Positions 1 to 64,000 of a stretch of DNA of 64,000 nucleotides are shown here, one piece after another. The stretch's first letter is position 1; each line of letters opens with the position of its first letter. Below the pieces are notes generated by a model. The model did no database searches, was not told the DNA's origin, and saw nothing but the letters and a program-made list of their open reading frames with translations. Position numbers and translations under genes: made by a program. Source of the DNA: Clostridia bacterium (GTDB lineage Bacteria; Bacillota; Clostridia; Christensenellales; Aristaeellaceae); contig JAFQOD010000051.1 of assembly GCA_017395685.1 (NCBI GenBank), positions 1 through 64,000 of the forward strand, given 5' to 3'.

Positions 1-110
1 ATAGATACATCCATTTTTACAATCATGAGCGCATCCAGCTAAAAACTGGCATGCCTCCTCTCTCGCTTCGGCACGCCAGGTAAGCACTTCTCCTACTCAG
101 GGGCTTTTTT
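1..110 (-). ncRNA. structured RNA candidate cut by the window edge
   Basis: Read on the minus strand, a 10-bp stem with one mismatch forms between plus positions 70-79 and 46-55 and is followed directly by TTTTTA. A second stem (CCAG at 35-38 with CTGG at 46-49) uses part of the same bases, so the two are mutually exclusive, as in a terminator/antiterminator or riboswitch-like platform. The upstream part carries GAGTAGG and GCCGAAGCGA stretches without coding potential. I cannot name a class; it could also be only the terminator zone of the arabinosidase operon. Confidence 0.25.
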
Positions 111-199
111 GTGCAGTCCGTATATTCTGGGGCAGTTCAATTTTTGCCGGGGCTTTTAAGTGGAGAAAAGCGAGGGGAGAATCCCCATCGCCTTTTTTC

Positions 200-1672
200 T
201 TATTCTTTCGATATGGTTAATTCTGCTACACAGCAGGGCGGCAGATTGATTTTCAGTTGATCATTTTCAATCTTGAAATCGGAGAAGGGGAGAAGCTGCA
301 GTTTCGTATCGCCGAAATCGTTGAAATCATGGGGTTTTCCTGCAAGAATGCGTCCCACTACAGCGCCGGGAGCGCAACCGATCGTGGAAACAGAAATGTG
401 CGCATGAACGCATTCGCTGATATTGGCGCAGGTAAGGGTAATCACACCATCATTTTCAGAAGCCGCTGCAGTGATCTGAGGAAGCTGCCACTTGTCAACA
501 CCGACATTTTCAGCTTCCACATGGCAATCAACGGCTTTTGCATTCTGATGGGCTTTGTAAAGATCAAATACGTGATAGGTGGGGGTGAGCACCATCTGAT
601 CCCCTTCAGTGAGGATAACGCTTTGCAGCACATTCACGGTCTGGGCAATATTTGCCATTACAACGCGGTCACAGTGACCGGCAAAGATATTGAAGGTAAT
701 TGCGGCAACAAGGGCGTCACGCATGGTATTTTGCTGATAGAGGAAGCCTGGATTGGTACCGGGCTCCACATTATGCCAGGTACCCCACTCATCCACGATC
801 AGGCCAACTCTATGATTGGGATCATATCGATCCATGATCTGAAGATGCTTTGTAATTAGCTCATCCATGTATGCGGATTTGTAGAGCGTCTTATAATATT
901 GTTCTTTAGTAAACTCAGTGGCGCTGCCTTTATCGGCCCATTCTTCAGTTACTGTATAATAATGCAGCGTTAAAGCGTCCATATAATGGCCGGCGTTGCG
1001 CATCAGCACTTCCGTCCATCTATAGTCATCTACATTGGGGCCACAGGCGATACGGTAAAGCTTGTTATTTCCGTAATTACGGCAATAGGTCTGATAACGG
1101 CGGTATTCATCAGCATAATACTCAGGGCGCATGTTGCCGCCGCAGCCCCAGTTTTCGTTGCCAACGCCCCAGAATTTCACATTCCAAGCATCCTTCCGGC
1201 CGTTTTCCCAGCGGCGTTTGACCACCGTGGAATCGCCGTCACTGTTGATATACTCCACCCATTCGGACATTTCACGGATGGTGCCGGAGCCGACATTGGC
1301 ATTGATATAGGGTTCGCAGCCAATCTGACTGCACAATTCAAGAAATTCATGGGTACCAAAGGAATTATCTTCCACCACGCCGCCCCAATGGGTGTTTACC
1401 ATGCGCTTTCGGGCCTCCTGCGGGCCGATACCATCTTCCCAATGATATTCATCGGCAAAACAGCCGCCGGGCCAGCGGAGAACGGGGGCCTTGATATTCC
1501 TCAGGGCATCCACAACGTCTTTGCGCATGCCATTTACATTGGGAATAGGGCTATCCTTGCCCACAAAAATGCCCTGGTAGATGCAGCGGCCCAGATGCTC
1601 AGAAAAATGTCCGAAAAGGTTTTTGTTAATGGTTCCTTTGCAGCGGCCGGGATGCAGTGTAATTTTGGCCAT
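200..1672 (-). CDS. GH51 alpha-L-arabinofuranosidase
   Basis: Retaining exo-enzyme that removes alpha-L-arabinofuranosyl side chains from arabinan or arabinoxylan oligosaccharides. The 490-residue protein has the family's full length, an N-terminal (beta/alpha)8 barrel and a C-terminal beta domain. The acid/base is Glu173 in GNENWG and the nucleophile is Glu295 in VDEWGTW; the RWPGG motif lies near residue 66-70. No signal peptide, so it acts on imported oligosaccharides in the cytoplasm. I chose the ATG at 1672 because AAAGGA lies 8 nt upstream; an ATG 18 nt earlier is in frame but lacks a good site. It follows the GH127 gene by 29 nt on the same strand and is probably its operon partner. 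Confidence 0.93.
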
Positions 1673-1701
1673 ACGGATGCTTCCTTTCATTTTGAGATGA
1701 A

Positions 1702-3618
1702 TTATCGACGGATCCAGACTGTCATATCGCCCTTGCCGCGATTTCCCCAGGAATAATAGGGAATAAAGGTAAGAGGAACTTCCCGGGCTTCGGGAGATAC
1801 GGGAGAATACAGGGAAAGAACGGGCAGCTCACGGATCCCCATTCCCTCAATCTTCATAATACCGCCAAGCAGCTGCTCATCCCACACCGGGGTAAGCAGC
1901 TGATCGTTCAGGGAGAGCGCCCATAATTGTGCGCCGTTATCTTTTTCTTCCAGGCAATAGACCAGCGGCCCCCGGGTGACAGCGAATTTACCGGCATAAT
2001 CAGGGGAGAAGAGGGTAGCCTGCATTTTTTCTATGGGCATGGGGAAGGTCAGATGGATAGCATCGCCCTTTTCAAACTTTCCGGAAAGAAGCAGATATCC
2101 ATTTTCTACTGCAGCAGGTTCCATTTCGCCATTAACTGTTAATGTATAATTCCTCGCCCAGCCTGGAAGACGCATATAGAGATGCAGGAAATCATTAGGA
2201 GCATCCTTTACCGTAATAGATACTTCGCCCTGCCAGGGGAACTGAGAATCAATGGTAAGAGAGAACTTACCGCTCTTCATGAAGGCACAAAGATCGGAGG
2301 AAATATACTGATCGATATAAAGGCTCTTTTCATCATGGCCGCCCAAATAAGTGCTCAGCCCGGTCAAAGTACGCAGTACGTTGGGCGGGCAGCAAGCACA
2401 GCCAAACCATCCCTGGCGTTCTCCGTCGATGTGCAGATCATTGCGATGGGTCACCCGATCTTGCCATACTTCCAGCGGATTCATATAGAAATATTTGGTA
2501 CCATCCAGCGATACGCCGGAAAGAATGCCATTAAACAAGGCCTTTTCAATCACATCACCGTATTTTCCATGAGGATGAATTCGATTGAGCCGGATAGCAG
2601 TCATGATCAGGGCGATGGAGGCGCAGGTTTCAGTATAGCAGCGATCGGCAGGAAGATCGTAATTGAAGGAGAACGATTCGCCAATGTGGGTGGAACCAAC
2701 ACCGCCGGTAATATACATTTGTTTTTCGATAATATTATGGAATACCCGATCAGCAGCTTCGATCAGGGAATCATCCCCGGAAAGAGCCCCGACTTCGGCC
2801 ATGGCAGCCAGCATATAGCACTGGCGAACGGAGTGACCGATGGCTTCTTTTTGATCCCGAACCGGAAGATGAGCTTGATGATAGCAATAGGGAAGTTCCA
2901 ATGGCCTATGAGAGTGCGGCGGCGGATTTTCGCCCCGGTTTTTCGATTCCTGATCGTAATAGTAAGGCTGGTGTCCCCGTACATCCAGGAAATACTTGGC
3001 CAGGTTCAGATAACGCTTTTCTCCAGTCACCTGATAAAGACGCGCAAGACCGATTTCCACTTCCTGATGACCGGGATAACCATGACATTGATCTTCCTTA
3101 GGACCGAAATGACGATCCAGGCAATCGGCCAGACGGCAGGCAACTTCAAGCAGATTTTTCTTGCCTGTGGCAGCATACCACGCACAGGCTGCTTCCATCA
3201 GATGACCGGCAATATACAACTCATGATGATCACGGAGATTGGTAAACCGTTTTAATTTCTTTACGATATAGAAAGTATCAAGATATCCATCTTCTTGCTG
3301 GGCGCGTTTGGCCAGATTGATTGCAAAATCCACCTGAGCTTCCAGGTCGGAGTCAGGATGGGAAGCCAGGGAATAAGCGGCGCCTTCTACCCATTTCCAC
3401 ATGTCGCTATCCTGCCAGGGGAAACCGATATATTCACCTTCCTTTTCACCGGTAACCAGCTGAAAATTATGGATGCAGCCGCTGGGGGGGACACCGGGGA
3501 TCTGATCATTCAGGGCATTCCACATATAAGGAATGGCAATTTTTCGTGCAGTTTCGATTCTTGCAGAAAAGAAATTATCATGAATGAAAACATCGGCCAA
3601 TTGGAATGATTTCAGCAT
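1702..3618 (-). CDS. GH127 beta-L-arabinofuranosidase
   Basis: Belongs to the GH127 family (formerly DUF1680), typified by HypBA1 of Bifidobacterium longum, which releases beta-L-arabinofuranose with a zinc-bound cysteine nucleophile. At 638 residues it is full length. The metal and catalytic site is visible: Glu330 and Cys332 in CYTETCAS, and the pair Cys409-Cys410 in GCACCPPN, the latter containing the nucleophile by analogy. No signal peptide. First gene of a two-gene operon with GH51, behind a consensus promoter and a GGAGGGCCTT ribosome site. Substrates inferred: hydroxyproline-linked arabinans or arabinan side chains; some family members act on related sugars, so the exact linkage is unproven. 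Confidence 0.9.
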
Positions 3619-3651
3619 AAGGCCCTCCTGTATAAAATTACTATCTTCAGT

Positions 3652-3680
3652 ATATTAACATGGGGTATATTGACTGTCAA
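3652..3680 (-). promoter_or_regulatory. sigma-A promoter of GH127-GH51 operon
   Basis: On the minus strand TTGACA (3675-3680) and TAATAT (3652-3657) are 17 bp apart, about 35 bp before the GH127 start. It lies just after the terminator of the preceding operon. Confidence 0.7.
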
Positions 3681-3715
3681 GAAAGAATATGGCCTCTCCG
3701 GATGGAAAGGCCATA
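3681..3715 (-). terminator. terminator after the glycerol-phosphate operon
   Basis: The hairpin TATGGCCTTTCC / GGAGAGGCCATA with an ATCC loop is followed on the minus strand by TTCTTTCTT. It separates the GDPD gene from the arabinosidase promoter. Confidence 0.7.
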
Positions 3716-3719
3716 AGGC

Positions 3720-4439
3720 TTATTCAATGATATTGCTTGTGATGTAATTGACGCCCCATTTGGAAAGCCGCTCGGCATCCTCCAAATCATCCACTGTCCA
3801 AACATTGATTTCAATGCCGGCGGCGTGCAGGGAATGAATATTTTCTTCTGTAAGGCTGCGATAATAGATATCCAGATCCAGATGATGTTCTCTCAGGGTA
3901 TCTTCTAGCCATTCGGGATAATCGCCAATCAGGAATTGAAGCTTTTGAGCAGGCAGCTTATTCCGCATATTGATCATATTAGGAAGATCGAAAGAAATGA
4001 AGATTGTCCTTTCCAGCCATTTTTCCTTCCGGATGATCTCAATGATCTGATCCAGATCTTCAGGTTCAAAATGATTCTTTAATTCCAGGACGCTGATTTT
4101 TTCATATTTTTTGCAAATCTGGATGTATTCCTGCAGGGAAGGAAGTATCAGATCCTTCCGGCCTCGTTTGCCATCCTTATCGCAAAGATGCAAAGAGCGA
4201 AGGGTTTCATAGGTACTTTCCTCAATCACCAGATGATCCATGGCAACACGCCGGGTGTCGTCATCATGAATGATGATAAATTTTCCATCGGCAGTGCGAT
4301 GCACATCGGTTTCAATACCAAAGTAAGTGCGATTGCCGGCAGCAACGAAGGCGGAGGCAGTGTTTTCAAGCTCCAGACCGCTCAGACCGCGATGAGCAAT
4401 CATCTTGGGCTTGGGTGAATTCAGATGCAGTGTGTCCAT
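3720..4439 (-). CDS. glycerophosphodiester phosphodiesterase
   Basis: Hydrolyses glycerophosphodiesters (deacylated phospholipid head groups) to sn-glycerol-3-phosphate and an alcohol. The 239-residue cytoplasmic protein is a single GDPD domain: the metal and catalytic motifs are IAHRG near residue 14-18, ETDVHRTADG near residue 43 and HDDD near residue 58. No signal peptide or membrane part. It is the last gene of a five-gene operon whose first product resembles FAD-dependent glycerol-3-phosphate dehydrogenase, so the product of this enzyme is the likely substrate of that one. Confidence 0.9.
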   Translation of the reverse strand: MDTLHLNSPKPKMIAHRGLSGLELENTASAFVAAGNRTYFGIETDVHRTADGKFIIIHDDDTRRVAMDHLVIEESTYETLRSLHLCDKDGKRGRKDLILPSLQEYIQICKKYEKISVLELKNHFEPEDLDQIIEIIRKEKWLERTIFISFDLPNMINMRNKLPAQKLQFLIGDYPEWLEDTLREHHLDLDIYYRSLTEENIHSLHAAGIEINVWTVDDLEDAERLSKWGVNYITSNIIE

Positions 4440-4459
4440 GGACAGCTTCCTTTCTGATA

Positions 4460-5263
4460 TCAGCGAATCATTTCATAAATTTCTGCAATATCCTGGCAGG
4501 TATAGGTGGGCTTGATTTCGCTCTTCTCCCAATCTTCTCGGGTGGTTTCACCGCTGAAAACCAATACCGTAGTAATTCCGGCATTTACGCCGCAGGCAAT
4601 ATCCGTGTAGATGCGATCACCGATCAGCACAGCATCTTCCGGCTTACAGCCTGCCTTTTCGATTGCCAGAAGGGCAATGGCAGGCTCTGGCTTGCCAATG
4701 AAATAAGGCATCCGCTTGGTAGCATTAAACAGCATTTGGCTGACAGAACCGCAATCCGGAACAAAACCATAAGCGGTAGGGCATACCCAATCAGGATTGG
4801 TGGCTAGGTATTCCACGCCGCGGCCAAGCAGAATACAGGCATCCTCCAGCTTTTGAAAGGTCAGTTCGGTATCAAATCCCATGAGAAGGCAATCGATATC
4901 ATCTTCAAGTTTATCGGTAATGGGAAAGCCAGCGCTGCGCAACTGTTCCTTGAAGGAAGCAGTGCCAAGAGCATAGATTTTATTTCCGTGATAGTTATTT
5001 CTCAGATATACACAGGCGGCATCGGTGGAGGTGAAGAATTCATCTTTTACTGCGGGAATTTGAATGCGGGCCATTTTTTCCACGTATTTCTCTACCGATT
5101 TTGAGGAATTATTGGTAATATACAGATATTTTCCGCCCTGCGCCTTTACAGCGTTGAGAAAATCCAGGCAATGGTCAAACACATGCTCATCCAGATATAA
5201 CGTACCGTCCATATCCAGCAAAAATAACTTTTTACTGCGCAGGGTTTCTTTCATATCATGCAT
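4460..5263 (-). CDS. HAD-superfamily phosphatase, NagD/glycerol-1-phosphatase type
   Basis: HAD hydrolase of class IIA (NagD / AraL / phosphoglycolate and glycerol-phosphate phosphatases). Motif I is FLLDMDGTLY near residue 15, motif II ITNNSS near residue 52, and motif IV is GDRIYTDI near residue 218. The cap-type insertion between motifs II and III is present. I use the ATG at 5263 (267 residues), placed after AAGGGG; an upstream in-frame start would add 35 residues overlapping the DUF1667 gene. Its place in a glycerol-phosphate operon suggests a glycerol-phosphate or phosphoglycolate substrate, but HAD specificity cannot be read from sequence. Confidence 0.85.
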   Translation of the reverse strand: MHDMKETLRSKKLFLLDMDGTLYLDEHVFDHCLDFLNAVKAQGGKYLYITNNSSKSVEKYVEKMARIQIPAVKDEFFTSTDAACVYLRNNYHGNKIYALGTASFKEQLRSAGFPITDKLEDDIDCLLMGFDTELTFQKLEDACILLGRGVEYLATNPDWVCPTAYGFVPDCGSVSQMLFNATKRMPYFIGKPEPAIALLAIEKAGCKPEDAVLIGDRIYTDIACGVNAGITTVLVFSGETTREDWEKSEIKPTYTCQDIAEIYEMIR

Positions 5264-5276
5264 AAAAGTGCACCCC

Positions 5277-5621
5277 TTACATTTCTTTTGTGGCAATGAT
5301 GTTGGCATCCGTGCCGGCAGGATGGGGAAGAACCACCTGGCCAATGGATACAGGAGCGGTAAGCTCAACCTGATTGAGAAGGGTGACGATTTCCATCAGT
5401 TTGCCCTTTGGAACGGCAATATCACTCTTTACAGGGCACCGGCGATAGAGACCACCCTGAACCTTCACGGTAGAGGTGAGCACACGGGTGGGATTTTTGA
5501 TCTCATTGTGGCCATATACGGCACCGCGAGGACAGGCATTGCCGGTAACAGCATAATCATTTTCCACATCTACCTGAAGGCGGCAGCCTTTGGGACATAC
5601 GATACAAACCAGTTCCTTCAT
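5277..5621 (-). CDS. DUF1667 small cysteine-rich redox partner
   Basis: Protein of 114 residues with the DUF1667 pattern: CIVCPKGC near the N-terminus, then CPRG near residue 31 and a later Cys in RRCPVKS. The four cysteines suggest an iron-sulfur or zinc centre. In Bacillota this family is almost always encoded behind an FAD oxidoreductase and a GlpA-like flavoprotein, as it is here (2-nt gap from the FAD gene). By analogy it is the third, electron-transferring subunit of an anaerobic glycerol-3-phosphate oxidising complex; the biochemical role is inferred. Confidence 0.85.
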   Translation of the reverse strand: MKELVCIVCPKGCRLQVDVENDYAVTGNACPRGAVYGHNEIKNPTRVLTSTVKVQGGLYRRCPVKSDIAVPKGKLMEIVTLLNQVELTAPVSIGQVVLPHPAGTDANIIATKEM

Positions 5622-5623
5622 GA

Positions 5624-6880
5624 TTATTCTGCCTCCTTCGCAGATACGGTAATGGTATCGCCGGCAACTTTGTCCAATTGTGCACGGGTAAGCAGGATAT
5701 GTTCCATTTCGCCGGGGGCCATGTGATCCCGCTTGTAGGAAGCGATGATCTTTTCCCCGTCGGATACTTCAATTACGCTTTTTTTATATACCTGGCGTAC
5801 ACGGAAGAAAACGTCTGCAATTTTATCGATGCGATTTACACGGATCTGCTGAGGTACGGTATAACTCACACCGAAACCATTGGAAAGACGGATGGGCGTT
5901 TCAGCTTCGGTTTCGCCCAATACAAATTGGGCAGCTGCAGCGCCTGCACGTTCACTTTCTGCAGATACATAGTCAACCAGATCGTGAACATGCACCACAT
6001 TGCCGCAGGCAAAGATACCGGGCACGCTGGTTTCCATATTCTCATATACGATAGCGCCGTTGGTGCGATTATCCATCTGGATACCGGCACTGCGGGTCAA
6101 TTCATTTTCCGGAATCAGGCCGACAGAAAGCAGAACGGTATCGCAGTCAAATTCCATTTCACTGCCAGGGATGGGATTGCGCATATCATCCACTTTAGAA
6201 ACCGTTACATGGGATACACGCCCGTTTTCAGCCTTAATATCGGTTATGGTATGAGACAAATAAAGAGGAATATCCCAATCTTCCAGGCATTGAACAATAT
6301 TGCGTATAAGACCGCCGGAATACGGCATTACTTCTACACAAGCCAGCACTTTTGCGCCTTCCAGGGTCATACGGCGGGCCATGATCAGGCCGATATCACC
6401 GCTGCCAAGGATGATCACCCGTTTGCCCACCATATAGCCTTCCATGTTCAGATAGCGCTGGGCGCTTCCGGCAGTGAATACGCCGGCCGGACGATCGCCG
6501 GGGATGGCAATGGCACCGCGGGTACGTTCCCGGCAGCCCATTGCAAGCACGATGGATTTGGCCTGCAATACCTGATACCCATTCTCAGTGCTGATGACGT
6601 GCACTTCACGATTCTTGTTAATATCCAGCACCATGGTGTCAAGCATAACCTGCACGTGGGTATCTTTCAGCATTTCAATGAACCGTCCGGCATATTCGGG
6701 GCCGGTCAGTTCTTCCTTAAAGCGATGAAGGCCAAAGCCGTTGTGGATGCACTGATTAAGAATGCCGCCCAGTTCCTTATCCCGTTCCACGATCAGGATA
6801 TTCTTCAGCCCTTTTTGCCAGGCGCTATGGGCGGCCGCAAGACCGGCGGGACCGCCGCCGACGACGATCAGATCATACAT
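5624..6880 (-). CDS. FAD/NAD-dependent oxidoreductase of G3P oxidation complex
   Basis: Two-dinucleotide-binding-domain flavoprotein of 418 residues. The FAD motif VVGGGPAGLAAA is at the N-terminus, and the NAD(P) motif is ILGSGDIGLIMA near residue 156. A GIFACGN FAD-binding motif lies near residue 300. There is no CxxxxC disulfide typical of thioredoxin reductase. Its start overlaps the stop of the upstream GlpA-like gene (TAATG), implying translational coupling. It most likely passes electrons from the GlpA-like dehydrogenase to NAD or another carrier, together with the DUF1667 protein. Confidence 0.88.
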   Translation of the reverse strand: MYDLIVVGGGPAGLAAAHSAWQKGLKNILIVERDKELGGILNQCIHNGFGLHRFKEELTGPEYAGRFIEMLKDTHVQVMLDTMVLDINKNREVHVISTENGYQVLQAKSIVLAMGCRERTRGAIAIPGDRPAGVFTAGSAQRYLNMEGYMVGKRVIILGSGDIGLIMARRMTLEGAKVLACVEVMPYSGGLIRNIVQCLEDWDIPLYLSHTITDIKAENGRVSHVTVSKVDDMRNPIPGSEMEFDCDTVLLSVGLIPENELTRSAGIQMDNRTNGAIVYENMETSVPGIFACGNVVHVHDLVDYVSAESERAGAAAAQFVLGETEAETPIRLSNGFGVSYTVPQQIRVNRIDKIADVFFRVRQVYKKSVIEVSDGEKIIASYKRDHMAPGEMEHILLTRAQLDKVAGDTITVSAKEAE

Positions 6881-8316
6881 TACGCATCCGCCTCCTTCTT
6901 GGTTTCAGAAAGCAGGATATGGCTGCCTTTGCCATCCTGCAGAATTTCCATGGGGTTCTTATTTAACTCACGAGCAAGGATATCTACAACACGAGGGCCG
7001 CAGAAACCGCCCTGGCAACGCCCCATGCCGGTACCCGCCCGTCGTTTTACGCCATCAACACTGCAGGGGGGGATGGGTGAATGGATGGCATCAACGATTT
7101 CGCCCTCGGTGATGGTTTCGCAGCGGCAAATCACACGGCCATAGAGCGGATTTTTCTGGATTGCAGCTTGTTTTTGCTTATCAGTAAGGCCGCGGAAGCG
7201 AATCTTTTTCCGTGTAGTAATAGGATTTTCTTTTTCAACAAGATGTAAGCCGCATTCTTTCAGAAGTTTCACTGCTTCCAAAGCGATAGCGGGAGCAGAG
7301 GAAAGCCCGGGAGATTTGATGCCAGCAAGATCGATGAAATTTTGGGCAGCAATACCGATCTGGAATTCATCCTGATCGGGATTGGCGCGTACGCCGGAGA
7401 AATTGCGAATGGAATTACGGAAATTAATCGTGGGAACAGATTTAAGCGCTTTCTCTCGCACAAAAGCCATGCCGGAAGCGGTATTATTGACACAGGAGGA
7501 ATCAACAACCCCTTCGGCATTGGGCCCAACGATCAGGTTGCCGCCGGTAGTAGGGGATACCAAAACGCCTTTACCGTCTTTGTTTGGGCATTGGAATAAT
7601 ACATGATTGGCGCGTTCGATTTCACATTTGTCCATCAGATAATACTCGCCGCGGTTGGGCAAAATGGAAAAGGTTTTCTCGGCAACCATTTCATGTACCT
7701 TATCGCTTTCAACACCGGCAGCATTGATGATATACTGGGCTTCTACATCACCCTGATTGGTATGGATTACGTAGTGATCTTCTGCATTTTCAATTCCGGT
7801 CACGCAAGTATTCAGCTTGACTTCTGCGCCATTACGCACAGCAGTTTCAGCGAAGGCTAGCGTATAATCCCAAGGATTGATAATGCCGGCAGAAGGCGCC
7901 CAAAGAGCACCGACTACCTTATCACTGATCTGGGGCTCCATTTCACGGATCTTATCCGGCATAATAACTTCCACGCCGGGTACGCCATTTTTTATACCCC
8001 GGTCATAAAGATCCCATACAGTTTCCATTTCTTCGCCAGAGAAGGCAAGAACAAGGGAACCGATCCTGCTGAAGGGGACAGAAAGATCGCGGCAAAGATC
8101 TTCCGCCATACGATTTCCTTCCACATTTAATCTCGCCATCAGGGTGCCGGGCTTTGGATCGTATCCTGCATGAATAATGGCACTGTTGGCGCGGGAGGCC
8201 CCCATGGCCACATCATTTTCCTTTTCCAGAATGGCAAGATCCAGTTTGAATTTACTCAATTCAAATGCAGCGGCGGCGCCAATGACACCACAGCCGATAA
8301 TCACCACATCATACAT
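6880..8316 (-). CDS. FAD-dependent glycerol-3-phosphate dehydrogenase-like protein (GlpA type)
   Basis: Likely oxidises sn-glycerol-3-phosphate to dihydroxyacetone phosphate. The 478-residue protein has the DAO fold with the FAD motif VVIIGCGVIGAAAA at residues 4-17, and a C-terminal BFD-like [2Fe-2S] domain with CRCET near residue 403 and GRCQGGFCGPR near residue 439. It is soluble, without a membrane anchor. I choose the ATG at 8316 because AGAGGGG lies about 10 nt upstream; a start 21 nt earlier would overlap that site. It heads the operon with the FAD oxidoreductase, DUF1667, HAD phosphatase and GDPD. Related two-electron dehydrogenases (2-hydroxyglutarate, sarcosine) share the fold, so the substrate rests on context. 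Confidence 0.85.
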   Translation of the reverse strand: MYDVVIIGCGVIGAAAAFELSKFKLDLAILEKENDVAMGASRANSAIIHAGYDPKPGTLMARLNVEGNRMAEDLCRDLSVPFSRIGSLVLAFSGEEMETVWDLYDRGIKNGVPGVEVIMPDKIREMEPQISDKVVGALWAPSAGIINPWDYTLAFAETAVRNGAEVKLNTCVTGIENAEDHYVIHTNQGDVEAQYIINAAGVESDKVHEMVAEKTFSILPNRGEYYLMDKCEIERANHVLFQCPNKDGKGVLVSPTTGGNLIVGPNAEGVVDSSCVNNTASGMAFVREKALKSVPTINFRNSIRNFSGVRANPDQDEFQIGIAAQNFIDLAGIKSPGLSSAPAIALEAVKLLKECGLHLVEKENPITTRKKIRFRGLTDKQKQAAIQKNPLYGRVICRCETITEGEIVDAIHSPIPPCSVDGVKRRAGTGMGRCQGGFCGPRVVDILARELNKNPMEILQDGKGSHILLSETKKEADA

Positions 8317-8394
8317 GGAACAACGCCCCTCTTTCATGAAGTTATGAGTGAAATAAAGCGCATAGAAACACGCTTTTCAATTTTTTGCTTCTAT

Positions 8395-8423
8395 ATCATA
8401 CCATTTTTCAGTAAATGGTGCAA
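8395..8423 (-). promoter_or_regulatory. sigma-A promoter of glycerol-phosphate operon
   Basis: TTGCAC (8418-8423) and TATGAT (8395-8400) are separated by 17 bp on the minus strand, about 80 bp before the first gene. The spacer contains a short inverted repeat (CCATTT / AAATGG) that could be an operator. Confidence 0.6.
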
Positions 8424-8502
8424 GGGCAATAAGTAAATCTTGTAAGTTGCAATTTTTGATTCATGTATTAAAACTAAATCGATAGAATTTTCAAAAATAT
8501 AG

Positions 8503-8531
8503 TTGACAAAACAAGAATTAATGGATATAAT
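8503..8531 (+). promoter_or_regulatory. promoter of tRNA-Leu
   Basis: Perfect consensus TTGACA (8503-8508), 17-bp spacer, TATAAT (8526-8531), ending 28 bp before the tRNA. Confidence 0.85.
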
Positions 8532-8559
8532 AATACTCGCTGCCTGGCAGCCTGATCAT

Positions 8560-8644
8560 GCGGTCGTGGCGGAATTGGCATACGCGCACGTTTGAGGGGC
8601 GTGTTCTTAACCGAGTACGGGTTCAAGTCCCGTCGACCGCACCA
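8560..8644 (+). tRNA. tRNA-Leu (anticodon GAG)
   Basis: The class II tRNA has acceptor arms GCGGTCG / CGACCGC, a leucine-type D arm with TGGCGGAATTGGCA, anticodon stem CACGT / GCGTG and a loop with GAG at 8594-8596. The variable arm is long, the T loop is GTTCAAGTC and CCA is encoded at 8642-8644. It decodes CUC/CUU. Confidence 0.95.
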
Positions 8645-8647
8645 GAG

Positions 8648-8676
8648 AAGCACTTGATATCTCAAGTGCTTTTTTA
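8648..8676 (+). terminator. tRNA-Leu terminator
   Basis: Perfect 10-bp hairpin AAGCACTTGA / TCAAGTGCTT with a TATC loop, followed by T5. Confidence 0.85.
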
Positions 8677-8710
8677 TTTCTAAAATGATTTATTACTTTC
8701 TTGACATACA

Positions 8711-8758
8711 AAAGCCTCCTGTCATAGTTTCAATTCTACAACAGGAGGCGATTTTTTT
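8711..8758 (-). terminator. bidirectional terminator behind asnS
   Basis: Arms GCCTCCTGT (8714-8722) and ACAGGAGGC (8741-8749) pair perfectly. The plus side ends in T7 and the minus side in TTTTGT, so it can end asnS transcripts and block read-through from the tRNA. Confidence 0.7.
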
Positions 8759-8782
8759 GTCTGTTTCATTCAGAAGAGTTTA

Positions 8783-10171
8783 TTAGAATTCAGCGCTGCC
8801 GGTAGTACGGGGGAAGGGAAGTACATCGCGGATGTTGGAAATGCCGGTAAGATACATGATCAGACGTTCGAAGCCCAGGCCGAATCCGGCATGAGGAGTG
8901 GTGCCATATTTACGCAGTTCCAGATACCACCAATAGGCTTCCTTATCCAGGCCCAGTTCTTCAATACGCTTTTCCAGAACATCCAGGCGCTCTTCACGCT
9001 GACTGCCGCCGATCAATTCGCCGATACCGGGCACCAGCACGTCCACGGCGGCAACGGTCTTGCCGTCGTCATTCTGACGCATGTAGAAGGCTTTGATTTC
9101 CTTGGGATAGTTGTAAACGCATACGGGGCAGCCAAAGTGCTCTTCGGCCAGATAGCGTTCATGTTCGGTCTGGATATCCATTCCCCAGTGGACGGGATAT
9201 TCAAATTTCTTATCCGCTTTCTCCAGGATATCAATGGCTTCAGTGTAGGAAACACGGGCAAATTTGCTGTTCACTACATGGGTCAGGCGTTCGATGAGGC
9301 CCTTATCCACAAACTGATTGAGGAAAGCCATTTCCTCCGGCGCCTTATCCATCACATCAGCGATGACATATTTCAGCATGTCTTCCGCCAGTTCCATATC
9401 ATCTTCCAGATCGGCAAAGGCAATTTCAGGCTCGATCATCCAGAATTCTGCTGCATGACGGGGAGTATAGGATTTTTCGGCGCGGAAGGTGGGGCCGAAG
9501 GTGTAGATATTGCGGAAAGCCTGAGCATAGCATTCGCCGTTCAGCTGTCCGGATACAGTCAGATTGGCAGGTTTACCGAAGAAATCATCGTTTTCCTTCA
9601 GGTTGCCCTTATCATCCTTGGGAAGATTGTTCAGATCCAGAGTGGTGACACGGAACATTTCGCCGGCACCCTCGCAGTCGCTGGCGGTAATCAGGGGAGT
9701 ATGCACATACACGAAGCTGCGGCTGGCAAAGAAGGAATGAATGGCCTGGGCGGCCAGGGAACGAATACGGAAAACGGCAGAGAAGGTGTTGGTGCGGGGA
9801 CGAAGATGCGCCTGTGTGCGAAGGTATTCAAAGGTATGGCGCTTCTTCTGCAAGGGATAATCGGGGGCGCTGAGGCCAACAATTTCCACGCTCTGGGCCT
9901 TGATTTCGAAGGGCTGCTTCATTTCGGGCGTATGGATAAGTACACCGGTAACGGCAATGGCACTGCCAAGCGTAGTCTTCACTACCTCTTTGAAGTTTTC
10001 AAGAGCTTCTTCGCAAACGATCTGTACGTTCTTGAAAAAGGTACCATCGTTTAATTCAATGAATGCAAATACTTTGCTGTCACGTAGGGTGCGCACCCAT
10101 CCGGAAACAGTTACGATGCTGCCATCGGCAGGGGTTTCGCGGAAAAGCTGACGAACGGTAGTATATTTCAT
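8783..10171 (-). CDS. asnS: asparaginyl-tRNA synthetase
   Basis: Charges tRNA-Asn with asparagine. The 462-residue class IIb synthetase has an N-terminal OB-fold anticodon domain ([13 protein letters not shown] near residue 21), motif 2 in the [16 protein letters not shown] stretch and motif 3 GFGLGFERL near residue 434. Full length. The ATG at 10171 follows GAGAGGA. It is the last gene of the capA-hprK-ROK-asnS run, 24 nt behind the ROK gene, and is followed by a terminator. Its presence means Asn-tRNA need not come from transamidation, which bears on the odd gatCAB set later in the window. Confidence 0.96.
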
Positions 10172-10195
10172 GGTAATTCTTCCTCTCAATTCTTC

Positions 10196-11140
10196 TTATT
10201 TACCCAGCATGGCGGCGCCGATGATGCCGGCTTCATTGCCCAGATGGGCAAGCTCGATCTTAGGGGCGGGGATGGCCTTGAACATAATATAGCGGGGCAG
10301 CTGCTCCCGGATGGGATTGATCAGCATTTCTCCGGCATGGCTTACACCGCCACCGATGACGATCATTTCAGGATCAAAGAACGCGGTGATAGTGTTGATC
10401 ATCATGGTGAGATATTTGGAATATTCATTAAAAATGCGGACTGCCACGGGATCGCCTGCCTTGGCGGCGTCAATAACGGTCTTGGCAGAAATCCGTTCCA
10501 CATCGCCGCCGCACAGGCGCATGATTTCGCATTCGGGATAGCCCATGCATGCCTGTTTCCCCATACGGATCAGAGCGGTGGCAGAACAATAACGCTCAAC
10601 GCAGCCGTTATTACCGCAGGTGCAGGGAACGCCGTCGGGGATAAGATTCATATGTCCGATTTCACCGGCACGGCCATGAGCGCCGCCCCAGGGCTTGCCA
10701 TCGATGACTACGCCGCCGCCAACACCGGTGCCAAGGGTGATGAATACACTGCTCTTGCAGCCGGCGCTGACACCAGCATAGTTTTCAGCCAGAGCAGCAA
10801 CATTAGCATCATTATCGATGTAAACGGGTTTATTGATATATTTCTGAAGTTCATCACGAAGGGGAATATTGGCCCAGCCAAGATTGGTGCAGAAAATCAC
10901 AACGCCGGTTTCCTGATTGGCAACGCCGGGAATCCCAATGCCGATGGAAGCCACATCTTCTTCCTTGAAATTGCCTTTATCCAGTGCCATATGGATGCAG
11001 CGGCCCATATCCCGGATAATTTCCTGCCAGGGACGGTTGGCAAGGGTTTTTACGGAAGCTTCGGAAAGAATTTTTCCGGCTTCATCTACTACGCCGACAG
11101 CGATATTCGTACCGCCAAGATCAACACCAATATAAATCAT
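10196..11140 (-). CDS. ROK-family sugar kinase (glucokinase type)
   Basis: Phosphorylates a hexose, most likely glucose, with ATP in the cytoplasm. The 314-residue protein has the ROK ATP-binding start GVDLGGTNIAVGVV, the substrate-binding LGTGVGGG near residue 140 and the zinc motif CTCGNNGCVE near residue 178. It has no N-terminal helix-turn-helix, so it is a kinase and not a ROK repressor. It sits 18 nt behind hprK, joining a sugar kinase with the carbon catabolite sensor. Fructokinase or N-acetylmannosamine kinase activity cannot be excluded. Confidence 0.9.
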   Translation of the reverse strand: MIYIGVDLGGTNIAVGVVDEAGKILSEASVKTLANRPWQEIIRDMGRCIHMALDKGNFKEEDVASIGIGIPGVANQETGVVIFCTNLGWANIPLRDELQKYINKPVYIDNDANVAALAENYAGVSAGCKSSVFITLGTGVGGGVVIDGKPWGGAHGRAGEIGHMNLIPDGVPCTCGNNGCVERYCSATALIRMGKQACMGYPECEIMRLCGGDVERISAKTVIDAAKAGDPVAVRIFNEYSKYLTMMINTITAFFDPEMIVIGGGVSHAGEMLINPIREQLPRYIMFKAIPAPKIELAHLGNEAGIIGAAMLGK

Positions 11141-11158
11141 GATTTGCCTCCTAAGTTA

Positions 11159-12088
11159 TTAATCATGCTGTTTCATAGCATTATTCATCATTTCGTTTAA
11201 GCGACGATCAAGTTCCTTCGCAGCGGAATATCCCATATGCTTCAAGGAGAAATTCCGTGCAGCTACCTCAATAATAATAGCAAGATTCCGACCGGGGCGG
11301 ACAGGAAGCACAACCTGCGGAATTCTTACATCCATAATGGTAGTAAAATCATCAGAGAGGCCAAGCCTGTCGTACGCTTTTTTCTCTTTCCAAGCTTCCA
11401 GATGAATGACCAGATCAATGGATTTGCTCATCAGCACGGCACCGACACCATACATGGCTTTGATATCGATAATACCGATACCGCGGATTTCCATGAAATG
11501 ACGAACGGTTTCGGGTGATTCACCGGTAAGCCGATTGTCATTCACCTTACAGACATCAACGACGTCATCCGCAACCAACTGATGGCCGCGTTTTACCAAT
11601 TCAAGAGCGGCTTCGCTCTTGCCGACGCCGCTTTCACCGGTAATTAGCACGCCAACGCCATAAACATCCACCAGCACGCCGTGCAATGTGGCCCGGGGAG
11701 CAAGGCAGCGGTTAAGATAATTCATGGCGTTACCAAAGAAACGTGTGGTAACCTGATCAGTTTTCAGCAGCGCCACATCATGGGCGGCAGCCAATTCCAG
11801 CATATCTTCGGTAGGCTTCATGCCGCGGCAGAGAATTACGCAGGGAATGGGATAGGAAAAATATGCCTCCAACCGTTCACGGCGCAATTCATCCGGCAAG
11901 GATTCCAGATAAGCCATTTCAGTAAGACCAACAACCTGAGGCCGCTCATAAGCAAAATGCTCATAAAAGCCAACAAATTGCAGGCCGGGACGATTAAGTT
12001 CTGCGGAGGTCAGATCCCATTCTTTTCGTGAAGATGAACTGAGCACTTGCAGCGAGAGGGATTTGATAAAATCCTGAGCGTTAATCAT
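11159..12088 (-). CDS. hprK: HPr kinase/phosphorylase
   Basis: Bifunctional enzyme that phosphorylates HPr on its regulatory serine, and reverses this, controlling carbon catabolite repression in Bacillota. At 309 residues it has the usual length: an N-terminal MurF-like domain, the Walker A loop GESGVGKS at residues 151-158, and the HprK signature EIRGIGIIDIKAMYG around residue 200. It lies 37 nt behind the CapA-like gene and 18 nt before the ROK kinase gene. Partner genes ptsH or crh are not in this window. Confidence 0.96.
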   Translation of the reverse strand: MINAQDFIKSLSLQVLSSSSRKEWDLTSAELNRPGLQFVGFYEHFAYERPQVVGLTEMAYLESLPDELRRERLEAYFSYPIPCVILCRGMKPTEDMLELAAAHDVALLKTDQVTTRFFGNAMNYLNRCLAPRATLHGVLVDVYGVGVLITGESGVGKSEAALELVKRGHQLVADDVVDVCKVNDNRLTGESPETVRHFMEIRGIGIIDIKAMYGVGAVLMSKSIDLVIHLEAWKEKKAYDRLGLSDDFTTIMDVRIPQVVLPVRPGRNLAIIIEVAARNFSLKHMGYSAAKELDRRLNEMMNNAMKQHD

Positions 12089-12125
12089 TTGAATGCCTCC
12101 AAAAGATTTCTGCTAATTGAATGCA

Positions 12126-13217
12126 TTATTTCGCAGGAACGAATTCCTGGATGGCGCCGATACCTTCCACATAGGGTTTCAGCTTCAGACGCTTTACATC
12201 GTATTGAATTGCTTTGATTACTTCATCGGCTTCTTCCCCGCTTACGGGATGAGGCTGGAAATCATTGTATTCTTCTGAGCCCGAAACATGGCAGGGAATG
12301 ATATTGAGCTGATGGCCAAGATATTGATTGTTTTCATCGAAGGAGAGGGTGAATTGGGCGATAAAAGTATTCATTGTGCGAATCTGTGTATTGCCGCCAA
12401 AGGAGAAATTGCCAAGGCTCCACATGGTGGTAATGCCATTTTCAACCCGTAACCCTTGAATGGTATGGGGATGATGCCCGATTACCAGATCGGCGCCATA
12501 TTTTATGAAACGATCAGCCATTCGTTCCTGATTGGTATCATGACGGGTATCATATTCAACACCGCCATGAATGCAGGCGATGATCATTGTGCAGCCGGCA
12601 TTCTTCAATTCAGCAAAGGAAGCCTTGATTTTATCAACCGCACCGGCAGACCACCAATAAGAAATATTGGCAGCGACAAAACCAATCTTAATATCATCTT
12701 TTTCGTAGATAAATGTTTTGGCTGCGTATTCATTATTGGCAAACCAGGCGATGTTTCTGCTTTCCAGCGCGGCAATGGTAGATTCCTGGCCGGCGCGGCC
12801 ATAATCCAGGGCGTGATTATTGCCCATGGAAACAGCTTCTACACTTCCCAAAGTAAGAATATCTGCAAAGGAGGTAGGAGCACGGAAGGTATAGGTCTTG
12901 TTGGCCCGATTGGCTTCATAATCGTAAAACGTGCCTTCCAGATTCACAACAGTCAGATCATCTTTTTCAAAGATGCTTCGCACTTTTGCAAAGGGGTATT
13001 CAAAGCCGTTTTCATTAATCCGTGCTTCAAAATTCTTTTCATCATACTCCCGGGAATGGGGAGTGCAACCAAGGGTGCAATCACCGGCAAAAGAGATGAC
13101 AATCTGCTTGGGAGCCTGATAAATTTCGGCAGGTACGATTTCACCCTGCGCCGCAAAAGCACCAGGGCATAATCCAAAGCAAAGGACTAGTGTCAGAACG
13201 AATGCTGTGATTCGCAT
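12126..13217 (-). CDS. CapA-family calcineurin-like exported protein
   Basis: Member of the CapA/PgsA family (bacterial capsule synthesis, poly-gamma-glutamate associated). The 363-residue protein starts with a signal peptide (hydrophobic stretch residues 4-20, cleavage likely after AFA). The metallophosphatase-like motifs are FAGDCTLG near residue 44, VVNLEGTF near residue 94, SMGNNHALDYG near residue 131 and IGHHPHTIQG near residue 246. No pgsB/C genes are adjacent, so a capsule role is not supported here; an extracytoplasmic hydrolase is the safer description. First gene of the operon, behind a near-consensus promoter. Confidence 0.85.
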   Translation of the reverse strand: MRITAFVLTLVLCFGLCPGAFAAQGEIVPAEIYQAPKQIVISFAGDCTLGCTPHSREYDEKNFEARINENGFEYPFAKVRSIFEKDDLTVVNLEGTFYDYEANRANKTYTFRAPTSFADILTLGSVEAVSMGNNHALDYGRAGQESTIAALESRNIAWFANNEYAAKTFIYEKDDIKIGFVAANISYWWSAGAVDKIKASFAELKNAGCTMIIACIHGGVEYDTRHDTNQERMADRFIKYGADLVIGHHPHTIQGLRVENGITTMWSLGNFSFGGNTQIRTMNTFIAQFTLSFDENNQYLGHQLNIIPCHVSGSEEYNDFQPHPVSGEEADEVIKAIQYDVKRLKLKPYVEGIGAIQEFVPAK

Positions 13218-13252
13218 GATTGCCTCCTCGGATAAAAATTCCTACAAATAAT

Positions 13253-13281
13253 ACTATATCGCAACAAAGCCATGCTGTCAA
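13253..13281 (-). promoter_or_regulatory. sigma-A promoter of capA-hprK operon
   Basis: TTGACA (13276-13281), 17-bp spacer, TATAGT (13253-13258) on the minus strand, about 35 bp before the start codon. Confidence 0.75.
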
Positions 13282-13353
13282 TGCATGGAATGGGCAGAAT
13301 CTGCTGTGTTGCCCTCAAAAATCGTATAAAAAGCCGGCAGAATACTTAAACAA

Positions 13354-13857
13354 TCAGTCTGAATGTAATGTTCTATTCCGGGTTAACTCTATTGCCTCTT
13401 TTCCGGTCATGTGATGAATTTGCAGCCTCAGGATGTTGGTACGCACAATGCTGCCATCGATTTCTTTTTTCAGGGATTCTTCCCTGCCGGGAGCATATTT
13501 TTCCCCCAGGATATAAAGAATTTTCTCTTTTTCCATGCGATCTGTTATGCATGAAATGTAGCCAAATGCAATCACGCTTCTGAAATGCGTTGTAAATGTT
13601 TCGGGCATGATAATATCCTGATCCACAACACAGAACGAAGCATGAGGATTCGCCGCTATCAGATCGATTTTATGTCCGATCATCGCACAATGGAAATAAA
13701 TGGCGTTATTGAAATATACATAACTCATGGGAACTGCATAGGGAAAACCCTCCTGATCAGAAAGTGCCAATACACCATGGGTACAGCGTTTGAGAACAGA
13801 GAGACTTTCTGCATCGGATAACATTTGTCTGCTCCTGCGCATCGGAATGACTTTCAT
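13354..13857 (-). CDS. pyridoxamine 5'-phosphate oxidase-fold flavoprotein (NimA-like)
   Basis: Split-barrel FMN-binding protein of about 167 residues. The N-terminal MRRSRQMLSDAES pattern and the VLALSDQEGFPYAVPMSYVY-type core are typical of the 'nitroimidazole resistance NimA-like' branch. The likely role is FMN- or heme-linked redox chemistry; the substrate is unknown. I prefer the ATG at 13857 (after GCGAGGT) to an upstream start that would add 22 hydrophobic residues. It is a single gene on the minus strand, diverging from the ZorA-like operon. Confidence 0.8.
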   Translation of the reverse strand: MKVIPMRRSRQMLSDAESLSVLKRCTHGVLALSDQEGFPYAVPMSYVYFNNAIYFHCAMIGHKIDLIAANPHASFCVVDQDIIMPETFTTHFRSVIAFGYISCITDRMEKEKILYILGEKYAPGREESLKKEIDGSIVRTNILRLQIHHMTGKEAIELTRNRTLHSD

Positions 13858-14061
13858 GGCAATACCTCGCAATTGCGTTTGAAGAATTATGAAGAATATA
13901 GCACGGAAAGCGGAGAATTGCAATCAAATGATAAATGGGATGATATCCAAAAAGGAAATTTAAAAATTTACGATCTGATTATTACAATTCCATTGCAATT
14001 CTGGACAAAATCCGTTACAATATAAGATATACTATTGCAAATGAAAGGAGTGGGGTGGATC

Positions 14062-15612
14062 ATGGAATTCCTTGATAACCTCGCTGCGAATCTGGTAGAT
14101 TTTCTGGTATATCTGGCAATCGGTTTGGTTGTCCTGATCGGTATTTTCAAGTGCGTCATCCCTGTACGCCGCAGCGCACATCGGCTGCGCAGGGCTATTC
14201 ATCTGCTGGAAACGTCATCCGGTGAAGGCCGCCCTGTATGGCAAGATGTATTATTCCTGGGCAAAGGGATGCAGGTGGCCTGGCGGCGCTTTCTGGTAAA
14301 TGCTGAGCAGCTGGATGCCAGAGGGCTCAATTGCAATGTGGAAGATTATGTGAATGATGATACTGCCATTTATTCTGTAGGGCACAGCCAGCTGGCAGAA
14401 GTGGTGCCAAGTTTGCTGACCAGTCTTGGTATTTTGGGTACTTTTATCGGTCTGATGCGCGGTCTGGGCGGTCTGGATGTGAGCGACGCTGCAAAAACCA
14501 TGGAAAGTATTCCCCAGATGATTGGTGGCATGACGTTTGCGTTCATGACCTCTATTGCAGGTATTGCGTGTTCCCTGGTATTTAATATGCTCAATCGCAT
14601 GGCTTATGGAAGCGCCACACGCGCTATTGACGAATTCAATGATGCTTTTACCGATCTGGTCATGCAGAAGCCGCTGGAAGATAATGTGCAGATGATCTGT
14701 CAGCAGGAAGATCGTGCCGCTTTGCTCCGCCGTATCTCTGCCGATATGGGAGCGCGGGTCAGCGAAGGTATTCTTTCTTCTGTAGAAAAATCACTTACGC
14801 CAGTTGCCCTCAGCATGAATCAGTTCATCATGGGGCAGACTCAAACCCAGATTGATGGTTTAAAAGGTATTGTCAATCAGTTTGTGGGCCAGATGAATCA
14901 AGCAATGGGAAATCAGTTTGCTCAGCTTGGCCAGACCTTGTCTCAGGTTAATCAAGCCCAGGTAATCTCCTTTGAATCCATGGAGAGGACCATGGCTGCT
15001 GCGGATGAGATTCTGAACGGCATGAAACAAGTGCAAAATCTCACCGGCCGTGTAATGGAACGATTTGAAAACTATATTGGCGCTATGGACCAGGCACAGG
15101 AAAACACCAATGCGTTTATTTCTCACGGTTCCCAGGTGTTGTCAGGCATGATCAGCGCATCTCAGGAACAGGTTGATTTCATTGGGGAGATTAAAGCGTC
15201 CCAGGCCGAACTGAAAAAATCCATGAAAGAATATGCTGAATGGAGCAGCCGTGTTCTCAATGCCGTGCAGGATCAGGCAAATGGTGCGCTCAGCGTGACA
15301 GGCGATATGGCGTTGAAGATGGATGAAGCCAGTCATCACCTGTCGGAGAGTTACTCTGAATTCGTGGATAATATTACCGGCGGTTTCTCCAAGGCGCTTG
15401 GGATGTTTGACGAAAACATTCATAGTGTACTTCATGTGATGGGCGAGAAACTGGATCAGTATCGGACGGTGTCTGCAGTACCCGAATTTGCTGATCGTTA
15501 TCATCACGAAACTGAGAAATGTATCTCTTCTCTTTCGAAATTGCAATTGGCTATTACGGATATGACAAAAGTGATGACCGAATGTGCCCCTTCCCAGAAG
15601 GAGAACCAGTAA
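14062..15612 (+). CDS. MotA/TolQ/ExbB-type proton channel, ZorA-like
   Basis: Predicted stator-type membrane subunit that turns ion flow into movement. The 516-residue protein has an N-terminal membrane segment (about residues 9-33) and the MotA/ExbB core, with two more segments around residues 109-130 and 155-180 containing LLTSLGILGTFIGL and GGMTFAFMTSIAGI. These are the channel motifs shared with ZorA of the Zorya anti-phage system. About 320 Gln-rich, helical residues follow as a long cytoplasmic tail, also a ZorA trait and unlike flagellar MotA. The ATG at 14062 follows an AAAGGAGTGGGGTGG site. The partner MotB-like gene begins one base after the stop. No flagellar genes and no zorC, zorD or zorE are nearby. 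Confidence 0.82.
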   Translation: MEFLDNLAANLVDFLVYLAIGLVVLIGIFKCVIPVRRSAHRLRRAIHLLETSSGEGRPVWQDVLFLGKGMQVAWRRFLVNAEQLDARGLNCNVEDYVNDDTAIYSVGHSQLAEVVPSLLTSLGILGTFIGLMRGLGGLDVSDAAKTMESIPQMIGGMTFAFMTSIAGIACSLVFNMLNRMAYGSATRAIDEFNDAFTDLVMQKPLEDNVQMICQQEDRAALLRRISADMGARVSEGILSSVEKSLTPVALSMNQFIMGQTQTQIDGLKGIVNQFVGQMNQAMGNQFAQLGQTLSQVNQAQVISFESMERTMAAADEILNGMKQVQNLTGRVMERFENYIGAMDQAQENTNAFISHGSQVLSGMISASQEQVDFIGEIKASQAELKKSMKEYAEWSSRVLNAVQDQANGALSVTGDMALKMDEASHHLSESYSEFVDNITGGFSKALGMFDENIHSVLHVMGEKLDQYRTVSAVPEFADRYHHETEKCISSLSKLQLAITDMTKVMTECAPSQKENQ

Positions 15613-15613
15613 C

Positions 15614-16609
15614 ATGAAAATGCGAAAGAGAACCGGACGCGGACCGCGCGGCGGAGACAGCGGGGCCCATTGGATTTCGTATTCCGATATGATGGCATCG
15701 CTGCTGCTGGTATTTGTGCTGGCTGTTGTATATAGCGTGTATCAATATTACAGCATGCTGGAACTCAAGACACAGCAGCTGAATGATCAGAAAGCTGAGC
15801 TGGACCGGGCAACCATTACCCTGGTTCAACGGGAAGAGGAACTGGAAGCCGCCAATGTAACCCTGATGGGAAAACAGGAAGAACTGGCTGCTATCCAGAT
15901 TCAGTTGGATCAGCAGGAAAATGATCTGTTTGCTGCTCAAAGCGCATTGAAAACGAAAGAAGAAGAGCAAGCACTTTTGCAATTGCAGCTTGCTGAACAG
16001 GCAGATAAGCTGGCTGCAATGTCTACTGTGCTGGAATCCCAGAAGGCTGAAATGCTTACTCAGCAAAAGCGGCTGGATGATTTGCTTGGCGTACGTACAG
16101 AGATTATCCAGGAACTGAGCCAAGAACTGAACCGATCCAATCTGAAAGCAACAGTTGATACCGCAACCGGGGATATTGTTCTGGATAGTGCCATCTTTTT
16201 CGCATCCAATTCCAGTAATATTAAAGATGAAGGCTACGATCTTCTCGCCCGGTTTGTTCCAGTATACCTGGGTGTATTAATGCGGCCTGAATATGTGGAT
16301 TTTGTCGGAGAAATTATCATTGAAGGCCATACCGATACCGCGGGATCTTACATGGTCAATTTGAAACTTTCTCAGAATCGTGCTCTCTCTGTTGCTGAAT
16401 ACTGCCTGGAGCTGCCTTCCTTGACGTATTCCCAGAGGAATCTCCTTCAGGATCTGATGACGGCAAAGGGCAGAAGCTATTCTGATCCTGTTTACAATGC
16501 GGATGGAACCGTGAATATGGATCAATCCCGCCGTGTTGAATTCAAATTTCGCCTGAAGGATTCCGAAATGATACAGGAAATGAACCGGATTCTTTCACAA
16601 ATGCATTAA
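15614..16609 (+). CDS. MotB/OmpA-type stator partner, ZorB-like
   Basis: Peptidoglycan-anchored partner of the upstream channel protein. In its 331 residues, a short basic N-terminus leads to one membrane helix (about 21-45) starting WISYSDMMASL, where Asp25 matches the ion-carrying Asp of MotB. A Gln/Glu-rich coiled coil follows (about 50-170). The C-terminal OmpA-like domain (about 195-330) has the peptidoglycan-binding pattern IIEGHTDTAG and LSQNRALSVAEY. The start at 15614 follows AAGGAG and lies one base after the channel gene, so translation is coupled. The OmpA domain in a Gram-positive cell would grip the wall directly. Confidence 0.85.
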   Translation: MKMRKRTGRGPRGGDSGAHWISYSDMMASLLLVFVLAVVYSVYQYYSMLELKTQQLNDQKAELDRATITLVQREEELEAANVTLMGKQEELAAIQIQLDQQENDLFAAQSALKTKEEEQALLQLQLAEQADKLAAMSTVLESQKAEMLTQQKRLDDLLGVRTEIIQELSQELNRSNLKATVDTATGDIVLDSAIFFASNSSNIKDEGYDLLARFVPVYLGVLMRPEYVDFVGEIIIEGHTDTAGSYMVNLKLSQNRALSVAEYCLELPSLTYSQRNLLQDLMTAKGRSYSDPVYNADGTVNMDQSRRVEFKFRLKDSEMIQEMNRILSQMH

Positions 16610-16625
16610 TAGGAGGCGCAGCGTT

Positions 16626-17114
16626 TTGAAAACGGCTGCAATTGTTCTTGTCATATTGGTTCTGGTTGTCGGCGGTTTATTCGGATATGGTTTGTTTAAT
16701 ACATCGCTGCAAATAACAGGAAAAAATCTGCAGACTTTTTCTGCTCTGGAAAGGCAGGATGAGTTTAATTCATTGCGCATTGCTATGGAGCAAAACAGCC
16801 TGCTTGGAACTGTCCTGCATCATGGTGCTTTGGGCAGCCCGGATGAATACAGCTATTATGTATATACGCTTCGGCTGGAGAATCCCGGCTTGATTGATGC
16901 TGAAATGGTAGAAATACAGATTGCGCCTATCTCACAGGATGTATTGTTCTATGGGCCGACTGAGGAAATTATCATTCCCGCCGGTCAAACCAGGGATATC
17001 TGGTGTGTGCTGCTTACAAAAGGCGCTCCGCATGTGGTGCGTGATCTGCATATTACCTACTACCTGTGGGGCCATGATCATGAAATCAAGTATACCTACA
17101 ATCAGGGATACTGA
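16626..17114 (+). CDS. single-pass membrane protein of unknown function
   Basis: I do not recognise the family. The 162-residue product begins with a TTG codon placed after a strong AGGAGGCGCAG ribosome site. Residues 4-23 are a very hydrophobic anchor; the remainder is predicted extracytoplasmic and beta-rich, with a stretch around residues 77-130 resembling small immunoglobulin-like folds (alternating hydrophobic residues, IPAGQTRDIW). It lies 16 nt behind the ZorB-like gene and 15 nt before the dipeptidase gene. The packing makes it part of the same operon and a candidate adaptor between motor and wall. Confidence 0.7.
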   Translation: MKTAAIVLVILVLVVGGLFGYGLFNTSLQITGKNLQTFSALERQDEFNSLRIAMEQNSLLGTVLHHGALGSPDEYSYYVYTLRLENPGLIDAEMVEIQIAPISQDVLFYGPTEEIIIPAGQTRDIWCVLLTKGAPHVVRDLHITYYLWGHDHEIKYTYNQGY

Positions 17115-17129
17115 AATGGGGAGAAATCA

Positions 17130-17804
17130 ATGGATTTCCTTACGGTATTATGTGGCAGAAACAAACAAAGTGAAATTCCAAAGCCCACATATGAATTGCC
17201 CGATGAATTTTGCTATGCACACGATGTAATTGATGATATTGTGCTGGATATACGATATGCAGGCAAGCATAATTTTGTCGGTGATATCATCGATGGCTAT
17301 TTGGCCCCATACGCTGTTATGACTATTCACGCTGCCGAAGGTTTGAAAAAGGTGGCTGAAGAATTCAAAAAAATGGGGCTGCGCATCCTGATATTTGATG
17401 CCTATCGCCCTCAGGCAGCTGTTGATCATTTCGTCCGCTGGGCTAACGATGAAACGGATATGCGGATGAAGAATGAATTCTATCCTGAAATTAAACAAAA
17501 AACGCTTATGTTAACCCAAGGCTATATCGCCCCTGATTCCAGCCATTGCCGGGGAAGTGTGGTGGATCTTACACTGACAGATAGTAAGGGTAAATCTTTA
17601 GACATGGGAACTGGATTTGATTATTTTGGAAAAAGGGCATGGCATGGGGCAGAGGGGCTTTCAAGGGAGCAGGAAAGTAATCGTTTACTGCTGCGAACTT
17701 GCATGGAAAAGCATGGTTTTTCTGCATATGAAAAGGAATGGTGGCACTATAAACTGATCGATGAGCCCTTCAAACAAAATCCTTTTAATTTTCCGGTAAG
17801 ATAG
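17130..17804 (+). CDS. D-alanyl-D-alanine dipeptidase (VanX/DdpX family)
   Basis: Zinc dipeptidase predicted to split D-Ala-D-Ala, the terminal dipeptide of peptidoglycan precursors. The 224-residue protein has the full VanX motif set: DAYRPQ (Arg93, transition-state), SSHCRGSVVD with zinc ligands His139 and Asp146, and EWWHYKL with general base Glu203 and ligand His206. No signal peptide, so it should be cytoplasmic. No vanA/vanH or sensor pair is nearby, so it is not a glycopeptide-resistance cluster. It closes the ZorAB-like operon and is followed by a terminator. A recycling role for D-Ala-D-Ala or a cell-wall effector role are the two obvious options. Confidence 0.88.
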   Translation: MDFLTVLCGRNKQSEIPKPTYELPDEFCYAHDVIDDIVLDIRYAGKHNFVGDIIDGYLAPYAVMTIHAAEGLKKVAEEFKKMGLRILIFDAYRPQAAVDHFVRWANDETDMRMKNEFYPEIKQKTLMLTQGYIAPDSSHCRGSVVDLTLTDSKGKSLDMGTGFDYFGKRAWHGAEGLSREQESNRLLLRTCMEKHGFSAYEKEWWHYKLIDEPFKQNPFNFPVR

Positions 17805-17811
17805 AGGAAAG

Positions 17812-17836
17812 AGCCTTTGGCAACAAGGCTTTTTTT
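17812..17836 (+). terminator. terminator of ZorAB-like/VanX operon
   Basis: Hairpin AGCCTT / AAGGCT followed by T6; short but well placed 8 nt after the dipeptidase stop. Confidence 0.6.
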
Positions 17837-17910
17837 CTGTAATTTTTTTTATGTTGAAGAGAAGGAAAAAAGAAATAATTGGCGAATAGAAAGAAATAGG
17901 GCAAAAATGG

Positions 17911-17930
17911 TTATCCTCTTTTGAGGATAA
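17911..17930 (+). promoter_or_regulatory. hairpin/palindrome in the pckA leader
   Basis: TTATCCTC and GAGGATAA are perfect complements around a TTTT loop, 47 bp before the pckA start. It could be a DNA operator or a 5' RNA stem. I found no convincing -35/-10 pair next to it. Confidence 0.4.
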
Positions 17931-17976
17931 TAGCCTGATCTAATATCAATCATTTTAATTTATAGGAGGCCTTCAA

Positions 17977-19542
17977 ATGAGCAAGCTGAGTCTGGATTAC
18001 CTGGGCATCATCAATCCTTCCGAACTTTACCGGAACCTGACCCCCGCACAGCTGACCGAGCATGCCCTTCGCCGCGGTGAAGGCACGCTGAGCAACACCG
18101 GTGCTCTGGTGGTCAAGACCGGCAAATATACCGGCCGCAGCGCCAATGATAAGTTTATCGTGGATACTCCTTCTGTTCATGATGAAATCGCCTGGGGCAA
18201 GGTAAACCGTCCCATTACCAAGGAAAAGTATGACGCTATTTACAATAAGGTTGTCGCCTATCTGCAGAATCGTGAAATCTTCGTTTTTGACGGATTTGCC
18301 GGCGCTGATGAAAAGTATATGAAGGGCTTCCGCATTGTAAATGAACTGGCCAGCCAGAATCTGTTTATCCATCAGCTGCTGCGCCGTCCCACCAAGGAAC
18401 AGCTTGATAATTTCACTGCTGATTTCACTATTATTGCTGCCCCCGGCTTCAAGTGCATTCCCGAAATCGACGGCACCCGCTCTGAAGCTGCTATCCTTGT
18501 AAACTATGAGGAAAAGATGGTTGTGATCTGCGGTTCCCAGTATGCCGGCGAAATCAAGAAGAGCGTATTCTCCGTAATGAACTATATCCTGCCCAAGATG
18601 GGCGTGTTCCCCATGCATTGCTCTGCCAATATTGGCAAGGATGGCGACAGCGCCGTTTTCTTTGGTCTTTCCGGCACCGGCAAGACCACCCTCTCTGCCG
18701 ATCCCAACCGCATGCTGATCGGCGATGACGAACATGGCTGGGCTGATGATTCCGTGTTTAACTTCGAAGGCGGCTGCTATGCCAAGTGCATCAATCTGTC
18801 TGCCGAAAAGGAACCTGATATCTACAACGCCATCAAGTTCGGTGCTCTGGTTGAAAACGTAGTAATGGATCCCGAAACCCGTGAATTCGATTTTGACGAT
18901 GCTTCCCTGGCCGAAAACAGCCGCGTTGGCTATCCTGTGGAATACATCAACAACGCCAAGCTGGATGGCGTCGGCACCACCCCCAAGACCGTTATCTTCC
19001 TGACCGCTGATGCTTACGGCGTGCTGCCTCCCATCTCCAAGCTGGATAAGAATCAGGCTATGTATTATTTCGTCTCCGGCTTCACTTCCAAGCTGGCTGG
19101 CACCGAAATCGGCATCACTTCTCCTGTGCCCACCTTCTCCACCTGCTTTGGCGAGCCCTTCCTGCCTCTGGATCCTTCTGTATACGCTGCCATGCTGGCT
19201 GAAAAGATCGAAAAATCCGGCGCCAATGTTTACCTGGTCAATACCGGCTGGAATGGAACCGGCAAGCGCATGAAGCTCTCCTATACCCGCGCCATGGTTA
19301 CCGCCGCCCTGAACGGCAGCCTGGAAAATGCTGAATTCGTGAAGGATCCCTTCTTCGGCGTTTCTGTGCCCACCACTTGCGAAGGCGTTCCCTCTGAACT
19401 GATGATTCCCGAAAACACCTGGGAAGATAAGGAAGCCTATGCTGCCAAGGCCAAGGAGTTGGCCAAGAGCTTCGTGGAAAACTTCAAGAAGTATACCCAC
19501 ATGAGCGAAGAAGTGGTTGCTGCCGGCCCTAAGGCTGAATAA
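17977..19542 (+). CDS. pckA: ATP-dependent phosphoenolpyruvate carboxykinase
   Basis: Interconverts oxaloacetate and phosphoenolpyruvate with ATP/ADP; in anaerobes it often runs toward oxaloacetate, capturing CO2 and making ATP. The 521-residue protein is full length. The kinase 1a loop GLSGTGKTTLSADP and the metal motif IGDDEHGW lie around residues 230-255, and the RSANDKF-type substrate loop near residue 50. The gene has a strong TAGGAGGCC ribosome site and clearly more C/G-ending and 'preferred' codons (GCC, ATC, AAG, CTG) than its neighbours, as expected for a very highly expressed enzyme. It is monocistronic, with its own terminator. Confidence 0.97.
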   Translation: MSKLSLDYLGIINPSELYRNLTPAQLTEHALRRGEGTLSNTGALVVKTGKYTGRSANDKFIVDTPSVHDEIAWGKVNRPITKEKYDAIYNKVVAYLQNREIFVFDGFAGADEKYMKGFRIVNELASQNLFIHQLLRRPTKEQLDNFTADFTIIAAPGFKCIPEIDGTRSEAAILVNYEEKMVVICGSQYAGEIKKSVFSVMNYILPKMGVFPMHCSANIGKDGDSAVFFGLSGTGKTTLSADPNRMLIGDDEHGWADDSVFNFEGGCYAKCINLSAEKEPDIYNAIKFGALVENVVMDPETREFDFDDASLAENSRVGYPVEYINNAKLDGVGTTPKTVIFLTADAYGVLPPISKLDKNQAMYYFVSGFTSKLAGTEIGITSPVPTFSTCFGEPFLPLDPSVYAAMLAEKIEKSGANVYLVNTGWNGTGKRMKLSYTRAMVTAALNGSLENAEFVKDPFFGVSVPTTCEGVPSELMIPENTWEDKEAYAAKAKELAKSFVENFKKYTHMSEEVVAAGPKAE

Positions 19543-19556
19543 GGAAACTTATATTT

Positions 19557-19590
19557 CGCCCCGTCCGCTAAGGATGGGGCGATTTTCTTT
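19557..19590 (+). terminator. pckA terminator
   Basis: Hairpin CGCCCCGTCC / GGATGGGGCG with a GCTAA loop, followed by a T-rich tail. Confidence 0.8.
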
Positions 19591-19605
19591 ATTGTTGTAA
19601 TACGA

Positions 19606-19634
19606 TTGACAAATAAATTTTCAAACACTAAAAT
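19606..19634 (+). promoter_or_regulatory. promoter of polysaccharide deacetylase gene
   Basis: TTGACA (19606-19611), 17-bp spacer, TAAAAT (19629-19634), 35 bp before the start codon. Confidence 0.7.
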
Positions 19635-19669
19635 AAGATTACATGATATTGTGAAAGGGGAAATATGGC

Positions 19670-20509
19670 ATGCCTGAAATATACCTTCTGTTTCCCGAAG
19701 GAAAATGTAAAGCGCTGACACTCAGTTATGATGACGGGGTGGAGCAGGATGTGCGTCTGATGCAGATTCTTGATCAACATGGATTGAAATGCACATTCAA
19801 TATCAACAGTAATTTATATGCACCCGAGGGAACGAAATACCCGGAAGGACAAGTCCACCGCCGTATGACTAAATCGCAGGTCATGGCACTATATCCTGAT
19901 TCCGGTCATGAAATCGCCGTACATGCTGCACAGCATGCGGATCTGACCGCAATTCCATCTTCTTCTGTTGTGTGGGAAGTGATCAAGGATAAGCAGCAGC
20001 TTGAAACCCAGTTTGGGCGTATTATTCGCGGCATGGCTTATCCCTTTGGCAGGTTTTCCGATGATGTGGTCAGTGCATTGCGCAGCTGCGGCATTGCTTA
20101 TGCCCGCACGGTTCATTCTACCTGTCAATTTGATATACCCATCGATTGGCTTCGTCTTCCTGCTACCTGCCATCACAATCATCCTCAACTGATGGATCTG
20201 GCCCGGCGTTTCGCTGAGCAGAAACCTGTTTTTCAGCCCTGGCTCTTTTATTTATGGGGGCACAGCTATGAATTTGAGGCTGATCACAACTGGCATGTAA
20301 TTGAAGAATTTGCTGAATATCTGGGCGGACGAGAGGATATATGGTACGCTACCAATATAGAAATCTATGATTATGTAGAGGCATGGCGCAGCCTGATTAC
20401 CAGCGCTGACGGATTGAGGATCTATAATCCTACCTGCAAGAAATTATGGATTCGCTGGCATCAAAAGGTATATACCATTGAGCCGGGCCAGGAAATTAAA
20501 ATGCAATAA
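19670..20509 (+). CDS. polysaccharide deacetylase (CE4/NodB-fold) family protein
   Basis: NodB-fold protein of 279 residues. The metal-site motif 1 appears as LSYDDG near residue 20, motif 2 as HAAQH near residue 84 and an arginine/proline motif as YPFGRF near residue 124. A SYDDG instead of TFDDG variant occurs in cytoplasmic members. No signal peptide or membrane anchor, so wall chitin or peptidoglycan is not an obvious substrate; a cytoplasmic sugar or uncharacterised amide is as likely. The C-terminal 45 residues form a small beta-like extension. The gene stands alone between its own promoter and a shared terminator. Confidence 0.8.
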   Translation: MPEIYLLFPEGKCKALTLSYDDGVEQDVRLMQILDQHGLKCTFNINSNLYAPEGTKYPEGQVHRRMTKSQVMALYPDSGHEIAVHAAQHADLTAIPSSSVVWEVIKDKQQLETQFGRIIRGMAYPFGRFSDDVVSALRSCGIAYARTVHSTCQFDIPIDWLRLPATCHHNHPQLMDLARRFAEQKPVFQPWLFYLWGHSYEFEADHNWHVIEEFAEYLGGREDIWYATNIEIYDYVEAWRSLITSADGLRIYNPTCKKLWIRWHQKVYTIEPGQEIKMQ

Positions 20510-20510
20510 G

Positions 20511-20541
20511 AAAAAGGGACGTTTCTAAAACGTCCCTTTTC
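20511..20541 (+). terminator. bidirectional terminator between deacetylase and topB
   Basis: AAAAGGGACGTTT / AACGTCCCTTTT with a CTAA loop; T runs on both strands serve both convergent genes. Confidence 0.8.
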
Positions 20542-20567
20542 CATACCATATTCTACGATAAATCATT

Positions 20568-22709
20568 CTATTTCTTCTGGTAGCTAATCAATTGCTGTAC
20601 AGACGGTGATTGAGCATTATTGGGGGTAAAGCTTATGAAGCCGTCTTTCATTTCAATGATACCGGTAGATCCCTTTACTTGGCCTTTTTCAAGAATCAGC
20701 CCTGCCAGTTTTGCATTCAATGCAGGTCCGCCGCCGCGGGTCAGGCAATCCTTCCATAGCGTGAAATGACATCCGTCCCGCCAGGCGCTGCAGCCAAAAG
20801 CTTTCGAATTCTCCTGAACTGGTTTTCCGCACATAGGGCATTTCGCACCCGGTAAGACGGTGGTAGATGCATTTTTTTTGCCGTTTTTTCCGCGTCTGCG
20901 CATTTCTTCCGGGAAGGAAGCTTCTATTTTGGTTTCTTTTGCAAAATCAATGAGGAATGTTGTAAGATTACGGATTCCCTGCATGAAGCGATCGGCATCT
21001 CCTTGGTTTTTTGCGATCTTATCCAAGGCTAATTCCCATTTTCCGGTGGTTTCTGGGGAGGCAATTTCCTGCGGGGCAATTCCGATGAGGGATACCCCCT
21101 TTTCTGTTGCATTGATTGCTTTACCGCGCCTGGCTGCATACCCGACCTGAATCAACCGTTCAATGATGGCCGCTCTGGTTGCGGGCGTTCCAAGGCCGGA
21201 TCCTTTCATTTGCTCCCTCAGCTGTTCATCCTCCAGATCCCTTCCGGCATTCTCCATTGCTGCAAGAAGCGATGCATCAGTATGAGGAAGCGGCGGTTTT
21301 GTGGCATCCTTTTTCACAGAGGCTTTTGCAACCATCCTGCCGTCGCCTTCCAACAGGTTCGGAAGTGTTTCATCATCCTTTTCTTCGGTGGGATATACAT
21401 CCCTCCAGCCATTTTGTCGAATTACTTTGCCAGAAGTTTTGAAGGCATGGCCTTCGGATATGGTAATCACTTTGATCGCATTATACTCGTAGGCAGGATA
21501 GAAAACGGAAATGCTTCTTCTGGCAATCATATCGAAAAGCTTTGCCGCATCCGGGGGAAGTTTTTCCAATGGTGCAGTTTGAGGGGTGGGGATGATTGCA
21601 TGATGATCGGATACCTTTGCATTATCCACGATGCGTTTGGAAATGGGCAATCTGCCGTCTTCCTTAAAAGGGATATTTTCAACATATTCCTGATAGGCTT
21701 TCGGAAGCTTTTGCAGCGTTTGCTTTACTCTGGGGACCATATCGAGGGGAAGATAGCGGCTGTCTGTGCGGGGATAGGTGATAGCCTTCCATTTTTCGTA
21801 AAGCTCCTGTGCCACCTTCAGTGTCTTATCTGCTGTGAAACCCAGTTTTCTGTTCGCCTCACGCTGCAGGGAAGTCAAATCGTATAATTGTGGGGAGAGC
21901 TCTTTTTTTATTTCGGATGTTATGCTTCTTATCCGTGCCGGCTTCCCCTTTATTGCTTTTACAATCTGATCGGCCGTCTCTTTATCGGGAATCCGCGCCG
22001 ATTTTTTTTCATCGTCTGCCTTTTCATTGAACCATTGGCCGCTGTAATCACCAAAATTGGCAGTGACCGTGTAATAGTCTTCCGGCTTGAAATTGGCAAT
22101 TTCATGATAACGCTTCACTAAAATAGCAAGCGTTGGTGTTTGAACACGCCCAATAGACAGCAGCGCATCAAACCGGAGGGTAAATGCCCGGCTTGCATTC
22201 ATTCCTACAAGCCAATCTGCCTGGGCTCGGCATTGGGCGCTGCGATAAAGCCCGTCATATTCCAGGGAGGACTTGAGAGAAGCGAAACCTTCACGGATGG
22301 CTTCGTCCGTCATGGAGGAAATCCACAGCCTGTCCACGGGTTTTTTGCATTTCGCCTGATGATAGATTAGACGGAAGATCAATTCCCCCTCACGCCCGGC
22401 ATCAGTGGCACAGATAATCTTTTCTGTATCTGGTGCATTGATCAGCTTTTTAATGATTGTATATTGGGATCTTGTTTTCGATATTACTTTCGTGGGAATA
22501 TTTTCGGGAAGAATTGGCAGATCATTCATCCGCCATTTTTTATAGTTATCGTTGATTTCATCTGGCTCGCAGAGGGTGACCAAATGGCCAATAGCCCATG
22601 TGACGATATAGTTTTCACCCTGCAAAAAGCCCTCATCTTTTTTGGTGCATTTCAATACCCGCCCTATATCCCGGCCTACGCTTGGCTTTTCGGCAACGAC
22701 AACGATCAT
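20568..22709 (-). CDS. topB: DNA topoisomerase III
   Basis: Type IA topoisomerase that decatenates DNA and relaxes negative supercoils. At 713 residues it has the expected length: TOPRIM domain from the N-terminus (VVVAEKPSVGRDIG, and DAGREGELIFR near residue 102), the catalytic tyrosine in TYPRTDSRYLP near residue 305, and a C-terminal zinc-ribbon domain with CPMCGKP near residue 635. The ATG at 22709 follows GGAGG; the 8-residue upstream extension is unlikely. Length and zinc ribbon match Bacillota TopB. Chromosomal copies and integrative-element copies look alike, but no conjugation genes are nearby. Confidence 0.95.
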   Translation of the reverse strand: MIVVVAEKPSVGRDIGRVLKCTKKDEGFLQGENYIVTWAIGHLVTLCEPDEINDNYKKWRMNDLPILPENIPTKVISKTRSQYTIIKKLINAPDTEKIICATDAGREGELIFRLIYHQAKCKKPVDRLWISSMTDEAIREGFASLKSSLEYDGLYRSAQCRAQADWLVGMNASRAFTLRFDALLSIGRVQTPTLAILVKRYHEIANFKPEDYYTVTANFGDYSGQWFNEKADDEKKSARIPDKETADQIVKAIKGKPARIRSITSEIKKELSPQLYDLTSLQREANRKLGFTADKTLKVAQELYEKWKAITYPRTDSRYLPLDMVPRVKQTLQKLPKAYQEYVENIPFKEDGRLPISKRIVDNAKVSDHHAIIPTPQTAPLEKLPPDAAKLFDMIARRSISVFYPAYEYNAIKVITISEGHAFKTSGKVIRQNGWRDVYPTEEKDDETLPNLLEGDGRMVAKASVKKDATKPPLPHTDASLLAAMENAGRDLEDEQLREQMKGSGLGTPATRAAIIERLIQVGYAARRGKAINATEKGVSLIGIAPQEIASPETTGKWELALDKIAKNQGDADRFMQGIRNLTTFLIDFAKETKIEASFPEEMRRRGKNGKKNASTTVLPGAKCPMCGKPVQENSKAFGCSAWRDGCHFTLWKDCLTRGGGPALNAKLAGLILEKGQVKGSTGIIEMKDGFISFTPNNAQSPSVQQLISYQKK

Positions 22710-22896
22710 GGCCAATCCTCCTTCTTCCAGCATATCATATCACAAATGAAATAAAAAGAAAAGTAAACACATTTTAGATGTAACAAATACAATCAAATTA
22801 ACGAATAAACAGGATTTGCCATGGACAAATTGAAGAAAATATGATACTCTTTGAGTGAAAAAGTATACTTAATTTTTTGATTTGGAGGCAAGGCTG

Positions 22897-25800
22897 ATGC
22901 ACACACGCAACGCCACTAAACAAAAGATAATTACATTATTGCTCTCCCTTATTTTGATGTGTTCCCTTATTCCTGGCGGGCAGGCTGCGGAAACGCTGCG
23001 GTCTGCGCCTTTGACGTATGGTAATACGCAAAACGGGATGGTGCGAGTAAATTTATCCTCTCTTGGGAATCCATCTACGCTGAATCTGACCGTTTATGGA
23101 AGCTATACTGTAAATGGAAAATCGACCAAAAGTATTTCCAGCGGTTCTTCTGTAAAGGTAAATTTCAACAGCAACACCGGCGCCCTTTCTATGACCATGA
23201 ACGGCGTCACTACTGATATGGGAAGCGCATTCAAGCTGCGCCGCCATGAAACAAGTGGAACAAATGGTATCAAGATTGCCCAGGGCAGGGTGCCCTCCAA
23301 TTTGTATCCCGGCGATTTTTATTTTGTTGTACGCGCCTCTGGAAGCGGATATAAACTTTATACCATTGCCTATATCTATATCGAGGATTATCTTTATGGT
23401 GTGCTCCCTTATGAAATGGGCAATTCTTCTGGTCTGGAGGCTTTGAAGGCACAGGCGGTAACTGCCCGTACTTATACCGTACGCGCCATGAGCGCCGCTT
23501 CCTCCAATCTCTATGATGTGGTGGATACCACGTCAGATCAGGTGTATTCCGGTACTCCTTCGGGCAATGCCAATTGTAAAGCTGCTGTTGATGCGACGAA
23601 AGGCATTGTTGCAAAGAACGGCAGCGCCTTTACAGCTACCTATTACACGGCTTCCAATGGCGGCCAGGTAGAGGCGGTTAAAAATGCATGGGGTTCCAAC
23701 ACCTATACCTATCTGCGTGTAAAAGATGATCCTTATGATCTTGCAAATCCTGCCTCCAAAAAGAATTCTTTCTATGTCGCAGCGACTGGCCAACAAAGTA
23801 CCACCGGCCTGCAGACAATCCTGGATAATAAAGCCGCTTCTGCCTTCGGTTCGGGCGCAAAAGTAGTTGGCGTACGGAATATTACGCCCCATACTCCCAA
23901 ATATGCTTCTCCCAGCCGCCTTTATACAAAAATGGATTTTGATGTGACCTACACATTGAATGGGGCGACAAAATACGGCACGATCACTTTCGATATCTTC
24001 AATGAGTTGGAAGTGTACTTTGGCATGAGCATAAACAGCGGGAAGAATGAGCTTTGGTCTGTATCCAAAACGTCTTCCGGATTCACTGTTTATGCCCGCC
24101 GCTATGGTCATGGCGTTGGCATGAGCCAGCGGGGCGCCATGTATATGGCTCAGCTGGGATATACGTATGATCAGATTCTGGCTTTCTATTTCGAAGGCTG
24201 CTCCCGTGTACAGTATACCTTCACCCGCTCCATCCTCAGCGCTGTTGTGGAAGGGCAGGATAGTCAGGAGCAGGTAATCCCTGAAACGCCGGCTGATCTG
24301 GAACAAGCCAAAGATGGAACGGCGCTTGTTATTTTATCTAGCGTAAATGCCACATTGCCCCTTCGTGTATCCACGGCTGTGAATGCCAATGTCATTACCA
24401 ACTTGCCTCATGGAGCAACGGTCACTGTTTATGCTGCTGTCGGAAATGACTGTCTGGTAGGGTATGGCAGTTTAAGGGGATATGTAAGCCGCGCCAATCT
24501 GTCCATCACCGGTGCAATTCCTTCCTCCACAACTGCTACGCCGACAATTCCTGTGGCCTATGCCAAAGTTGTCAATTCCGATGCCCTCAATTTGCGTAGC
24601 AGCGCTTCCAAGAGCGGCTCTGTGCTGACAACCGTCCCCCGAAATACCGTTTTGCCCGTTTTGAGAATGGAAGGGGACTGGGTATACACCCAATATGGTT
24701 TGCGTACCGGCTATGTCTCAAAGGATTATCTGAGCATCAGCCAGAATGATGCTTCCACTGATATTCCCGAAGGCCCCAAGGCATTCATTGTAAACCAGTC
24801 CTGGATGCGGGTTACCGCCAATACCAATGGATATGTGGTGACATCGCTTCCTGCCGGAACGGAAGTCGCTTTGATTTCCAGTGATGGCGCCTGGTCTTTG
24901 GTGCGTTACAATAAGCAAACTGGCTATGTGCAGGCATCCAGTGTAAACCATGTTGGCGGGCAGACTGCCCAGAGCGCTGATGATACTGTTGCCAGTGGTG
25001 AAACCTATGCTATCGTTACCACCAATTCCACCCTGAATCTTCGTTCCGCTCCCAGTAAGGAAGGAACGCTGATGGATGAAATGCCTACCGGCACCCGAAT
25101 TATCGTGGAAAAATACGGTTCTGAATGGTGCACGGTTCGTTTCCGTGGTATCCGTGGCTATGTAATGACCCAGTATATTGCCCTGCAGTCTACCCCTGTT
25201 GCCCCCACTCAGCTGCCCGGCCAGGCTGTGTATCAGGCACGGGTAACTACCGCTCAGGGATCGTTGAATCTGAGAGCGTCTGCTTCAGGCACCGGCAAGG
25301 TTATTGACCAGATTCCTCAGAATACGATTATTACCCTGCAAACCAAGGGCAGCACCTGGTGCCAGACTACCTATAATGGCCGTACCGGGTTCGTTATGAC
25401 CAAATACCTTACCTTTATCAATTCTCCTGCGGTCACCCCTACAAACGCTCCTGCTTCTACGCCTACAGCTGCTCCCGCTGTGCCGCAGCAGTTGTATGCA
25501 CGGGTGACTACTGCATCCGGATCTTTGAATCTTCGGGCAACTGCCGGCGGTATGGTGCTGCGCTCCATCCCTCAGAATGTGGTAATTCCCATTCTTGAAA
25601 GAGGAAATGTATGGTGTAAAACGACATATGGTGGTGTTACTGGCTTTGTAATGACGGAATATCTTACATTCCTTGCTTCTCAACCTACTGCTACTCCGTA
25701 TGTTACTCCCACTGCCCCTCCTGCACAAAATCCCGGCAGCAACAATTCTGTTGTTTATGCCCGCGTTGACACGGTTAGCGGTTCTCTGAATCTGCGTGAA

Positions 25801-27066
25801 TTCCCTGACAGTGATGCGACTGTACTGAGAAATATTCCTCAATACACGATTATTCAGATTCAGGAGCGGGGGAGTGTTTGGTGCAAAACTGCCTATGATG
25901 GCAAGACCGGTTATGTTATGACCAGCTTCCTGACTTTCCTTAGCGGATCTGCTACACAGAAGCCTCTTCCCGTATATACGACCACTCCTGCACCGCAGCC
26001 CACGATGCAGCCCTCCTACAGCAATCAATATGCCAGGGTAACCACTGCCAAGGGCTCTCTGAACCTGCGTTCCCTTCCTTCTGAGGGGGCTATGGTACTG
26101 GACACCATCCCACAATATGCCGTTGTTACCGTATTGCAGAGCAATTCTTCCTGGGCTCAGGTGCTGTATAATGGAAAAACGGGCTACGCGATGACGAAAT
26201 TCCTTACTTTCATCAGTGGCAATCCAGTTGCATCTACTCCTACGCCTACCCCTACAGCGACTCCTGTTCCTTTCCAGCCCCAGACATTGTATGCCAGGGT
26301 TGATACGGCTTCCGGGTCGCTGAACATGAGAAGTGCCGCAGATAAAGATGCAATTGTACTGAAGACCATTCCGCAATATGCTTATGTAACCGTATTAAGC
26401 TGGGGCGGTGAATGGAGCCGTGTTACCTATGGCGCGTATACCGGCTATGTAATGAGCAAATTCTTGACCGGTGTGTCCTCCATTCCGACGCCTACTATAG
26501 CTCCTACTCCGACGAAAGCACCTTCCTATTCCGGATTGGGGGATGGCATGTATGCCAAGATCACCACAGTGGAAGGATCGCTGAATATGCGTTCTGAGCC
26601 TCGTACCGGTTTGAATATCCTTTGCACAATTCCTCAGTACGAAGTGGTGCCTGTCATTACAAAGGGCTCCATCTGGTGCAAGGTGAGCTATAACGGCTAT
26701 TCCGGTTATGTTAAGACGGAATTCCTCACATTCCAAAATACTGGGGAGGGCAGCGGCATTCCTGTTGGCGGTGGTTCTGGGTCTGGCTCTTCTTCCGGTG
26801 GAACCACACAAGCGCAGTATAATGCCATGAGAGACGTCACCATGAAGATGCTGCAGACACCTGTGTTGGGCCAGGTAAAGCCGGGCTATGATACTGTTGT
26901 AAAGCTCTATGTTGGCTGCTCTGGCAATGCAACTGTGGTTGATAACATGAATAGCAATGAATATGTTGTTATCAAGGCAGTTGGGAATGAATGGTGCCAG
27001 GTGCTGTATGAGGATACAACCGGGTATTGCCTGAGGAATAAGTTGGAGTTTGAAACCTATGAATAA
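22897..27066 (+). CDS. exported SpoIID/LytB-domain protein with about eleven SH3 repeats
   Basis: Secreted cell-wall protein of 1,389 residues. A signal peptide (hydrophobic residues 12-27) is followed by a SpoIID/LytB domain (about 150-440) with YLYGVLPYEMG, LKAQAVTARTY, TYYTASNGGQ and GHGVGMSQRGA, the lytic-transglycosylase-type active region; the Glu of LPYEMG corresponds to the SpoIID catalytic Glu. About eleven bacterial SH3 repeats of ~60 residues follow, each with a GSLNLR-like strand and ending GYVMTxxLTF, joined by Pro/Thr linkers; the last is degenerate. SH3 domains bind peptidoglycan. The ATG at 22897 follows TTGGAGGCAAGG. SpoIID domains occur outside sporulation as amidase enhancers, so a vegetative wall role is as likely as engulfment. 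Confidence 0.88.
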   Translation: MHTRNATKQKIITLLLSLILMCSLIPGGQAAETLRSAPLTYGNTQNGMVRVNLSSLGNPSTLNLTVYGSYTVNGKSTKSISSGSSVKVNFNSNTGALSMTMNGVTTDMGSAFKLRRHETSGTNGIKIAQGRVPSNLYPGDFYFVVRASGSGYKLYTIAYIYIEDYLYGVLPYEMGNSSGLEALKAQAVTARTYTVRAMSAASSNLYDVVDTTSDQVYSGTPSGNANCKAAVDATKGIVAKNGSAFTATYYTASNGGQVEAVKNAWGSNTYTYLRVKDDPYDLANPASKKNSFYVAATGQQSTTGLQTILDNKAASAFGSGAKVVGVRNITPHTPKYASPSRLYTKMDFDVTYTLNGATKYGTITFDIFNELEVYFGMSINSGKNELWSVSKTSSGFTVYARRYGHGVGMSQRGAMYMAQLGYTYDQILAFYFEGCSRVQYTFTRSILSAVVEGQDSQEQVIPETPADLEQAKDGTALVILSSVNATLPLRVSTAVNANVITNLPHGATVTVYAAVGNDCLVGYGSLRGYVSRANLSITGAIPSSTTATPTIPVAYAKVVNSDALNLRSSASKSGSVLTTVPRNTVLPVLRMEGDWVYTQYGLRTGYVSKDYLSISQNDASTDIPEGPKAFIVNQSWMRVTANTNGYVVTSLPAGTEVALISSDGAWSLVRYNKQTGYVQASSVNHVGGQTAQSADDTVASGETYAIVTTNSTLNLRSAPSKEGTLMDEMPTGTRIIVEKYGSEWCTVRFRGIRGYVMTQYIALQSTPVAPTQLPGQAVYQARVTTAQGSLNLRASASGTGKVIDQIPQNTIITLQTKGSTWCQTTYNGRTGFVMTKYLTFINSPAVTPTNAPASTPTAAPAVPQQLYARVTTASGSLNLRATAGGMVLRSIPQNVVIPILERGNVWCKTTYGGVTGFVMTEYLTFLASQPTATPYVTPTAPPAQNPGSNNSVVYARVDTVSGSLNLREFPDSDATVLRNIPQYTIIQIQERGSVWCKTAYDGKTGYVMTSFLTFLSGSATQKPLPVYTTTPAPQPTMQPSYSNQYARVTTAKGSLNLRSLPSEGAMVLDTIPQYAVVTVLQSNSSWAQVLYNGKTGYAMTKFLTFISGNPVASTPTPTPTATPVPFQPQTLYARVDTASGSLNMRSAADKDAIVLKTIPQYAYVTVLSWGGEWSRVTYGAYTGYVMSKFLTGVSSIPTPTIAPTPTKAPSYSGLGDGMYAKITTVEGSLNMRSEPRTGLNILCTIPQYEVVPVITKGSIWCKVSYNGYSGYVKTEFLTFQNTGEGSGIPVGGGSGSGSSSGGTTQAQYNAMRDVTMKMLQTPVLGQVKPGYDTVVKLYVGCSGNATVVDNMNSNEYVVIKAVGNEWCQVLYEDTTGYCLRNKLEFETYE

Positions 27067-27808
27067 TCCTTCTGATTTTCTGATGCCGGGGGAGAGGCTG
27101 GATGATCTGCAGCTATGCGGTATGCGGATCATCCAGTCCCCCAATGCATTCCGCTTCAGTATGGATTCCGTCTTGCTGGCAGATTTTGCACGGGTCAGAG
27201 ATGGTATGAAGGTTTGCGATCTGGGAACAGGTACGGGAATACTGCCTCTTCTGCTTTACGGAAGGGCCCAGCGTATCACATGCGACGCAGTTGAAATACA
27301 AAAGGATGCCGCAGAAAGAGCGCAAAGAACCATGCGTCTCAATGAAGTGGATCATCGTATTTGGGTTTATTGCCAGGATCTGAGAAATGTGCGGCAATTT
27401 CTGCCTCATGGGAAATATGATCTTGTGATCTGCAATCCACCTTATACACCGGAAAAATCTGCATTACTCAGCCCAAATCCCGCCTTGAGCACTGCCCGGC
27501 AGGAAACTGATTGCACGCTGGATGATATTGCAGCGGCCGCTGCATGGCTTTTAAAAAGCCGTTCACGCTTTGTGTTGATGCTGCCTACGGCCCGTCTTGC
27601 TGAAGCTTTTGAAACACTAAGGCAACACAGGCTGGAACCGAAGCGGCTCCGATTCGTACATGCGACAGAAAAACGTCCTGCAAGGCTGGCATTGATTGAG
27701 GCCATGCTGGACGTGCACTCCGGATTAATCGTTGAAAGTCCCCTGATTGTTAAAGATGATGAAGGAAACGATACAGAGGAAGTAAAGCAGATCTATCATC
27801 AGATTTGA
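27059..27808 (+). CDS. TrmN6-type tRNA adenine-N6 methyltransferase
   Basis: Class I SAM-dependent methyltransferase of 249 residues, closest to TrmN6/YabB, which methylates A37 of tRNA1-Val in Escherichia coli. The SAM motif is CDLGTGTGILPLLL near residue 50 and the amino-methylase motif is NPPYTP near residue 125, the signature of N6-adenine methylation. Its start overlaps the last 8 nt of the SpoIID-SH3 gene, with GGAG 10 nt upstream, so the two are translated from one message. A strong terminator follows. The exact tRNA target in Bacillota is not settled. Confidence 0.87.
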   Translation: MNNPSDFLMPGERLDDLQLCGMRIIQSPNAFRFSMDSVLLADFARVRDGMKVCDLGTGTGILPLLLYGRAQRITCDAVEIQKDAAERAQRTMRLNEVDHRIWVYCQDLRNVRQFLPHGKYDLVICNPPYTPEKSALLSPNPALSTARQETDCTLDDIAAAAAWLLKSRSRFVLMLPTARLAEAFETLRQHRLEPKRLRFVHATEKRPARLALIEAMLDVHSGLIVESPLIVKDDEGNDTEEVKQIYHQI

Positions 27809-27818
27809 TTCACAATGA

Positions 27819-27850
27819 TGCCGTCTTATGTGAGACGGCATTTTTTTCTT
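27819..27850 (+). terminator. terminator after TrmN6 gene
   Basis: Perfect 8-bp hairpin TGCCGTCT / AGACGGCA followed by T7. Confidence 0.85.
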
Positions 27851-27897
27851 GCATCCATCCTGTCAGGCTGCTATAATCATCTGGAGGAGTGAGGAAC

Positions 27898-29007
27898 ATG
27901 GAATTTTTCGCCACTGCGGCCTTTGGTTTGGAAGGCCTGGTTAAAAAGGAATTAAATAAATTGGGATTGGAAGCTAAGGGCGAAACCGGAGGAGCTCGAT
28001 TTGAGGCCACCCCAGCCCAAGCTTTTTCTGCCAATCTGTGGCTGCGTACCGCTGATCGTGTACTTTTGATTGTGGGCGAAAAGAAGGTGTTGTCCTTTGA
28101 GGAATTGTTTCAATTCGTAAAATCATTGCCCTGGGAAAAATATCTGCCGAAGGATGCACGGTTTCCAGTAAACGGAAAATGTGCCCGTAGTCAATTGATG
28201 AGTGTCCGTGATTGCCAGGCTATTACGAAGAAGGCAATCGTTGAAAGGCTTAAAGAACGATATAAAACCCAATGGTTCAGCGAATCTGGCGCCGAATATC
28301 CGATAGACATTTCTATTCATGGGGATATTGCGCGTCTTACTATCGATACCAGCGGTGTTGCGCTTAACCGAAGGGGATATCGCACCTGGAACGGTGAAGC
28401 CCCTCTCCGGGAAACGCTGGCGGCTGCGCTGGTTATGCTTTCTCCTTTGCGTGCTGATACTCCGCTGTGGGATCCATGCTGCGGAACAGGAACGCTGCTG
28501 ATTGAGGCCGCCTATATTCGTTCACATCGCGCACCGGGGCTTACCCGTGAATTTGCTTGTGAAAAATGGCCTATATTTCCAAAAAAAGAAATGGAATTGA
28601 TTCGTGAAGAAGCGAGAGCACGTTTTGATCCGTCTTTGATCGGATGCATTGGCGGCAGCGACATAGATCCTGAGGCATTGGTTCTGTGCAAACGGCACTT
28701 GAAGCAGGCGGGAATCGGCGGAAAAGTAACGGTAATGGAAAAAGATTTGCGGGATTTACAATTGGATTTGGAAAATCCTCTATTCCTGATCAATCCGCCA
28801 TATGGGGAGCGTTTAAGCGATCGTAAGGGCTGCGAAATGCTGTATCGCCATTTAAGAAAATTAAGCGATCGTCATCCCAGAAGTCAGATGGGCGTCATTA
28901 CGGCACATACCGGATTTGAGCGCTGTTATGGGAAACGGGCGGATCATAAAAGGCGTTTATATAACGGCCGGCTTGAGTGTGAATTCTTGCAATACAATAA
29001 TCGATAA
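27898..29007 (+). CDS. THUMP-domain 23S rRNA guanine-N2 methyltransferase (RlmL/YpsC family)
   Basis: SAM-dependent RNA methyltransferase of 369 residues, likely making m2G in 23S rRNA. The N-terminal ferredoxin-like and THUMP region (about 1-160) precedes a Rossmann methylase with DPCCGTGTLLIEAA near residue 195 and the catalytic NPPYGERL near residue 298, the amino-group methylation motif. The ATG at 27898 follows GGAGGAGTGAGG. Monocistronic, with its own terminator. The C-terminal hydroxylase half of E. coli RlmKL is absent, as usual in Bacillota. Confidence 0.9.
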   Translation: MEFFATAAFGLEGLVKKELNKLGLEAKGETGGARFEATPAQAFSANLWLRTADRVLLIVGEKKVLSFEELFQFVKSLPWEKYLPKDARFPVNGKCARSQLMSVRDCQAITKKAIVERLKERYKTQWFSESGAEYPIDISIHGDIARLTIDTSGVALNRRGYRTWNGEAPLRETLAAALVMLSPLRADTPLWDPCCGTGTLLIEAAYIRSHRAPGLTREFACEKWPIFPKKEMELIREEARARFDPSLIGCIGGSDIDPEALVLCKRHLKQAGIGGKVTVMEKDLRDLQLDLENPLFLINPPYGERLSDRKGCEMLYRHLRKLSDRHPRSQMGVITAHTGFERCYGKRADHKRRLYNGRLECEFLQYNNR

Positions 29008-29040
29008 TAGCAGCTGCACTTCGGCACAGCTTTGCAATTT

Positions 29041-29070
29041 AAAACCGCGGAAGATACATCCGCGGTTCAT
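29041..29070 (+). terminator. bidirectional terminator
   Basis: AACCGCGGA / TCCGCGGTT is a perfect 9-bp hairpin between convergent genes. Minus-strand reading ends in TTTTAAATT; the plus side is T-rich. Confidence 0.7.
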
Positions 29071-29074
29071 TTAT

Positions 29075-29158
29075 TTATCGTCTCTTGCTCCGTGCGATGG
29101 CACGAATCAGTCCCCTAATTCCTCTTGGAGCGCGCATACAAATGATATGAATTGCCAC
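29075..29158 (-). CDS. spoVM: SpoVM-like spore-coat anchoring micro-protein
   Basis: The 27-codon frame starts with GTG, 5 nt after GGAGGG, and ends before a terminator. Its core RAPRGIRGLIRAIA lines up without gaps with Bacillus subtilis SpoVM KLPKFLGGIVRAML: the proline, the second glycine and the Arg-Ala pair are identical and basic or aliphatic positions are kept. SpoVM is a 26-residue amphipathic helix that marks the forespore membrane by its curvature and anchors SpoIVA. The C-terminus is basic (SKRR) as in SpoVM. An overlapping ATG one base upstream opens a 17-codon frame with no such match. The family call rests on my pattern alignment of a very short protein. Confidence 0.6.
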   Translation of the reverse strand: MAIHIICMRAPRGIRGLIRAIARSKRR

Positions 29159-29169
29159 ATGATCCCTCC

Positions 29170-29364
29170 TCAATGACGAATTAATAAAAGCCCGGCAAGA
29201 ATCAGTAATGCCCCAAGAAAAGCTATCCATGCCCAGAATGGAACGCAGATCAGAATTAACAGGATGCCAAGGCCAATTAAAACAAAACCAATAATACGCA
29301 AAATCGAACTTTTTCCGCTTGGATAGCTTTGCTTTCGCACCTCGCACTGATTCTGCCAAGGCAT
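29170..29364 (-). CDS. small two-helix membrane protein
   Basis: The 64-residue protein starts at an ATG placed 6 nt after an almost perfect GGGAGGTGAT ribosome site. A hydrophilic N-terminus with one Cys is followed by two hydrophobic helices (about 23-39 and 43-61) separated by a tight CVPFWAW turn. I do not recognise the family. It is 11 nt before the SpoVM-like gene and downstream of uxuA on the same strand. The ribosome site can pair with CCTCCCG 28 nt upstream, which may limit its translation. Confidence 0.6.
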   Translation of the reverse strand: MPWQNQCEVRKQSYPSGKSSILRIIGFVLIGLGILLILICVPFWAWIAFLGALLILAGLLLIRH

Positions 29365-29372
29365 AAAAATCA

Positions 29373-29407
29373 CCTCCCGCTTTCAATCTATGATCAAAAA
29401 CGGGAGG
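29373..29407 (-). promoter_or_regulatory. stem able to mask the ribosome site of the small membrane protein
   Basis: On the minus strand CCTCCCG (29401-29407) is perfectly complementary to CGGGAGG (29373-29379), the ribosome site of the 64-residue protein, with a 21-nt loop. It may also act as a weak terminator for uxuA (CTCCCG then TTTTTG). Confidence 0.4.
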
Positions 29408-29437
29408 CTATGTATCAATTGGGATTATCAGATATTA

Positions 29438-30508
29438 TTAGCCTTTGGCATTGCGTTCGATAGCTTCCCAGAGGCCGGAAAGATAAGTGGCGCCCAGGGC
29501 GCGATCATACAAGCCATAGCCAGGCATGGCCACTTCGCCCCAGATCAGGCGGCCGTGGTCAGGACGAATAGGCCCATCAAACCCGGTTTCGTACAATGCT
29601 TTCATAATAGCATACATGTCGAGAGAGCCAAGGCTGGTAGGATGGGGCGCTTCGTCAAACTTACCAGGGGCAAGGTGATTTACATTACGAACATGAGCGA
29701 AATGAATGCGGCCTTTAAAAGCGCGGATCATATCCGGAATGTCATTCTTGGGATTGGAACCAAGAGAACCGGTGCACAGGGTCAGGCCGTTTTCCTTATC
29801 AGGAACGGCATTGAGAAGCCTGAGGATCTTTTCCTTCCCGGTAATAATGCGGGGGAGATTAAATACAGGCCAAGCAGGATCGTCAGGATGAATGGCCATA
29901 TTAATGCCGTACTTTTTGCAGGTGGGCATGATCGCTTTGAGGAAATAGACCAGATTCTGGAACAGCTTTTCCTCATCGACATCCTTATACAGTTCAAACA
30001 GTTCCTTTACACGGGCCATGCGCTCAGGTTCCCAGCCAGGAAGTACGAACCCATCGGAGTTGGCTTCCATATCGGAAAGCATATGCTCAAAATCCATTTT
30101 ATCCACCAATTCCTGATCGTAAGAAAGGCAGGAGGAACCATCGGGAAGAGGCTTTTTCAGATCAGAACGAGTCCAATCGAAAACAGGCATAAAATTATAG
30201 CAAACCATGTGTACATCGGCTTTGCCAAGACGTTCCAGGGTCTGAATGTAGTTATCAATATACTGATCACGGGTGGGGAGACCTACCTTGATATCATCAT
30301 GAATGTTGACACTTTCGATACCGGAAAGACGAAGTCCTGCCGCCTCTACTTCCGCTTTCATGGCGTCAATCCGCTCCTGCGGCCATACCTGGCCAGGAGT
30401 AGTATCATACAGAGTAGTGATAACGCCTTTGACCATGGGGATCTGACGAATCTGCTGCAGAGATACGCTGTCAAAACCGGTGCCGTACCAACGAAGTGTC
30501 ATTTTCAT
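29438..30508 (-). CDS. uxuA: mannonate dehydratase
   Basis: Converts D-mannonate to 2-keto-3-deoxygluconate in glucuronate catabolism. The 356-residue TIM-barrel protein starts with the diagnostic MTLRWYGTGFD pattern and contains GIESVNIHDDIK, FAHVRNV and GPIRPDHGR motifs whose His, Asp and Cys residues form the metal site. Full length. Only 23 nt separate it from the PHP gene upstream and I see no terminator between them, so it may be the last gene of the hydrogenase-like cluster's transcript. Uronate substrates would come from glucuronoxylan, fitting the arabinosidases and GH43 in this window. No uxaC, uxuB, kdgK or kdgA is nearby. Confidence 0.94.
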   Translation of the reverse strand: MKMTLRWYGTGFDSVSLQQIRQIPMVKGVITTLYDTTPGQVWPQERIDAMKAEVEAAGLRLSGIESVNIHDDIKVGLPTRDQYIDNYIQTLERLGKADVHMVCYNFMPVFDWTRSDLKKPLPDGSSCLSYDQELVDKMDFEHMLSDMEANSDGFVLPGWEPERMARVKELFELYKDVDEEKLFQNLVYFLKAIMPTCKKYGINMAIHPDDPAWPVFNLPRIITGKEKILRLLNAVPDKENGLTLCTGSLGSNPKNDIPDMIRAFKGRIHFAHVRNVNHLAPGKFDEAPHPTSLGSLDMYAIMKALYETGFDGPIRPDHGRLIWGEVAMPGYGLYDRALGATYLSGLWEAIERNAKG

Positions 30509-30531
30509 AGGAATCCCCTCATCTTTCTATC

Positions 30532-31245
30532 TTATCCTATATTCTTTTTGCTTTGAAGCCATTGTAGGAATGCCTGAACGGATCTTTCGGGCAATCTCAG
30601 CATGAATTCTCTTTCCTGAATATCCCCCAGATAATGGGCATCTGAGGAATGAAGCACATGTCTTCCATCCTGCGCATCCAAGGGGCAGGGAAGATGCCGC
30701 CACACTTCAACAGTCGGGAAGGATTCATCAGCAGGCATCATGCCCAGATTAATCAAAAGGCCGTTTGAACCACGATTGATATGGGCCGGAACCGGAACAC
30801 CTCCGGCATCTCGGACCATCTGTGCACACTGGGATAGGGACAAATCTGTTGCGCCAATTAGCAAAGCATCTTCATAAGCAACGATTTCATCATCCTCATT
30901 CATGATGCGTTGTTCACCAAACAGAGATGGCTTATTCTTCCGTTTGGGGAGATGCCGTCTTAGGCTCTCACCAAATTCAACAGCGACATCTACGCTGGGA
31001 AAGTATCCTAGCATATGTACTTCTTCCCGTGTCGTTATCTCGATGGCAGGAATCAACAAAACTCCATATGCTTCGGCGATTAATTGCGCGGCAGGCAAAT
31101 TCAGGGCGCTGTTATGATCGGCAATTGCCACCATATCCAGGCCTTTTACCACAGCCATACCCAGGATATTGCCCGGCGTCATCTCATCATCGCCGCAAGG
31201 GGAAAGGCAGGAGTGAATATGTAAATCCGCAAACAACTCCATCAT
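30532..31245 (-). CDS. PHP-domain phosphoesterase
   Basis: Protein of 237 residues with a PHP metal-dependent phosphoesterase fold: DLHIHSCLSPCGDDEMTP near the N-terminus, AIADHN near residue 41, a later AHINR and a C-terminal SSDAHYLGDI supply the usual His/Asp metal ligands. The substrate is unknown. It begins one nucleotide after the stop of the DRTGG gene and has no ribosome site of its own, so it is translated by coupling. In Clostridia this protein recurs in the same cluster with DRTGG, anti-sigma-type ATPase and hydrogenase-like genes, often beside NADH-dependent [FeFe]-hydrogenase genes. Confidence 0.85.
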   Translation of the reverse strand: MMELFADLHIHSCLSPCGDDEMTPGNILGMAVVKGLDMVAIADHNSALNLPAAQLIAEAYGVLLIPAIEITTREEVHMLGYFPSVDVAVEFGESLRRHLPKRKNKPSLFGEQRIMNEDDEIVAYEDALLIGATDLSLSQCAQMVRDAGGVPVPAHINRGSNGLLINLGMMPADESFPTVEVWRHLPCPLDAQDGRHVLHSSDAHYLGDIQEREFMLRLPERSVQAFLQWLQSKKNIG

Positions 31246-31246
31246 T

Positions 31247-31594
31247 TTATTGCGGACTGGCGGGGATGCCGGCGGAGGTCATCCTGCCGCAGATTTCGAA
31301 GGCAGTCAAGGGGCTTTTCAGCACACACAGCCCCTCATCGGCTGCTTTGCCAATACTATCGATATCCATATCGATATTCTCCGGTAAAATGACACATGCC
31401 ATATCTGCCAGAACAGCAACAGCAATCACATTCATGTGAGTTTGTACTGTTACCCACGCCATTCCTTCTTCACCATGGGCCATTACCCAAGAAAGCAAAT
31501 CACATGTATAACCGCAGGAAACTTCACGGTCTGTAGAGAGCGCGGGGGTCTGCAACGTTGCATCCAGCAGACCGATCAGATCAGCAACTTTCAT
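31247..31594 (-). CDS. DRTGG-domain protein, second copy
   Basis: The 115-residue protein resembles the DRTGG domain, a small alpha/beta fold found in phosphotransacetylase and CBS-domain regulators and thought to bind a nucleotide or redox ligand. It carries VTVQTHMNVIAVAVLADMA and a C-terminal LTAFEICGRMTSAGI that parallels the end of the other copy (TAFTTCGRLYETGL) at 33,366-33,746. The two copies flank the ATPase and hydrogenase-like genes and probably arose by duplication. Function unproven. Confidence 0.75.
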   Translation of the reverse strand: MKVADLIGLLDATLQTPALSTDREVSCGYTCDLLSWVMAHGEEGMAWVTVQTHMNVIAVAVLADMACVILPENIDMDIDSIGKAADEGLCVLKSPLTAFEICGRMTSAGIPASPQ

Positions 31595-31614
31595 AGTATC
31601 CTCCCAAATATCTG

Positions 31615-32919
31615 TTATTCACGTTTTGTCTGCGCCAATTCGACCATTTGCTGTGCCATGACCTTTAACTGATCTTTCAGTTTATGGATACATCCCATCT
31701 CACTGCAATATCCGCGTACTACATCCTCAGCGAAAGTGCGGCAGGTGGGGGAGCCGCAGGAACCGCAGTCGTATCCGGGCAGACTTTCAAGAATGGCATT
31801 CATCCTTTCCATCTTCTGCATGGCAACGACCAGATTATCATCTAATTTCATGACGCTATTGGCTTCAATGGGCTGATCAAAATATAAAGGATATTTTGTC
31901 AACATAGAAGCGGGAACATCATCCACAGGATGGCGCTTGGACGCTGTATTGGATAGTTTTCGGATGGCACGCTTCCCCAGATAATTATTCTCGAATGCAA
32001 GCGGACCACCAACACAGCCGCATAGGCAAGCCGAGCCTTCGAAAAAAGTGAGATCATTCAGACGGTTATTTTCAATTTCTTCCAGTACGCGGATAACATT
32101 CTGGATACCATCTACAGCAAGGGAATTTTCAGGGCAGACTACATTCGCTTCGCCGCTTCCGGCTGCCCAGCGGATACCGTAATAGGTAGCGGTGGTTTCT
32201 GTAGGATTATTTTGAAGCGCTGCAACATGCGGCAAAAGAAGGCCGTAGATTTCCATCATGGAAATGGCGCCGTCTACGGCAGACTTTTCCTGGCCGATGG
32301 GATTGCGGATGGCGGTCATCTTGGCAGGGCAAGGGGTGATAAAGAAAACACCCACATCCTCAGGCGGACAATCATGCTTGCGGCAAAATTCTTGCCTTGC
32401 AATCATGGCGGCCACTTCCATCGGCTGACGTACATCCACGATATGGGGAATAAGATCAGGAAAACGTTCCTGGATCAGACGTACAACAGCGGGACATGCG
32501 GAAGAAATCAGCGGACGGGGGAGGCCGGGCTCTCTTAACTTTTCGCGGACGGCACGACTGACGATATCCGCACCGCGAGCTACTTCAAACACATCATCGA
32601 AACCGATCTTCTTTAATGCTTCCAGTACAGGACCGAAGGATTTCAAATTTTTGAATTGTCCGTACAAGGAGGGGGCGGGCAGTGCAATGGCATATTTATA
32701 GCCGTGAATTACACTGATATCGTCAGTGATGGCAACCTTGGCATGATAATCGCAAATTCGGATGCATTCGCCGCAATCAATACAACGTTCATCAATAATA
32801 TGAGCGCGGCCATTACGGACACGAATAGCCTCGGTGGGACAATGCTTCAAGCAATTCGTACATCCCTTGCAGCGGGTTTTATCCAATCGAACGGAATGAT
32901 AACGTTTCATTTGTTCCAT
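31615..32919 (-). CDS. [FeFe]-hydrogenase-like protein with ferredoxin and PF04060 Fe-S domains
   Basis: The 434-residue protein has two N-terminal [4Fe-4S] motifs (CKGCTNCLKHCP near 18 and CIDCGECIRICD near 45), then the [FeFe]-hydrogenase large-subunit fold with variant H-cluster motifs SSACP, TPCPAK and EGSACLCGC, and a C-terminal CGSCGSPTC Fe-S motif near residue 398. The H-cluster cysteines are largely kept but the flanking residues differ from the catalytic TSCCP and MPCxxK motifs, as in sensory or putative regulatory (HsfB-like) hydrogenases. It is soluble. It lies between an ATPase gene and a DRTGG gene in a conserved cluster; whether it makes H2 or senses redox state cannot be decided from sequence. 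Confidence 0.85.
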   Translation of the reverse strand: MEQMKRYHSVRLDKTRCKGCTNCLKHCPTEAIRVRNGRAHIIDERCIDCGECIRICDYHAKVAITDDISVIHGYKYAIALPAPSLYGQFKNLKSFGPVLEALKKIGFDDVFEVARGADIVSRAVREKLREPGLPRPLISSACPAVVRLIQERFPDLIPHIVDVRQPMEVAAMIARQEFCRKHDCPPEDVGVFFITPCPAKMTAIRNPIGQEKSAVDGAISMMEIYGLLLPHVAALQNNPTETTATYYGIRWAAGSGEANVVCPENSLAVDGIQNVIRVLEEIENNRLNDLTFFEGSACLCGCVGGPLAFENNYLGKRAIRKLSNTASKRHPVDDVPASMLTKYPLYFDQPIEANSVMKLDDNLVVAMQKMERMNAILESLPGYDCGSCGSPTCRTFAEDVVRGYCSEMGCIHKLKDQLKVMAQQMVELAQTKRE

Positions 32920-32943
32920 GAAATCAAGCCTGCTTTCTTAACA

Positions 32944-33369
32944 TTAAACCAGATTGAAGCGCATACTGATTCGCGTGCCTTTACCGAGCTCACTGTCAAT
33001 CTCGAATCCATCTGCATTGCGCTTCATGTTGGGAAGACCCATACCAGCGCCAAAGCCTAGGGAACGGGCTTCTTCATTAGCGGTGGAATATCCTTCCTTC
33101 ATTGCCATAGATATATCGGGAATACCAGGGCCCACATCCTGTGAGGTAAGGCTGATACCTTTTTCATCAACCTCAAGAATCAGTTCGCCACCCATGGAGT
33201 GAATGACCAGATTCAATTCCACTTCATAAGAGGCCACGGCAACCCGGCGTAATACCATGCTGGCCACTCCTAGCTGCTTTAGCTTTCGTTTGATATCAGC
33301 AGAGGCCTCACCGGCTCTGGTATAATCACCGGATGCAACCGGATAAACTGTATGAATAAAAGCACTCAT
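32944..33369 (-). CDS. anti-sigma-factor-type GHKL ATPase (RsbW-like)
   Basis: The 141-residue protein is a lone HATPase_c domain. The nucleotide-binding boxes are DVGPGIPD near residue 77 and GFGAGMGLPNMKR near residue 105, with an N box of the EVELNLVIHS type near residue 50. It has no histidine phosphoacceptor or receiver domain, so it is of the RsbW/SpoIIAB type: a serine kinase or partner-switching factor. The gene overlaps the DRTGG gene by 4 nt. In hydrogenase-linked clusters it probably signals with the neighbouring DRTGG and Fe-S proteins; the target is unknown. Confidence 0.82.
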   Translation of the reverse strand: MSAFIHTVYPVASGDYTRAGEASADIKRKLKQLGVASMVLRRVAVASYEVELNLVIHSMGGELILEVDEKGISLTSQDVGPGIPDISMAMKEGYSTANEEARSLGFGAGMGLPNMKRNADGFEIDSELGKGTRISMRFNLV

Positions 33370-33746
33370 GTTTGTTTATCCTCCTGCGGCCATGTAATGG
33401 ACACACCCTTTAAACCGGTTTCATACAAACGTCCGCAAGTTGTAAAAGCGGTCTCGCGGGTGGAAATGACGGTCATGCCCAAATCTTTAGCATCTTCCAG
33501 AATTGCGGCGGTCGGTACCTTTCCGCGGCAGAATACAATACATTTTAGATCCAGCATATCTGCGGTTCTGATTACATGGGGATTTACAAGGCCTGTAATC
33601 AATACAGTTCTATCACTAACGAAGGCCAATACATCGCTCATTAAATCTGAACAAAAGGCGGAAAATACCGGTGTTTCCAGTTTGTCTTCTCCACAGAGCA
33701 CTTTGGCCCGCAAAAGATCTACCATATCCTGAATCGTCATAGACAT
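33366..33746 (-). CDS. DRTGG-domain protein, first copy
   Basis: Protein of 126 residues, first gene of the cluster behind a near-perfect promoter. It has the DRTGG fold pattern: a VDLLRAKVLCGEDKLET opening, a hydrophobic core VLITGLVNPHVIRTADML and the C-terminal TAFTTCGRLYETGL. It shares this pattern with the second copy 1.8 kb downstream. The stop overlaps the start of the ATPase gene by 4 nt (ATGA type), so the two are coupled and may act as a pair. Ligand and target are unknown. Confidence 0.78.
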   Translation of the reverse strand: MSMTIQDMVDLLRAKVLCGEDKLETPVFSAFCSDLMSDVLAFVSDRTVLITGLVNPHVIRTADMLDLKCIVFCRGKVPTAAILEDAKDLGMTVISTRETAFTTCGRLYETGLKGVSITWPQEDKQT

Positions 33747-33778
33747 CCCCCAATAATCTGCATATATTCTTATTGAAT

Positions 33779-33807
33779 ACTATACATGTTTTAGGACGTT
33801 CTGTCAA
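33779..33807 (-). promoter_or_regulatory. sigma-A promoter of DRTGG/hydrogenase-like cluster
   Basis: TTGACA (33802-33807), 17-bp spacer, TATAGT (33779-33784) on the minus strand, about 32 bp before the first start codon. Confidence 0.8.
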
Positions 33808-33871
33808 CCTAGATAGATTGGCAGAAGCCATTTACATTGAAAATTTGGCCAATTATTCTATAAAAAGATGC

Positions 33872-33893
33872 AAAAAAGGAGGCGTACGCCTCC
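33872..33893 (-). terminator. terminator of the sugar oxidation operon
   Basis: The palindrome GGAGGCGTACGCCTCC followed on the minus strand by T6, just after the Gfo/Idh/MocA gene. Confidence 0.8.
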
Positions 33894-33914
33894 ATAATTG
33901 AATTAAACTGAAAG

Positions 33915-34976
33915 TCAAAGAATTACTTCATGTCCGGTACGGGCCGATTCATAAATACCATCCAGAATTCTCATCAGGGTTACGCCGTCTTCAGCAGGGT
34001 TGCGACATGGAATGCCATCTGTCACACAATCAACGAAATGATTGATCTCATTTTCGAACAATCCGCCGAAGCTGAGTGCGGTTGGCACGGTTAACTCAAC
34101 ATTGGTCATGTAATTACTCATTGTGGAATAAATCTTTAATTCCGGGCTGAGTTTGGCGCCTGCTTTGGTACCGAAGAATTCGATGTCACCCCGATCCTTC
34201 TCCAGATTCAGGGAAAAGCTGGCTTCAACAGAAATAACGCTGCCATTATCAAAACGGATCAAAGCTGTAACGGCATCTTCCACGTTGCAAACATCGTCTT
34301 GGCCTGCAGAAACGGATTTATATCCGCAGCTACCTTTGATCTCTTTGCGATTATAAAGCTTCTGGAAAGTGGCGCCATATACAGAAACCGGTTTATGGTT
34401 ACCCATTAGATAACGAGTCAGATCGATCACATGAACGCCCAGATCGATAAGCGGACCGCCGCCCGACCGATCCTTATCTCCGAACCAGCCGCCCGGATTG
34501 CCGTTGCGGCGAAGATATGTGGCCTTCGCATAGTAAATTTCGCCAAACTGATCATCGGCAATCAGATCGCTGAGAATAGCACAATCATTACCAAAGCGTC
34601 GAACAAATCCAATCATCAGCAGCTTTCCGGCTTCTTTTGCCGCAGTCATCATCTTTTCTGCCTCAATAGCATTCATGGCCATGGGCTTTTCACAAAGCAC
34701 ATGTTTTCCGGCTTTTAGTGCAGCGATTGTGCAGGGAGCGTGTGCGCTATTCCAGGTACAAACGGAGACAGCGTCAATTTCCGGCAGTTCCTTCAGCATG
34801 GTTTCGCAATCCAGGTAACGGCGATTGACACCGTATTCTTCGCCGCGCTTATTTACCTGTTTTTCATCAATATCACAAAGAGCATAAATTTCTACCTTTG
34901 GATTTTTCTGATATGCATCCAGATGAACCTGGGAAATGCCGCCACATCCGATTACAGCCACCTTTATTTTTTCCAT
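33915..34976 (-). CDS. Gfo/Idh/MocA-family oxidoreductase
   Basis: NAD(P)-dependent sugar or polyol dehydrogenase of 353 residues. The N-terminal Rossmann motif is VAVIGCGGISQVHLDAY, and the family motif with the catalytic lysine is CEKPMA near residue 95; the C-terminal half is the substrate domain with DLGVHVIDL. Substrate unknown; related enzymes oxidise inositols, pseudo-glucosides or C-glycoside sugars. It starts 2 nt after the isomerase gene and is the last of three genes. The combination with a sugar phosphate isomerase-fold protein and an alcohol dehydrogenase suggests a pathway for an oxidised or cyclic sugar. Confidence 0.88.
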   Translation of the reverse strand: MEKIKVAVIGCGGISQVHLDAYQKNPKVEIYALCDIDEKQVNKRGEEYGVNRRYLDCETMLKELPEIDAVSVCTWNSAHAPCTIAALKAGKHVLCEKPMAMNAIEAEKMMTAAKEAGKLLMIGFVRRFGNDCAILSDLIADDQFGEIYYAKATYLRRNGNPGGWFGDKDRSGGGPLIDLGVHVIDLTRYLMGNHKPVSVYGATFQKLYNRKEIKGSCGYKSVSAGQDDVCNVEDAVTALIRFDNGSVISVEASFSLNLEKDRGDIEFFGTKAGAKLSPELKIYSTMSNYMTNVELTVPTALSFGGLFENEINHFVDCVTDGIPCRNPAEDGVTLMRILDGIYESARTGHEVIL

Positions 34977-34978
34977 GA

Positions 34979-35824
34979 TTAAATCCTTTCTTTCAAAAAG
35001 TTCACAGCCAAGGCGATATCATCTGCAGGGCAAGGGCCTACTTCACGTTCAATGGTCAAAAATCCTTTGTAACCGATCGCTTCCAAGGCATCCAGGTAGG
35101 GAACAAAGGGAACGCTGCCTTTACCCAGCGGCACTTCTTCAAAACAGGGGCCATTCTCGGTTTCATTGGTACCATTGGTAAGCCCATAAACCACTTCGGG
35201 ATCTGGGGTGTGCAGCATAACGCCATCTTTGGCGTGGGTATGAACGATATAAGGCGCCAGATTATGTACGGCCTGCACGGGATCATCCCCGGTTACCATT
35301 ACCAGGTTGGCAGGATCCAGATTGACGGCAACCCCGGTGGAGTGCAGCCCGTCCAAGAAAGAGCGGAGCGTAGCAGACCTTTCGGGGCCGGTTTCGATTG
35401 CAAAATGAGCATTCATTGCATCGGCATAAGCAGCAAGCTGGCCGCAGGCATCCTGCATAATGGTATATCGCGGATGAGATTTGGAAGAGGGAACGACACC
35501 GATATGGGTGGTTACAATATCTGTTTCTAGTTCTTTAGCAAGGTCAAGAATTTTTTTGGATTTTTCAATTAATTCAGGATTGAGATCAGCATTGCCAAAT
35601 CCACGCCCGAGATCCCCACAAAGTGCGGAAATAACCAGACCGTGATCCTTCACCATTTTCAGGAAGTCTTTACGTTTCTGGCCTACCAGGTTTTCAGGGC
35701 TCATTTCACCCTTTGTAGCGTATAACTGAATCCCCTGTGCTCCAAGCGTACGGGTCATGGCCAAAGCTTCCGGAAAGGGAAGGCGAAAGGAATCGAGAAT
35801 CACACCGATGGAGAATCTGCTCAT
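34979..35824 (-). CDS. sugar phosphate isomerase/epimerase-fold (AP endonuclease 2 family) protein
   Basis: Xylose-isomerase-like TIM barrel of 281 residues. The metal-site residues appear in TTHIGVVP near residue 113, FAIETGPE near residue 143, NLDPANLVM near residue 172, HTHAKDG near residue 196 and TIEREVG near residue 260, so the Glu/Asp/His quartet is complete. No signal peptide. Such proteins include epimerases, dehydratases and inosose isomerases; the substrate cannot be read here. Middle gene of the three-gene operon, 53 nt after the dehydrogenase gene. Confidence 0.86.
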   Translation of the reverse strand: MSRFSIGVILDSFRLPFPEALAMTRTLGAQGIQLYATKGEMSPENLVGQKRKDFLKMVKDHGLVISALCGDLGRGFGNADLNPELIEKSKKILDLAKELETDIVTTHIGVVPSSKSHPRYTIMQDACGQLAAYADAMNAHFAIETGPERSATLRSFLDGLHSTGVAVNLDPANLVMVTGDDPVQAVHNLAPYIVHTHAKDGVMLHTPDPEVVYGLTNGTNETENGPCFEEVPLGKGSVPFVPYLDALEAIGYKGFLTIEREVGPCPADDIALAVNFLKERI

Positions 35825-35877
35825 GCCATTACACTCCTTATGTCATAGGATTAATGGAAAAATTACATAAGTTATAA

Positions 35878-36909
35878 TTATTCAGACCATGGCTTGATCA
35901 ATACTTTGATAGATTCGGCACTCATTTGCATATGAATTGCCTGTTCAACCTGCTCAAGCGGATAACAATGAGTAATAAGAGGCTCAATAATCAGCCGGTT
36001 ATTATTCAGAAGGGCAACTGCACGGGCGTGCGTATCCGGGTTTACCATGGATCCGCGGATGGTCAATTCCTTCTTGAAAATATCAAACAGCGGCAATTGA
36101 AGCGTATCTTTTACACCGGGAACACTGAACAGCATCAGCATTGCCCCTTTGGCTGCGGCATTGATGGCTTGCTGAACGGCAATGGGTTTTCCAACGCATT
36201 CGATGATTACTTCAGCTCCGTCAAAACCGGTTAATTCCATGAAGCGGGTTTTAACATCCTCGTGGATAGGATCAATAACTCCATCGGCGCCAATCTCCAG
36301 GGCAATCTTGCGCCGCATTTCAATGGGTTCGCTAACAATTACACTAGCAGCACCCGAGAGACGTGCCAGTTGCGCCATTATCAGACCGATGGCTCCTCCA
36401 CCGATGACAAGTACATGGTGACCGGGCTTGATTTCAGCGAGATCAATCCCGTGGAGACAGCATGCAATAGGTTCTGCCATTGCGCCGACTTCAAAAGGAA
36501 GGTGTTTGGCCAGTTTGAAGCACTGCCTCTCAGGAACAACACTGTATTCGGAAAAGCCACCGTCAAAATTAACGCCAACAGCCACCATGTTGTTACACAA
36601 CTGCTTTTTCCCTGCTCGGCAGAAATCGCATTGTCCGCAATACATATTGGGATCTACGGTTACATGATCGCCGACTTGTACTGCAGTCACATTCTCGCCA
36701 ATCGCCTCAACTATGCCAGAATATTCATGCCCTAAAATAACAGGCGGTGTTACGGCAGCGGAACCTTCTTCACAGTGATAGATATGTACATCCGTACCGC
36801 ATATACCGGCGGCCATATTGCGGATAAACACATCATGGGGACCAACTATTTTTTTGTCTGTTTCTTTCGTAATGAATTGTTTATTGCCGAGGAAATATGT
36901 GCCTTTCAT
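35878..36909 (-). CDS. zinc-dependent medium-chain alcohol/polyol dehydrogenase
   Basis: MDR dehydrogenase of 343 residues, closest in pattern to sorbitol, L-threonine or galactitol-type enzymes. Catalytic zinc ligands are CGTDVH near residue 37 and GHEYSG near residue 61; the four structural-zinc cysteines are in CGQCDFCRAGKKQLC (near 91-105); the NAD motif is VIGGGAIGLIM near residue 168. It is the first gene of an operon with the isomerase-fold and Gfo/Idh/MocA genes, so it probably oxidises a polyol or sugar hydroxyl at an early step. Confidence 0.88.
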   Translation of the reverse strand: MKGTYFLGNKQFITKETDKKIVGPHDVFIRNMAAGICGTDVHIYHCEEGSAAVTPPVILGHEYSGIVEAIGENVTAVQVGDHVTVDPNMYCGQCDFCRAGKKQLCNNMVAVGVNFDGGFSEYSVVPERQCFKLAKHLPFEVGAMAEPIACCLHGIDLAEIKPGHHVLVIGGGAIGLIMAQLARLSGAASVIVSEPIEMRRKIALEIGADGVIDPIHEDVKTRFMELTGFDGAEVIIECVGKPIAVQQAINAAAKGAMLMLFSVPGVKDTLQLPLFDIFKKELTIRGSMVNPDTHARAVALLNNNRLIIEPLITHCYPLEQVEQAIHMQMSAESIKVLIKPWSE

Positions 36910-36949
36910 GGCGCTTAAACTCCTTCAAAGAGATTCATTATGCAATAAT

Positions 36950-36978
36950 AAAATATCACTATTTTCATTATCAGTCAA
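36950..36978 (-). promoter_or_regulatory. promoter of polyol dehydrogenase operon
   Basis: TTGACT (36973-36978), 17-bp spacer, TATTTT (36950-36955) on the minus strand, diverging from the ylxM promoter. Confidence 0.55.
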
Positions 36979-36994
36979 CAAAAAATAATTTTAC

Positions 36995-37070
36995 ATTGTC
37001 AAGGAAAAACACTTGACAATCTGTTTAAAGCGTGTATAATACATAGAGGTGTCAAGTAATACCCCTTGAC
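36995..37070 (+). repeat. two inverted repeats sharing a GTCAAG/CTTGAC core around the ylxM promoter
   Basis: ATTGTCAAG (36995-37003) and CTTGACAAT (37012-37020) form a perfect 9-bp inverted repeat overlapping the -35 element. GTCAAG (37051-37056) and CTTGAC (37065-37070) form a second one between the promoter and the ribosome site. Four copies of the same core in 76 bp suggest an operator or an RNA leader element. Confidence 0.5.
37013..37040 (+). promoter_or_regulatory. promoter of ylxM-ffh
   Basis: TTGACA (37013-37018), 16-bp spacer, TATAAT (37035-37040), 41 bp before the ylxM start. Confidence 0.8.
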
Positions 37071-37081
37071 GGAGGTTTGAG

Positions 37082-37459
37082 ATGGAGCGCGGGATGGAAC
37101 AGGCAATGAAGAAAAAAGTTTCGCTCTCCTGGCTGTTGGCTTTCTACGGCGAAATGCTTACAGAAAACCAAAGGGAAATGAGCCGCCTACACTGGGAAGA
37201 GGATTTGACACTAACCGAAATTGCGCAGCAGTTTTCCATCAGCCGGCAAAGTGTGCATGATACGATTACGCGTACCGAGAAGCAACTGGAAGGGTTGGAA
37301 GGAAAACTTGGCTTGCTTCGCAGGTTCCAGGCCGTGGAAGAGGGTCTGAAAGCCTGTGATAAGGAACTGGCAATGGTTGTCCCCGCCAATGAAACGGGGG
37401 AGCATCTGGATGCTGCGCGTCGCTGGATTAAAGCACTTCTTGATCAGGAGGAACAATAA
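37082..37459 (+). CDS. ylxM: YlxM-type SRP-associated helix-turn-helix protein
   Basis: Protein of 125 residues with a sigma-70 region-4-like helix-turn-helix (LTLTEIAQQFSISRQSVHDTI, about residues 42-62) and a helical C-terminus. YlxM always sits directly before ffh in Bacillota and in streptococci assists the signal recognition particle; it might also feed back on the operon. The ATG at 37082 follows ACGGAGG and the stop abuts the ffh start without a gap. Slightly longer than the usual 105-115 residues at its C-terminus. Confidence 0.9.
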   Translation: MERGMEQAMKKKVSLSWLLAFYGEMLTENQREMSRLHWEEDLTLTEIAQQFSISRQSVHDTITRTEKQLEGLEGKLGLLRRFQAVEEGLKACDKELAMVVPANETGEHLDAARRWIKALLDQEEQ

Positions 37460-38791
37460 ATGGCTTTTGAAGGGCTTTCGGATAAGCTGCAAAATGCTTT
37501 TAAAAAGCTTACCGGTAAAGGCAAGCTGACCGAACAGAATATTAAGGAAGCCATGCGGGAAGTGCGTATGGCCCTGCTGGAAGCTGACGTAAACTATATT
37601 GTAGTAAAAGATTTTATCAAAAAGGTGACTGAGCGCTGCATTGGCGCCGAAATTCTGGCCAACCTGAATGCTGGCCAGCAGGTAATCAAAATCGTCAATG
37701 AAGAGCTGACAAGCCTGATGGGCGGCTCCAATGCGAAGCTTACCTGGTCTCCTTCAGTTCCTACGATTTACATGCTTTGCGGCCTGCAGGGCGCCGGTAA
37801 AACCACCATGGCAGCCAAGCTTGCCGGCATGCTCACCAAACAGGGCAAGAAGCCCATGCTCGCTGCCTGCGATATTTATCGCCCTGCTGCTATCAAGCAG
37901 CTGCAGGTGGTTGGCGAACAGGTTGGCGTACCGGTATTTGAAAAAGGCACTCAGAATCCTGTTCAGACTGCGAAAGAGGCAATTGAATATGCACGTTACT
38001 ATGGCCGTGACGTGCTGATCGTCGATACTGCCGGCCGTCTGCACATTGATGAAGGCCTGATGCAGGAACTGCAGGATGTAAAATCTGCCATCCGTCCTCA
38101 GGAAATCTTGTTGGTTGTGGATGCCATGACCGGTCAAGATGCTGTAAACGTGGCAAAATCCTTCGATGAGAAGCTTACCATCGACGGTGTTATCATCACA
38201 AAGCTGGATGGTGATACCCGCGGCGGCGCTGCGCTTTCCGTCCGTGCTGTAACCGGAAAGCCCATCAAGTTTGCCGGCACCGGCGAAAAGCTTTCTGATA
38301 TTGAGCCTTTCCATCCAGATCGTATGGCATCCCGGATTCTGGGGATGGGCGACGTGCTCACCCTGATTGAAAAAGCGACGGAAGCTGCAGATCTGAAAGT
38401 TGCCGAAAAGCTGGCCAGCAAGAAGAACCCTGCCGATTTTGATTTGAACGATTTCCTGGATCAGATGCATCAGATCAAAAAGATGGGGCCGCTTCAGAAT
38501 GTGCTGGGTATGCTGCCTGGAATCGGCAATAAACTGAAGAACGTGGAAGTGGACGAGAATGCCCTCAAGAAGCCGGAGGCCATAATCTGCTCCATGACGC
38601 TCAAAGAAAGAAAGAATCCTTCCATCCTCAATGCTTCCCGCCGCAAGCGCATTGCAGCAGGTGCTGGGGTTACTGTGCAGGATGTGAACGCCCTCATTCG
38701 TCAGTTTGAACAGATGCAGAAGATGGTCAAGCAGATGATGGGCAACAAACGAGGCGCCCTTCGCGCCATGCGGAATATGAATATTCGTTAA
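37460..38791 (+). CDS. ffh: signal recognition particle GTPase Ffh (SRP54)
   Basis: Binds signal sequences of nascent membrane and secreted proteins together with SRP RNA and delivers ribosomes to FtsY. The 443-residue protein has an N-terminal four-helix bundle, the G domain with GLQGAGKTTMAAKLA (near 108), DTAGRLHIDE (near 190) and TKLDGDTRGG (near 248), and a C-terminal Met-rich M domain (FEQMQKMVKQMMG). Full length. AGGAGG precedes the ATG. The small SRP RNA gene was not found in this window. Confidence 0.97.
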   Translation: MAFEGLSDKLQNAFKKLTGKGKLTEQNIKEAMREVRMALLEADVNYIVVKDFIKKVTERCIGAEILANLNAGQQVIKIVNEELTSLMGGSNAKLTWSPSVPTIYMLCGLQGAGKTTMAAKLAGMLTKQGKKPMLAACDIYRPAAIKQLQVVGEQVGVPVFEKGTQNPVQTAKEAIEYARYYGRDVLIVDTAGRLHIDEGLMQELQDVKSAIRPQEILLVVDAMTGQDAVNVAKSFDEKLTIDGVIITKLDGDTRGGAALSVRAVTGKPIKFAGTGEKLSDIEPFHPDRMASRILGMGDVLTLIEKATEAADLKVAEKLASKKNPADFDLNDFLDQMHQIKKMGPLQNVLGMLPGIGNKLKNVEVDENALKKPEAIICSMTLKERKNPSILNASRRKRIAAGAGVTVQDVNALIRQFEQMQKMVKQMMGNKRGALRAMRNMNIR

Positions 38792-38871
38792 TTCCGCATC
38801 TATTCATTCAGCGGTTATCATATAAAGTATGATTACCATAGATCACTTAAAATCAGGGAGGAATAATCACC

Positions 38872-39120
38872 ATGGCCGTTAAGATCCGTCTCAAGAGAAT
38901 GGGTATGAAAAAGCATCCCTTCTACCGCATCGTTGTTGCCGATGTACGCAGCCCCCGTGATGGCCGCTTCATCGAAGAAATCGGTTACTACAATCCCATG
39001 ACCCAGCCCGCCGAAATCAAGGTTGATAACGAAAAGGCTGTTCAGTGGATGAAGAACGGCGCCCAGCCCACCGAAACCGTACGGGTGCTGCTCAAGAAGT
39101 CCGGCGCCATCGAAGGCTAA
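38872..39120 (+). CDS. rpsP: 30S ribosomal protein S16
   Basis: The 82-residue protein binds 16S rRNA early in 30S assembly. It opens with the invariant [20 protein letters not shown] pattern and keeps [14 protein letters not shown]. The ribosome site is GGGAGG. Codon use is strongly biased to preferred codons, as for a highly expressed gene. The 80-nt gap after ffh may hold a promoter, but none is clear. Confidence 0.97.
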
Positions 39121-39157
39121 GCCTATCTGCGCGTCGTAAGCAAAGAAAGGGTATCCC

Positions 39158-39388
39158 ATGAAGGAACTTGTCCAATTTCTGGCAAAATCCTTGGTCGATC
39201 AGCCGGATGCCGTTCAGGTTATGGAAACCGAAGGCCCCGAGGCCATCATCCTGGAATTGAGCGTTGCTCCGGAAGATATGGGTAAGGTAATCGGTAAGCA
39301 TGGCCGCATTGCCAAGGCTATCCGCACAGTTGTAAAAGCTGCTACGGATATTCATGCCAAGCCGGTGTATGTGGACATCCAGAAGTAA
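39158..39388 (+). CDS. khpA: KH-domain RNA-binding protein KhpA
   Basis: The 76-residue protein is a single KH domain with the GKVIGKHGRIAKAIR loop (GxxG type) at about residues 44-58. KhpA pairs with KhpB and binds many small RNAs and mRNAs, affecting cell division in streptococci. Its place behind rpsP and before rimM is the usual Bacillota order. A strong terminator follows, so rimM and trmD are a separate unit here. Confidence 0.93.
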   Translation: MKELVQFLAKSLVDQPDAVQVMETEGPEAIILELSVAPEDMGKVIGKHGRIAKAIRTVVKAATDIHAKPVYVDIQK

Positions 39389-39393
39389 TGAAA

Positions 39394-39424
39394 ACGGGCG
39401 GTCTTTTGCCGCCCGTTTTTTCAT
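39394..39424 (+). terminator. terminator after rpsP-khpA
   Basis: ACGGGCGG / CCGCCCGT hairpin with a TCTTTTG loop and T6. It splits the usual rpsP-khpA-rimM-trmD operon; partial read-through is possible. Confidence 0.8.
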
Positions 39425-39464
39425 CATCAATTTCCCTGTCAGAAAAATTTGAAAGGATAATATC

Positions 39465-39992
39465 ATGCTTTCTGAATACTTGCTCATTGGCCAGATACTG
39501 CGCCCTCAAGGCATTAAAGGAATGGTTAAAGTGCGTCCGGATACCGATGATCCCTGGCGCTTTGAAGAACTGGAATATGTATATCTGGAAAACAACAAAA
39601 AATATGAAAAAGCTTCTATCCAGGATGTATCCGTTCGTGATGATGGAGTATATCTGCGGCTGAATGGTGTTTCTGATCGTGATCAGGCTGAAAAGCAGCG
39701 TGGTCTCATGCTTTACATCGATCGTGCCCATGCACGAAAGCTGGAAGAGAATGAAACGTTCATCTGCGATTTGATTGGCTGCCACGCAGTTACATTGGAG
39801 GGGAAGGAAATCGGCATTGTGACCGATGTACTGCAGCCTGGCGGAAATGATGTATATGTGATCAAAACCCCGAAGGGGGAAATGCTGCTGCCCGCTCTGC
39901 GCCATGTGGTTCCTGAAATTGATGTAGAAAAGGCTATTATGAAAATCGATGCGGCAAGGCTTCATGAAGTTGCAGTTTGCAGTTGGGAATAA
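39465..39992 (+). CDS. rimM: 16S rRNA processing protein RimM
   Basis: Ribosome maturation factor of 175 residues that binds S19 and helps fold the 3' domain of 16S rRNA. It has the N-terminal RimM barrel (LIGQILRPQGIKGMVKV) and a PRC-barrel C-terminal half (CHAVTLEGKEIGIVTDVL and MLLPALRHVVPEIDVEK). Full length. The stop is one base before the start of the HD hydrolase gene, so these two are coupled. Confidence 0.94.
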   Translation: MLSEYLLIGQILRPQGIKGMVKVRPDTDDPWRFEELEYVYLENNKKYEKASIQDVSVRDDGVYLRLNGVSDRDQAEKQRGLMLYIDRAHARKLEENETFICDLIGCHAVTLEGKEIGIVTDVLQPGGNDVYVIKTPKGEMLLPALRHVVPEIDVEKAIMKIDAARLHEVAVCSWE

Positions 39993-39993
39993 G

Positions 39994-40431
39994 ATGAAAT
40001 ATACGTTATTAACAAAAAAAGCGATGCAGATTGCATATAATGCGCATCATGGGCAATTCGATTATAATGGTGTGCCCTATATTTATCATCCCATACACCT
40101 TGCGGAGCAAATGGATGATGAAATATGCTGTGCCGCAGCGCTTCTGCATGATGTGGTTGAAGACACGGAAATCACCCTGGATGAACTGAGTAAAGAATTC
40201 CCGGAGGAGATTATTCGCATTGTTTCTTTGCTTACCCATGATGAAAATGAGGATTACTTTGATTATATCAAAAGAATAAAGGATCATCCGGCGGCCAGAA
40301 AAATAAAGCTGGCAGATCTGGAGCATAATTCGGATCAAAGCAGAAGTATCGGTTCGGATCTATCGCCAGAAAGAATGGAGTACTGGAAAGAAAAATATCA
40401 GAGGGCAAGAGACATTCTTTACGAAGGTTAA
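39994..40431 (+). CDS. small HD-domain phosphohydrolase (RelA/SpoT hydrolase-type fold)
   Basis: The 145-residue protein resembles a stand-alone RelA/SpoT-type HD domain: NAHHGQFDYNGVPYIYHP near residue 15, the metal motif ALLHDVVEDT near residue 50 and KLADLEHNSDQSRS near residue 108. It has no synthetase, TGS or ACT domain. By family it may hydrolyse a nucleotide such as (p)ppGpp (Mesh1-like) or another pyrophosphate; this is inference. The ATG at 39994 lies one base after rimM, overlapping its ribosome site in the rimM end. Its place between rimM and trmD is unusual for the operon. Confidence 0.82.
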   Translation: MKYTLLTKKAMQIAYNAHHGQFDYNGVPYIYHPIHLAEQMDDEICCAAALLHDVVEDTEITLDELSKEFPEEIIRIVSLLTHDENEDYFDYIKRIKDHPAARKIKLADLEHNSDQSRSIGSDLSPERMEYWKEKYQRARDILYEG

Positions 40432-40625
40432 AATCCGATAGGTACTAGTTTATATCGGTGGTGTCAAGATTTTCTTGGAAAATCAATGTGCATCTCTTGA
40501 ATTTCCATATTCAAAAGATTTAGCTCATATGCGATTGCTATTATAGCAGCGTAATATGAATAGCTATTGATCGCAAATATTTCAAATTAATTCAGAATAT
40601 ACCGGATTGTAACCGGGAGGTACTT

Positions 40626-41435
40626 ATGACCATTGATATCCTGACTATTTTCCCCGAAATGTTCGATAGTTTTCTGAATACCAGCATTATAGGTCGGGCG
40701 CGGGAAAAGGGACTTATTACCATTGAAGCTACCGATATTCGCCCGTTTTCGGCCTCCAAACATAAGAATACGGATGATTATCCATTTGGGGGAGGAGCAG
40801 GTATGCTGATGATGGCTCAGCCGATTGCCGACGCCATCAAAGCAGTATGTGCGAAGCGTGACATCGCTTGCAGAGATAACACCGCTTTTCCCGCCGATTC
40901 AATGGAAGAATCCGGTATGGATGGCGAAAGAGAAGGAGAAAATCAGAAAAAACGTGTGCGTAGAATCTACATGTCGCCGCGCGGCGTTCCTCTGACTCAA
41001 AAACTGGCCCAGGAATTATCCAAAGATGATGAGCTGATTTTGCTTTGCGGTCACTACGAGGGTGTGGATCAGCGGGTGCTGGATAAGTATATCGATATGG
41101 AAATATCCATCGGTGATTATGTGCTCACTGGCGGCGAAATGGCGGCCATGGTAGTTGCTGATTGTGTGTCCAGACTCATTCCAGGGGTGCTTGGGAGCGA
41201 AGAAAGTTCACAGGATGAAAGTTTTTCTGATGAAGGATTGCTGGAATATCCACAATATACGCGTCCCAGGGTTTTTGAAGGGATGGAAGTTCCGCAAGTT
41301 CTATTGGATGGAAATCATGCAAAAATCAATGAATGGCGTCGAATGAAAGCAATCGAAACTACCTTGGAGCGTCGACCAGAGTTGATTGAAAAAGCGAATC
41401 TGACAGAAAAAGAGAAAAAAGTATTTGGTTTATGA
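40626..41435 (+). CDS. trmD: tRNA (guanine-N1-)-methyltransferase TrmD
   Basis: Makes m1G37 in tRNAs with G36, preventing +1 frameshifts. The SPOUT knot protein has ILTIFPEMFDSF at the start, GGGAGM near residue 57, CGHYEGVDQR near residue 140, IGDYVLTGGEMA near residue 160 and the tRNA-binding YTRPRVFEG near residue 215. At 269 residues it is about 25 longer than usual because of an acidic, charged insertion around residues 81-110 between the substrate loop and YMSPRG. Unlike most genomes, rplS does not follow; a terminator does. The 194-nt upstream gap probably has its own promoter, not clearly recognisable. Confidence 0.94.
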   Translation: MTIDILTIFPEMFDSFLNTSIIGRAREKGLITIEATDIRPFSASKHKNTDDYPFGGGAGMLMMAQPIADAIKAVCAKRDIACRDNTAFPADSMEESGMDGEREGENQKKRVRRIYMSPRGVPLTQKLAQELSKDDELILLCGHYEGVDQRVLDKYIDMEISIGDYVLTGGEMAAMVVADCVSRLIPGVLGSEESSQDESFSDEGLLEYPQYTRPRVFEGMEVPQVLLDGNHAKINEWRRMKAIETTLERRPELIEKANLTEKEKKVFGL

Positions 41436-41443
41436 CATATAAG

Positions 41444-41480
41444 CTCCTGCAGTCTTTAAATGACCGCAGGAGTTTTCTTT
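41444..41480 (+). terminator. trmD terminator
   Basis: CTCCTGC / GCAGGAG hairpin, extended by a GTC/GAC pair, with a T-rich tail. The next 200 bases up to the gatB terminator are AT-rich and show no gene. Confidence 0.75.
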
Positions 41481-41680
41481 TATTGGAATTATGTAGAAAG
41501 ATTTGATAATGTATTCTATGAAGAATATTTAATTTAAAAACAAACTCAAATTGCAGACTTCAGATTATATAAACAAACAAACGATTTCAAAACATACATC
41601 GGTATGCATAATGCAGAATTGAGTATGTATAAAGTGAAGCATACTACATTCTATACCCATTGGCATAAATTCTATCAATT

Positions 41681-41703
41681 AAAGAAGCCAGCAAAATGCT
41701 GGC
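41681..41703 (-). terminator. terminator of degenerate gatCAB operon
   Basis: GCCAGCA / TGCTGGC hairpin with an AAA loop, followed on the minus strand by TTCTTT. It lies 25 bp after the shortened gatB stop, so the operon ends there by design and is not cut by the assembly. Confidence 0.7.
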
Positions 41704-41728
41704 GTAAAAAAATTAACTGTTTGATAAA

Positions 41729-42910
41729 TTATAAGCGACACATGAGCATCATTTTATTTCTAATTTCCTGATAATTCAGATCACGTTCAATAGACAAATT
41801 CATCAATTCTGCGAAATCATTTGGATCAAATGGGGGATTTTCAGGACTAAGGTTATTCTTTTTAGCAATTGCGCGATAATCTCCCAGCAGCCAATTCAAG
41901 ATTCTTTTCGCATCTCTGGTCCGAGCGTATGCGGCATCAAAACATGCTAATAGTTGACGATTATTGGCCAGAATCGATGCTTGATTTGATTTCATGTTTG
42001 GAATTGTTATTAGGCGCAATAAAGTTTCTTCTGGCAAAATTGGCAGAGATTTCTTGCATTGATGAATGAAATCTTCTGATATGAAAAGCGGAAGTAAATC
42101 AGGTTCAGGAAGATAGCGGTAGTCAATGGCATTTCCTTTTTCACGGAGTGGTTCTGAAAAGCCGCCCTTTTCATCCCAACGTCTGGTTTCGGAAAGTGGC
42201 TTTATTCCATCGTCCAGCAGTTTTTTCTGTCTTTCTCCTTCATGATCGATTGCCATACGTACGGCACGAAAGCTGGACAGATTTTTCATTTCCGTGCGGT
42301 ACATACCCGAATTTGAATTGACATTTCCGAGCGACACATTTACATCCACCCTCAGGGCACCTTCCTGCATTTTTCCCGTTGTTACACCAGAACAGACCAA
42401 GGTATCACGCAAAAGACTGAGAAATTCGTAGGCTTGATCGCCGTTTTCAATGACTGGCTTTGTTACAATTTCAAGAAGGGGAATACCGCATCGATTCAGA
42501 TTTATATAGCTTGAATCGGTATCATGAACCAGCTTACCGGAATCCTCTTCCAGATGCATTTCTTCAAGTTCGATTCTTTTCCCGCTTTCCGGGAGCGTAA
42601 GCCATCCTCCTAAACATAAAGGATGAAAATGCTGGGTTATCTGATAGCCCTTGGGCATGTCAGGATAGAAATATTGCTTACGATCGAACGAAGAATAGGG
42701 CTGTATCTCTGAATGAAGCGCTGCTCCGGCAATGACGCCCAGGCGTACAACCTCCTCATTAAGTAATGGCAACGTTCCTGGCAAGCCCATACAGATTGGG
42801 CAGCATTGGCTACCTGCAGGTGCGCCAAATCGCGTTCCGCAGCTGCAAAACATTTTGCTGTTTGTTTTTAGCTCTACGTGGATCTCCAGTCCAACAATTA
42901 ACTGCATCAT
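41729..42910 (-). CDS. GatB-like amidotransferase subunit lacking its C-terminal tail
   Basis: Resembles the aspartyl/glutamyl-tRNA amidotransferase B subunit, which activates Glu-tRNA-Gln by phosphorylation and takes ammonia from GatA. The catalytic cradle is kept: GLEIHVEL near residue 6, zinc-type cysteines in FCSCG and CCPICMG, SFDRKQYFYPDMPKGYQ near residue 78, HLEEDSGK and NRCGIPLLEIV. The protein has 393 residues against about 475; it ends within the helical region and lacks the YqeY-like tail that binds the tRNA elbow. A terminator follows, and I found no continuation in other frames. It starts 7 nt after the GatA-like gene. tRNA amidation by this copy is doubtful. Confidence 0.85.
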   Translation of the reverse strand: MMQLIVGLEIHVELKTNSKMFCSCGTRFGAPAGSQCCPICMGLPGTLPLLNEEVVRLGVIAGAALHSEIQPYSSFDRKQYFYPDMPKGYQITQHFHPLCLGGWLTLPESGKRIELEEMHLEEDSGKLVHDTDSSYINLNRCGIPLLEIVTKPVIENGDQAYEFLSLLRDTLVCSGVTTGKMQEGALRVDVNVSLGNVNSNSGMYRTEMKNLSSFRAVRMAIDHEGERQKKLLDDGIKPLSETRRWDEKGGFSEPLREKGNAIDYRYLPEPDLLPLFISEDFIHQCKKSLPILPEETLLRLITIPNMKSNQASILANNRQLLACFDAAYARTRDAKRILNWLLGDYRAIAKKNNLSPENPPFDPNDFAELMNLSIERDLNYQEIRNKMMLMCRL

Positions 42911-42916
42911 TTTTCC

Positions 42917-44215
42917 TCATTTATTCATCAGTATTTCTGCAGCATCAAGCAGCCATTCATCTTTACCAATCGGCGCAATGCATTGAATGGCTATCGGGCC
43001 GCCTGGTATGTTATGGGCCAAAGGAATTGCTATTGCCGGTAGCCCCGCAAGATTGGCGCAGGTCGTAAATTCATTTACAGCAAGAGGCTCCTTTATCAAG
43101 CGAAAATTACCTGTATTAACGGAGCAAGTCGATGGAAAGACTGGGGTAATGATCAGACGATGGATTTCAAAAATCTGCCGAAAATATTCGCAAATCTTCT
43201 TTTTTACAGCCAAGGCCTTCAAATAATACTGATTATAATTTTCTTTTTGAAGAAAAAATGCGCCTGCTGTTATACGATTTTTTATTTCTTTTCCGAGCTG
43301 GTTTCTGGAAGAACGATACCAATCATTCCATGTGATATCATTTGGCGCTGTTGCTGCAAATAAGGGCGTAATCCGGGCAAGACTGGCACTTATTTCTGCA
43401 CACGAAAGCACATAATATGCAGCAGCTGCCTCTGCAAATGGAAATTCGACTTGCTGAACCAAATAACCTTGATTTGCAAAAAGGCATTCAGCATTTTGGA
43501 GCGCTTCGCTCATTGGATGAGTTGCTGAGGAAGATTCACCAGCAAAAACTGCAATTTTTCCTTCAGAATCACTGAAGGATAATACATGATTTTCCAATCC
43601 CATATGCGTTGCATCCATGGGATCCTTTTTTGATGAAAGGCAGCGATGAGCAGCTCGCAGTAATGGAATATCCTTGCTGATCAGCCCAATTTGCTCTATA
43701 GAAGGGGAAAGAGACGTCAGACCGAAGCGGCTGTATGCGCGATAGCTTGGTTTCATTCCGATCACTCCATGGCAGGCGCTTGACATGCGAGTACCGCCAC
43801 CTGCATCAGAGGCAATGGCCAAGGGAACATAATCTGATGCCACCAGCGCCGCAGCCCCTGAAACACTTGCATCAGAATAATATTTCATCATGTCCGGTTT
43901 TGTAACATTTTCGGTCGCTTTGCAAGAACCTGCACCTTCAAGACCGAATTCCTCTAAATTTACAGTGCATACCGGAACGGCTCCTTCTGATTTTAACCAT
44001 TCAATAACTGTTGCACTATAAGGAGATACATAGTTTGAAAGCGTATTAGAGCCGCAAGTAAGCTTTGCTCCGGCAATGCAGATATTATTTTGTACTGCAA
44101 ATGGCACACCATCTAATAAACCTCCCGACTTGGCTTGCGCATCCTGTTCTTTCAGTACTTCAATTATTGTATGCTTTAGTACATCATTATTAATTTTTCC
44201 ATAGTCCGATTTCAT
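42917..44215 (-). CDS. GatA-like amidase-fold protein without catalytic residues
   Basis: Amidase-signature protein of 432 residues (GatA is about 485). Aligned by eye with Staphylococcus aureus GatA, catalytic Lys79 of IKDN is Gln42 (AVQNN), cis-Ser154 of SGGS is Ala121, and nucleophile Ser178 of DTGGS is Gly141 (DAGGG). The surrounding fold is kept (GVIGMKPSYRAYSRFGL, NLAGLPAIAIPL). The N-terminal 40-50 residues of the family are also missing. All three triad positions are thus lost, so glutamine hydrolysis should not occur. The reading frame is intact and sits in a gatC-gatA-gatB operon with a consensus promoter, which argues for a pseudoenzyme role and against decay. Confidence 0.88.
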   Translation of the reverse strand: MKSDYGKINNDVLKHTIIEVLKEQDAQAKSGGLLDGVPFAVQNNICIAGAKLTCGSNTLSNYVSPYSATVIEWLKSEGAVPVCTVNLEEFGLEGAGSCKATENVTKPDMMKYYSDASVSGAAALVASDYVPLAIASDAGGGTRMSSACHGVIGMKPSYRAYSRFGLTSLSPSIEQIGLISKDIPLLRAAHRCLSSKKDPMDATHMGLENHVLSFSDSEGKIAVFAGESSSATHPMSEALQNAECLFANQGYLVQQVEFPFAEAAAAYYVLSCAEISASLARITPLFAATAPNDITWNDWYRSSRNQLGKEIKNRITAGAFFLQKENYNQYYLKALAVKKKICEYFRQIFEIHRLIITPVFPSTCSVNTGNFRLIKEPLAVNEFTTCANLAGLPAIAIPLAHNIPGGPIAIQCIAPIGKDEWLLDAAEILMNK

Positions 44216-44481
44216 TACTTTTTTTCACCTGCCATAGGCAAAATACGCGATATCTTAATTCCCTTTTCCTGCATCATAGGAAAAGAATGCTGTAATTCTT
44301 GGAAAGAAACAAACTGCATTTCTTCATCGGGCCTTAATGCAGTGGATAGGGATGGATTTTCTTTTCCTTCTGCATTGATATCTGTAAGTATTCTCGTTAC
44401 TGCATTTAGAGCAGCGTTTAATTCCTCCTTATGGATATCCTCCAGCAATACCTGCTGCAAGAGAACAGAAAAATCATTCAT
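44215..44481 (-). CDS. GatC-like small subunit
   Basis: Short protein of 88 residues with the GatC outline: an N-terminal pair of helices (LEDIHKEELNAALNAVTRIL) and the C-terminal belt containing LRPDEE near residue 49 and a P-rich ISRILPM end. In GatCAB it wraps around GatA and GatB and stabilises them. Sequence is much diverged from housekeeping GatC. It overlaps the start of the GatA-like gene by one base, and is first in the operon behind TTGACA-17-TATCAT. Confidence 0.72.
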   Translation of the reverse strand: MNDFSVLLQQVLLEDIHKEELNAALNAVTRILTDINAEGKENPSLSTALRPDEEMQFVSFQELQHSFPMMQEKGIKISRILPMAGEKK

Positions 44482-44502
44482 TTGCTATTCACCTCTTTCT
44501 TC

Positions 44503-44531
44503 ATGATAAGCAATTAAGGAAAATATGTCAA
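44503..44531 (-). promoter_or_regulatory. promoter of degenerate gatCAB operon
   Basis: TTGACA (44526-44531), 17-bp spacer, TATCAT (44503-44508) on the minus strand, 22 bp before the gatC-like start, divergent from dgt. Confidence 0.7.
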
Positions 44532-44604
44532 TCCGCAATGAAAAAAAGGATTTATGCCCTGATATGTTGTATATAGCATCATCAGGAAAAGGAGGCGCTG
44601 ATCC

Positions 44605-45606
44605 ATGAACATTCGCGCAGAATTGGAAGCCCGGGAAAGACAATTTCTTTCGCCCTATGCAGTATGCAGTGCAGATACAAAGGGGCGGGAGTATCCCATT
44701 TCCGCTTGTGAAATGCGCACAGAATTCCAGCGGGATCGTGACAGGATTGTACACTGCAAAAGCTTCCGGCGCCTGAAATTCAAAACCCAGGTTTTTATTG
44801 CACCAGAGGGCGATCATTATCGCACCCGGCTTACCCATACACTGGAAGTCGCACAGGTGGCAAGAACGCTTGCCCGGGCTTTAAGGCTGAACGAGGATCT
44901 CGCCGAGGCCATTGCCATGGGACACGATCTTGGCCACACCCCCTTTGGCCATAGCGGCGAAAGGGCGCTTGATAAGTTGACGCAGGGCGGTTTCCGACAC
45001 AATGAGCAGAGCCTTCGAATGGTAGAAACCCTGGAAGGCGGCGAGGGGCTTAATCTCACCTGGGAAGTGCGGGATGGCATCCTGAACCATTCGGGGAAAC
45101 TGAAGCCTGCCACCTTGGAAGGGGCATGCGTCGCAAGAGCCGATAGAATTGCCTACATCAATCACGATATCGACGATGCCATCCGTGCCGGAGTGTTAAG
45201 AGAATTTGAAATTCCTCATGAATTACTGCGCATCTTGGGGGAGACTCACGGCCAGCGTATTGATACCATGATAGGCGATATTGTGAATATCAGCCGTGAT
45301 CAACCCTTCGTAAAAATGAGTCCTCGTATCCAGGACGCCTGCGACGAAATGAGGCGTTTCCTGTTTGAAAAAGTTTATCTGGATGAATGGCGCACCGGTG
45401 AAGAAAGACGCTGTGATCATGTAATTACCTCTCTTTTTGAGTATTTCAGTGAGCACCCCAGTGAAATGCCTCTGGAGTACGTACAGATTTCTTATCGTGA
45501 TGGAACGGAACGGGCTGTAACCGATTATCTTGCCTGCATGACCGATCGATATGCTTTACGCACCTATCAGCAAATTTTCGTTCCATCTTCCTATCCTGTG
45601 ATTTAA
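44605..45606 (+). CDS. dgt: deoxyguanosinetriphosphate triphosphohydrolase-like protein
   Basis: HD-domain dNTP triphosphohydrolase of 333 residues, splitting dGTP or other dNTPs to the nucleoside and triphosphate. The substrate-side motif FRRLKFKTQVF is near residue 53, the metal motifs are RLTHTLEVAQ near residue 74 and MGHDLGHTPFGHSGE near residue 110, and RADRIAYINHDIDDA near residue 178. Full length for the shorter Bacillota branch. AAAGGAGG precedes the ATG. It lies 77 nt before dnaG, its common neighbour in Clostridia, linking it with replication. Confidence 0.93.
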   Translation: MNIRAELEARERQFLSPYAVCSADTKGREYPISACEMRTEFQRDRDRIVHCKSFRRLKFKTQVFIAPEGDHYRTRLTHTLEVAQVARTLARALRLNEDLAEAIAMGHDLGHTPFGHSGERALDKLTQGGFRHNEQSLRMVETLEGGEGLNLTWEVRDGILNHSGKLKPATLEGACVARADRIAYINHDIDDAIRAGVLREFEIPHELLRILGETHGQRIDTMIGDIVNISRDQPFVKMSPRIQDACDEMRRFLFEKVYLDEWRTGEERRCDHVITSLFEYFSEHPSEMPLEYVQISYRDGTERAVTDYLACMTDRYALRTYQQIFVPSSYPVI

Positions 45607-45683
45607 GAGCAGGAAAATTCTGATTTTTTGCAGGAAATTGTCCTTTTATCTCGAATTGAACACGTGCGAAAGGAGAGGAGGAA

Positions 45684-47438
45684 ATGGCAGGGAGAATCCC
45701 ATCTGCCTGGATGGATGAACTGTATGCCCGGACCGATATTGTTTCTGTCGTTTCCAATTACGTTTCGCTGAAAAAGGATGGCAGGCGTTATTGGGGCCTG
45801 TGTCCATTTCATAACGAAAAAACCGCTTCCTTTTCTGTAAATGCAGATCTGAATCTGTATCATTGCTTCGGCTGCAAGGCCGGGGGCACTGTGGTTCAGT
45901 TTGTGATGGAGATGGAAAGGCTTCCTTTCATTGACGCAGTAAAATTCCTGGCGGAACGCGCCCACCTTCCGCTTCCTGAATTGCAGGAAGATCCGGACTA
46001 TGAAAGAAAGCGCAGCCAGCGAGAAAGGCTCTGGAATGCAAATCGAGATGCCGCGCGCTTCTACCATGATAAACTTTGGCAGCCTGAAGGGAAAGCAGTG
46101 CTGGATTATCTTCACAAGCGCGGCCTGGATGACGGAATCATCCGCAAATTTGGTCTTGGCGCATCTGTAGATCGCTGGGATGATCTGACAAAGTATTTGC
46201 TCGGGAAGGGATACACGCAGGATGAATTGGGCCAAGCAGGTCTATCCGTTATAAAAGGTGATCATGCCTTTGATATGTTCCGCAATCGGGCTATGTTTCC
46301 CATAATTGACCAACATGGAAATGTGCTGGGCTTTGGCGGAAGGGCAATGGGCGATGCGAAACCCAAGTATCTGAATACATCGGATACACCTGTTTTTAAT
46401 AAGCGCAAAGGCGTGTATGCTATCAATCTGCTGCGAAAGATCCGTGATTTAAAGCGAATCCTGCTGGTAGAAGGATATATGGATGTCGTCGCAATTACGC
46501 AGGCGGGAGTGGCCGGTGCTGTCGCTACGCTCGGCACTGCACTGACCAATGAACAGGCCCGTCTTCTCAAGCGTTATGCACCGGAAATCTGGCTTGCCTA
46601 TGATGGGGATGAAGCTGGACAACATGCAATTGAAAGGGCATTGGATATTTTCGAAACAGAGAATGTTCCGGCCAAAGTACTTTATTTTCCAGACAAGCTG
46701 GATCCTGATGAATTCATTCGTCAGCGTGGTCTACAGGCGTTTACGAGTATGAAGCCCATGTCTGCCATTGCCTATAAAATGCAAAGGCTTCGTCTTCAGC
46801 ATGATCTTGAAAACCAGGATGGGCGCACTGAATATGCAAAGGCATGCGCTGAAATCCTGAAAAAAGTAAAAGAGCCAGTAGAATTGGAAAATTATCTGGA
46901 ACTTTTACATGTTCAAACCGGTTTTTCAAAGGATGTATTGTTGGCCCAGATCGGCGTTTCCGCTCAGGAGATGGGGCAGAATAATCCGACGCAAAAAAGG
47001 GAACAATTTTTTGTAAAGCGGATGCGTCAGCCCGAGGGATACCGAACGGAACAAACTTTGCTGGCGCTGCTTGCGACTATGAAATTACCAGCGGGAATGG
47101 TCAAAGAAGAAGATTTTTCCGATGAGCTTCTTCAGGAAATTGCCGGAAAGCTTTTGACCGGGACACCGCCGACCGAAATCATTGCTCAGGCTGAAAATGA
47201 AATGCTGCGCCAGGCTGCTGGGGAGGCATTTAACATGCTGGATGAAGCCCAGCGGGAAAATGCTGCTGCCGTTGCAGAGGATTGCCTGAGAAATTTGCAA
47301 ATTTTTCGACTGCAGCAAGAAATCAACGCCGTTACCCAAATGATGCGTGATGCCCAGACGCCGGAAAAACGGGCAGATGCATTAAAGGAGATTTCGGCGC
47401 TTTCCAAAGAATTGGCTCGTTTAAAGCAGGGACGCTGA
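45684..47438 (+). CDS. dnaG: DNA primase
   Basis: Synthesises RNA primers at the replication fork. The 584-residue protein has the N-terminal CHC2 zinc finger (Cys40, His43, Cys61, Cys64), the RNA-polymerase domain with the TOPRIM part [13 protein letters not shown] near residue 260 and [13 protein letters not shown] near residue 308, and a C-terminal DnaB-interaction region. Full length. The ribosome site is AAAGGAGAGGAGG. It is followed by rpoD after 22 nt: the macromolecular synthesis operon arrangement. Confidence 0.96.
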
Positions 47439-47460
47439 GGGTAAGAGAGGAGTGGAGCCA

Positions 47461-48540
47461 TTGAGCACAAACATTGACGCCAAGCAGGCAAAGCTGAATG
47501 AACTTTACGAACTGGGGAAAAGCAAAGGGGTATTGACTTATGATGAAATCATCTCCAAGCTTTCTTCCTATGAAATTGATCCTGAACAATTTGACAATAT
47601 CCTGGAAACATTTGAAGCCATGGGCGTCACTGTAACCAGGGATGCCGAAAGCATTCCTGCCCAACCGGAACCGCTGCCTGAAGATCTGGATTTATCTATG
47701 CCCGAAGGGATCAGCATCGATGATCCAGTACGCATGTATCTGAAGGAAATCGGCCGGGTGCCTCTTCTTACGGCTGATGAAGAAATTGAAATTGCCCAGC
47801 GAATGGAACAGGGCGACGAAGAAGCAAAGAAAAAGCTGGCAGAAGCCAATCTGCGCCTTGTGGTTTCCATCGCCAAGCGCTATGTGGGCCGCGGCATGCT
47901 GTTCTTGGATCTGATTCAAGAAGGCAATCTGGGCCTGATCAAAGCCGTTGAAAAGTTTGATTACCGCAAGGGCTATAAATTCTCCACTTATGCGACCTGG
48001 TGGATTCGTCAGGCAATAACCCGTGCCATTGCCGATCAGGCCCGTACCATCCGCATCCCTGTTCATATGGTGGAAACGATCAATAAGCTGATCCGTGTTT
48101 CCCGCCAGTTGCTACAGGAATATGGCCGTGAGCCCAGCCCCGATGAAATTGCCAAGGCTATGGGAATCAGCGAAGGTAAAGTGCGTGAAATTATCAAGAT
48201 TGCACAGGAGCCCGTCTCCCTTGAAACTCCCATCGGTGAAGAAGAGGACAGCCATCTTGGCGACTTCATCGAAGATGACAATGCCCCCGCCCCTGCTGAA
48301 GCCGCGTCCCACGCCCTGATGAAAGAACAGCTTTGGGATGTGCTGGATACCCTGACTCCTCGTGAAGAAAAGGTTCTGCGGCTGCGTTTCGGCCTTGATG
48401 ACGGCCATCAGCGCACCCTGGAAGAAGTGGGCAAGGAATTCAAGGTTACCCGTGAGCGCATCCGCCAGATCGAGGCCAAGGCACTGCGCAAGCTTCGCCA
48501 TCCCAGCCGCAGCAAGAAGCTGAAGGATTATCTGGATTAA
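47461..48540 (+). CDS. rpoD: primary sigma factor RpoD/SigA
   Basis: Housekeeping sigma-70 factor of about 359 residues. A short region 1.1 ([21 protein letters not shown]) leads to regions 1.2-2 with [17 protein letters not shown] and the -10 recognition helix [18 protein letters not shown], region 3, and region 4 with [20 protein letters not shown] for -35 recognition. I choose TTG at 47461 because GAGAGGAG lies 9 nt upstream; the in-frame GTG at 47452 overlaps that site. The many TTGACA/TATAAT promoters in this window match its expected specificity. Confidence 0.96.
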
Positions 48541-49200
48541 ATGAATATTCCCTCCCTGGATGATCGTTTATCCCGGGCTGCCGCCCTCTTTCCCGCCTGT
48601 GAATACGGGGCCGATATCGGCGCCGATCACGGGCGGTTATCATGTGTCCTGTTGGCCAGGGGCATCTGTGAAAGAATGTGTGTAGCTGATATCAGCGCGG
48701 AATCATTGGAAAAAGCAAGAAAATTACTGACAGACTGGAATCTGCTGTCCCGCGCAGATGTTTCCGTTGGCGATGGCTTGCATGCCATGCCGCATCCTGC
48801 CAATGCAATTGCAATTCTCGGCATGGGTGGACATACAATCTGCGATATATTGGAAAGCGGAAAACATTTGCTCAATGGTGCGTCCCTGATTCTTTCTGCC
48901 CATACCCAGATTCATCTGCTAAGAAAGAAACTGATGGATGTCAATTATCGAATTGATTGCGAAGAAATCGCATATGCTGCCGGCAGATTTTATGTGGTGC
49001 TTCGGGCGATTCCCGGGGGAGAAATCCTGGATGAGAAAAAATGTTTTCTTGGGCCCAGGCTGATGGAAACGCGCTGCCAGCATTATAGCCAATATCTTGA
49101 TTGGCGGATTGAGTATACCAAAAAAGAACGCACAATAGAAGGTGCAAAGCGCCTTGACTGGCTGAAGGAGGAGAAGAATCGTGTCTGTAACGGTACATGA
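48541..49200 (+). CDS. trmK: tRNA (adenine(22)-N1)-methyltransferase TrmK
   Basis: SAM-dependent enzyme of 219 residues that makes m1A22 in some tRNAs. It starts with DDRLSRAAALFPACEYGADIGADHG, the TrmK-type SAM motif, and carries ILGMGGHTICDIL near residue 97. The start directly follows the rpoD stop with no gap, and its end overlaps the next gene by 20 nt. The gene order rpoD-trmK-nif3-like is typical of Bacillota. Confidence 0.92.
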   Translation: MNIPSLDDRLSRAAALFPACEYGADIGADHGRLSCVLLARGICERMCVADISAESLEKARKLLTDWNLLSRADVSVGDGLHAMPHPANAIAILGMGGHTICDILESGKHLLNGASLILSAHTQIHLLRKKLMDVNYRIDCEEIAYAAGRFYVVLRAIPGGEILDEKKCFLGPRLMETRCQHYSQYLDWRIEYTKKERTIEGAKRLDWLKEEKNRVCNGT

Positions 49201-49951
49201 CATTTATCAAATGATTCAGGAAATTGCCCCCTTCGAAACTGCGGAGGCTTTTGATAACGTCGGGCTGATTATCGGCAGGGGAGACCGTGAGGTAAACCGC
49301 ATCCTGATTGCCCTTGATGTAACAATGGATGTTGTGAAGGAAGCGATTTCTCTTGGCGCAGAATTGATTATATCCCATCATCCCTTGCTTTTCAGGGCCA
49401 GAAAGAATCTAGTGGAAGAAGATCCGGAAGGGCAAATTCTGTGCGAGATGGTGCGGCATCATCTGTGTTTGATCAGCGCGCATACCAATCTTGACCGCAC
49501 CGCTATGAGTGGCAGTGCCTGTTGTGCCAGGATGCTGGGACTCGAAAACCTGCGTCAGGAAGGGGATTTTCTGTTCCTTGGCGATTTTGAAAAAGCAATA
49601 ACAGGAACTGAACTTAAGAAGCTGATCTCCAATGTGCTTGGTATAGAGGCCCGCCTTTACGGGAATGAAGAAATGGTGATTTCTACTCTGGCAATTGCCG
49701 GTGGCGCTTATGATGAGGGCTGGCATTCTGCGCAGTTATCCGGCGCACAGGCACTCCTCACTGGTGAGGTACGTCACCATAATGCCCTTTCTGCTTCTAT
49801 GAGTGGTTTTCTGCTATATGACGGCGGGCATTATGCCACAGAAGCCCCCCTTGTGTCAAATCTGGCAAGCTATTTACAAAATCGTCTGGATGATGTAAAA
49901 TATAATGTACGGGTTTATCCGTCTCAGTGCACGCCTTTTCCTGGCGTTTAA
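49181..49951 (+). CDS. Nif3-like dinuclear metal centre protein
   Basis: Protein of 256 residues of the Nif3/YqfO family, a hexameric ring with a dinuclear metal site. Metal ligand motifs: ISHHPLLF near residue 65, HTNLDR near residue 104 and GGHYATE near residue 216. The GTG start follows AAGGAGGAG and overlaps trmK. It lacks the PII-like insertion present in some Bacillota members (about 370 residues). Often named GTP cyclohydrolase I type 2, but a specific activity is not established. Confidence 0.9.
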   Translation: MSVTVHDIYQMIQEIAPFETAEAFDNVGLIIGRGDREVNRILIALDVTMDVVKEAISLGAELIISHHPLLFRARKNLVEEDPEGQILCEMVRHHLCLISAHTNLDRTAMSGSACCARMLGLENLRQEGDFLFLGDFEKAITGTELKKLISNVLGIEARLYGNEEMVISTLAIAGGAYDEGWHSAQLSGAQALLTGEVRHHNALSASMSGFLLYDGGHYATEAPLVSNLASYLQNRLDDVKYNVRVYPSQCTPFPGV

Positions 49952-49969
49952 ATAAAGGAGGTCTCTATC

Positions 49970-50674
49970 ATGGATCAATTGCACCTTTTATGGGAATATC
50001 AGCTGGCTGATGTGGAAGCCGATAAGATGGAAGCATCCATCAAGCGTTCTCCCACCCGGCAAAAGCTTGTAAAATATCGGGATTATCTGCTGGAACAGCA
50101 AAATGTGATGAAGCGGATCGAAGGGGAAGTATATACCATGGCGGATCGCCTGGAAGCCCTGAAGGATGCCATCAAAATGACAGAAGAACAGCTGCGCTCC
50201 CTCCAGAACAAGCTGGAAAGTGATGCACCCAGCACCAGCGAAGGAATGCAGCAGTATATTTCCGACGCCAAGCGTTTTATGAATAATATTAACGCTTACG
50301 AACAGGAAATCAAGCGCATCCGCAAGGATGCCAGCGACCGCGAACGTCAGCAGCATGATGTAAAGGTTCGCGCTGCCAAGGCCAAATCTGAATTCGATAA
50401 GCTGAAGGTGGCTTACGATACGGAATATAAGGAAAAGAGCAAGGAACTGGAGGCGCTGAAAGCAGTAGCTGCTGAAAAGGCGAAACCAGTGGCGCCTGAG
50501 TTTATGGAGCGATATAAGACCATTAAGCAGCATAGCGTGCCTCCGCTGGCCCGTCTCTTTGGAGATCAGTGCGGTGGATGTAATATGTCGCTGCCCTCCG
50601 CCATTTCCCGCAGGATCAAGGCAGGAGAATTGGTAGAATGCGAAACCTGCGGACGGCTGCTGATCATCATCTGA
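49970..50674 (+). CDS. C4-type zinc-ribbon coiled-coil protein
   Basis: The 234-residue protein is a long antiparallel coiled coil (about 10-175) capped by a C-terminal zinc ribbon with CGGCNM near residue 203 and CETCGR near residue 225. The family (DUF164/zf-RING_7) is widespread in Bacillota next to nif3 and rnpB; function is unknown, and a nucleic-acid role has been suggested. AAAGGAGG precedes the ATG. Last protein gene of the rpoD run. Confidence 0.85.
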   Translation: MDQLHLLWEYQLADVEADKMEASIKRSPTRQKLVKYRDYLLEQQNVMKRIEGEVYTMADRLEALKDAIKMTEEQLRSLQNKLESDAPSTSEGMQQYISDAKRFMNNINAYEQEIKRIRKDASDRERQQHDVKVRAAKAKSEFDKLKVAYDTEYKEKSKELEALKAVAAEKAKPVAPEFMERYKTIKQHSVPPLARLFGDQCGGCNMSLPSAISRRIKAGELVECETCGRLLIII

Positions 50675-50699
50675 TGATTTGATCCTCCGCATAATGGCT

Positions 50700-50896
50700 T
50701 CAAATATTTGTAGGTGAAAGGGGATATGTTTTATGTCTAAAAAAATAGAATCGGTGGTAATCCTGGAATAATTCCATATCCCGGGCGCAGATGACGGTCA
50801 TGTGGCCGCTTGTTTGCAATGCCCTTTCCTGTAACCTGACGTGCATTTGATGGAAAGCCCATGAATCGGCCGTAAGGCTGCTTTGTGGGCTTTTTT
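50700..50896 (+). ncRNA. structured small RNA candidate
   Basis: The stretch between the zinc-ribbon gene and rsgA has no convincing frame but folds well. AGGT-GAAAGGG (50712-50722) can pair with CCCTTTC-ACCT (50822-50837, with a 5-nt bulge), GGATATG (50722-50728) with CATATCC (50775-50781), and the 3' end is a strong intrinsic terminator. A long rod with an internal bubble would fit 6S RNA, but I cannot confirm the class. It could instead be a long 3' UTR of the upstream operon. Confidence 0.4.
50854..50896 (+). terminator. terminator upstream of rsgA
   Basis: AAAGCCCA pairs with TGGGCTTT; an inner stem CGGCC / GGCTG carries a GTAA tetraloop; T6 follows. Confidence 0.8.
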
Positions 50897-50943
50897 CTTT
50901 GTTCACAGGGTGAAGCTATTCAAATTATCAGGAGGAATTAACA

Positions 50944-51957
50944 TTGGGTGAATCTTTATCTGCACGCGTTATCGCTGTTCATCGTGAGCGATTTGCACTT
51001 CAATCTGATATCCATGGAGAATTCTATGCCCAGTTGAAATCTTCTGTCTTCTATCAGGAGAGTGATGAATTTTTTCCAACTGCAGGCGATCTGGTGGAAT
51101 ATTTGTACAATCCATGTGGCGATAGCCTGATCACACACACGCTTCCTAGAAAAAGCTACTTTGCCCGCTATGATGCGTTTTCCGCGCGCAAGGAACAAGC
51201 CGTTGCTGCAAACTTTGATATGGTCTTTTTGCTCACATCGGCAAATCATGATTTTAATCCGAAGCGGCTGCACAGATATCTTACCGTGGCACGCTCCAGC
51301 CATTCTGCCTATGCTATTATCATTACCAAAGCAGACCTGGCAGAAAACATCGATTATTACATCGATAAAGCGCAAGAAGCCTCAGGGGAAAATTGTCCCA
51401 TATACGCAATCAGCACGGTTACGGGGCAGGGGCTTGACATTATTCGTAATTACATATTGCCTGAAAGAGTAATTGTTTTCTTGGGATCCTCGGGCGTCGG
51501 CAAATCGACGCTTGTAAATGCCTTGGCTGGAAAAAATATCATGGATGTAAATGGTATTCGGGAAGATGACAGCAAAGGACGTCACACTACAACCCATCGG
51601 CAAATGGTTACTTTGGATAATGGCGCCATGATCCTGGATACCCCCGGTATGCGGGAGCTGGGGCTGATTGATGCAGAAGACGGCTTAAAAGAAACTTTTT
51701 CAGATGTTGAAAGCTTGGCAAGAGAATGCCGTTTTGTAAATTGTAAACATCAGAATGAACCCGGCTGCGCTATCCGAGCTGCTCTGCAATCGGGTGCTTT
51801 ATCACATTCGAGAATGGATGAGTATCTGATGCTCCAAAAAGAAGCGATGCGGCATACCCCTCAAGGAAGAGAGGAACGGAATAAACGGCAAAAAGCCATT
51901 TCAAAATTCTCACGCCAGTTTAAGGGGGGAAAGGGAAAAGACGAACGGGGATTTTAA
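50944..51957 (+). CDS. rsgA: ribosome small subunit-dependent GTPase RsgA
   Basis: Circularly permuted GTPase of 337 residues that checks late 30S assembly. The N-terminal OB fold is followed by the G domain in permuted order: ITKADL (G4) near residue 120, then GSSGVGKSTLVNAL (G1) near residue 180 and DTPGMRELG (G3) near residue 232. A C-terminal zinc domain has the C-x5-C-x(1)-H-x(6)-C pattern near residues 257-272. It begins with TTG, 8 nt after CAGGAGG. It stands between two RNA genes. In the Bacillota order it is usually near prpC/prkC, which are absent here. Confidence 0.93.
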   Translation: MGESLSARVIAVHRERFALQSDIHGEFYAQLKSSVFYQESDEFFPTAGDLVEYLYNPCGDSLITHTLPRKSYFARYDAFSARKEQAVAANFDMVFLLTSANHDFNPKRLHRYLTVARSSHSAYAIIITKADLAENIDYYIDKAQEASGENCPIYAISTVTGQGLDIIRNYILPERVIVFLGSSGVGKSTLVNALAGKNIMDVNGIREDDSKGRHTTTHRQMVTLDNGAMILDTPGMRELGLIDAEDGLKETFSDVESLARECRFVNCKHQNEPGCAIRAALQSGALSHSRMDEYLMLQKEAMRHTPQGREERNKRQKAISKFSRQFKGGKGKDERGF

Positions 51958-51966
51958 TTTTCTGGG

Positions 51967-51995
51967 TTGACGAAAATAGGGGAAAAGGGTATAAT
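51967..51995 (+). promoter_or_regulatory. promoter of rnpB
   Basis: TTGACG (51967-51972), 17-bp spacer, TATAAT (51990-51995), ending about 12 bp before the RNA's 5' end. Confidence 0.8.
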
Positions 51996-52007
51996 ACCCC
52001 TCGTGAT

Positions 52008-52336
<329 letters not shown>

Positions 52337-52349
52337 TTTTCACAAATTT

Positions 52350-52385
52350 TCAAAAGAAAACAGGGAGGCCGATTGGCTTCCCTGT
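52350..52385 (-). terminator. lexA terminator
   Basis: ACAGGGAAGCC / GGCCTCCCTGT hairpin on the minus strand with TTTTCTTTTG behind it. Confidence 0.8.
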
Positions 52386-52400
52386 ATTTCTTTCAAATAA

Positions 52401-53036
52401 TCAGATTCTTCCTTTGATGGTATTGGGATTGGAATAGGAACGATACACCGCCGTTACTTTTCCGAGAATGGTCACTGCCCGAGCATAGAATGGACGCATA
52501 CGAGGATTTTCCGGCTGCAGACGAATGCGGTCAGGCTCCTTAAAATAACGTTTGCAGGTTGCCTCATCATCGATCATGGCGATTACGATATCACCATTCT
52601 GGGCAGTTTGCTGGCGCTTGACAACAACAAAATCACCGTGCATGATACCAGCAGAGATCATACTTTCGCCGCGGATCTCCAGCACAAAATGATCACCGCT
52701 GCCGCCGATGATGCTATCCGGCAATTGAATGAAGCCTTCAGCATTTTCTTCAGCCAGAATTGGAACGCCAGCCGCAACCTTGCCAAGCAAAGGCAGTTTT
52801 ACCATCTGCGGCTTATCCTCACGGGTAACATCAATAGTGCGCGGCTTCATGGCTTCGCGATGCAATAATCCTTTTTTTTCGAGCCGGTTGAGATGGCCGT
52901 GGACGGTGGAGGTGGATTTAAGCTCCACAGCCTGGCCAATTTCGCGCACAGAGGGCGGATACCCATTGACTTCAATGAAATTTTCGATATAATCAAGTAT
53001 GCGTTGTTGAGTATCCCCGTTGGGCCGCCTCGGCAT
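52401..53036 (-). CDS. lexA: SOS repressor LexA
   Basis: Represses DNA-damage genes and cuts itself when RecA filaments form. The 211-residue protein has the N-terminal winged helix with PPSVREIGQAVELKSTSTVH, a cleavage site Ala-Gly in KVAAGVPILAEE, and the catalytic Ser in GESMISAGI and Lys in VVVKRQQ. I place the start at the ATG at 53036; an ATG 12 nt earlier overlaps the ribosome site. A palindrome within its own promoter suggests self-regulation. Confidence 0.95.
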   Translation of the reverse strand: MPRRPNGDTQQRILDYIENFIEVNGYPPSVREIGQAVELKSTSTVHGHLNRLEKKGLLHREAMKPRTIDVTREDKPQMVKLPLLGKVAAGVPILAEENAEGFIQLPDSIIGGSGDHFVLEIRGESMISAGIMHGDFVVVKRQQTAQNGDIVIAMIDDEATCKRYFKEPDRIRLQPENPRMRPFYARAVTILGKVTAVYRSYSNPNTIKGRI

Positions 53037-53069
53037 TTCGCACACCATCCTTTTCTCAGTCTTTAGTTC

Positions 53070-53122
53070 ATTATAACAGGCAAACGTGTGTTTGGCAAGA
53101 GGAAAATGGAAACAAACGTTTG
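53070..53122 (-). promoter_or_regulatory. lexA promoter with putative operator in the spacer
   Basis: On the minus strand TTGCCA (53093-53098) and TATAAT (53070-53075) are 17 bp apart. The palindrome CAAAC-GTGT-GTTTG (53081-53094) fills the spacer and has the 5-4-5 layout of the Bacillota LexA box (CGAAC-N4-GTTCG) with the G/C pair changed to A/T. A second palindrome CAAACGTTTG (53113-53122) lies before the divergent small gene. Confidence 0.5.
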
Positions 53123-53140
53123 AAAATGGGGGAGATTAAC

Positions 53141-53326
53141 ATGGATAAATGCGTTTTGTATGATCGTTTTTGCATCGAATGCGGCGAATGCGATCGCTGT
53201 GATCTGGATCCTTCAAAAATCTGCGATAATTGCATGCAATGCGTAAAAGGAAACGATGATTATCGCGGCATTCTGATTGATGAAATCGAGAATCCAGAGG
53301 ATTCCAAAGGGAATCATCTGCATTAA
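53141..53326 (+). CDS. small cysteine-rich, metal-binding-type protein
   Basis: The 61-residue protein has seven cysteines within its first 35 residues in repeated C-x2-C pairs (CIECGECDRCDL, CDNCMQC), a pattern typical of zinc or iron-sulfur binding. The C-terminus is acidic. The ATG at 53141 follows GGGGGAGA. Similar short proteins are found next to lexA in other Clostridia, but I know no assigned function. It diverges from lexA and shares its upstream region, so LexA could control it. Confidence 0.7.
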   Translation: MDKCVLYDRFCIECGECDRCDLDPSKICDNCMQCVKGNDDYRGILIDEIENPEDSKGNHLH

Positions 53327-54447
53327 TCATCGGATTGCGCCCTTTCATCATCTGTTTTTCGATTGTCTGCAGATTCACTTTCAGGCAGCAACACTTTTGT
53401 TGCTGCTTTTCTTTTGCGCTCGTCGGTCATAGCGGCATAATGGCGGCGGGTCGTATTTACATCTGAATGCCCAAGCACATCAGCAACAAGATAAATATCG
53501 CCCGTTGCCTGATAAAGATTTGTGCCGAATGTACTGCGCAATTTATGGGGGCTAATACGTTTTTTTAAGGGTGCTGCTACCATAGCATACTTCTTGACCA
53601 GATTCTGTACTGCACGCTGGGTAATTCTGCGTTTCTGAAGAGAGAGGAACAAAGCGTCCTCATGCCCATCCAAAGGAACGATTTGATTTCGATGCTGCAG
53701 GTATTCCTGTAAGGCATCAGCAACTTGCTGCGGAAAATACAGGATTGTCTGATCGCCGCCTTTTCGAGTAACAAGAAAAGCGTTGTTTTCAAAATCAATA
53801 TCTCCGATATTCAATCCAACGCATTCGCTGACACGAATTCCGGTTCCCAGAAACAGAAGCAGCATAGCCATATCTCTGCTACGGTTGGTTTCCAGAAGCT
53901 TTTGCTGCCGTTCGGTCAGCCCATCGCCGCTGGAAACGGTATCGAGCATTCGCTGCATTTCATCCGCATCAAGGCGCAAAATGGGCTTATCATGAATCTT
54001 AGGTAAAGTAATCAGTTCAGCAATATTGCCATCGATATAGCCATTCTGAAACAGATAATCAAATAGCGAGCGCAAGGAGCTTAATTTGCGCATAATTCCC
54101 AATTCGTGATTTCGAACCATCTGCGAAACGCCGGATTCCTCATCAGTGTTGAAATACTGTGTCAGATAATCCTGGAATCCAACAAAATCACGTTTCTTGA
54201 TTCGCTTGAAATCGGAATCTTCCCAGATACCGGGCTCTTTATCAGAAAATACCGGATTCTCTTTATATAAATATTGAAAAAAAAGCCTGAAATCGTAAGC
54301 GTAGGCGAGACGGGTTAATGTGCTGGTTGTAAAGGCGATGGAGCGAAAAAAATCTGTACAGAGCGGCGGAAGATCCCGCTGCAGTTGCCGAAGCTTTTCC
54401 ATTCGCTGTGCATCCAGTTTTGCACGATAATCCATGTTGTCAGCCAT
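53323..54447 (-). CDS. tyrosine recombinase (XerC/D-like)
   Basis: Site-specific recombinase of 374 residues. An N-terminal SAM-like core-binding domain (about 25-170) precedes the catalytic domain, with Arg in GTGIRVSECVGL near residue 207, Lys in VTRKGGDQ near residue 231, His-x2-Arg in SPHKLRSTFGT near residue 313, His in LGHSDVNTTRRHY near residue 337 and the Tyr nucleophile in that last motif. All catalytic residues are present. It is longer than XerC/XerD (about 300) and has a basic tail. No phage or transposon genes adjoin it; chromosomal Xer function and a lone integrase are both possible. Its end overlaps the Cys-rich gene by 4 nt on the other strand. Confidence 0.88.
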   Translation of the reverse strand: MADNMDYRAKLDAQRMEKLRQLQRDLPPLCTDFFRSIAFTTSTLTRLAYAYDFRLFFQYLYKENPVFSDKEPGIWEDSDFKRIKKRDFVGFQDYLTQYFNTDEESGVSQMVRNHELGIMRKLSSLRSLFDYLFQNGYIDGNIAELITLPKIHDKPILRLDADEMQRMLDTVSSGDGLTERQQKLLETNRSRDMAMLLLFLGTGIRVSECVGLNIGDIDFENNAFLVTRKGGDQTILYFPQQVADALQEYLQHRNQIVPLDGHEDALFLSLQKRRITQRAVQNLVKKYAMVAAPLKKRISPHKLRSTFGTNLYQATGDIYLVADVLGHSDVNTTRRHYAAMTDERKRKAATKVLLPESESADNRKTDDERAQSDD

Positions 54448-54888
54448 AATTCACAATTCTCCAATTAAAAATAAAGGATTTTTGCATCGTATGAAATCGC
54501 CGAATCGATCAGCGCAGAAGCTGCTTCTCATCAATTAAGCGATTCCTCTTTCAATATTATATCAAATCCTCCCCTTAATGTCCATACTATTCGTAAAAGT
54601 TTTCTTTTGCGAATAGTTATATAAAGGATATATGCTTAATGATTTGTATTGCCGGCTACTCCCTATCAAGCTATATACGATTATTTTAAACGGTAACATC
54701 TATGTGGTTGTATTCCCCATCAGATTCATTAATGCATGTCGGTCAATAGGATTTTCATTTCAAATTAGAAATCTCAGAATCACTTGATGAAAAACATCTT
54801 TTGATTAAAAATTCTTGATATTACAAATCTCCTCGTTATCATTTGCTTATTTGCTTTTTCTCTCCCCCGGTTATAGAACGATTGTGCT
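54448..54888. other. AT-rich gap between recombinase and truncated pectinesterase
   Basis: No gene seen on either strand. It holds the inverted repeat at 54587-54616. The remainder has stops in all frames and no recognisable remains of the missing pectinesterase half. Confidence 0.6.
54587..54616. repeat. inverted repeat, possible recombinase core site
   Basis: CTATTCGTAAAAG (54587-54599), TTTT, CTTTTGCGAATAG (54604-54616): 13-bp arms with one mismatch. Read as 11-bp arms around an 8-bp centre, this is the geometry of a tyrosine-recombinase crossover site. It lies 140 bp upstream of the recombinase start, so it could also be an operator or an mRNA stem. Confidence 0.45.
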
Positions 54889-55407
54889 TTATCTATCTTG
54901 TGGATACCAATAATCCCCTACGCTCTCTACACATTCCGCACGGCTGATCCGTGGAGCGATATCATCTTCCACCTTTTTCATCATAGGCCCGCAAAACAAT
55001 GTATCCTGACAGGCAATCAACCGGCAATTACGCCATGTTCCTCGATCCCCGGCAGTATAAACAGCCACCGCCTGGCCGACAATCCTTCCGTCACCAGCAT
55101 CATTCCGGATCGTGAGATTCTCGCATTTTACATCATTTCCTGTTACAATCATGGAGAATGAGAGAAAAGTGCCCCGTTCGGTTCCATCAGGCTTCAGATC
55201 CTTTGCACATCCTGAATATGTGATAATCGTCTTATCCCGATCTTCACCGATCATGGAAACGTAATCCTTATTCAAAATTAAACGTTCATGATAAATACCT
55301 TTCTTTATATATAAAGTAAATGGCTCCTCTGCCCTATCCGGAACTGCATCAATAGCTTCCTGAATTGAAATGAAATCGCCCTTTCCATCTTTTGAAACGA
55401 TATACAT
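54889..55407 (-). pseudogene. pectinesterase, C-terminally truncated
   Basis: Carbohydrate esterase family 8 removes methyl groups from pectin. The 172 residues keep the N-terminal half of the right-handed beta helix: GDFISIQEAIDAVP, the first-Gln region GQAVAVYTAGDRGTWRNC near residue 110 and CQDTLFCGP near residue 135. The following part with the catalytic Asp pair (usually DFIFG) and Arg is absent; after the CQDTLF motif comes a short unrelated tail and a stop. Normal size is about 300. No signal peptide. Most likely a broken gene, ended by a deletion near the recombinase, though other frames show no remaining half. Confidence 0.7.
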
Positions 55408-55490
55408 ATTTCATTCTCCTTGTAAAATTTACTGTGTAATTCTCTTTAAAATAAAGAATTCCTTCCGTTTAAATATTTTCATATAATGAA

Positions 55491-55516
55491 CCGTCCGATT
55501 TATTATGATCGGACGG
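55491..55516 (-). terminator. hairpin behind rnhA
   Basis: CCGTCCGAT / ATCGGACGG perfect 9-bp stem, 7 bp after the rnhA stop. The tail is only weakly T-rich (TTCATT), so termination strength is uncertain. Confidence 0.45.
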
Positions 55517-55522
55517 CGTTCA

Positions 55523-56035
55523 TTAATCCTGGGAATGCACAATATGAATATTCTCTGGATCGCCCAGATCAGGATTGCGAGCCAGATACTGCTTGATCGC
55601 ATCCCGCGCCAGGGCATCGCAGCGAATGTTTTCCGGGTGATCAGCATGGCCCTTTACCTTATTGAAAACCATAACATGATTCTTTTTTCTGATGGTAAGA
55701 AGTAGCAGCCGCCAAAGATCCTGATTTTCCACTGGCTTCCCTTCGCTATTTTTCCAGTCCCGACGCTGCCAGTTATCAATCCAATGCTGATTGAAGGCGT
55801 TTACAAGATAAGCTGAATCGGAATGGATAGTTACATGGCAGCGGGTCTTCAATTTGCCAAGCGCGCTGATAACGGCAAACACTTCCATGCGATTGTTGGT
55901 CGTCTGCGGCATACTGCCACTGATTTCCATTTCATGCTGTCCATATCTGAGGATAGCTGCCCATCCGCCCGGGCCAGGATTGCCGGAGCAAGCGCCATCC
56001 GTAAAAATGTCTACTGCCTTCAGATTTTCACTCAT
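55523..56035 (-). CDS. rnhA: ribonuclease HI
   Basis: Cuts the RNA strand of RNA-DNA hybrids. The 170-residue protein has the acidic active site in order: Asp in IFTDGACSGNPGPGGWA, Glu in NNRMEVFAV, Asp in HSDSAYLVNA and Asp in RCDALARDA. WKNSEGKPVENQDLW is the basic handle region. Full length and without an N-terminal hybrid-binding domain. It diverges from spoIVFA. Confidence 0.95.
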   Translation of the reverse strand: MSENLKAVDIFTDGACSGNPGPGGWAAILRYGQHEMEISGSMPQTTNNRMEVFAVISALGKLKTRCHVTIHSDSAYLVNAFNQHWIDNWQRRDWKNSEGKPVENQDLWRLLLLTIRKKNHVMVFNKVKGHADHPENIRCDALARDAIKQYLARNPDLGDPENIHIVHSQD

Positions 56036-56173
56036 AGGGTAAAAATCCTCCCATTCTGGATAAGATGCTCAGTTACTATACCATATCTTGTGTTGAATTG
56101 CAATTATTATCTTTATTTTTCAGCATGTGTATGCCAGTTTTCACATATGATGAAGCGCAAGGAGGCGGATTAT

Positions 56174-56839
56174 ATGATTAAAAGGCTTGAAGTATCGGAT
56201 AAGGAAAATAAAACATCCGAAAAAAGTGCAGGATTAAACTATTTGCCGGAGGCAAAAAAAATATCATTTGGAGAAAGGCTCACCCGTAATCTTGCATTGG
56301 CCGGCATGATGATTCTTACAATTACTGCTGTTCGTAATGCAAAACTGCCGGACGGAAAAACGGTATTGACAGCTATCCAGAATACAGTTGATCAGCAATG
56401 GGATGACAATCTTGGAAAAATCAGCTTTGTAAGCAACTTGTTTCCTGAAGCAGTATCGGTATTTTTTGCCGAGAGCCCGAATTTACCACTTGTTGCACCG
56501 TGCTTTGGGGTCATTTCTCATCCCTGGAGCGTTACTATGCCCTATTTATCTTACACCTCGGATGATAGGAAAGTTTATTCAGTTGCATCAGGTCAGGTTA
56601 TGGGCCTTGGTCATGGATTAAACGAGGAAAAGATCGTCAGAATACGGTATGCGGATGGCATTGAAGCGCTGTATTATCAGCTGGCAGATCTAAATGTTTC
56701 TGAAGGTGATTTTGTAGATGTGAATACATGCATCGGAGAATGCTTGGAGGATGGGCAAACGATGATAGAAATCAGAAAGGATGGGCTTCCCATAGATCCA
56801 ACAGAATGGATGAAGCCCCGCATTTCAAATCAGTTATGA
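56174..56839 (+). CDS. spoIVFA: SpoIVFA-like M23-fold membrane protein
   Basis: The 221-residue protein has a cytoplasmic N-terminus, one membrane helix (about 45-60) and a C-terminal LytM/M23-like domain (about 110-215) with VYSVASGQVMGLG and VRIRYADGIEALYYQL. The zinc ligands of active M23 peptidases are not kept, as in SpoIVFA. SpoIVFA holds SpoIVFB inactive in the mother-cell membrane until the forespore signal arrives. The ATG at 56174 follows AAGGAGGCGG and overlaps the spoIVFB-like gene (ATGA). CATATGAT at 56144-56151 resembles a sigma-E -10 element, but I see no clear -35. Confidence 0.85.
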   Translation: MIKRLEVSDKENKTSEKSAGLNYLPEAKKISFGERLTRNLALAGMMILTITAVRNAKLPDGKTVLTAIQNTVDQQWDDNLGKISFVSNLFPEAVSVFFAESPNLPLVAPCFGVISHPWSVTMPYLSYTSDDRKVYSVASGQVMGLGHGLNEEKIVRIRYADGIEALYYQLADLNVSEGDFVDVNTCIGECLEDGQTMIEIRKDGLPIDPTEWMKPRISNQL

Positions 56840-57717
56840 CACTGCGTATTGGTAGCATCCGTTTGAAATTCCATTTTTTACTTCTGATTCTATGGAGCAT
56901 CTCAATCGTTACGGGAAGCGGATTACAATTTCTTGCGACCTTTCTTTCCCTGATGCTGCACGAAAGCGGACATATGCTGATGGCATGGAAACTGAAAATT
57001 GAAGTTACAGAAGTTGAAATAACGCCCCACGGCGGCCTGATTCTGATCGACAATGAAGATGCACTTTCTCCCCTTCATGCATTCTTATTAGCCGTCTCAG
57101 GGCCTCTGAGCAGCTTTCTTGGCTGTTTAATAGCCGGATGGCTTTATAAGATGCAAATATTTGATTTTTCTTTCCTGGAAAGCTTGTTTAGAAGCAATCT
57201 TTTACTTCTGATTGTGAATCTTTTTCCGGCGCTTCCGCTGGATGGCGGCAGGATCGTCGGCGCGGTTCTTTCTCATTATCTTCCTTGGAAGAAGGCGTCA
57301 CGTATTCTCACCACATTTGGATATATCCTTGGCGCCTGCTTGTTCGTTTTTTCGATATTCTATGCATTTCAGGGGAAGATGATATTCGCTCCTGCGTTTT
57401 CTGGCTTATACATCATTTATGCTGCTGCAGTCGAGAAAAAATCCAGCGCATTCAGATACCTATCTGCTTTGATTGGAAGAAGAAATAAACTGGATCGACA
57501 AGATACATTGGCCGTAGAAGGGATTGCTGTGAGTAAATCAATCACCCTTCAAAAGCTGATCCCCAAGCTGAAATTGGGAAAATACAATGTGATATATATT
57601 CTATCAGATGATGGAACAAAGCTGCTTACTACAATGAATGAAAGCGTTATATGTGAGAATATCCTATCAAGCAATCTGAATGCACCGCTTTCAGAGATCA
57701 TCAAAATCGAAAAATGA
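56836..57717 (+). CDS. spoIVFB: SpoIVFB-like site-2 metalloprotease (M50)
   Basis: Intramembrane zinc protease of 293 residues. The HExxH motif is in LMLHESGHMLMAW near residue 40 and the third ligand in FPALPLDGGRIVG near residue 133; four to six hydrophobic segments surround them. A C-terminal CBS-like cytoplasmic part (about 215-290) follows. In B. subtilis SpoIVFB releases pro-sigma-K in the mother cell. The pairing with the SpoIVFA-like gene, overlapping by 4 nt, supports this role. The sigK gene is not in this window. Confidence 0.9.
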   Translation: MTLRIGSIRLKFHFLLLILWSISIVTGSGLQFLATFLSLMLHESGHMLMAWKLKIEVTEVEITPHGGLILIDNEDALSPLHAFLLAVSGPLSSFLGCLIAGWLYKMQIFDFSFLESLFRSNLLLLIVNLFPALPLDGGRIVGAVLSHYLPWKKASRILTTFGYILGACLFVFSIFYAFQGKMIFAPAFSGLYIIYAAAVEKKSSAFRYLSALIGRRNKLDRQDTLAVEGIAVSKSITLQKLIPKLKLGKYNVIYILSDDGTKLLTTMNESVICENILSSNLNAPLSEIIKIEK

Positions 57718-57735
57718 GCCTTTCCGAAGAAAGGC
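57718..57735 (+). terminator. bidirectional terminator
   Basis: GCCTTTC-CGAA-GAAAGGC between convergent spoIVFB and the C39-like gene; on the minus strand it has a UUCG loop and a T-rich tail. Confidence 0.65.
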
Positions 57736-57743
57736 CCTCTAAA

Positions 57744-58589
57744 TTATTGCCTCGTAAAAATATAGAAATTGGTAAACTGTGCATAGCGAATGTTCTTATC
57801 TGTGAGAGCCACCAGCCCTGGCTGTATAATTTCCAGCCTCCTGCTGTTTTTCGTTTTGTAAGTCGTGCGATACAGGGGATCCAGCACATAAAGCTTACCT
57901 TCATAGTAGTTGGCAAGAAATACGTAATGACCTGTATTCGTAAATACACCGCCAGCTGCAGCCAAAGCAACCACAGCATTCCCTTTTTCCATCTCCTCCA
58001 AGGCCTGATCAAAATCATGAATAATCGTCATATCAAGGCCGTAGAGATTGGCAACTTCTTTCATGTAGGCACTGTTTGTGCCCGCCGTTGCGGACCGGCT
58101 ATAAGTGCCGTTTATATTATTCCCCGCTGCATAATCGCCAAAGACAAGAGGAAGAAAGCGAACAAAATCCCGTTGTGAAGTAATGATATATCGCGCATGA
58201 TCCCTGATGCATCTGCTTTTGTTGAGAGAACAGGAGCAAATTGAAAAATCATTTTTCGCTGCCTGTTCAATCAAACCCATCTCCTCGATCGGAATCATTT
58301 TCGCAATAGCCATGGCAAGAGAAGAAGGGCTGCATCCTGAGTCCCGGAAAGGCCGTCTGCTCTTTATATCATGCTTTTCATAGCATAAAGCGCCCCATAA
58401 GGGATCATTCTGCGCATAATAGCGCATCTCCCCCATTCCAGGCACCTGGATCATGCCGGAATATCCTTCCGGTGCAGCAAAGTGTGATTCCACCAGCGTT
58501 AGATCATCGGCGTAAGCAAAATGCGCGTTTTCCATCAGAAAAACGCACATGCAAAAAAGCATCGCCATTCTTTTGAGGAAAACGCGCAT
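57744..58589 (-). CDS. secreted C39-like papain-fold cysteine peptidase
   Basis: The 281-residue protein has a signal peptide (hydrophobic residues 8-25, cleavage after YA) and a C39_2-type peptidase domain: catalytic Cys in RDSGCSPSSLAMA near residue 88, His in NTGHYVFL near residue 221 and Asp in LYVLDP near residue 236. Extra cysteines (SICSCSLNKSRC) could form disulfides. It is not fused to an ABC transporter, so it is not a bacteriocin exporter; a wall or spore-associated peptidase is likely. Single gene on the minus strand, 28 nt after yebC stands the next minus gene's stop, so the two may share a transcript. Confidence 0.82.
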   Translation of the reverse strand: MRVFLKRMAMLFCMCVFLMENAHFAYADDLTLVESHFAAPEGYSGMIQVPGMGEMRYYAQNDPLWGALCYEKHDIKSRRPFRDSGCSPSSLAMAIAKMIPIEEMGLIEQAAKNDFSICSCSLNKSRCIRDHARYIITSQRDFVRFLPLVFGDYAAGNNINGTYSRSATAGTNSAYMKEVANLYGLDMTIIHDFDQALEEMEKGNAVVALAAAGGVFTNTGHYVFLANYYEGKLYVLDPLYRTTYKTKNSRRLEIIQPGLVALTDKNIRYAQFTNFYIFTRQ

Positions 58590-58617
58590 CTTATTTCCTT
58601 TCCTGTTTCAGAAGAAA

Positions 58618-59364
58618 TCAGTCTTCGCTTTCTTCTTCGGGCAGTTCGGCATTATGATATACTTCGGTAACGTCATCGTTGTCATCCAGCATATCCAGCA
58701 GCTTCTGAATCTTTGCCAGGGTATCAGGATCGGTAACGGCGACAGTATTCTGGGGAATCATCTGCTTATCAGCGGACAGGAAGGCGTAACCGGCCTTTTC
58801 CAGGCTTTCCCGCACGGCAGAGAAATCGTTGGGGGCAGTATAGATTTCAAATACGTCTTCTTCTGCCTTCATATCTTCTGCGCCGGCGTCCAGAGCGGTC
58901 ATCATCATTTCGTCTTCATCCATGCCAGGTTCACGCTCGATGACGATAACGCCCTTATTGTCAAACATATAGTTTACAGAGCCGGGAGTGCCAAGAGATC
59001 CGCCGTTCTTATCGAAGATGTGGCGAACATCGCTGGAGGTGCGGTTGCGGTTATCGGTTACGATCTGGCAAATGATAGCCACGCCGCCAGGGGCATAGCC
59101 TTCATACATCATTTCTTCGTAGGTAGCGCCGGTGCCTTCGCCGGCAGCCTTACGAATGGAACGCTGAATGTTATCATTGGGCATATTATTGGCCTTGGCC
59201 TTGGCAATGATATCCTTCAGTTTGCCGTTGCTTTCAGGGTTGGGGCCGCCTTCGCGAACAGCGATAGCGATTTCACGGCCGATCTTGGTAAAAATCTTAC
59301 CGCGTGCAGCGTCAGTCTTGCCCTTCTTCGCCTGAATATTGTGCCACTTAGAATGTCCAGACAT
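58618..59364 (-). CDS. yebC: YebC/PmpR-family protein
   Basis: The 248-residue protein has the family's invariant start SGHSKWHNIQAKKGKTDAARG, IREGGPNPESN-type and YEGYAPGG motifs, and an acidic C-terminus. YebC proteins were described as transcription regulators and more recently as factors that help ribosomes through polyproline stretches. I use the ATG at 59364, with GGGAGGG before it; the 31-residue upstream extension is hydrophobic and unrelated to the family. Upstream of the C39-like gene. Confidence 0.95.
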   Translation of the reverse strand: MSGHSKWHNIQAKKGKTDAARGKIFTKIGREIAIAVREGGPNPESNGKLKDIIAKAKANNMPNDNIQRSIRKAAGEGTGATYEEMMYEGYAPGGVAIICQIVTDNRNRTSSDVRHIFDKNGGSLGTPGSVNYMFDNKGVIVIEREPGMDEDEMMMTALDAGAEDMKAEEDVFEIYTAPNDFSAVRESLEKAGYAFLSADKQMIPQNTVAVTDPDTLAKIQKLLDMLDDNDDVTEVYHNAELPEEESED

Positions 59365-59503
59365 AAAAAATCCCTCCCATAGGATGATCTCATAATAATA
59401 ACGGCTTATTATAGCATATAAATCTCTATCCGTCAAATATAGGAACAGATAAATCATTCGTTTTTACCTTTTCAAGAATTTTATTGCAAATCAAAAATCT
59501 TCC

Positions 59504-59532
59504 TTGACAATGAAACGGGTTTATGGTATTAT
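59504..59532 (+). promoter_or_regulatory. promoter of tRNA-Arg
   Basis: TTGACA (59504-59509), 17-bp spacer, TATTAT (59527-59532). Confidence 0.8.
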
Positions 59533-59558
59533 AGATAAGCTTTCGTGAGGAAGCATTT

Positions 59559-59635
59559 GCGCCCGTAGCTCAGTTGGATAGAGTGTCAGACTCCGACTCT
59601 GAAGGCCGCGCGTTCGAGTCGCGCCGAGCGCACCA
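59559..59635 (+). tRNA. tRNA-Arg (anticodon CCG)
   Basis: Acceptor GCGCCCG / CGAGCGC (one C-A mismatch), D stem GCTC / GAGT, anticodon stem TCAGA / TCTGA with loop CTCCGAC giving CCG at 59593-59595, T stem GCGCG / CGCGC with TTCGAGT, and encoded CCA at 59633-59635. It decodes CGG. Confidence 0.93.
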
Positions 59636-59637
59636 GA

Positions 59638-59668
59638 CAATCCCTTGTTTTCAAGGGATTGTTTTTTT
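59638..59668 (+). terminator. tRNA-Arg terminator
   Basis: AATCCCTTG / CAAGGGATT with a TTTT loop, followed by T7. Confidence 0.85.
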
Positions 59669-59707
59669 CTGTACTGTTCTTTCGCAGATTCATCAAATTT
59701 TGATTGC

Positions 59708-59736
59708 TTGTAATTTCCATTTGTGTATGTTATTAT
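59708..59736 (+). promoter_or_regulatory. promoter of GH43 gene
   Basis: TTGTAA (59708-59713), 17-bp spacer, TATTAT (59731-59736), 41 bp before the start codon. Confidence 0.55.
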
Positions 59737-59777
59737 ACTTACAGATTAAAATAACGGTTATATAAAGGAGATTTATA

Positions 59778-61187
59778 ATGAAACAGCAGGTTTTCAATCC
59801 CTATCTTCCCAGCTGGGAATATATCCCTGATGGGGAGCCCCGTGTCTTTGATGGGCGGCTGTATATTTACGGAAGCCATGATTGCTTCAATGGAAAAGTT
59901 TACTGTCAGAACGACTATGTATGCTGGTCTGCGCCAGAAGATGATCTTTCTGACTGGCACTATGAAGGGGTCATTTTCCGAAAGGAACAGGATCCACGCA
60001 ATCCCGATGGCGCCCATGCCCTCTGGGCTCCTGACGTATGTCAAGGCAACGATGGAAAATACTATCTCTATTATTGCCTTGATTTCCTGAAAGAAATCGG
60101 TGTCGCAGTTGCTGATACCCCAGTCGGCCCCTTTGAATTTCTTGATTTTGTGCGTTATCCCAATGGCGATATTCTGGGGGCACGTCCTGATGAAATCCGT
60201 CAGTTTGATCCTGGTATTTTTATCGATGATGACAAGAGAATCTATCTGTTTTCCGGAAACAGCCCCCGTTACAAACAAACACCTACAGATAAAGACAGCC
60301 TGAAAATGGAATTGGAACAGGATATGATCACCGTAAAAGACGGCCCTTATCATAACCTGCCAATCATCAATGATGCCGACGGTACTGAATATGAAGCCCA
60401 TCCTTTCTTTGAAGCCAGCTCCATCCGAAAAATAAACGGCAAGTATTATTTCATTTATTCATCCACCTGGATGCATGAGCTGTGCTGGGCTGTGGCTGAT
60501 TCTCCCCTTGGTGATTACCATTTCGGCGGCGTACTGGTTTCCAATGCTGATATCGGCGTCAATGGCAATACTGAAGCCTTGAATTATCGCGGTAATACCC
60601 ATGGATCCGTTGCTCTCGTAAACGGAAAATGGTATGTATTCTATCATCGGCAGACAAATCGTCATTTCTTCTCCCGTCAGGCCTGTGCTGAAGAGGTATA
60701 CTTTGATGGCGAAGCCTTCCATCAGGCAGAGATTACCTCCTGCGGCCTCAATGGCGGGCCTCTGAAGGATCAGGGGACATATGAAGCACGTATTGCCTGC
60801 CATCTTTATTCCAAGAACGGCACTACAGAGAGCCAGCCTGATCAGCAGGATGGCAATCATCCTGCATTTACTCAGGATGGTGAAGACCGGATGGATTGTC
60901 CGAATCAATATATCAATAATATAGTTGACGGTGCAACTGCAGGATATCGCTATTTTAATTTTTCTGATGCAAAAAAGATTTCCGTAGAAGTACGCGGAAC
61001 GGCAGAAGGTGTTTTTATTGTAAGAGATGGCCGTGATGGAAAAATTGTCGCCCGCATCCCCGTATCTCCAAGCAAGGAATGGAAATTCTTCTCTGCTCCG
61101 CTGAATATTGAAAGAGGGAAAAAGCCTTTATATTTCACTTTTGAGGGCCAGGGAGCTGCTGATTTCATCCATTTCCGTTTTGATTGA
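59778..61187 (+). CDS. GH43-family glycoside hydrolase with C-terminal CBM-like domain
   Basis: Inverting hydrolase of the five-bladed beta-propeller family 43, acting on xylosides, arabinofuranosides or galactans. The 469-residue protein has the general base Asp near its start (the PDGEPRVFDGRLYIYGSHD region), the pKa-modulating Asp in HALWAPDVC near residue 82 and the acid Glu in AHPFFEASSIRK near residue 216. Residues 330-469 form a beta-sandwich resembling a carbohydrate-binding module. No signal peptide, so it works on imported oligosaccharides. It precedes the GH94 phosphorylase gene. Subfamily and sugar specificity are open. Confidence 0.88.
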   Translation: MKQQVFNPYLPSWEYIPDGEPRVFDGRLYIYGSHDCFNGKVYCQNDYVCWSAPEDDLSDWHYEGVIFRKEQDPRNPDGAHALWAPDVCQGNDGKYYLYYCLDFLKEIGVAVADTPVGPFEFLDFVRYPNGDILGARPDEIRQFDPGIFIDDDKRIYLFSGNSPRYKQTPTDKDSLKMELEQDMITVKDGPYHNLPIINDADGTEYEAHPFFEASSIRKINGKYYFIYSSTWMHELCWAVADSPLGDYHFGGVLVSNADIGVNGNTEALNYRGNTHGSVALVNGKWYVFYHRQTNRHFFSRQACAEEVYFDGEAFHQAEITSCGLNGGPLKDQGTYEARIACHLYSKNGTTESQPDQQDGNHPAFTQDGEDRMDCPNQYINNIVDGATAGYRYFNFSDAKKISVEVRGTAEGVFIVRDGRDGKIVARIPVSPSKEWKFFSAPLNIERGKKPLYFTFEGQGAADFIHFRFD

Positions 61188-61205
61188 TGCAATTTTCGAT
61201 TTTAG

Positions 61206-61242
61206 CCGCAAATTCTGCATGACTGCTGATTTGCGGTTTTTT
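61206..61242 (+). terminator. terminator between GH43 and GH94
   Basis: CCGCAAAT / ATTTGCGG hairpin with T6. Confidence 0.8.
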
Positions 61243-61273
61243 GATGAGATTTATATTGTTAAACAAAAAAACA

Positions 61274-61302
61274 TTGACGTAATATGGAAATAATGTTAAC
61301 CT
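61274..61302 (+). promoter_or_regulatory. possible promoter of GH94 gene
   Basis: TTGACG (61274-61279) and, 17 bp on, TAACCT (61297-61302), a weak -10. Position just after the terminator supports it. Confidence 0.35.
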
Positions 61303-61354
61303 ATGAAGAAGAGGCGCATAATTCACATAACAATAAATTCAGGAGGTAACTGGA

Positions 61355-63799
61355 ATGAAATATGGTTATTTCAATGATCAGGCACGGGAGTATGTGATCA
61401 CCACTCCCCGCACGCCCTATCCCTGGATCAATTACTTGGGCTGTGAAAACTTTTTCGGAATTATAAGCAATACCGCCGGCGGTTATTGCTTCTATCGTGA
61501 TGCCCGGCTCCGGCGCATTACCCGCTATCGTTACAATAATATCCCTGTGGATAATGGCGGCCGTTATTTCTATATCAATGACAATGGCACTGTGTGGAAT
61601 CCCGGCTGGGCCCCTGTCAAAACGGAACTGGATCGTTATGAATGCCGCCACGGCATGGGCTATACGGTGATTACCGGAAAGAAGAATGGCCTTTCTGCCC
61701 AGCAGCTTTCTTTTGTTCCCATGGGTATCAATGCCGAAGTGCATCAGATCACCCTGAAAAATGAATCAGAAGAAGCCAAGGATATCATCCTCACTTCCTT
61801 TGTGGAATTCTGTCTTTGGAATGCTCAGGATGATATGCTGAATTTCCAGCGTAATTTCTCCACCGGTGAAGTGGAAGTGGAAGGCAGCGTCATTTACCAC
61901 AAGACCGAATATCGTGAACGCCGGAATCATTATGCTTTCTACGCGGTCAATGCTGAAATTGATGGCTTTGATACGGACATGGAGAAATTCCTGGGCATAT
62001 ATAATGGCTATGATCGCCCTCAGGCCGTGATGAACGGCCAGATGAGCAATTCGATTGCTTCCGGCTGGCAGCCCATGGCAGCCCATCAGCTGAAAGTACA
62101 TCTTGAAAAGGACGAGCAAAAACGCTTTAATTTCGTACTCGGTTATGTGGAAGTTCCCCAGGAAGAAAAGTTCGTAGCTCCCTTTGTTATCAATAAAGCC
62201 CCTGCCAAAGAATTGCTTGAAAAGCTGACCACTGATGAGCAGATTGAGAAAGCATTCTCCGAATTGAAAGCACACTGGGATCATTTGCTCAGCGCTTATG
62301 TACTCAAGACCGAAGATGATAAGCTCTCCCGTATGGTGAATATCTGGAATCCCTATCAGTGCATGGTCACTTTCAACATGAGCCGCTCTGCATCCCTGTT
62401 CGAAAGCGGCGTCGGCCGCGGCCTGGGTTTCCGCGATTCTTCCCAGGATTTGCTGGGCTTTGTACACCAGATTCCTGAGCGTGCCCGGGAGCGCATCCTG
62501 GATATCGCTGCTACTCAGTTCCGGGACGGCGGCTGTTATCATCAATTCCAGCCTCTCACCAAGAAGGGCAATAATGATATCGGCGGCGGCTTCAACGATG
62601 ATCCCCTCTGGCTGATTGCCGGTGCAGCAGCATACATCAAAGAGACGGGTGACTTTGGCATTCTGGATGAAAAGACGCCCTATGATTGCAATCCTGATGA
62701 CTTTGGCACTCTGCTTGAGCATCTGGAAGCCAGCTTCTATCATGTCGTCAATAACAAAGGCCCCCATGGTCTGCCGCTGATCGGCCGTGCCGACTGGAAT
62801 GACTGCCTGAATCTCAACTGTTTCTCTGATGAGCCTTCCGAGAGCTTCCAGACTTTCTCCAACCCCAATGCCCCCGATGACAGGGTGGCTGAATCCGTGC
62901 TGATCGCCGGTATGTTTGTGGCTATTGGCCCTGATCTGGTAGATATTCTGCGAATCAAAGGGCTTTGTGATAAAGCCGATTCAGCCCAGAAAGAAATTGA
63001 TCTGATGCGGGAAGCAATCCTGAGCCATGGCTGGGATGGTGAGTGGTTTGTCCGTGCATATGATGCCTTTGGCAACAAAATCGGCTCCCACGAATGCGAT
63101 GATGGCAAGATCTTTATTGAAAGTCAGGGCTATTGCATCATGGCCGGTATCGGCGTTGAAGATGGAAAAGCAGAAAAAGCACTGAAATCCGTTGAAAAGT
63201 GGCTGGAAACGGAACATGGCATTGTGCTTCTTCAGCCCGCTTACAAAACCTATCATCTTGAACTTGGCGAAGTAAGCTCCTATCCCCCCGGATATAAGGA
63301 AAATGCCGGCATCTTCTGCCATAATAATCCATGGATTATGGCTGCTGAAACGGTTGTCGGTCATGGCGATCGCTCTTTTGCCCTGTATTCCAAGATTGCC
63401 CCTGCCTGGCGGGAGGAGATTTCTGATCTTCACAAAACTGAGCCCTATGTATACAGCCAGATGATTGCCGGCAAGGATGCCGTACACTTTGGCCAGGCGA
63501 AAAACAGTTGGCTCACCGGTACCGCCGCCTGGAATTTCTACGTAATTAGCAACTACATCCTTGGTATTAAGCCTGATTGGAACGGCCTGAAAATCGATCC
63601 CTGCATTCCTCATGGCTGGGATAGTTACGAAATCAGCCGCCGTTTCCGCGGTGCCACTTATTTGATTGCTATCGAAAATCCCGATCACGTCTGCCGTGGT
63701 ATTCGTAAGATCTCTGTTGACGGAAATGATATTGCAGGCAATGTCCTTCCCATCTTCTGCGATGGTAAAGAACATCACGTGAAAGTTATTCTGGGCTAA
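61355..63799 (+). CDS. GH94 cellobiose phosphorylase-type enzyme
   Basis: Splits cellobiose or a related beta-glucoside with phosphate to alpha-glucose 1-phosphate and glucose, saving ATP. The 814-residue protein has the full family layout: an N-terminal beta-sandwich (1-270) starting [14 protein letters not shown], a linker, an (alpha/alpha)6 barrel and a C-terminal sheet. The catalytic acid is Asp in [12 protein letters not shown] near residue 483. [11 protein letters not shown] and HHQFQPLT-type phosphate/substrate motifs are kept. Cytoplasmic. Full length; cellobiose is the best-supported substrate, chitobiose and laminaribiose phosphorylases are alternatives. Ribosome site AGGAGG. Confidence 0.93.
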
Positions 63800-63804
63800 G
63801 GCCT

Positions 63805-63845
63805 TTCCCCTGCTTCTGACATGAGGCAGGGGAATTTCTCTTTTA
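63805..63845 (+). terminator. GH94 terminator
   Basis: TTCCCCTGC / GCAGGGGAA with an 11-nt loop and a T-rich tail. Confidence 0.75.
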
Positions 63846-63882
63846 TTTTCATGCCTCTCTTTACTCCTGCACTTTTCAAATA

Positions 63883-63911
63883 TTGACATATAGAACGAAA
63901 GAATCTATAAT
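63883..63911 (+). promoter_or_regulatory. promoter of lipoprotein gene
   Basis: TTGACA (63883-63888), 17-bp spacer, TATAAT (63906-63911): a perfect consensus, 35 bp before the start. Confidence 0.8.
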
Positions 63912-63946
63912 AATAGCGATAACCATCATGAAAGGTTGAGCATTTT

Positions 63947-64000
63947 ATGAAAAAGGCCCTTATTTTTGTAATTTCGTTCTTGCTTTTAGCAAGCTGCATC
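63947..64000 (+). CDS. lipoprotein, 5' end only
   Basis: Eighteen codons are visible before the window ends. MKKA leads a hydrophobic stretch ending in the lipobox LLLASC, so the product is a lipoprotein attached at that Cys. AAAGG lies 9 nt before the ATG. Function cannot be read. Confidence 0.7.
   Translation, partial: MKKALIFVISFLLLASCI

Follow-up and report, generated by a model that had tools for sequence, protein, structure and literature searches.

A genus-restricted GatCAB variant without the GatB tail, possibly selected for its GatB core

GatCAB, whose normal task is to correct wrongly loaded tRNAs, is a textbook case of an enzyme tied to the genetic code. A Lys/Ser/Ser triad in GatA is required for the release of ammonia, and the tail of GatB in the canonical complex grips the tRNA. 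Bdellovibrio and Deinococcus keep GatCAB alongside AsnRS and GlnRS as a working enzyme for tRNA-dependent Asn synthesis in the lack of an Asn synthetase, and Clostridium acetobutylicum has an additional GatCAB (both from the available part of PMC4206432). The yeast mitochondrial enzyme GatFAB has a diverged third subunit in place of GatC, and its artificial variant GatB-deltaY, without the YqeY domain, is inactive (available part of PMC4027206). We found no natural tail-less or amidase-dead GatCAB in the titles and abstract openings of the open PMC literature, which excludes subscription papers.

The operon described here resembles bacterial GatCAB in having three subunits encoded together, clear GatA and GatB homology and a largely kept GatB catalytic domain. 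It differs in that none of the three copies found has a GatB tail, two of the three have a broken amidase triad and GatC falls below the family models, as well as in a newly conserved segment of the helical domain and a host that has GlnRS, AsnRS and AsnA. It shares with GatB-deltaY the absence of the YqeY domain next to a diverged third subunit, but here the loss is natural and common to three species. As in Bdellovibrio and Deinococcus, the complex persists beside AsnRS and GlnRS; unlike there, the host has AsnA and the complex is truncated. The likeness to C. acetobutylicum, drawn at the level of description, is that of a Firmicute gat operon beyond minimal need, but there it is an extra copy, whereas here it is the sole copy found. 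Our leading reading, which we hold tentatively and at somewhat less than even confidence, is that the operon encodes a tail-less variant of GatCAB, restricted to the genus, in which selection has acted on the GatB core while GatA and GatC serve as a scaffold.

The window, that is, the whole 64,000-nucleotide stretch analyzed, comes from a Clostridia bacterium of the family Aristaeellaceae (genome G000). The features discussed below are as follows.

44503..44531, minus strand: promoter-like TTGACA-17-TATCAT, 5' of gatC, 11 of 12 matches
44215..44481, minus strand: gatC-like gene, 88 aa, open frame, strongly diverged
42917..44215, minus strand: gatA-like gene, 432 aa, Pfam Amidase 7.9e-70, triad Q42/S117/G141
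44090..44092, minus strand: codon of GatA Q42, which replaces the catalytic Lys (alignment with canonical GatA)
43865..43867, minus strand: codon of GatA S117, the retained cis-Ser (same alignment)
43793..43795, minus strand: codon of GatA G141, which replaces the nucleophile Ser (same alignment)
41729..42910, minus strand: gatB-like gene, 393 aa, Pfam GatB_N 1.9e-101, catalytic domain plus part of the helical domain, C-terminal tail absent
41855..41914, minus strand: GatB residues 333–352, newly conserved segment, 80–95% identity among the three tail-less proteins
41687..41703, minus strand: terminator-like stem-loop, 3' of gatB, of a kind whose count is not above chance
8783-10189: AsnRS, inside the window, named by a curated model

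The first-pass annotation, made from the window alone, had described three open frames that overlap or nearly touch behind a good promoter, and this description held: the gatC and gatA frames overlap by one base, a gap of 6 bp separates gatA from gatB and the two hexamers are where it placed them. As a count, promoter-like sites in the region are at the level of chance (8 observed versus 8.1 in shuffled sequence). The same hexamers with the same 17-bp spacing also stand 5' of gatC in both orthologous operons (L008 1152-1180 and L009 1155-1183, located by eye), with spacer sequences that have diverged among the three. The predicted terminator fared less well; the stem exists, but such sites number 4 against 2.8 in shuffles. 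In all three operon-bearing genomes (G000, G021 and G001), the genes follow the same order and lie between trmD and dgt-dnaG. In G021, gatB and trmD are separated by 3.2 kb with two long open reading frames, and the gat products are the only window proteins from the trmD–dgt interval that all three genomes share.

The annotation had also treated the operon as a paralog and asked whether a complete gatCAB stands elsewhere in the genome. The G000 assembly (2.83 Mb, 79 contigs, 96% complete) contains no second GatA or GatB homolog at E 0.001; because only one copy was found, we reject the paralog reading for this assembly, and the suggested role as a dominant regulator of a true GatCAB has no target there. 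With the G021 assembly 84% complete and the G001 assembly 81%, either of those genomes might contain a second gat operon. The host encodes GluRS and GlnRS in tandem, AsnRS, a short AspRS adjoining HisRS, and LysRS (GlnRS and AsnRS named by curated models, the other three by profile class, length and our own reading). The one gat operon found sits in a genome with GlnRS, and we reject the idea that the complex substitutes for a missing GlnRS or AsnRS. Of 74 genomes compared, 29 belong to the genus and 45 are GatB-bearing members of the rest of the family. GlnRS exceeds its cut-off in 66 of them and AsnRS in 69, and both do so in each of the three genomes with the operon; in G021, GlnRS is split across two contigs. 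A need for tRNA-dependent asparagine synthesis was likewise rejected, as AsnA is present in all 29 genus genomes. Twelve of the 29 have strong PF00733 (AsnB-type) matches, at E 1e-40 or better. In the operon-bearing genomes, PF00733 gives only short matches of 20.6–25.3 bits, of which two pass the family cut-off of 21. With GlnRS, AsnRS and AsnA all present, no established role of GatCAB is required. Other genomes of the family likewise retain a full-length GatB beside GlnRS and AsnRS.

We compared the operon proteins with a canonical set drawn from 134 supplied loci, of which 126 GatB and 60 GatA proteins were used (rows were dropped when the gene was lacking in the fetched stretch, was under 400 or 380 aa, or was a repeat). 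Canonical GatB extends 68–96 residues further than window GatB (median of 77, some of the shorter tails being truncated where the fetched stretch stops), in line with the first-pass estimate of about 80 missing residues. The catalytic domain matches over residues 5–282, and the GatB_Yqey model is matched at only positions 3–64 of 148. The YqeY-like tail is absent from the proteins of G000, G021 and G001 alike, and a search that detected two positive controls found no remnant of it downstream of gatB. The rest of the protein is well preserved. Window GatB exceeds the cut-offs of the curated GatB models NF004012 and TIGR00133; near-invariant columns are kept at 61 of 69 positions in G000 (eight lost), 68 in G021 and 65 in G001. 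Forty-eight columns are identical in all 39 aligned proteins, the three tail-less ones included, among them E9, H11, K78, E121, E122, E147, D189 and N191, polar residues that we take to be ATP and metal ligands. The kinase-type GatB activity raised in the first-pass annotation would fit this pattern of conservation.

The strongest sign of new constraint in these sequences lies in GatB residues 333–352, in the part of the helical domain that directly precedes the missing tail. Pairwise identity over this segment is 95, 85 and 80% among the three tail-less proteins, against a mean of 42% in 1,292 canonical pairs of similar core identity, of which 0, 2 and 2, respectively, reach those values; the segment was chosen after the alignment had been viewed, and the canonical pairs are not independent. 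Over the wider interval 331–372, 5, 19 and 24 canonical pairs do equally well relative to their own core. The segment is kept in both copies with a broken triad. A newly conserved basic and aromatic segment, together with an amidase broken in two of three copies, could also mark a non-catalytic binder that senses or chaperones RNA or a synthetase. We consider this improbable: the kept catalytic-domain residues would be superfluous for pure binding, and the assembly holds no canonical GatCAB that could be regulated. Selection on a catalytic GatB core, the reading that we favor, would account for those residues.

The amidase subunit is less uniform. The triad corresponds to K79, S154 and S178 of the Staphylococcus aureus protein. 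All 60 canonical GatA proteins have K/S/S at these positions, and alignment gives Q42/S117/G141 for the window. The first-pass triad of Gln42, Ala121 and Gly141 thus stood at its first and last members only; the cis-Ser is retained as S117, and Ala121 aligns with a neighboring Ser outside the triad. Nor is the defect uniform: G021 has a complete triad (K44/S119/S143), and G001 has S45/A120/C144. Because the G021 triad is intact, the change common to all three operons is the loss of the GatB tail and not that of the amidase. Other near-invariant GatA positions are altered in all three, such as a D-to-N change beside the Lys position, and near-invariant columns are kept at 38 of 60 positions in G000 (22 lost), 54 in G021 and 47 in G001. 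Window GatA scores below the cut-off of the curated model TIGR00132 (284 versus 481.1 bits) and forms the longest branch in the GatA tree; its seven sequence matches in the PDB at E up to 1e-20 are every one a GatA.

GatA and GatB have also diverged to different degrees. In the 39-protein alignments, 25 GatA columns are identical throughout, compared to the 48 of GatB. GatB identity exceeds GatA identity by 17.4 points between G000 and G021 and by 19.8 points between G000 and G001, whereas the canonical gap has a mean of 4.8 and a maximum of 14.4 (108 pairs of similar GatB identity). The G021–G001 gap of 10.3 is inside the canonical range, although the G001 triad is broken. As only the G000 pairs exceed that range, clear relaxation of GatA is seen for the window lineage only.

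The window complex is very unlikely to carry out glutamine-driven transamidation in the known way, in line with the loss that the first-pass annotation had proposed. The complex might still provide back-up amidation of Asp-tRNA(Asn) or Glu-tRNA(Gln), drawing on free ammonia where GatA is dead and holding the acceptor stem with what remains of GatB. The kept GatB core and the intact G021 triad are compatible with this, and a yeast enzyme with weakened glutaminase could amidate with ammonium chloride; in the same work, however, transamidation was no longer measurable once the YqeY domain alone had been deleted (available part of PMC4027206). By analogy with that deletion, the operon complex probably lacks the textbook reaction. 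Such a back-up would be unnecessary given direct charging by GlnRS and AsnRS and asparagine supply by AsnA. Nor does an AspRS gene adjoin the window operon, whereas at least 14 of the 45 other family genomes carry, within 6 kb, a gene resembling AspRS/AsnRS that scores below the AsnRS cut-off. We therefore regard back-up amidation as quite unlikely.

Selection for the GatB core, our preferred reading, would rest on ATP-dependent carboxylate activation by GatB, meaning phosphorylation with or without amide formation, with GatA and GatC acting mainly as a scaffold. In the G021 type, ammonia would be supplied by the GatA glutaminase; in the window type, it would come from solution or go unused. 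The substrate would be recognized with no tail to grip the tRNA core, possibly aided by the new Y-R-x-I-A-K-K segment, and the acceptor could be a charged tRNA end or something else. From the sequences, a conserved core that outlasts the lost parts suggests a different job, and the combination of a kept core, a tail gone in three of three, an optional amidase and a new segment fits selection on GatB with altered substrate recognition. The stronger proposition, a natural GatCAB that has abandoned tRNA-core recognition and in part its glutamine chemistry, leaving GatB as a carboxylate kinase or ammonia ligase with a new acceptor, is more doubtful. One form of it has GatB phosphorylate tRNA-bound Glu or Asp where ammonia is lacking; the amino acid would then be released, and the complex would clear mischarged tRNA instead of correcting it. 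If the GatB core was selected after direct charging had made the pathway redundant and the tail was lost, the operon would show how an enzyme of this kind can be redirected. The three copies also provide natural separation-of-function variants, with the tail lost and the triad intact in G021 and with the tail lost and the triad broken in the window and G001.

The GatC-like protein is strongly diverged, as first noted: it matches no Pfam or NCBIfam family model and is 29–30% identical to its two orthologs. A profile of the three orthologs nonetheless aligns with 32 canonical GatC proteins over 63 columns (hhalign probability of 90.6%, P = 1.3e-6).

All nine gat frames are open across the three genomes. 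Synonymous sites are saturated among the three operons, and with dS left free on each branch the estimates were unusable (up to about 34) and the tests weak on several branches; we therefore took branch dS jointly from the flanking genes dgt, dnaG and trmD. The resulting dN/dS values for G000, G021 and G001, respectively, are 0.19, 0.14 and 0.10 for gatB; 0.36, 0.18 and 0.17 for gatA; and 0.50, 0.35 and 0.26 for gatC, compared to 0.04–0.07 for the reference genes. These are branch averages, blind to when constraint changed, including after loss of the triad. For gatA and gatB, dN/dS = 1 was rejected on every branch at dS scalings from 0.7 to 1.5; for gatC of G000, it was not rejected at a scaling of 0.7 (2dlnL of 2). 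In the free-dS fit, dN/dS = 1 was not rejected for gatB of G001 (2dlnL of 2.6), gatA of G021 (3.4) or gatC of G000 (0.7) and was barely rejected for gatA of G000 (only 4.0).

The main rival to selection on the GatB core is slow decay, in which a vestigial GatCAB, made redundant by GlnRS, AsnRS and AsnA, would have shed its tail and later its amidase, with the whole operon disappearing in the end, as in sister species that are without it. This explanation is strongest for gatA and gatC of the window lineage, where GatA retains 38 of 60 near-invariant residues on the longest branch and the gatC value of 0.50 is indistinguishable from 1 at the lowest dS scaling. The operon is absent from 26 of the 29 genus genomes and answers no known need, the branch tests are weak when dS is not taken from outside, and a GatCAB retained beside AsnRS, GlnRS and Asn synthetase has been called possibly vestigial (available part of PMC4206432). 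Against decay stand the nine open frames, the kept promoter and dN/dS below 1 with flanking dS; neither ortholog is frameshifted, and the genes look maintained, as the first-pass annotation had supposed. Decay also does not produce a segment such as 333–352, more conserved here than in canonical GatB. We judge decay to be less likely than selection on the GatB core, which we continue to prefer.

Within the family, the tail-less type was found only in this genus. The operon is present in 3 of 29 genus genomes (in one of the nine with completeness of 90% or more and contamination of 5% or less), and among the 48 GatB-bearing genomes of the 308 in the family, these three alone have it. The other 45 family GatB proteins are 35–53% identical to window GatB; 43 have open frames of at least 471 aa, that of G030 containing an internal TAG, and the remaining pair, at 200 and 106 aa, are pieces too short to judge. 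A scan of GTDB contigs returned at least 539 related stretches, and in the best 80 all GatB open frames are at least 480 aa long and at most 44% identical; a scan of viral contigs returned no relative. Between trmD and dgt, we found no convincing gat remnant in G014 (gap of about 190 bp) or in G027 (3.9 kb with other open reading frames, best E of 0.029), and in the other 14 fetched regions trmD was not seen near dgt.

A tree of flanking genes, built for 19 of the 29 genus genomes from nine supplied genes (effectively about six, since the three nearest trmD occur in only four or five genomes and their columns were lost to a 30% filter), places G001 outside a group comprising G000 and G021 (96/95) and 13 operon-free genomes (100/100), with support of 87/85 for the split that separates G001. 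Because 13 of the 16 genomes in this part of the tree are without it, the operon is dispensable. Its distribution requires two changes on this tree, and 12% of bootstrap trees need just one. Given the shared chromosomal place, the simplest reading is one gain before the G001 split and one loss in the 13; two independent gains are equally short.

In the GatA tree and in the GatB tree alike, the proteins of the three operons group together (100 in each case), and neither clade is nested in the canonical proteins of the family. The combined gat tree joins G000 with G001 (95/81), contrary to the flanking genes, and a G000–G021 grouping is not rejected (AU p of 0.293). Given this disagreement, the triad may have been lost either once or twice. 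Four GatB changes, at N33, D137, G198 and E259, are confined to the two copies with broken triads, compared to 0.4 expected if all columns behave alike, and these may be parallel or inherited.

Four residues that are near-invariant in canonical GatB (N33, D137, G198 and E259) are altered both in the GatB-like protein of the window genome (G000) and in its orthologue from a second genome of the genus, G001 (locus L009). The orthologue in a third, G021, retains all four residues and is accompanied by a GatA with an intact Lys/Ser/Ser triad. Of the three, only the two copies with a broken triad carry the four changes, which may point to a connection between GatB and the loss of the amidase. Separately, the canonical gatB of another family member, G030 (L137), contains an internal TAG close to the gene start.

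The three gat operons all lie at the trmD–dgt junction, the content of which differs within the genus (sites at L177, 4300–8100, and L174, 14100–17300). Additional ORFs adjoin the operon in G021; among operon-less genomes, the junction is empty in G014 and holds other ORFs in G027.

AsnA is encoded in all 29 genus genomes, and strong matches to PF00733 (AsnB-type) are present in 12 of them. In at least 14 of the 45 other family genomes with GatB, gatB has an AspRS/AsnRS-like neighbour no more than 6 kb away, and most of these genomes also have GlnRS and AsnRS. Such gatB neighbourhoods probably represent tRNA-dependent asparagine modules. The AspRS of G000 (L006, G000:C5), encoded immediately behind HisRS, is a short form of 429 aa, shorter than the usual bacterial enzyme.

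Elsewhere in the window lies the gene of another protein:
22882–27066 (+), SpoIID-domain protein with a long array of bacterial SH3 repeats, 1394 aa
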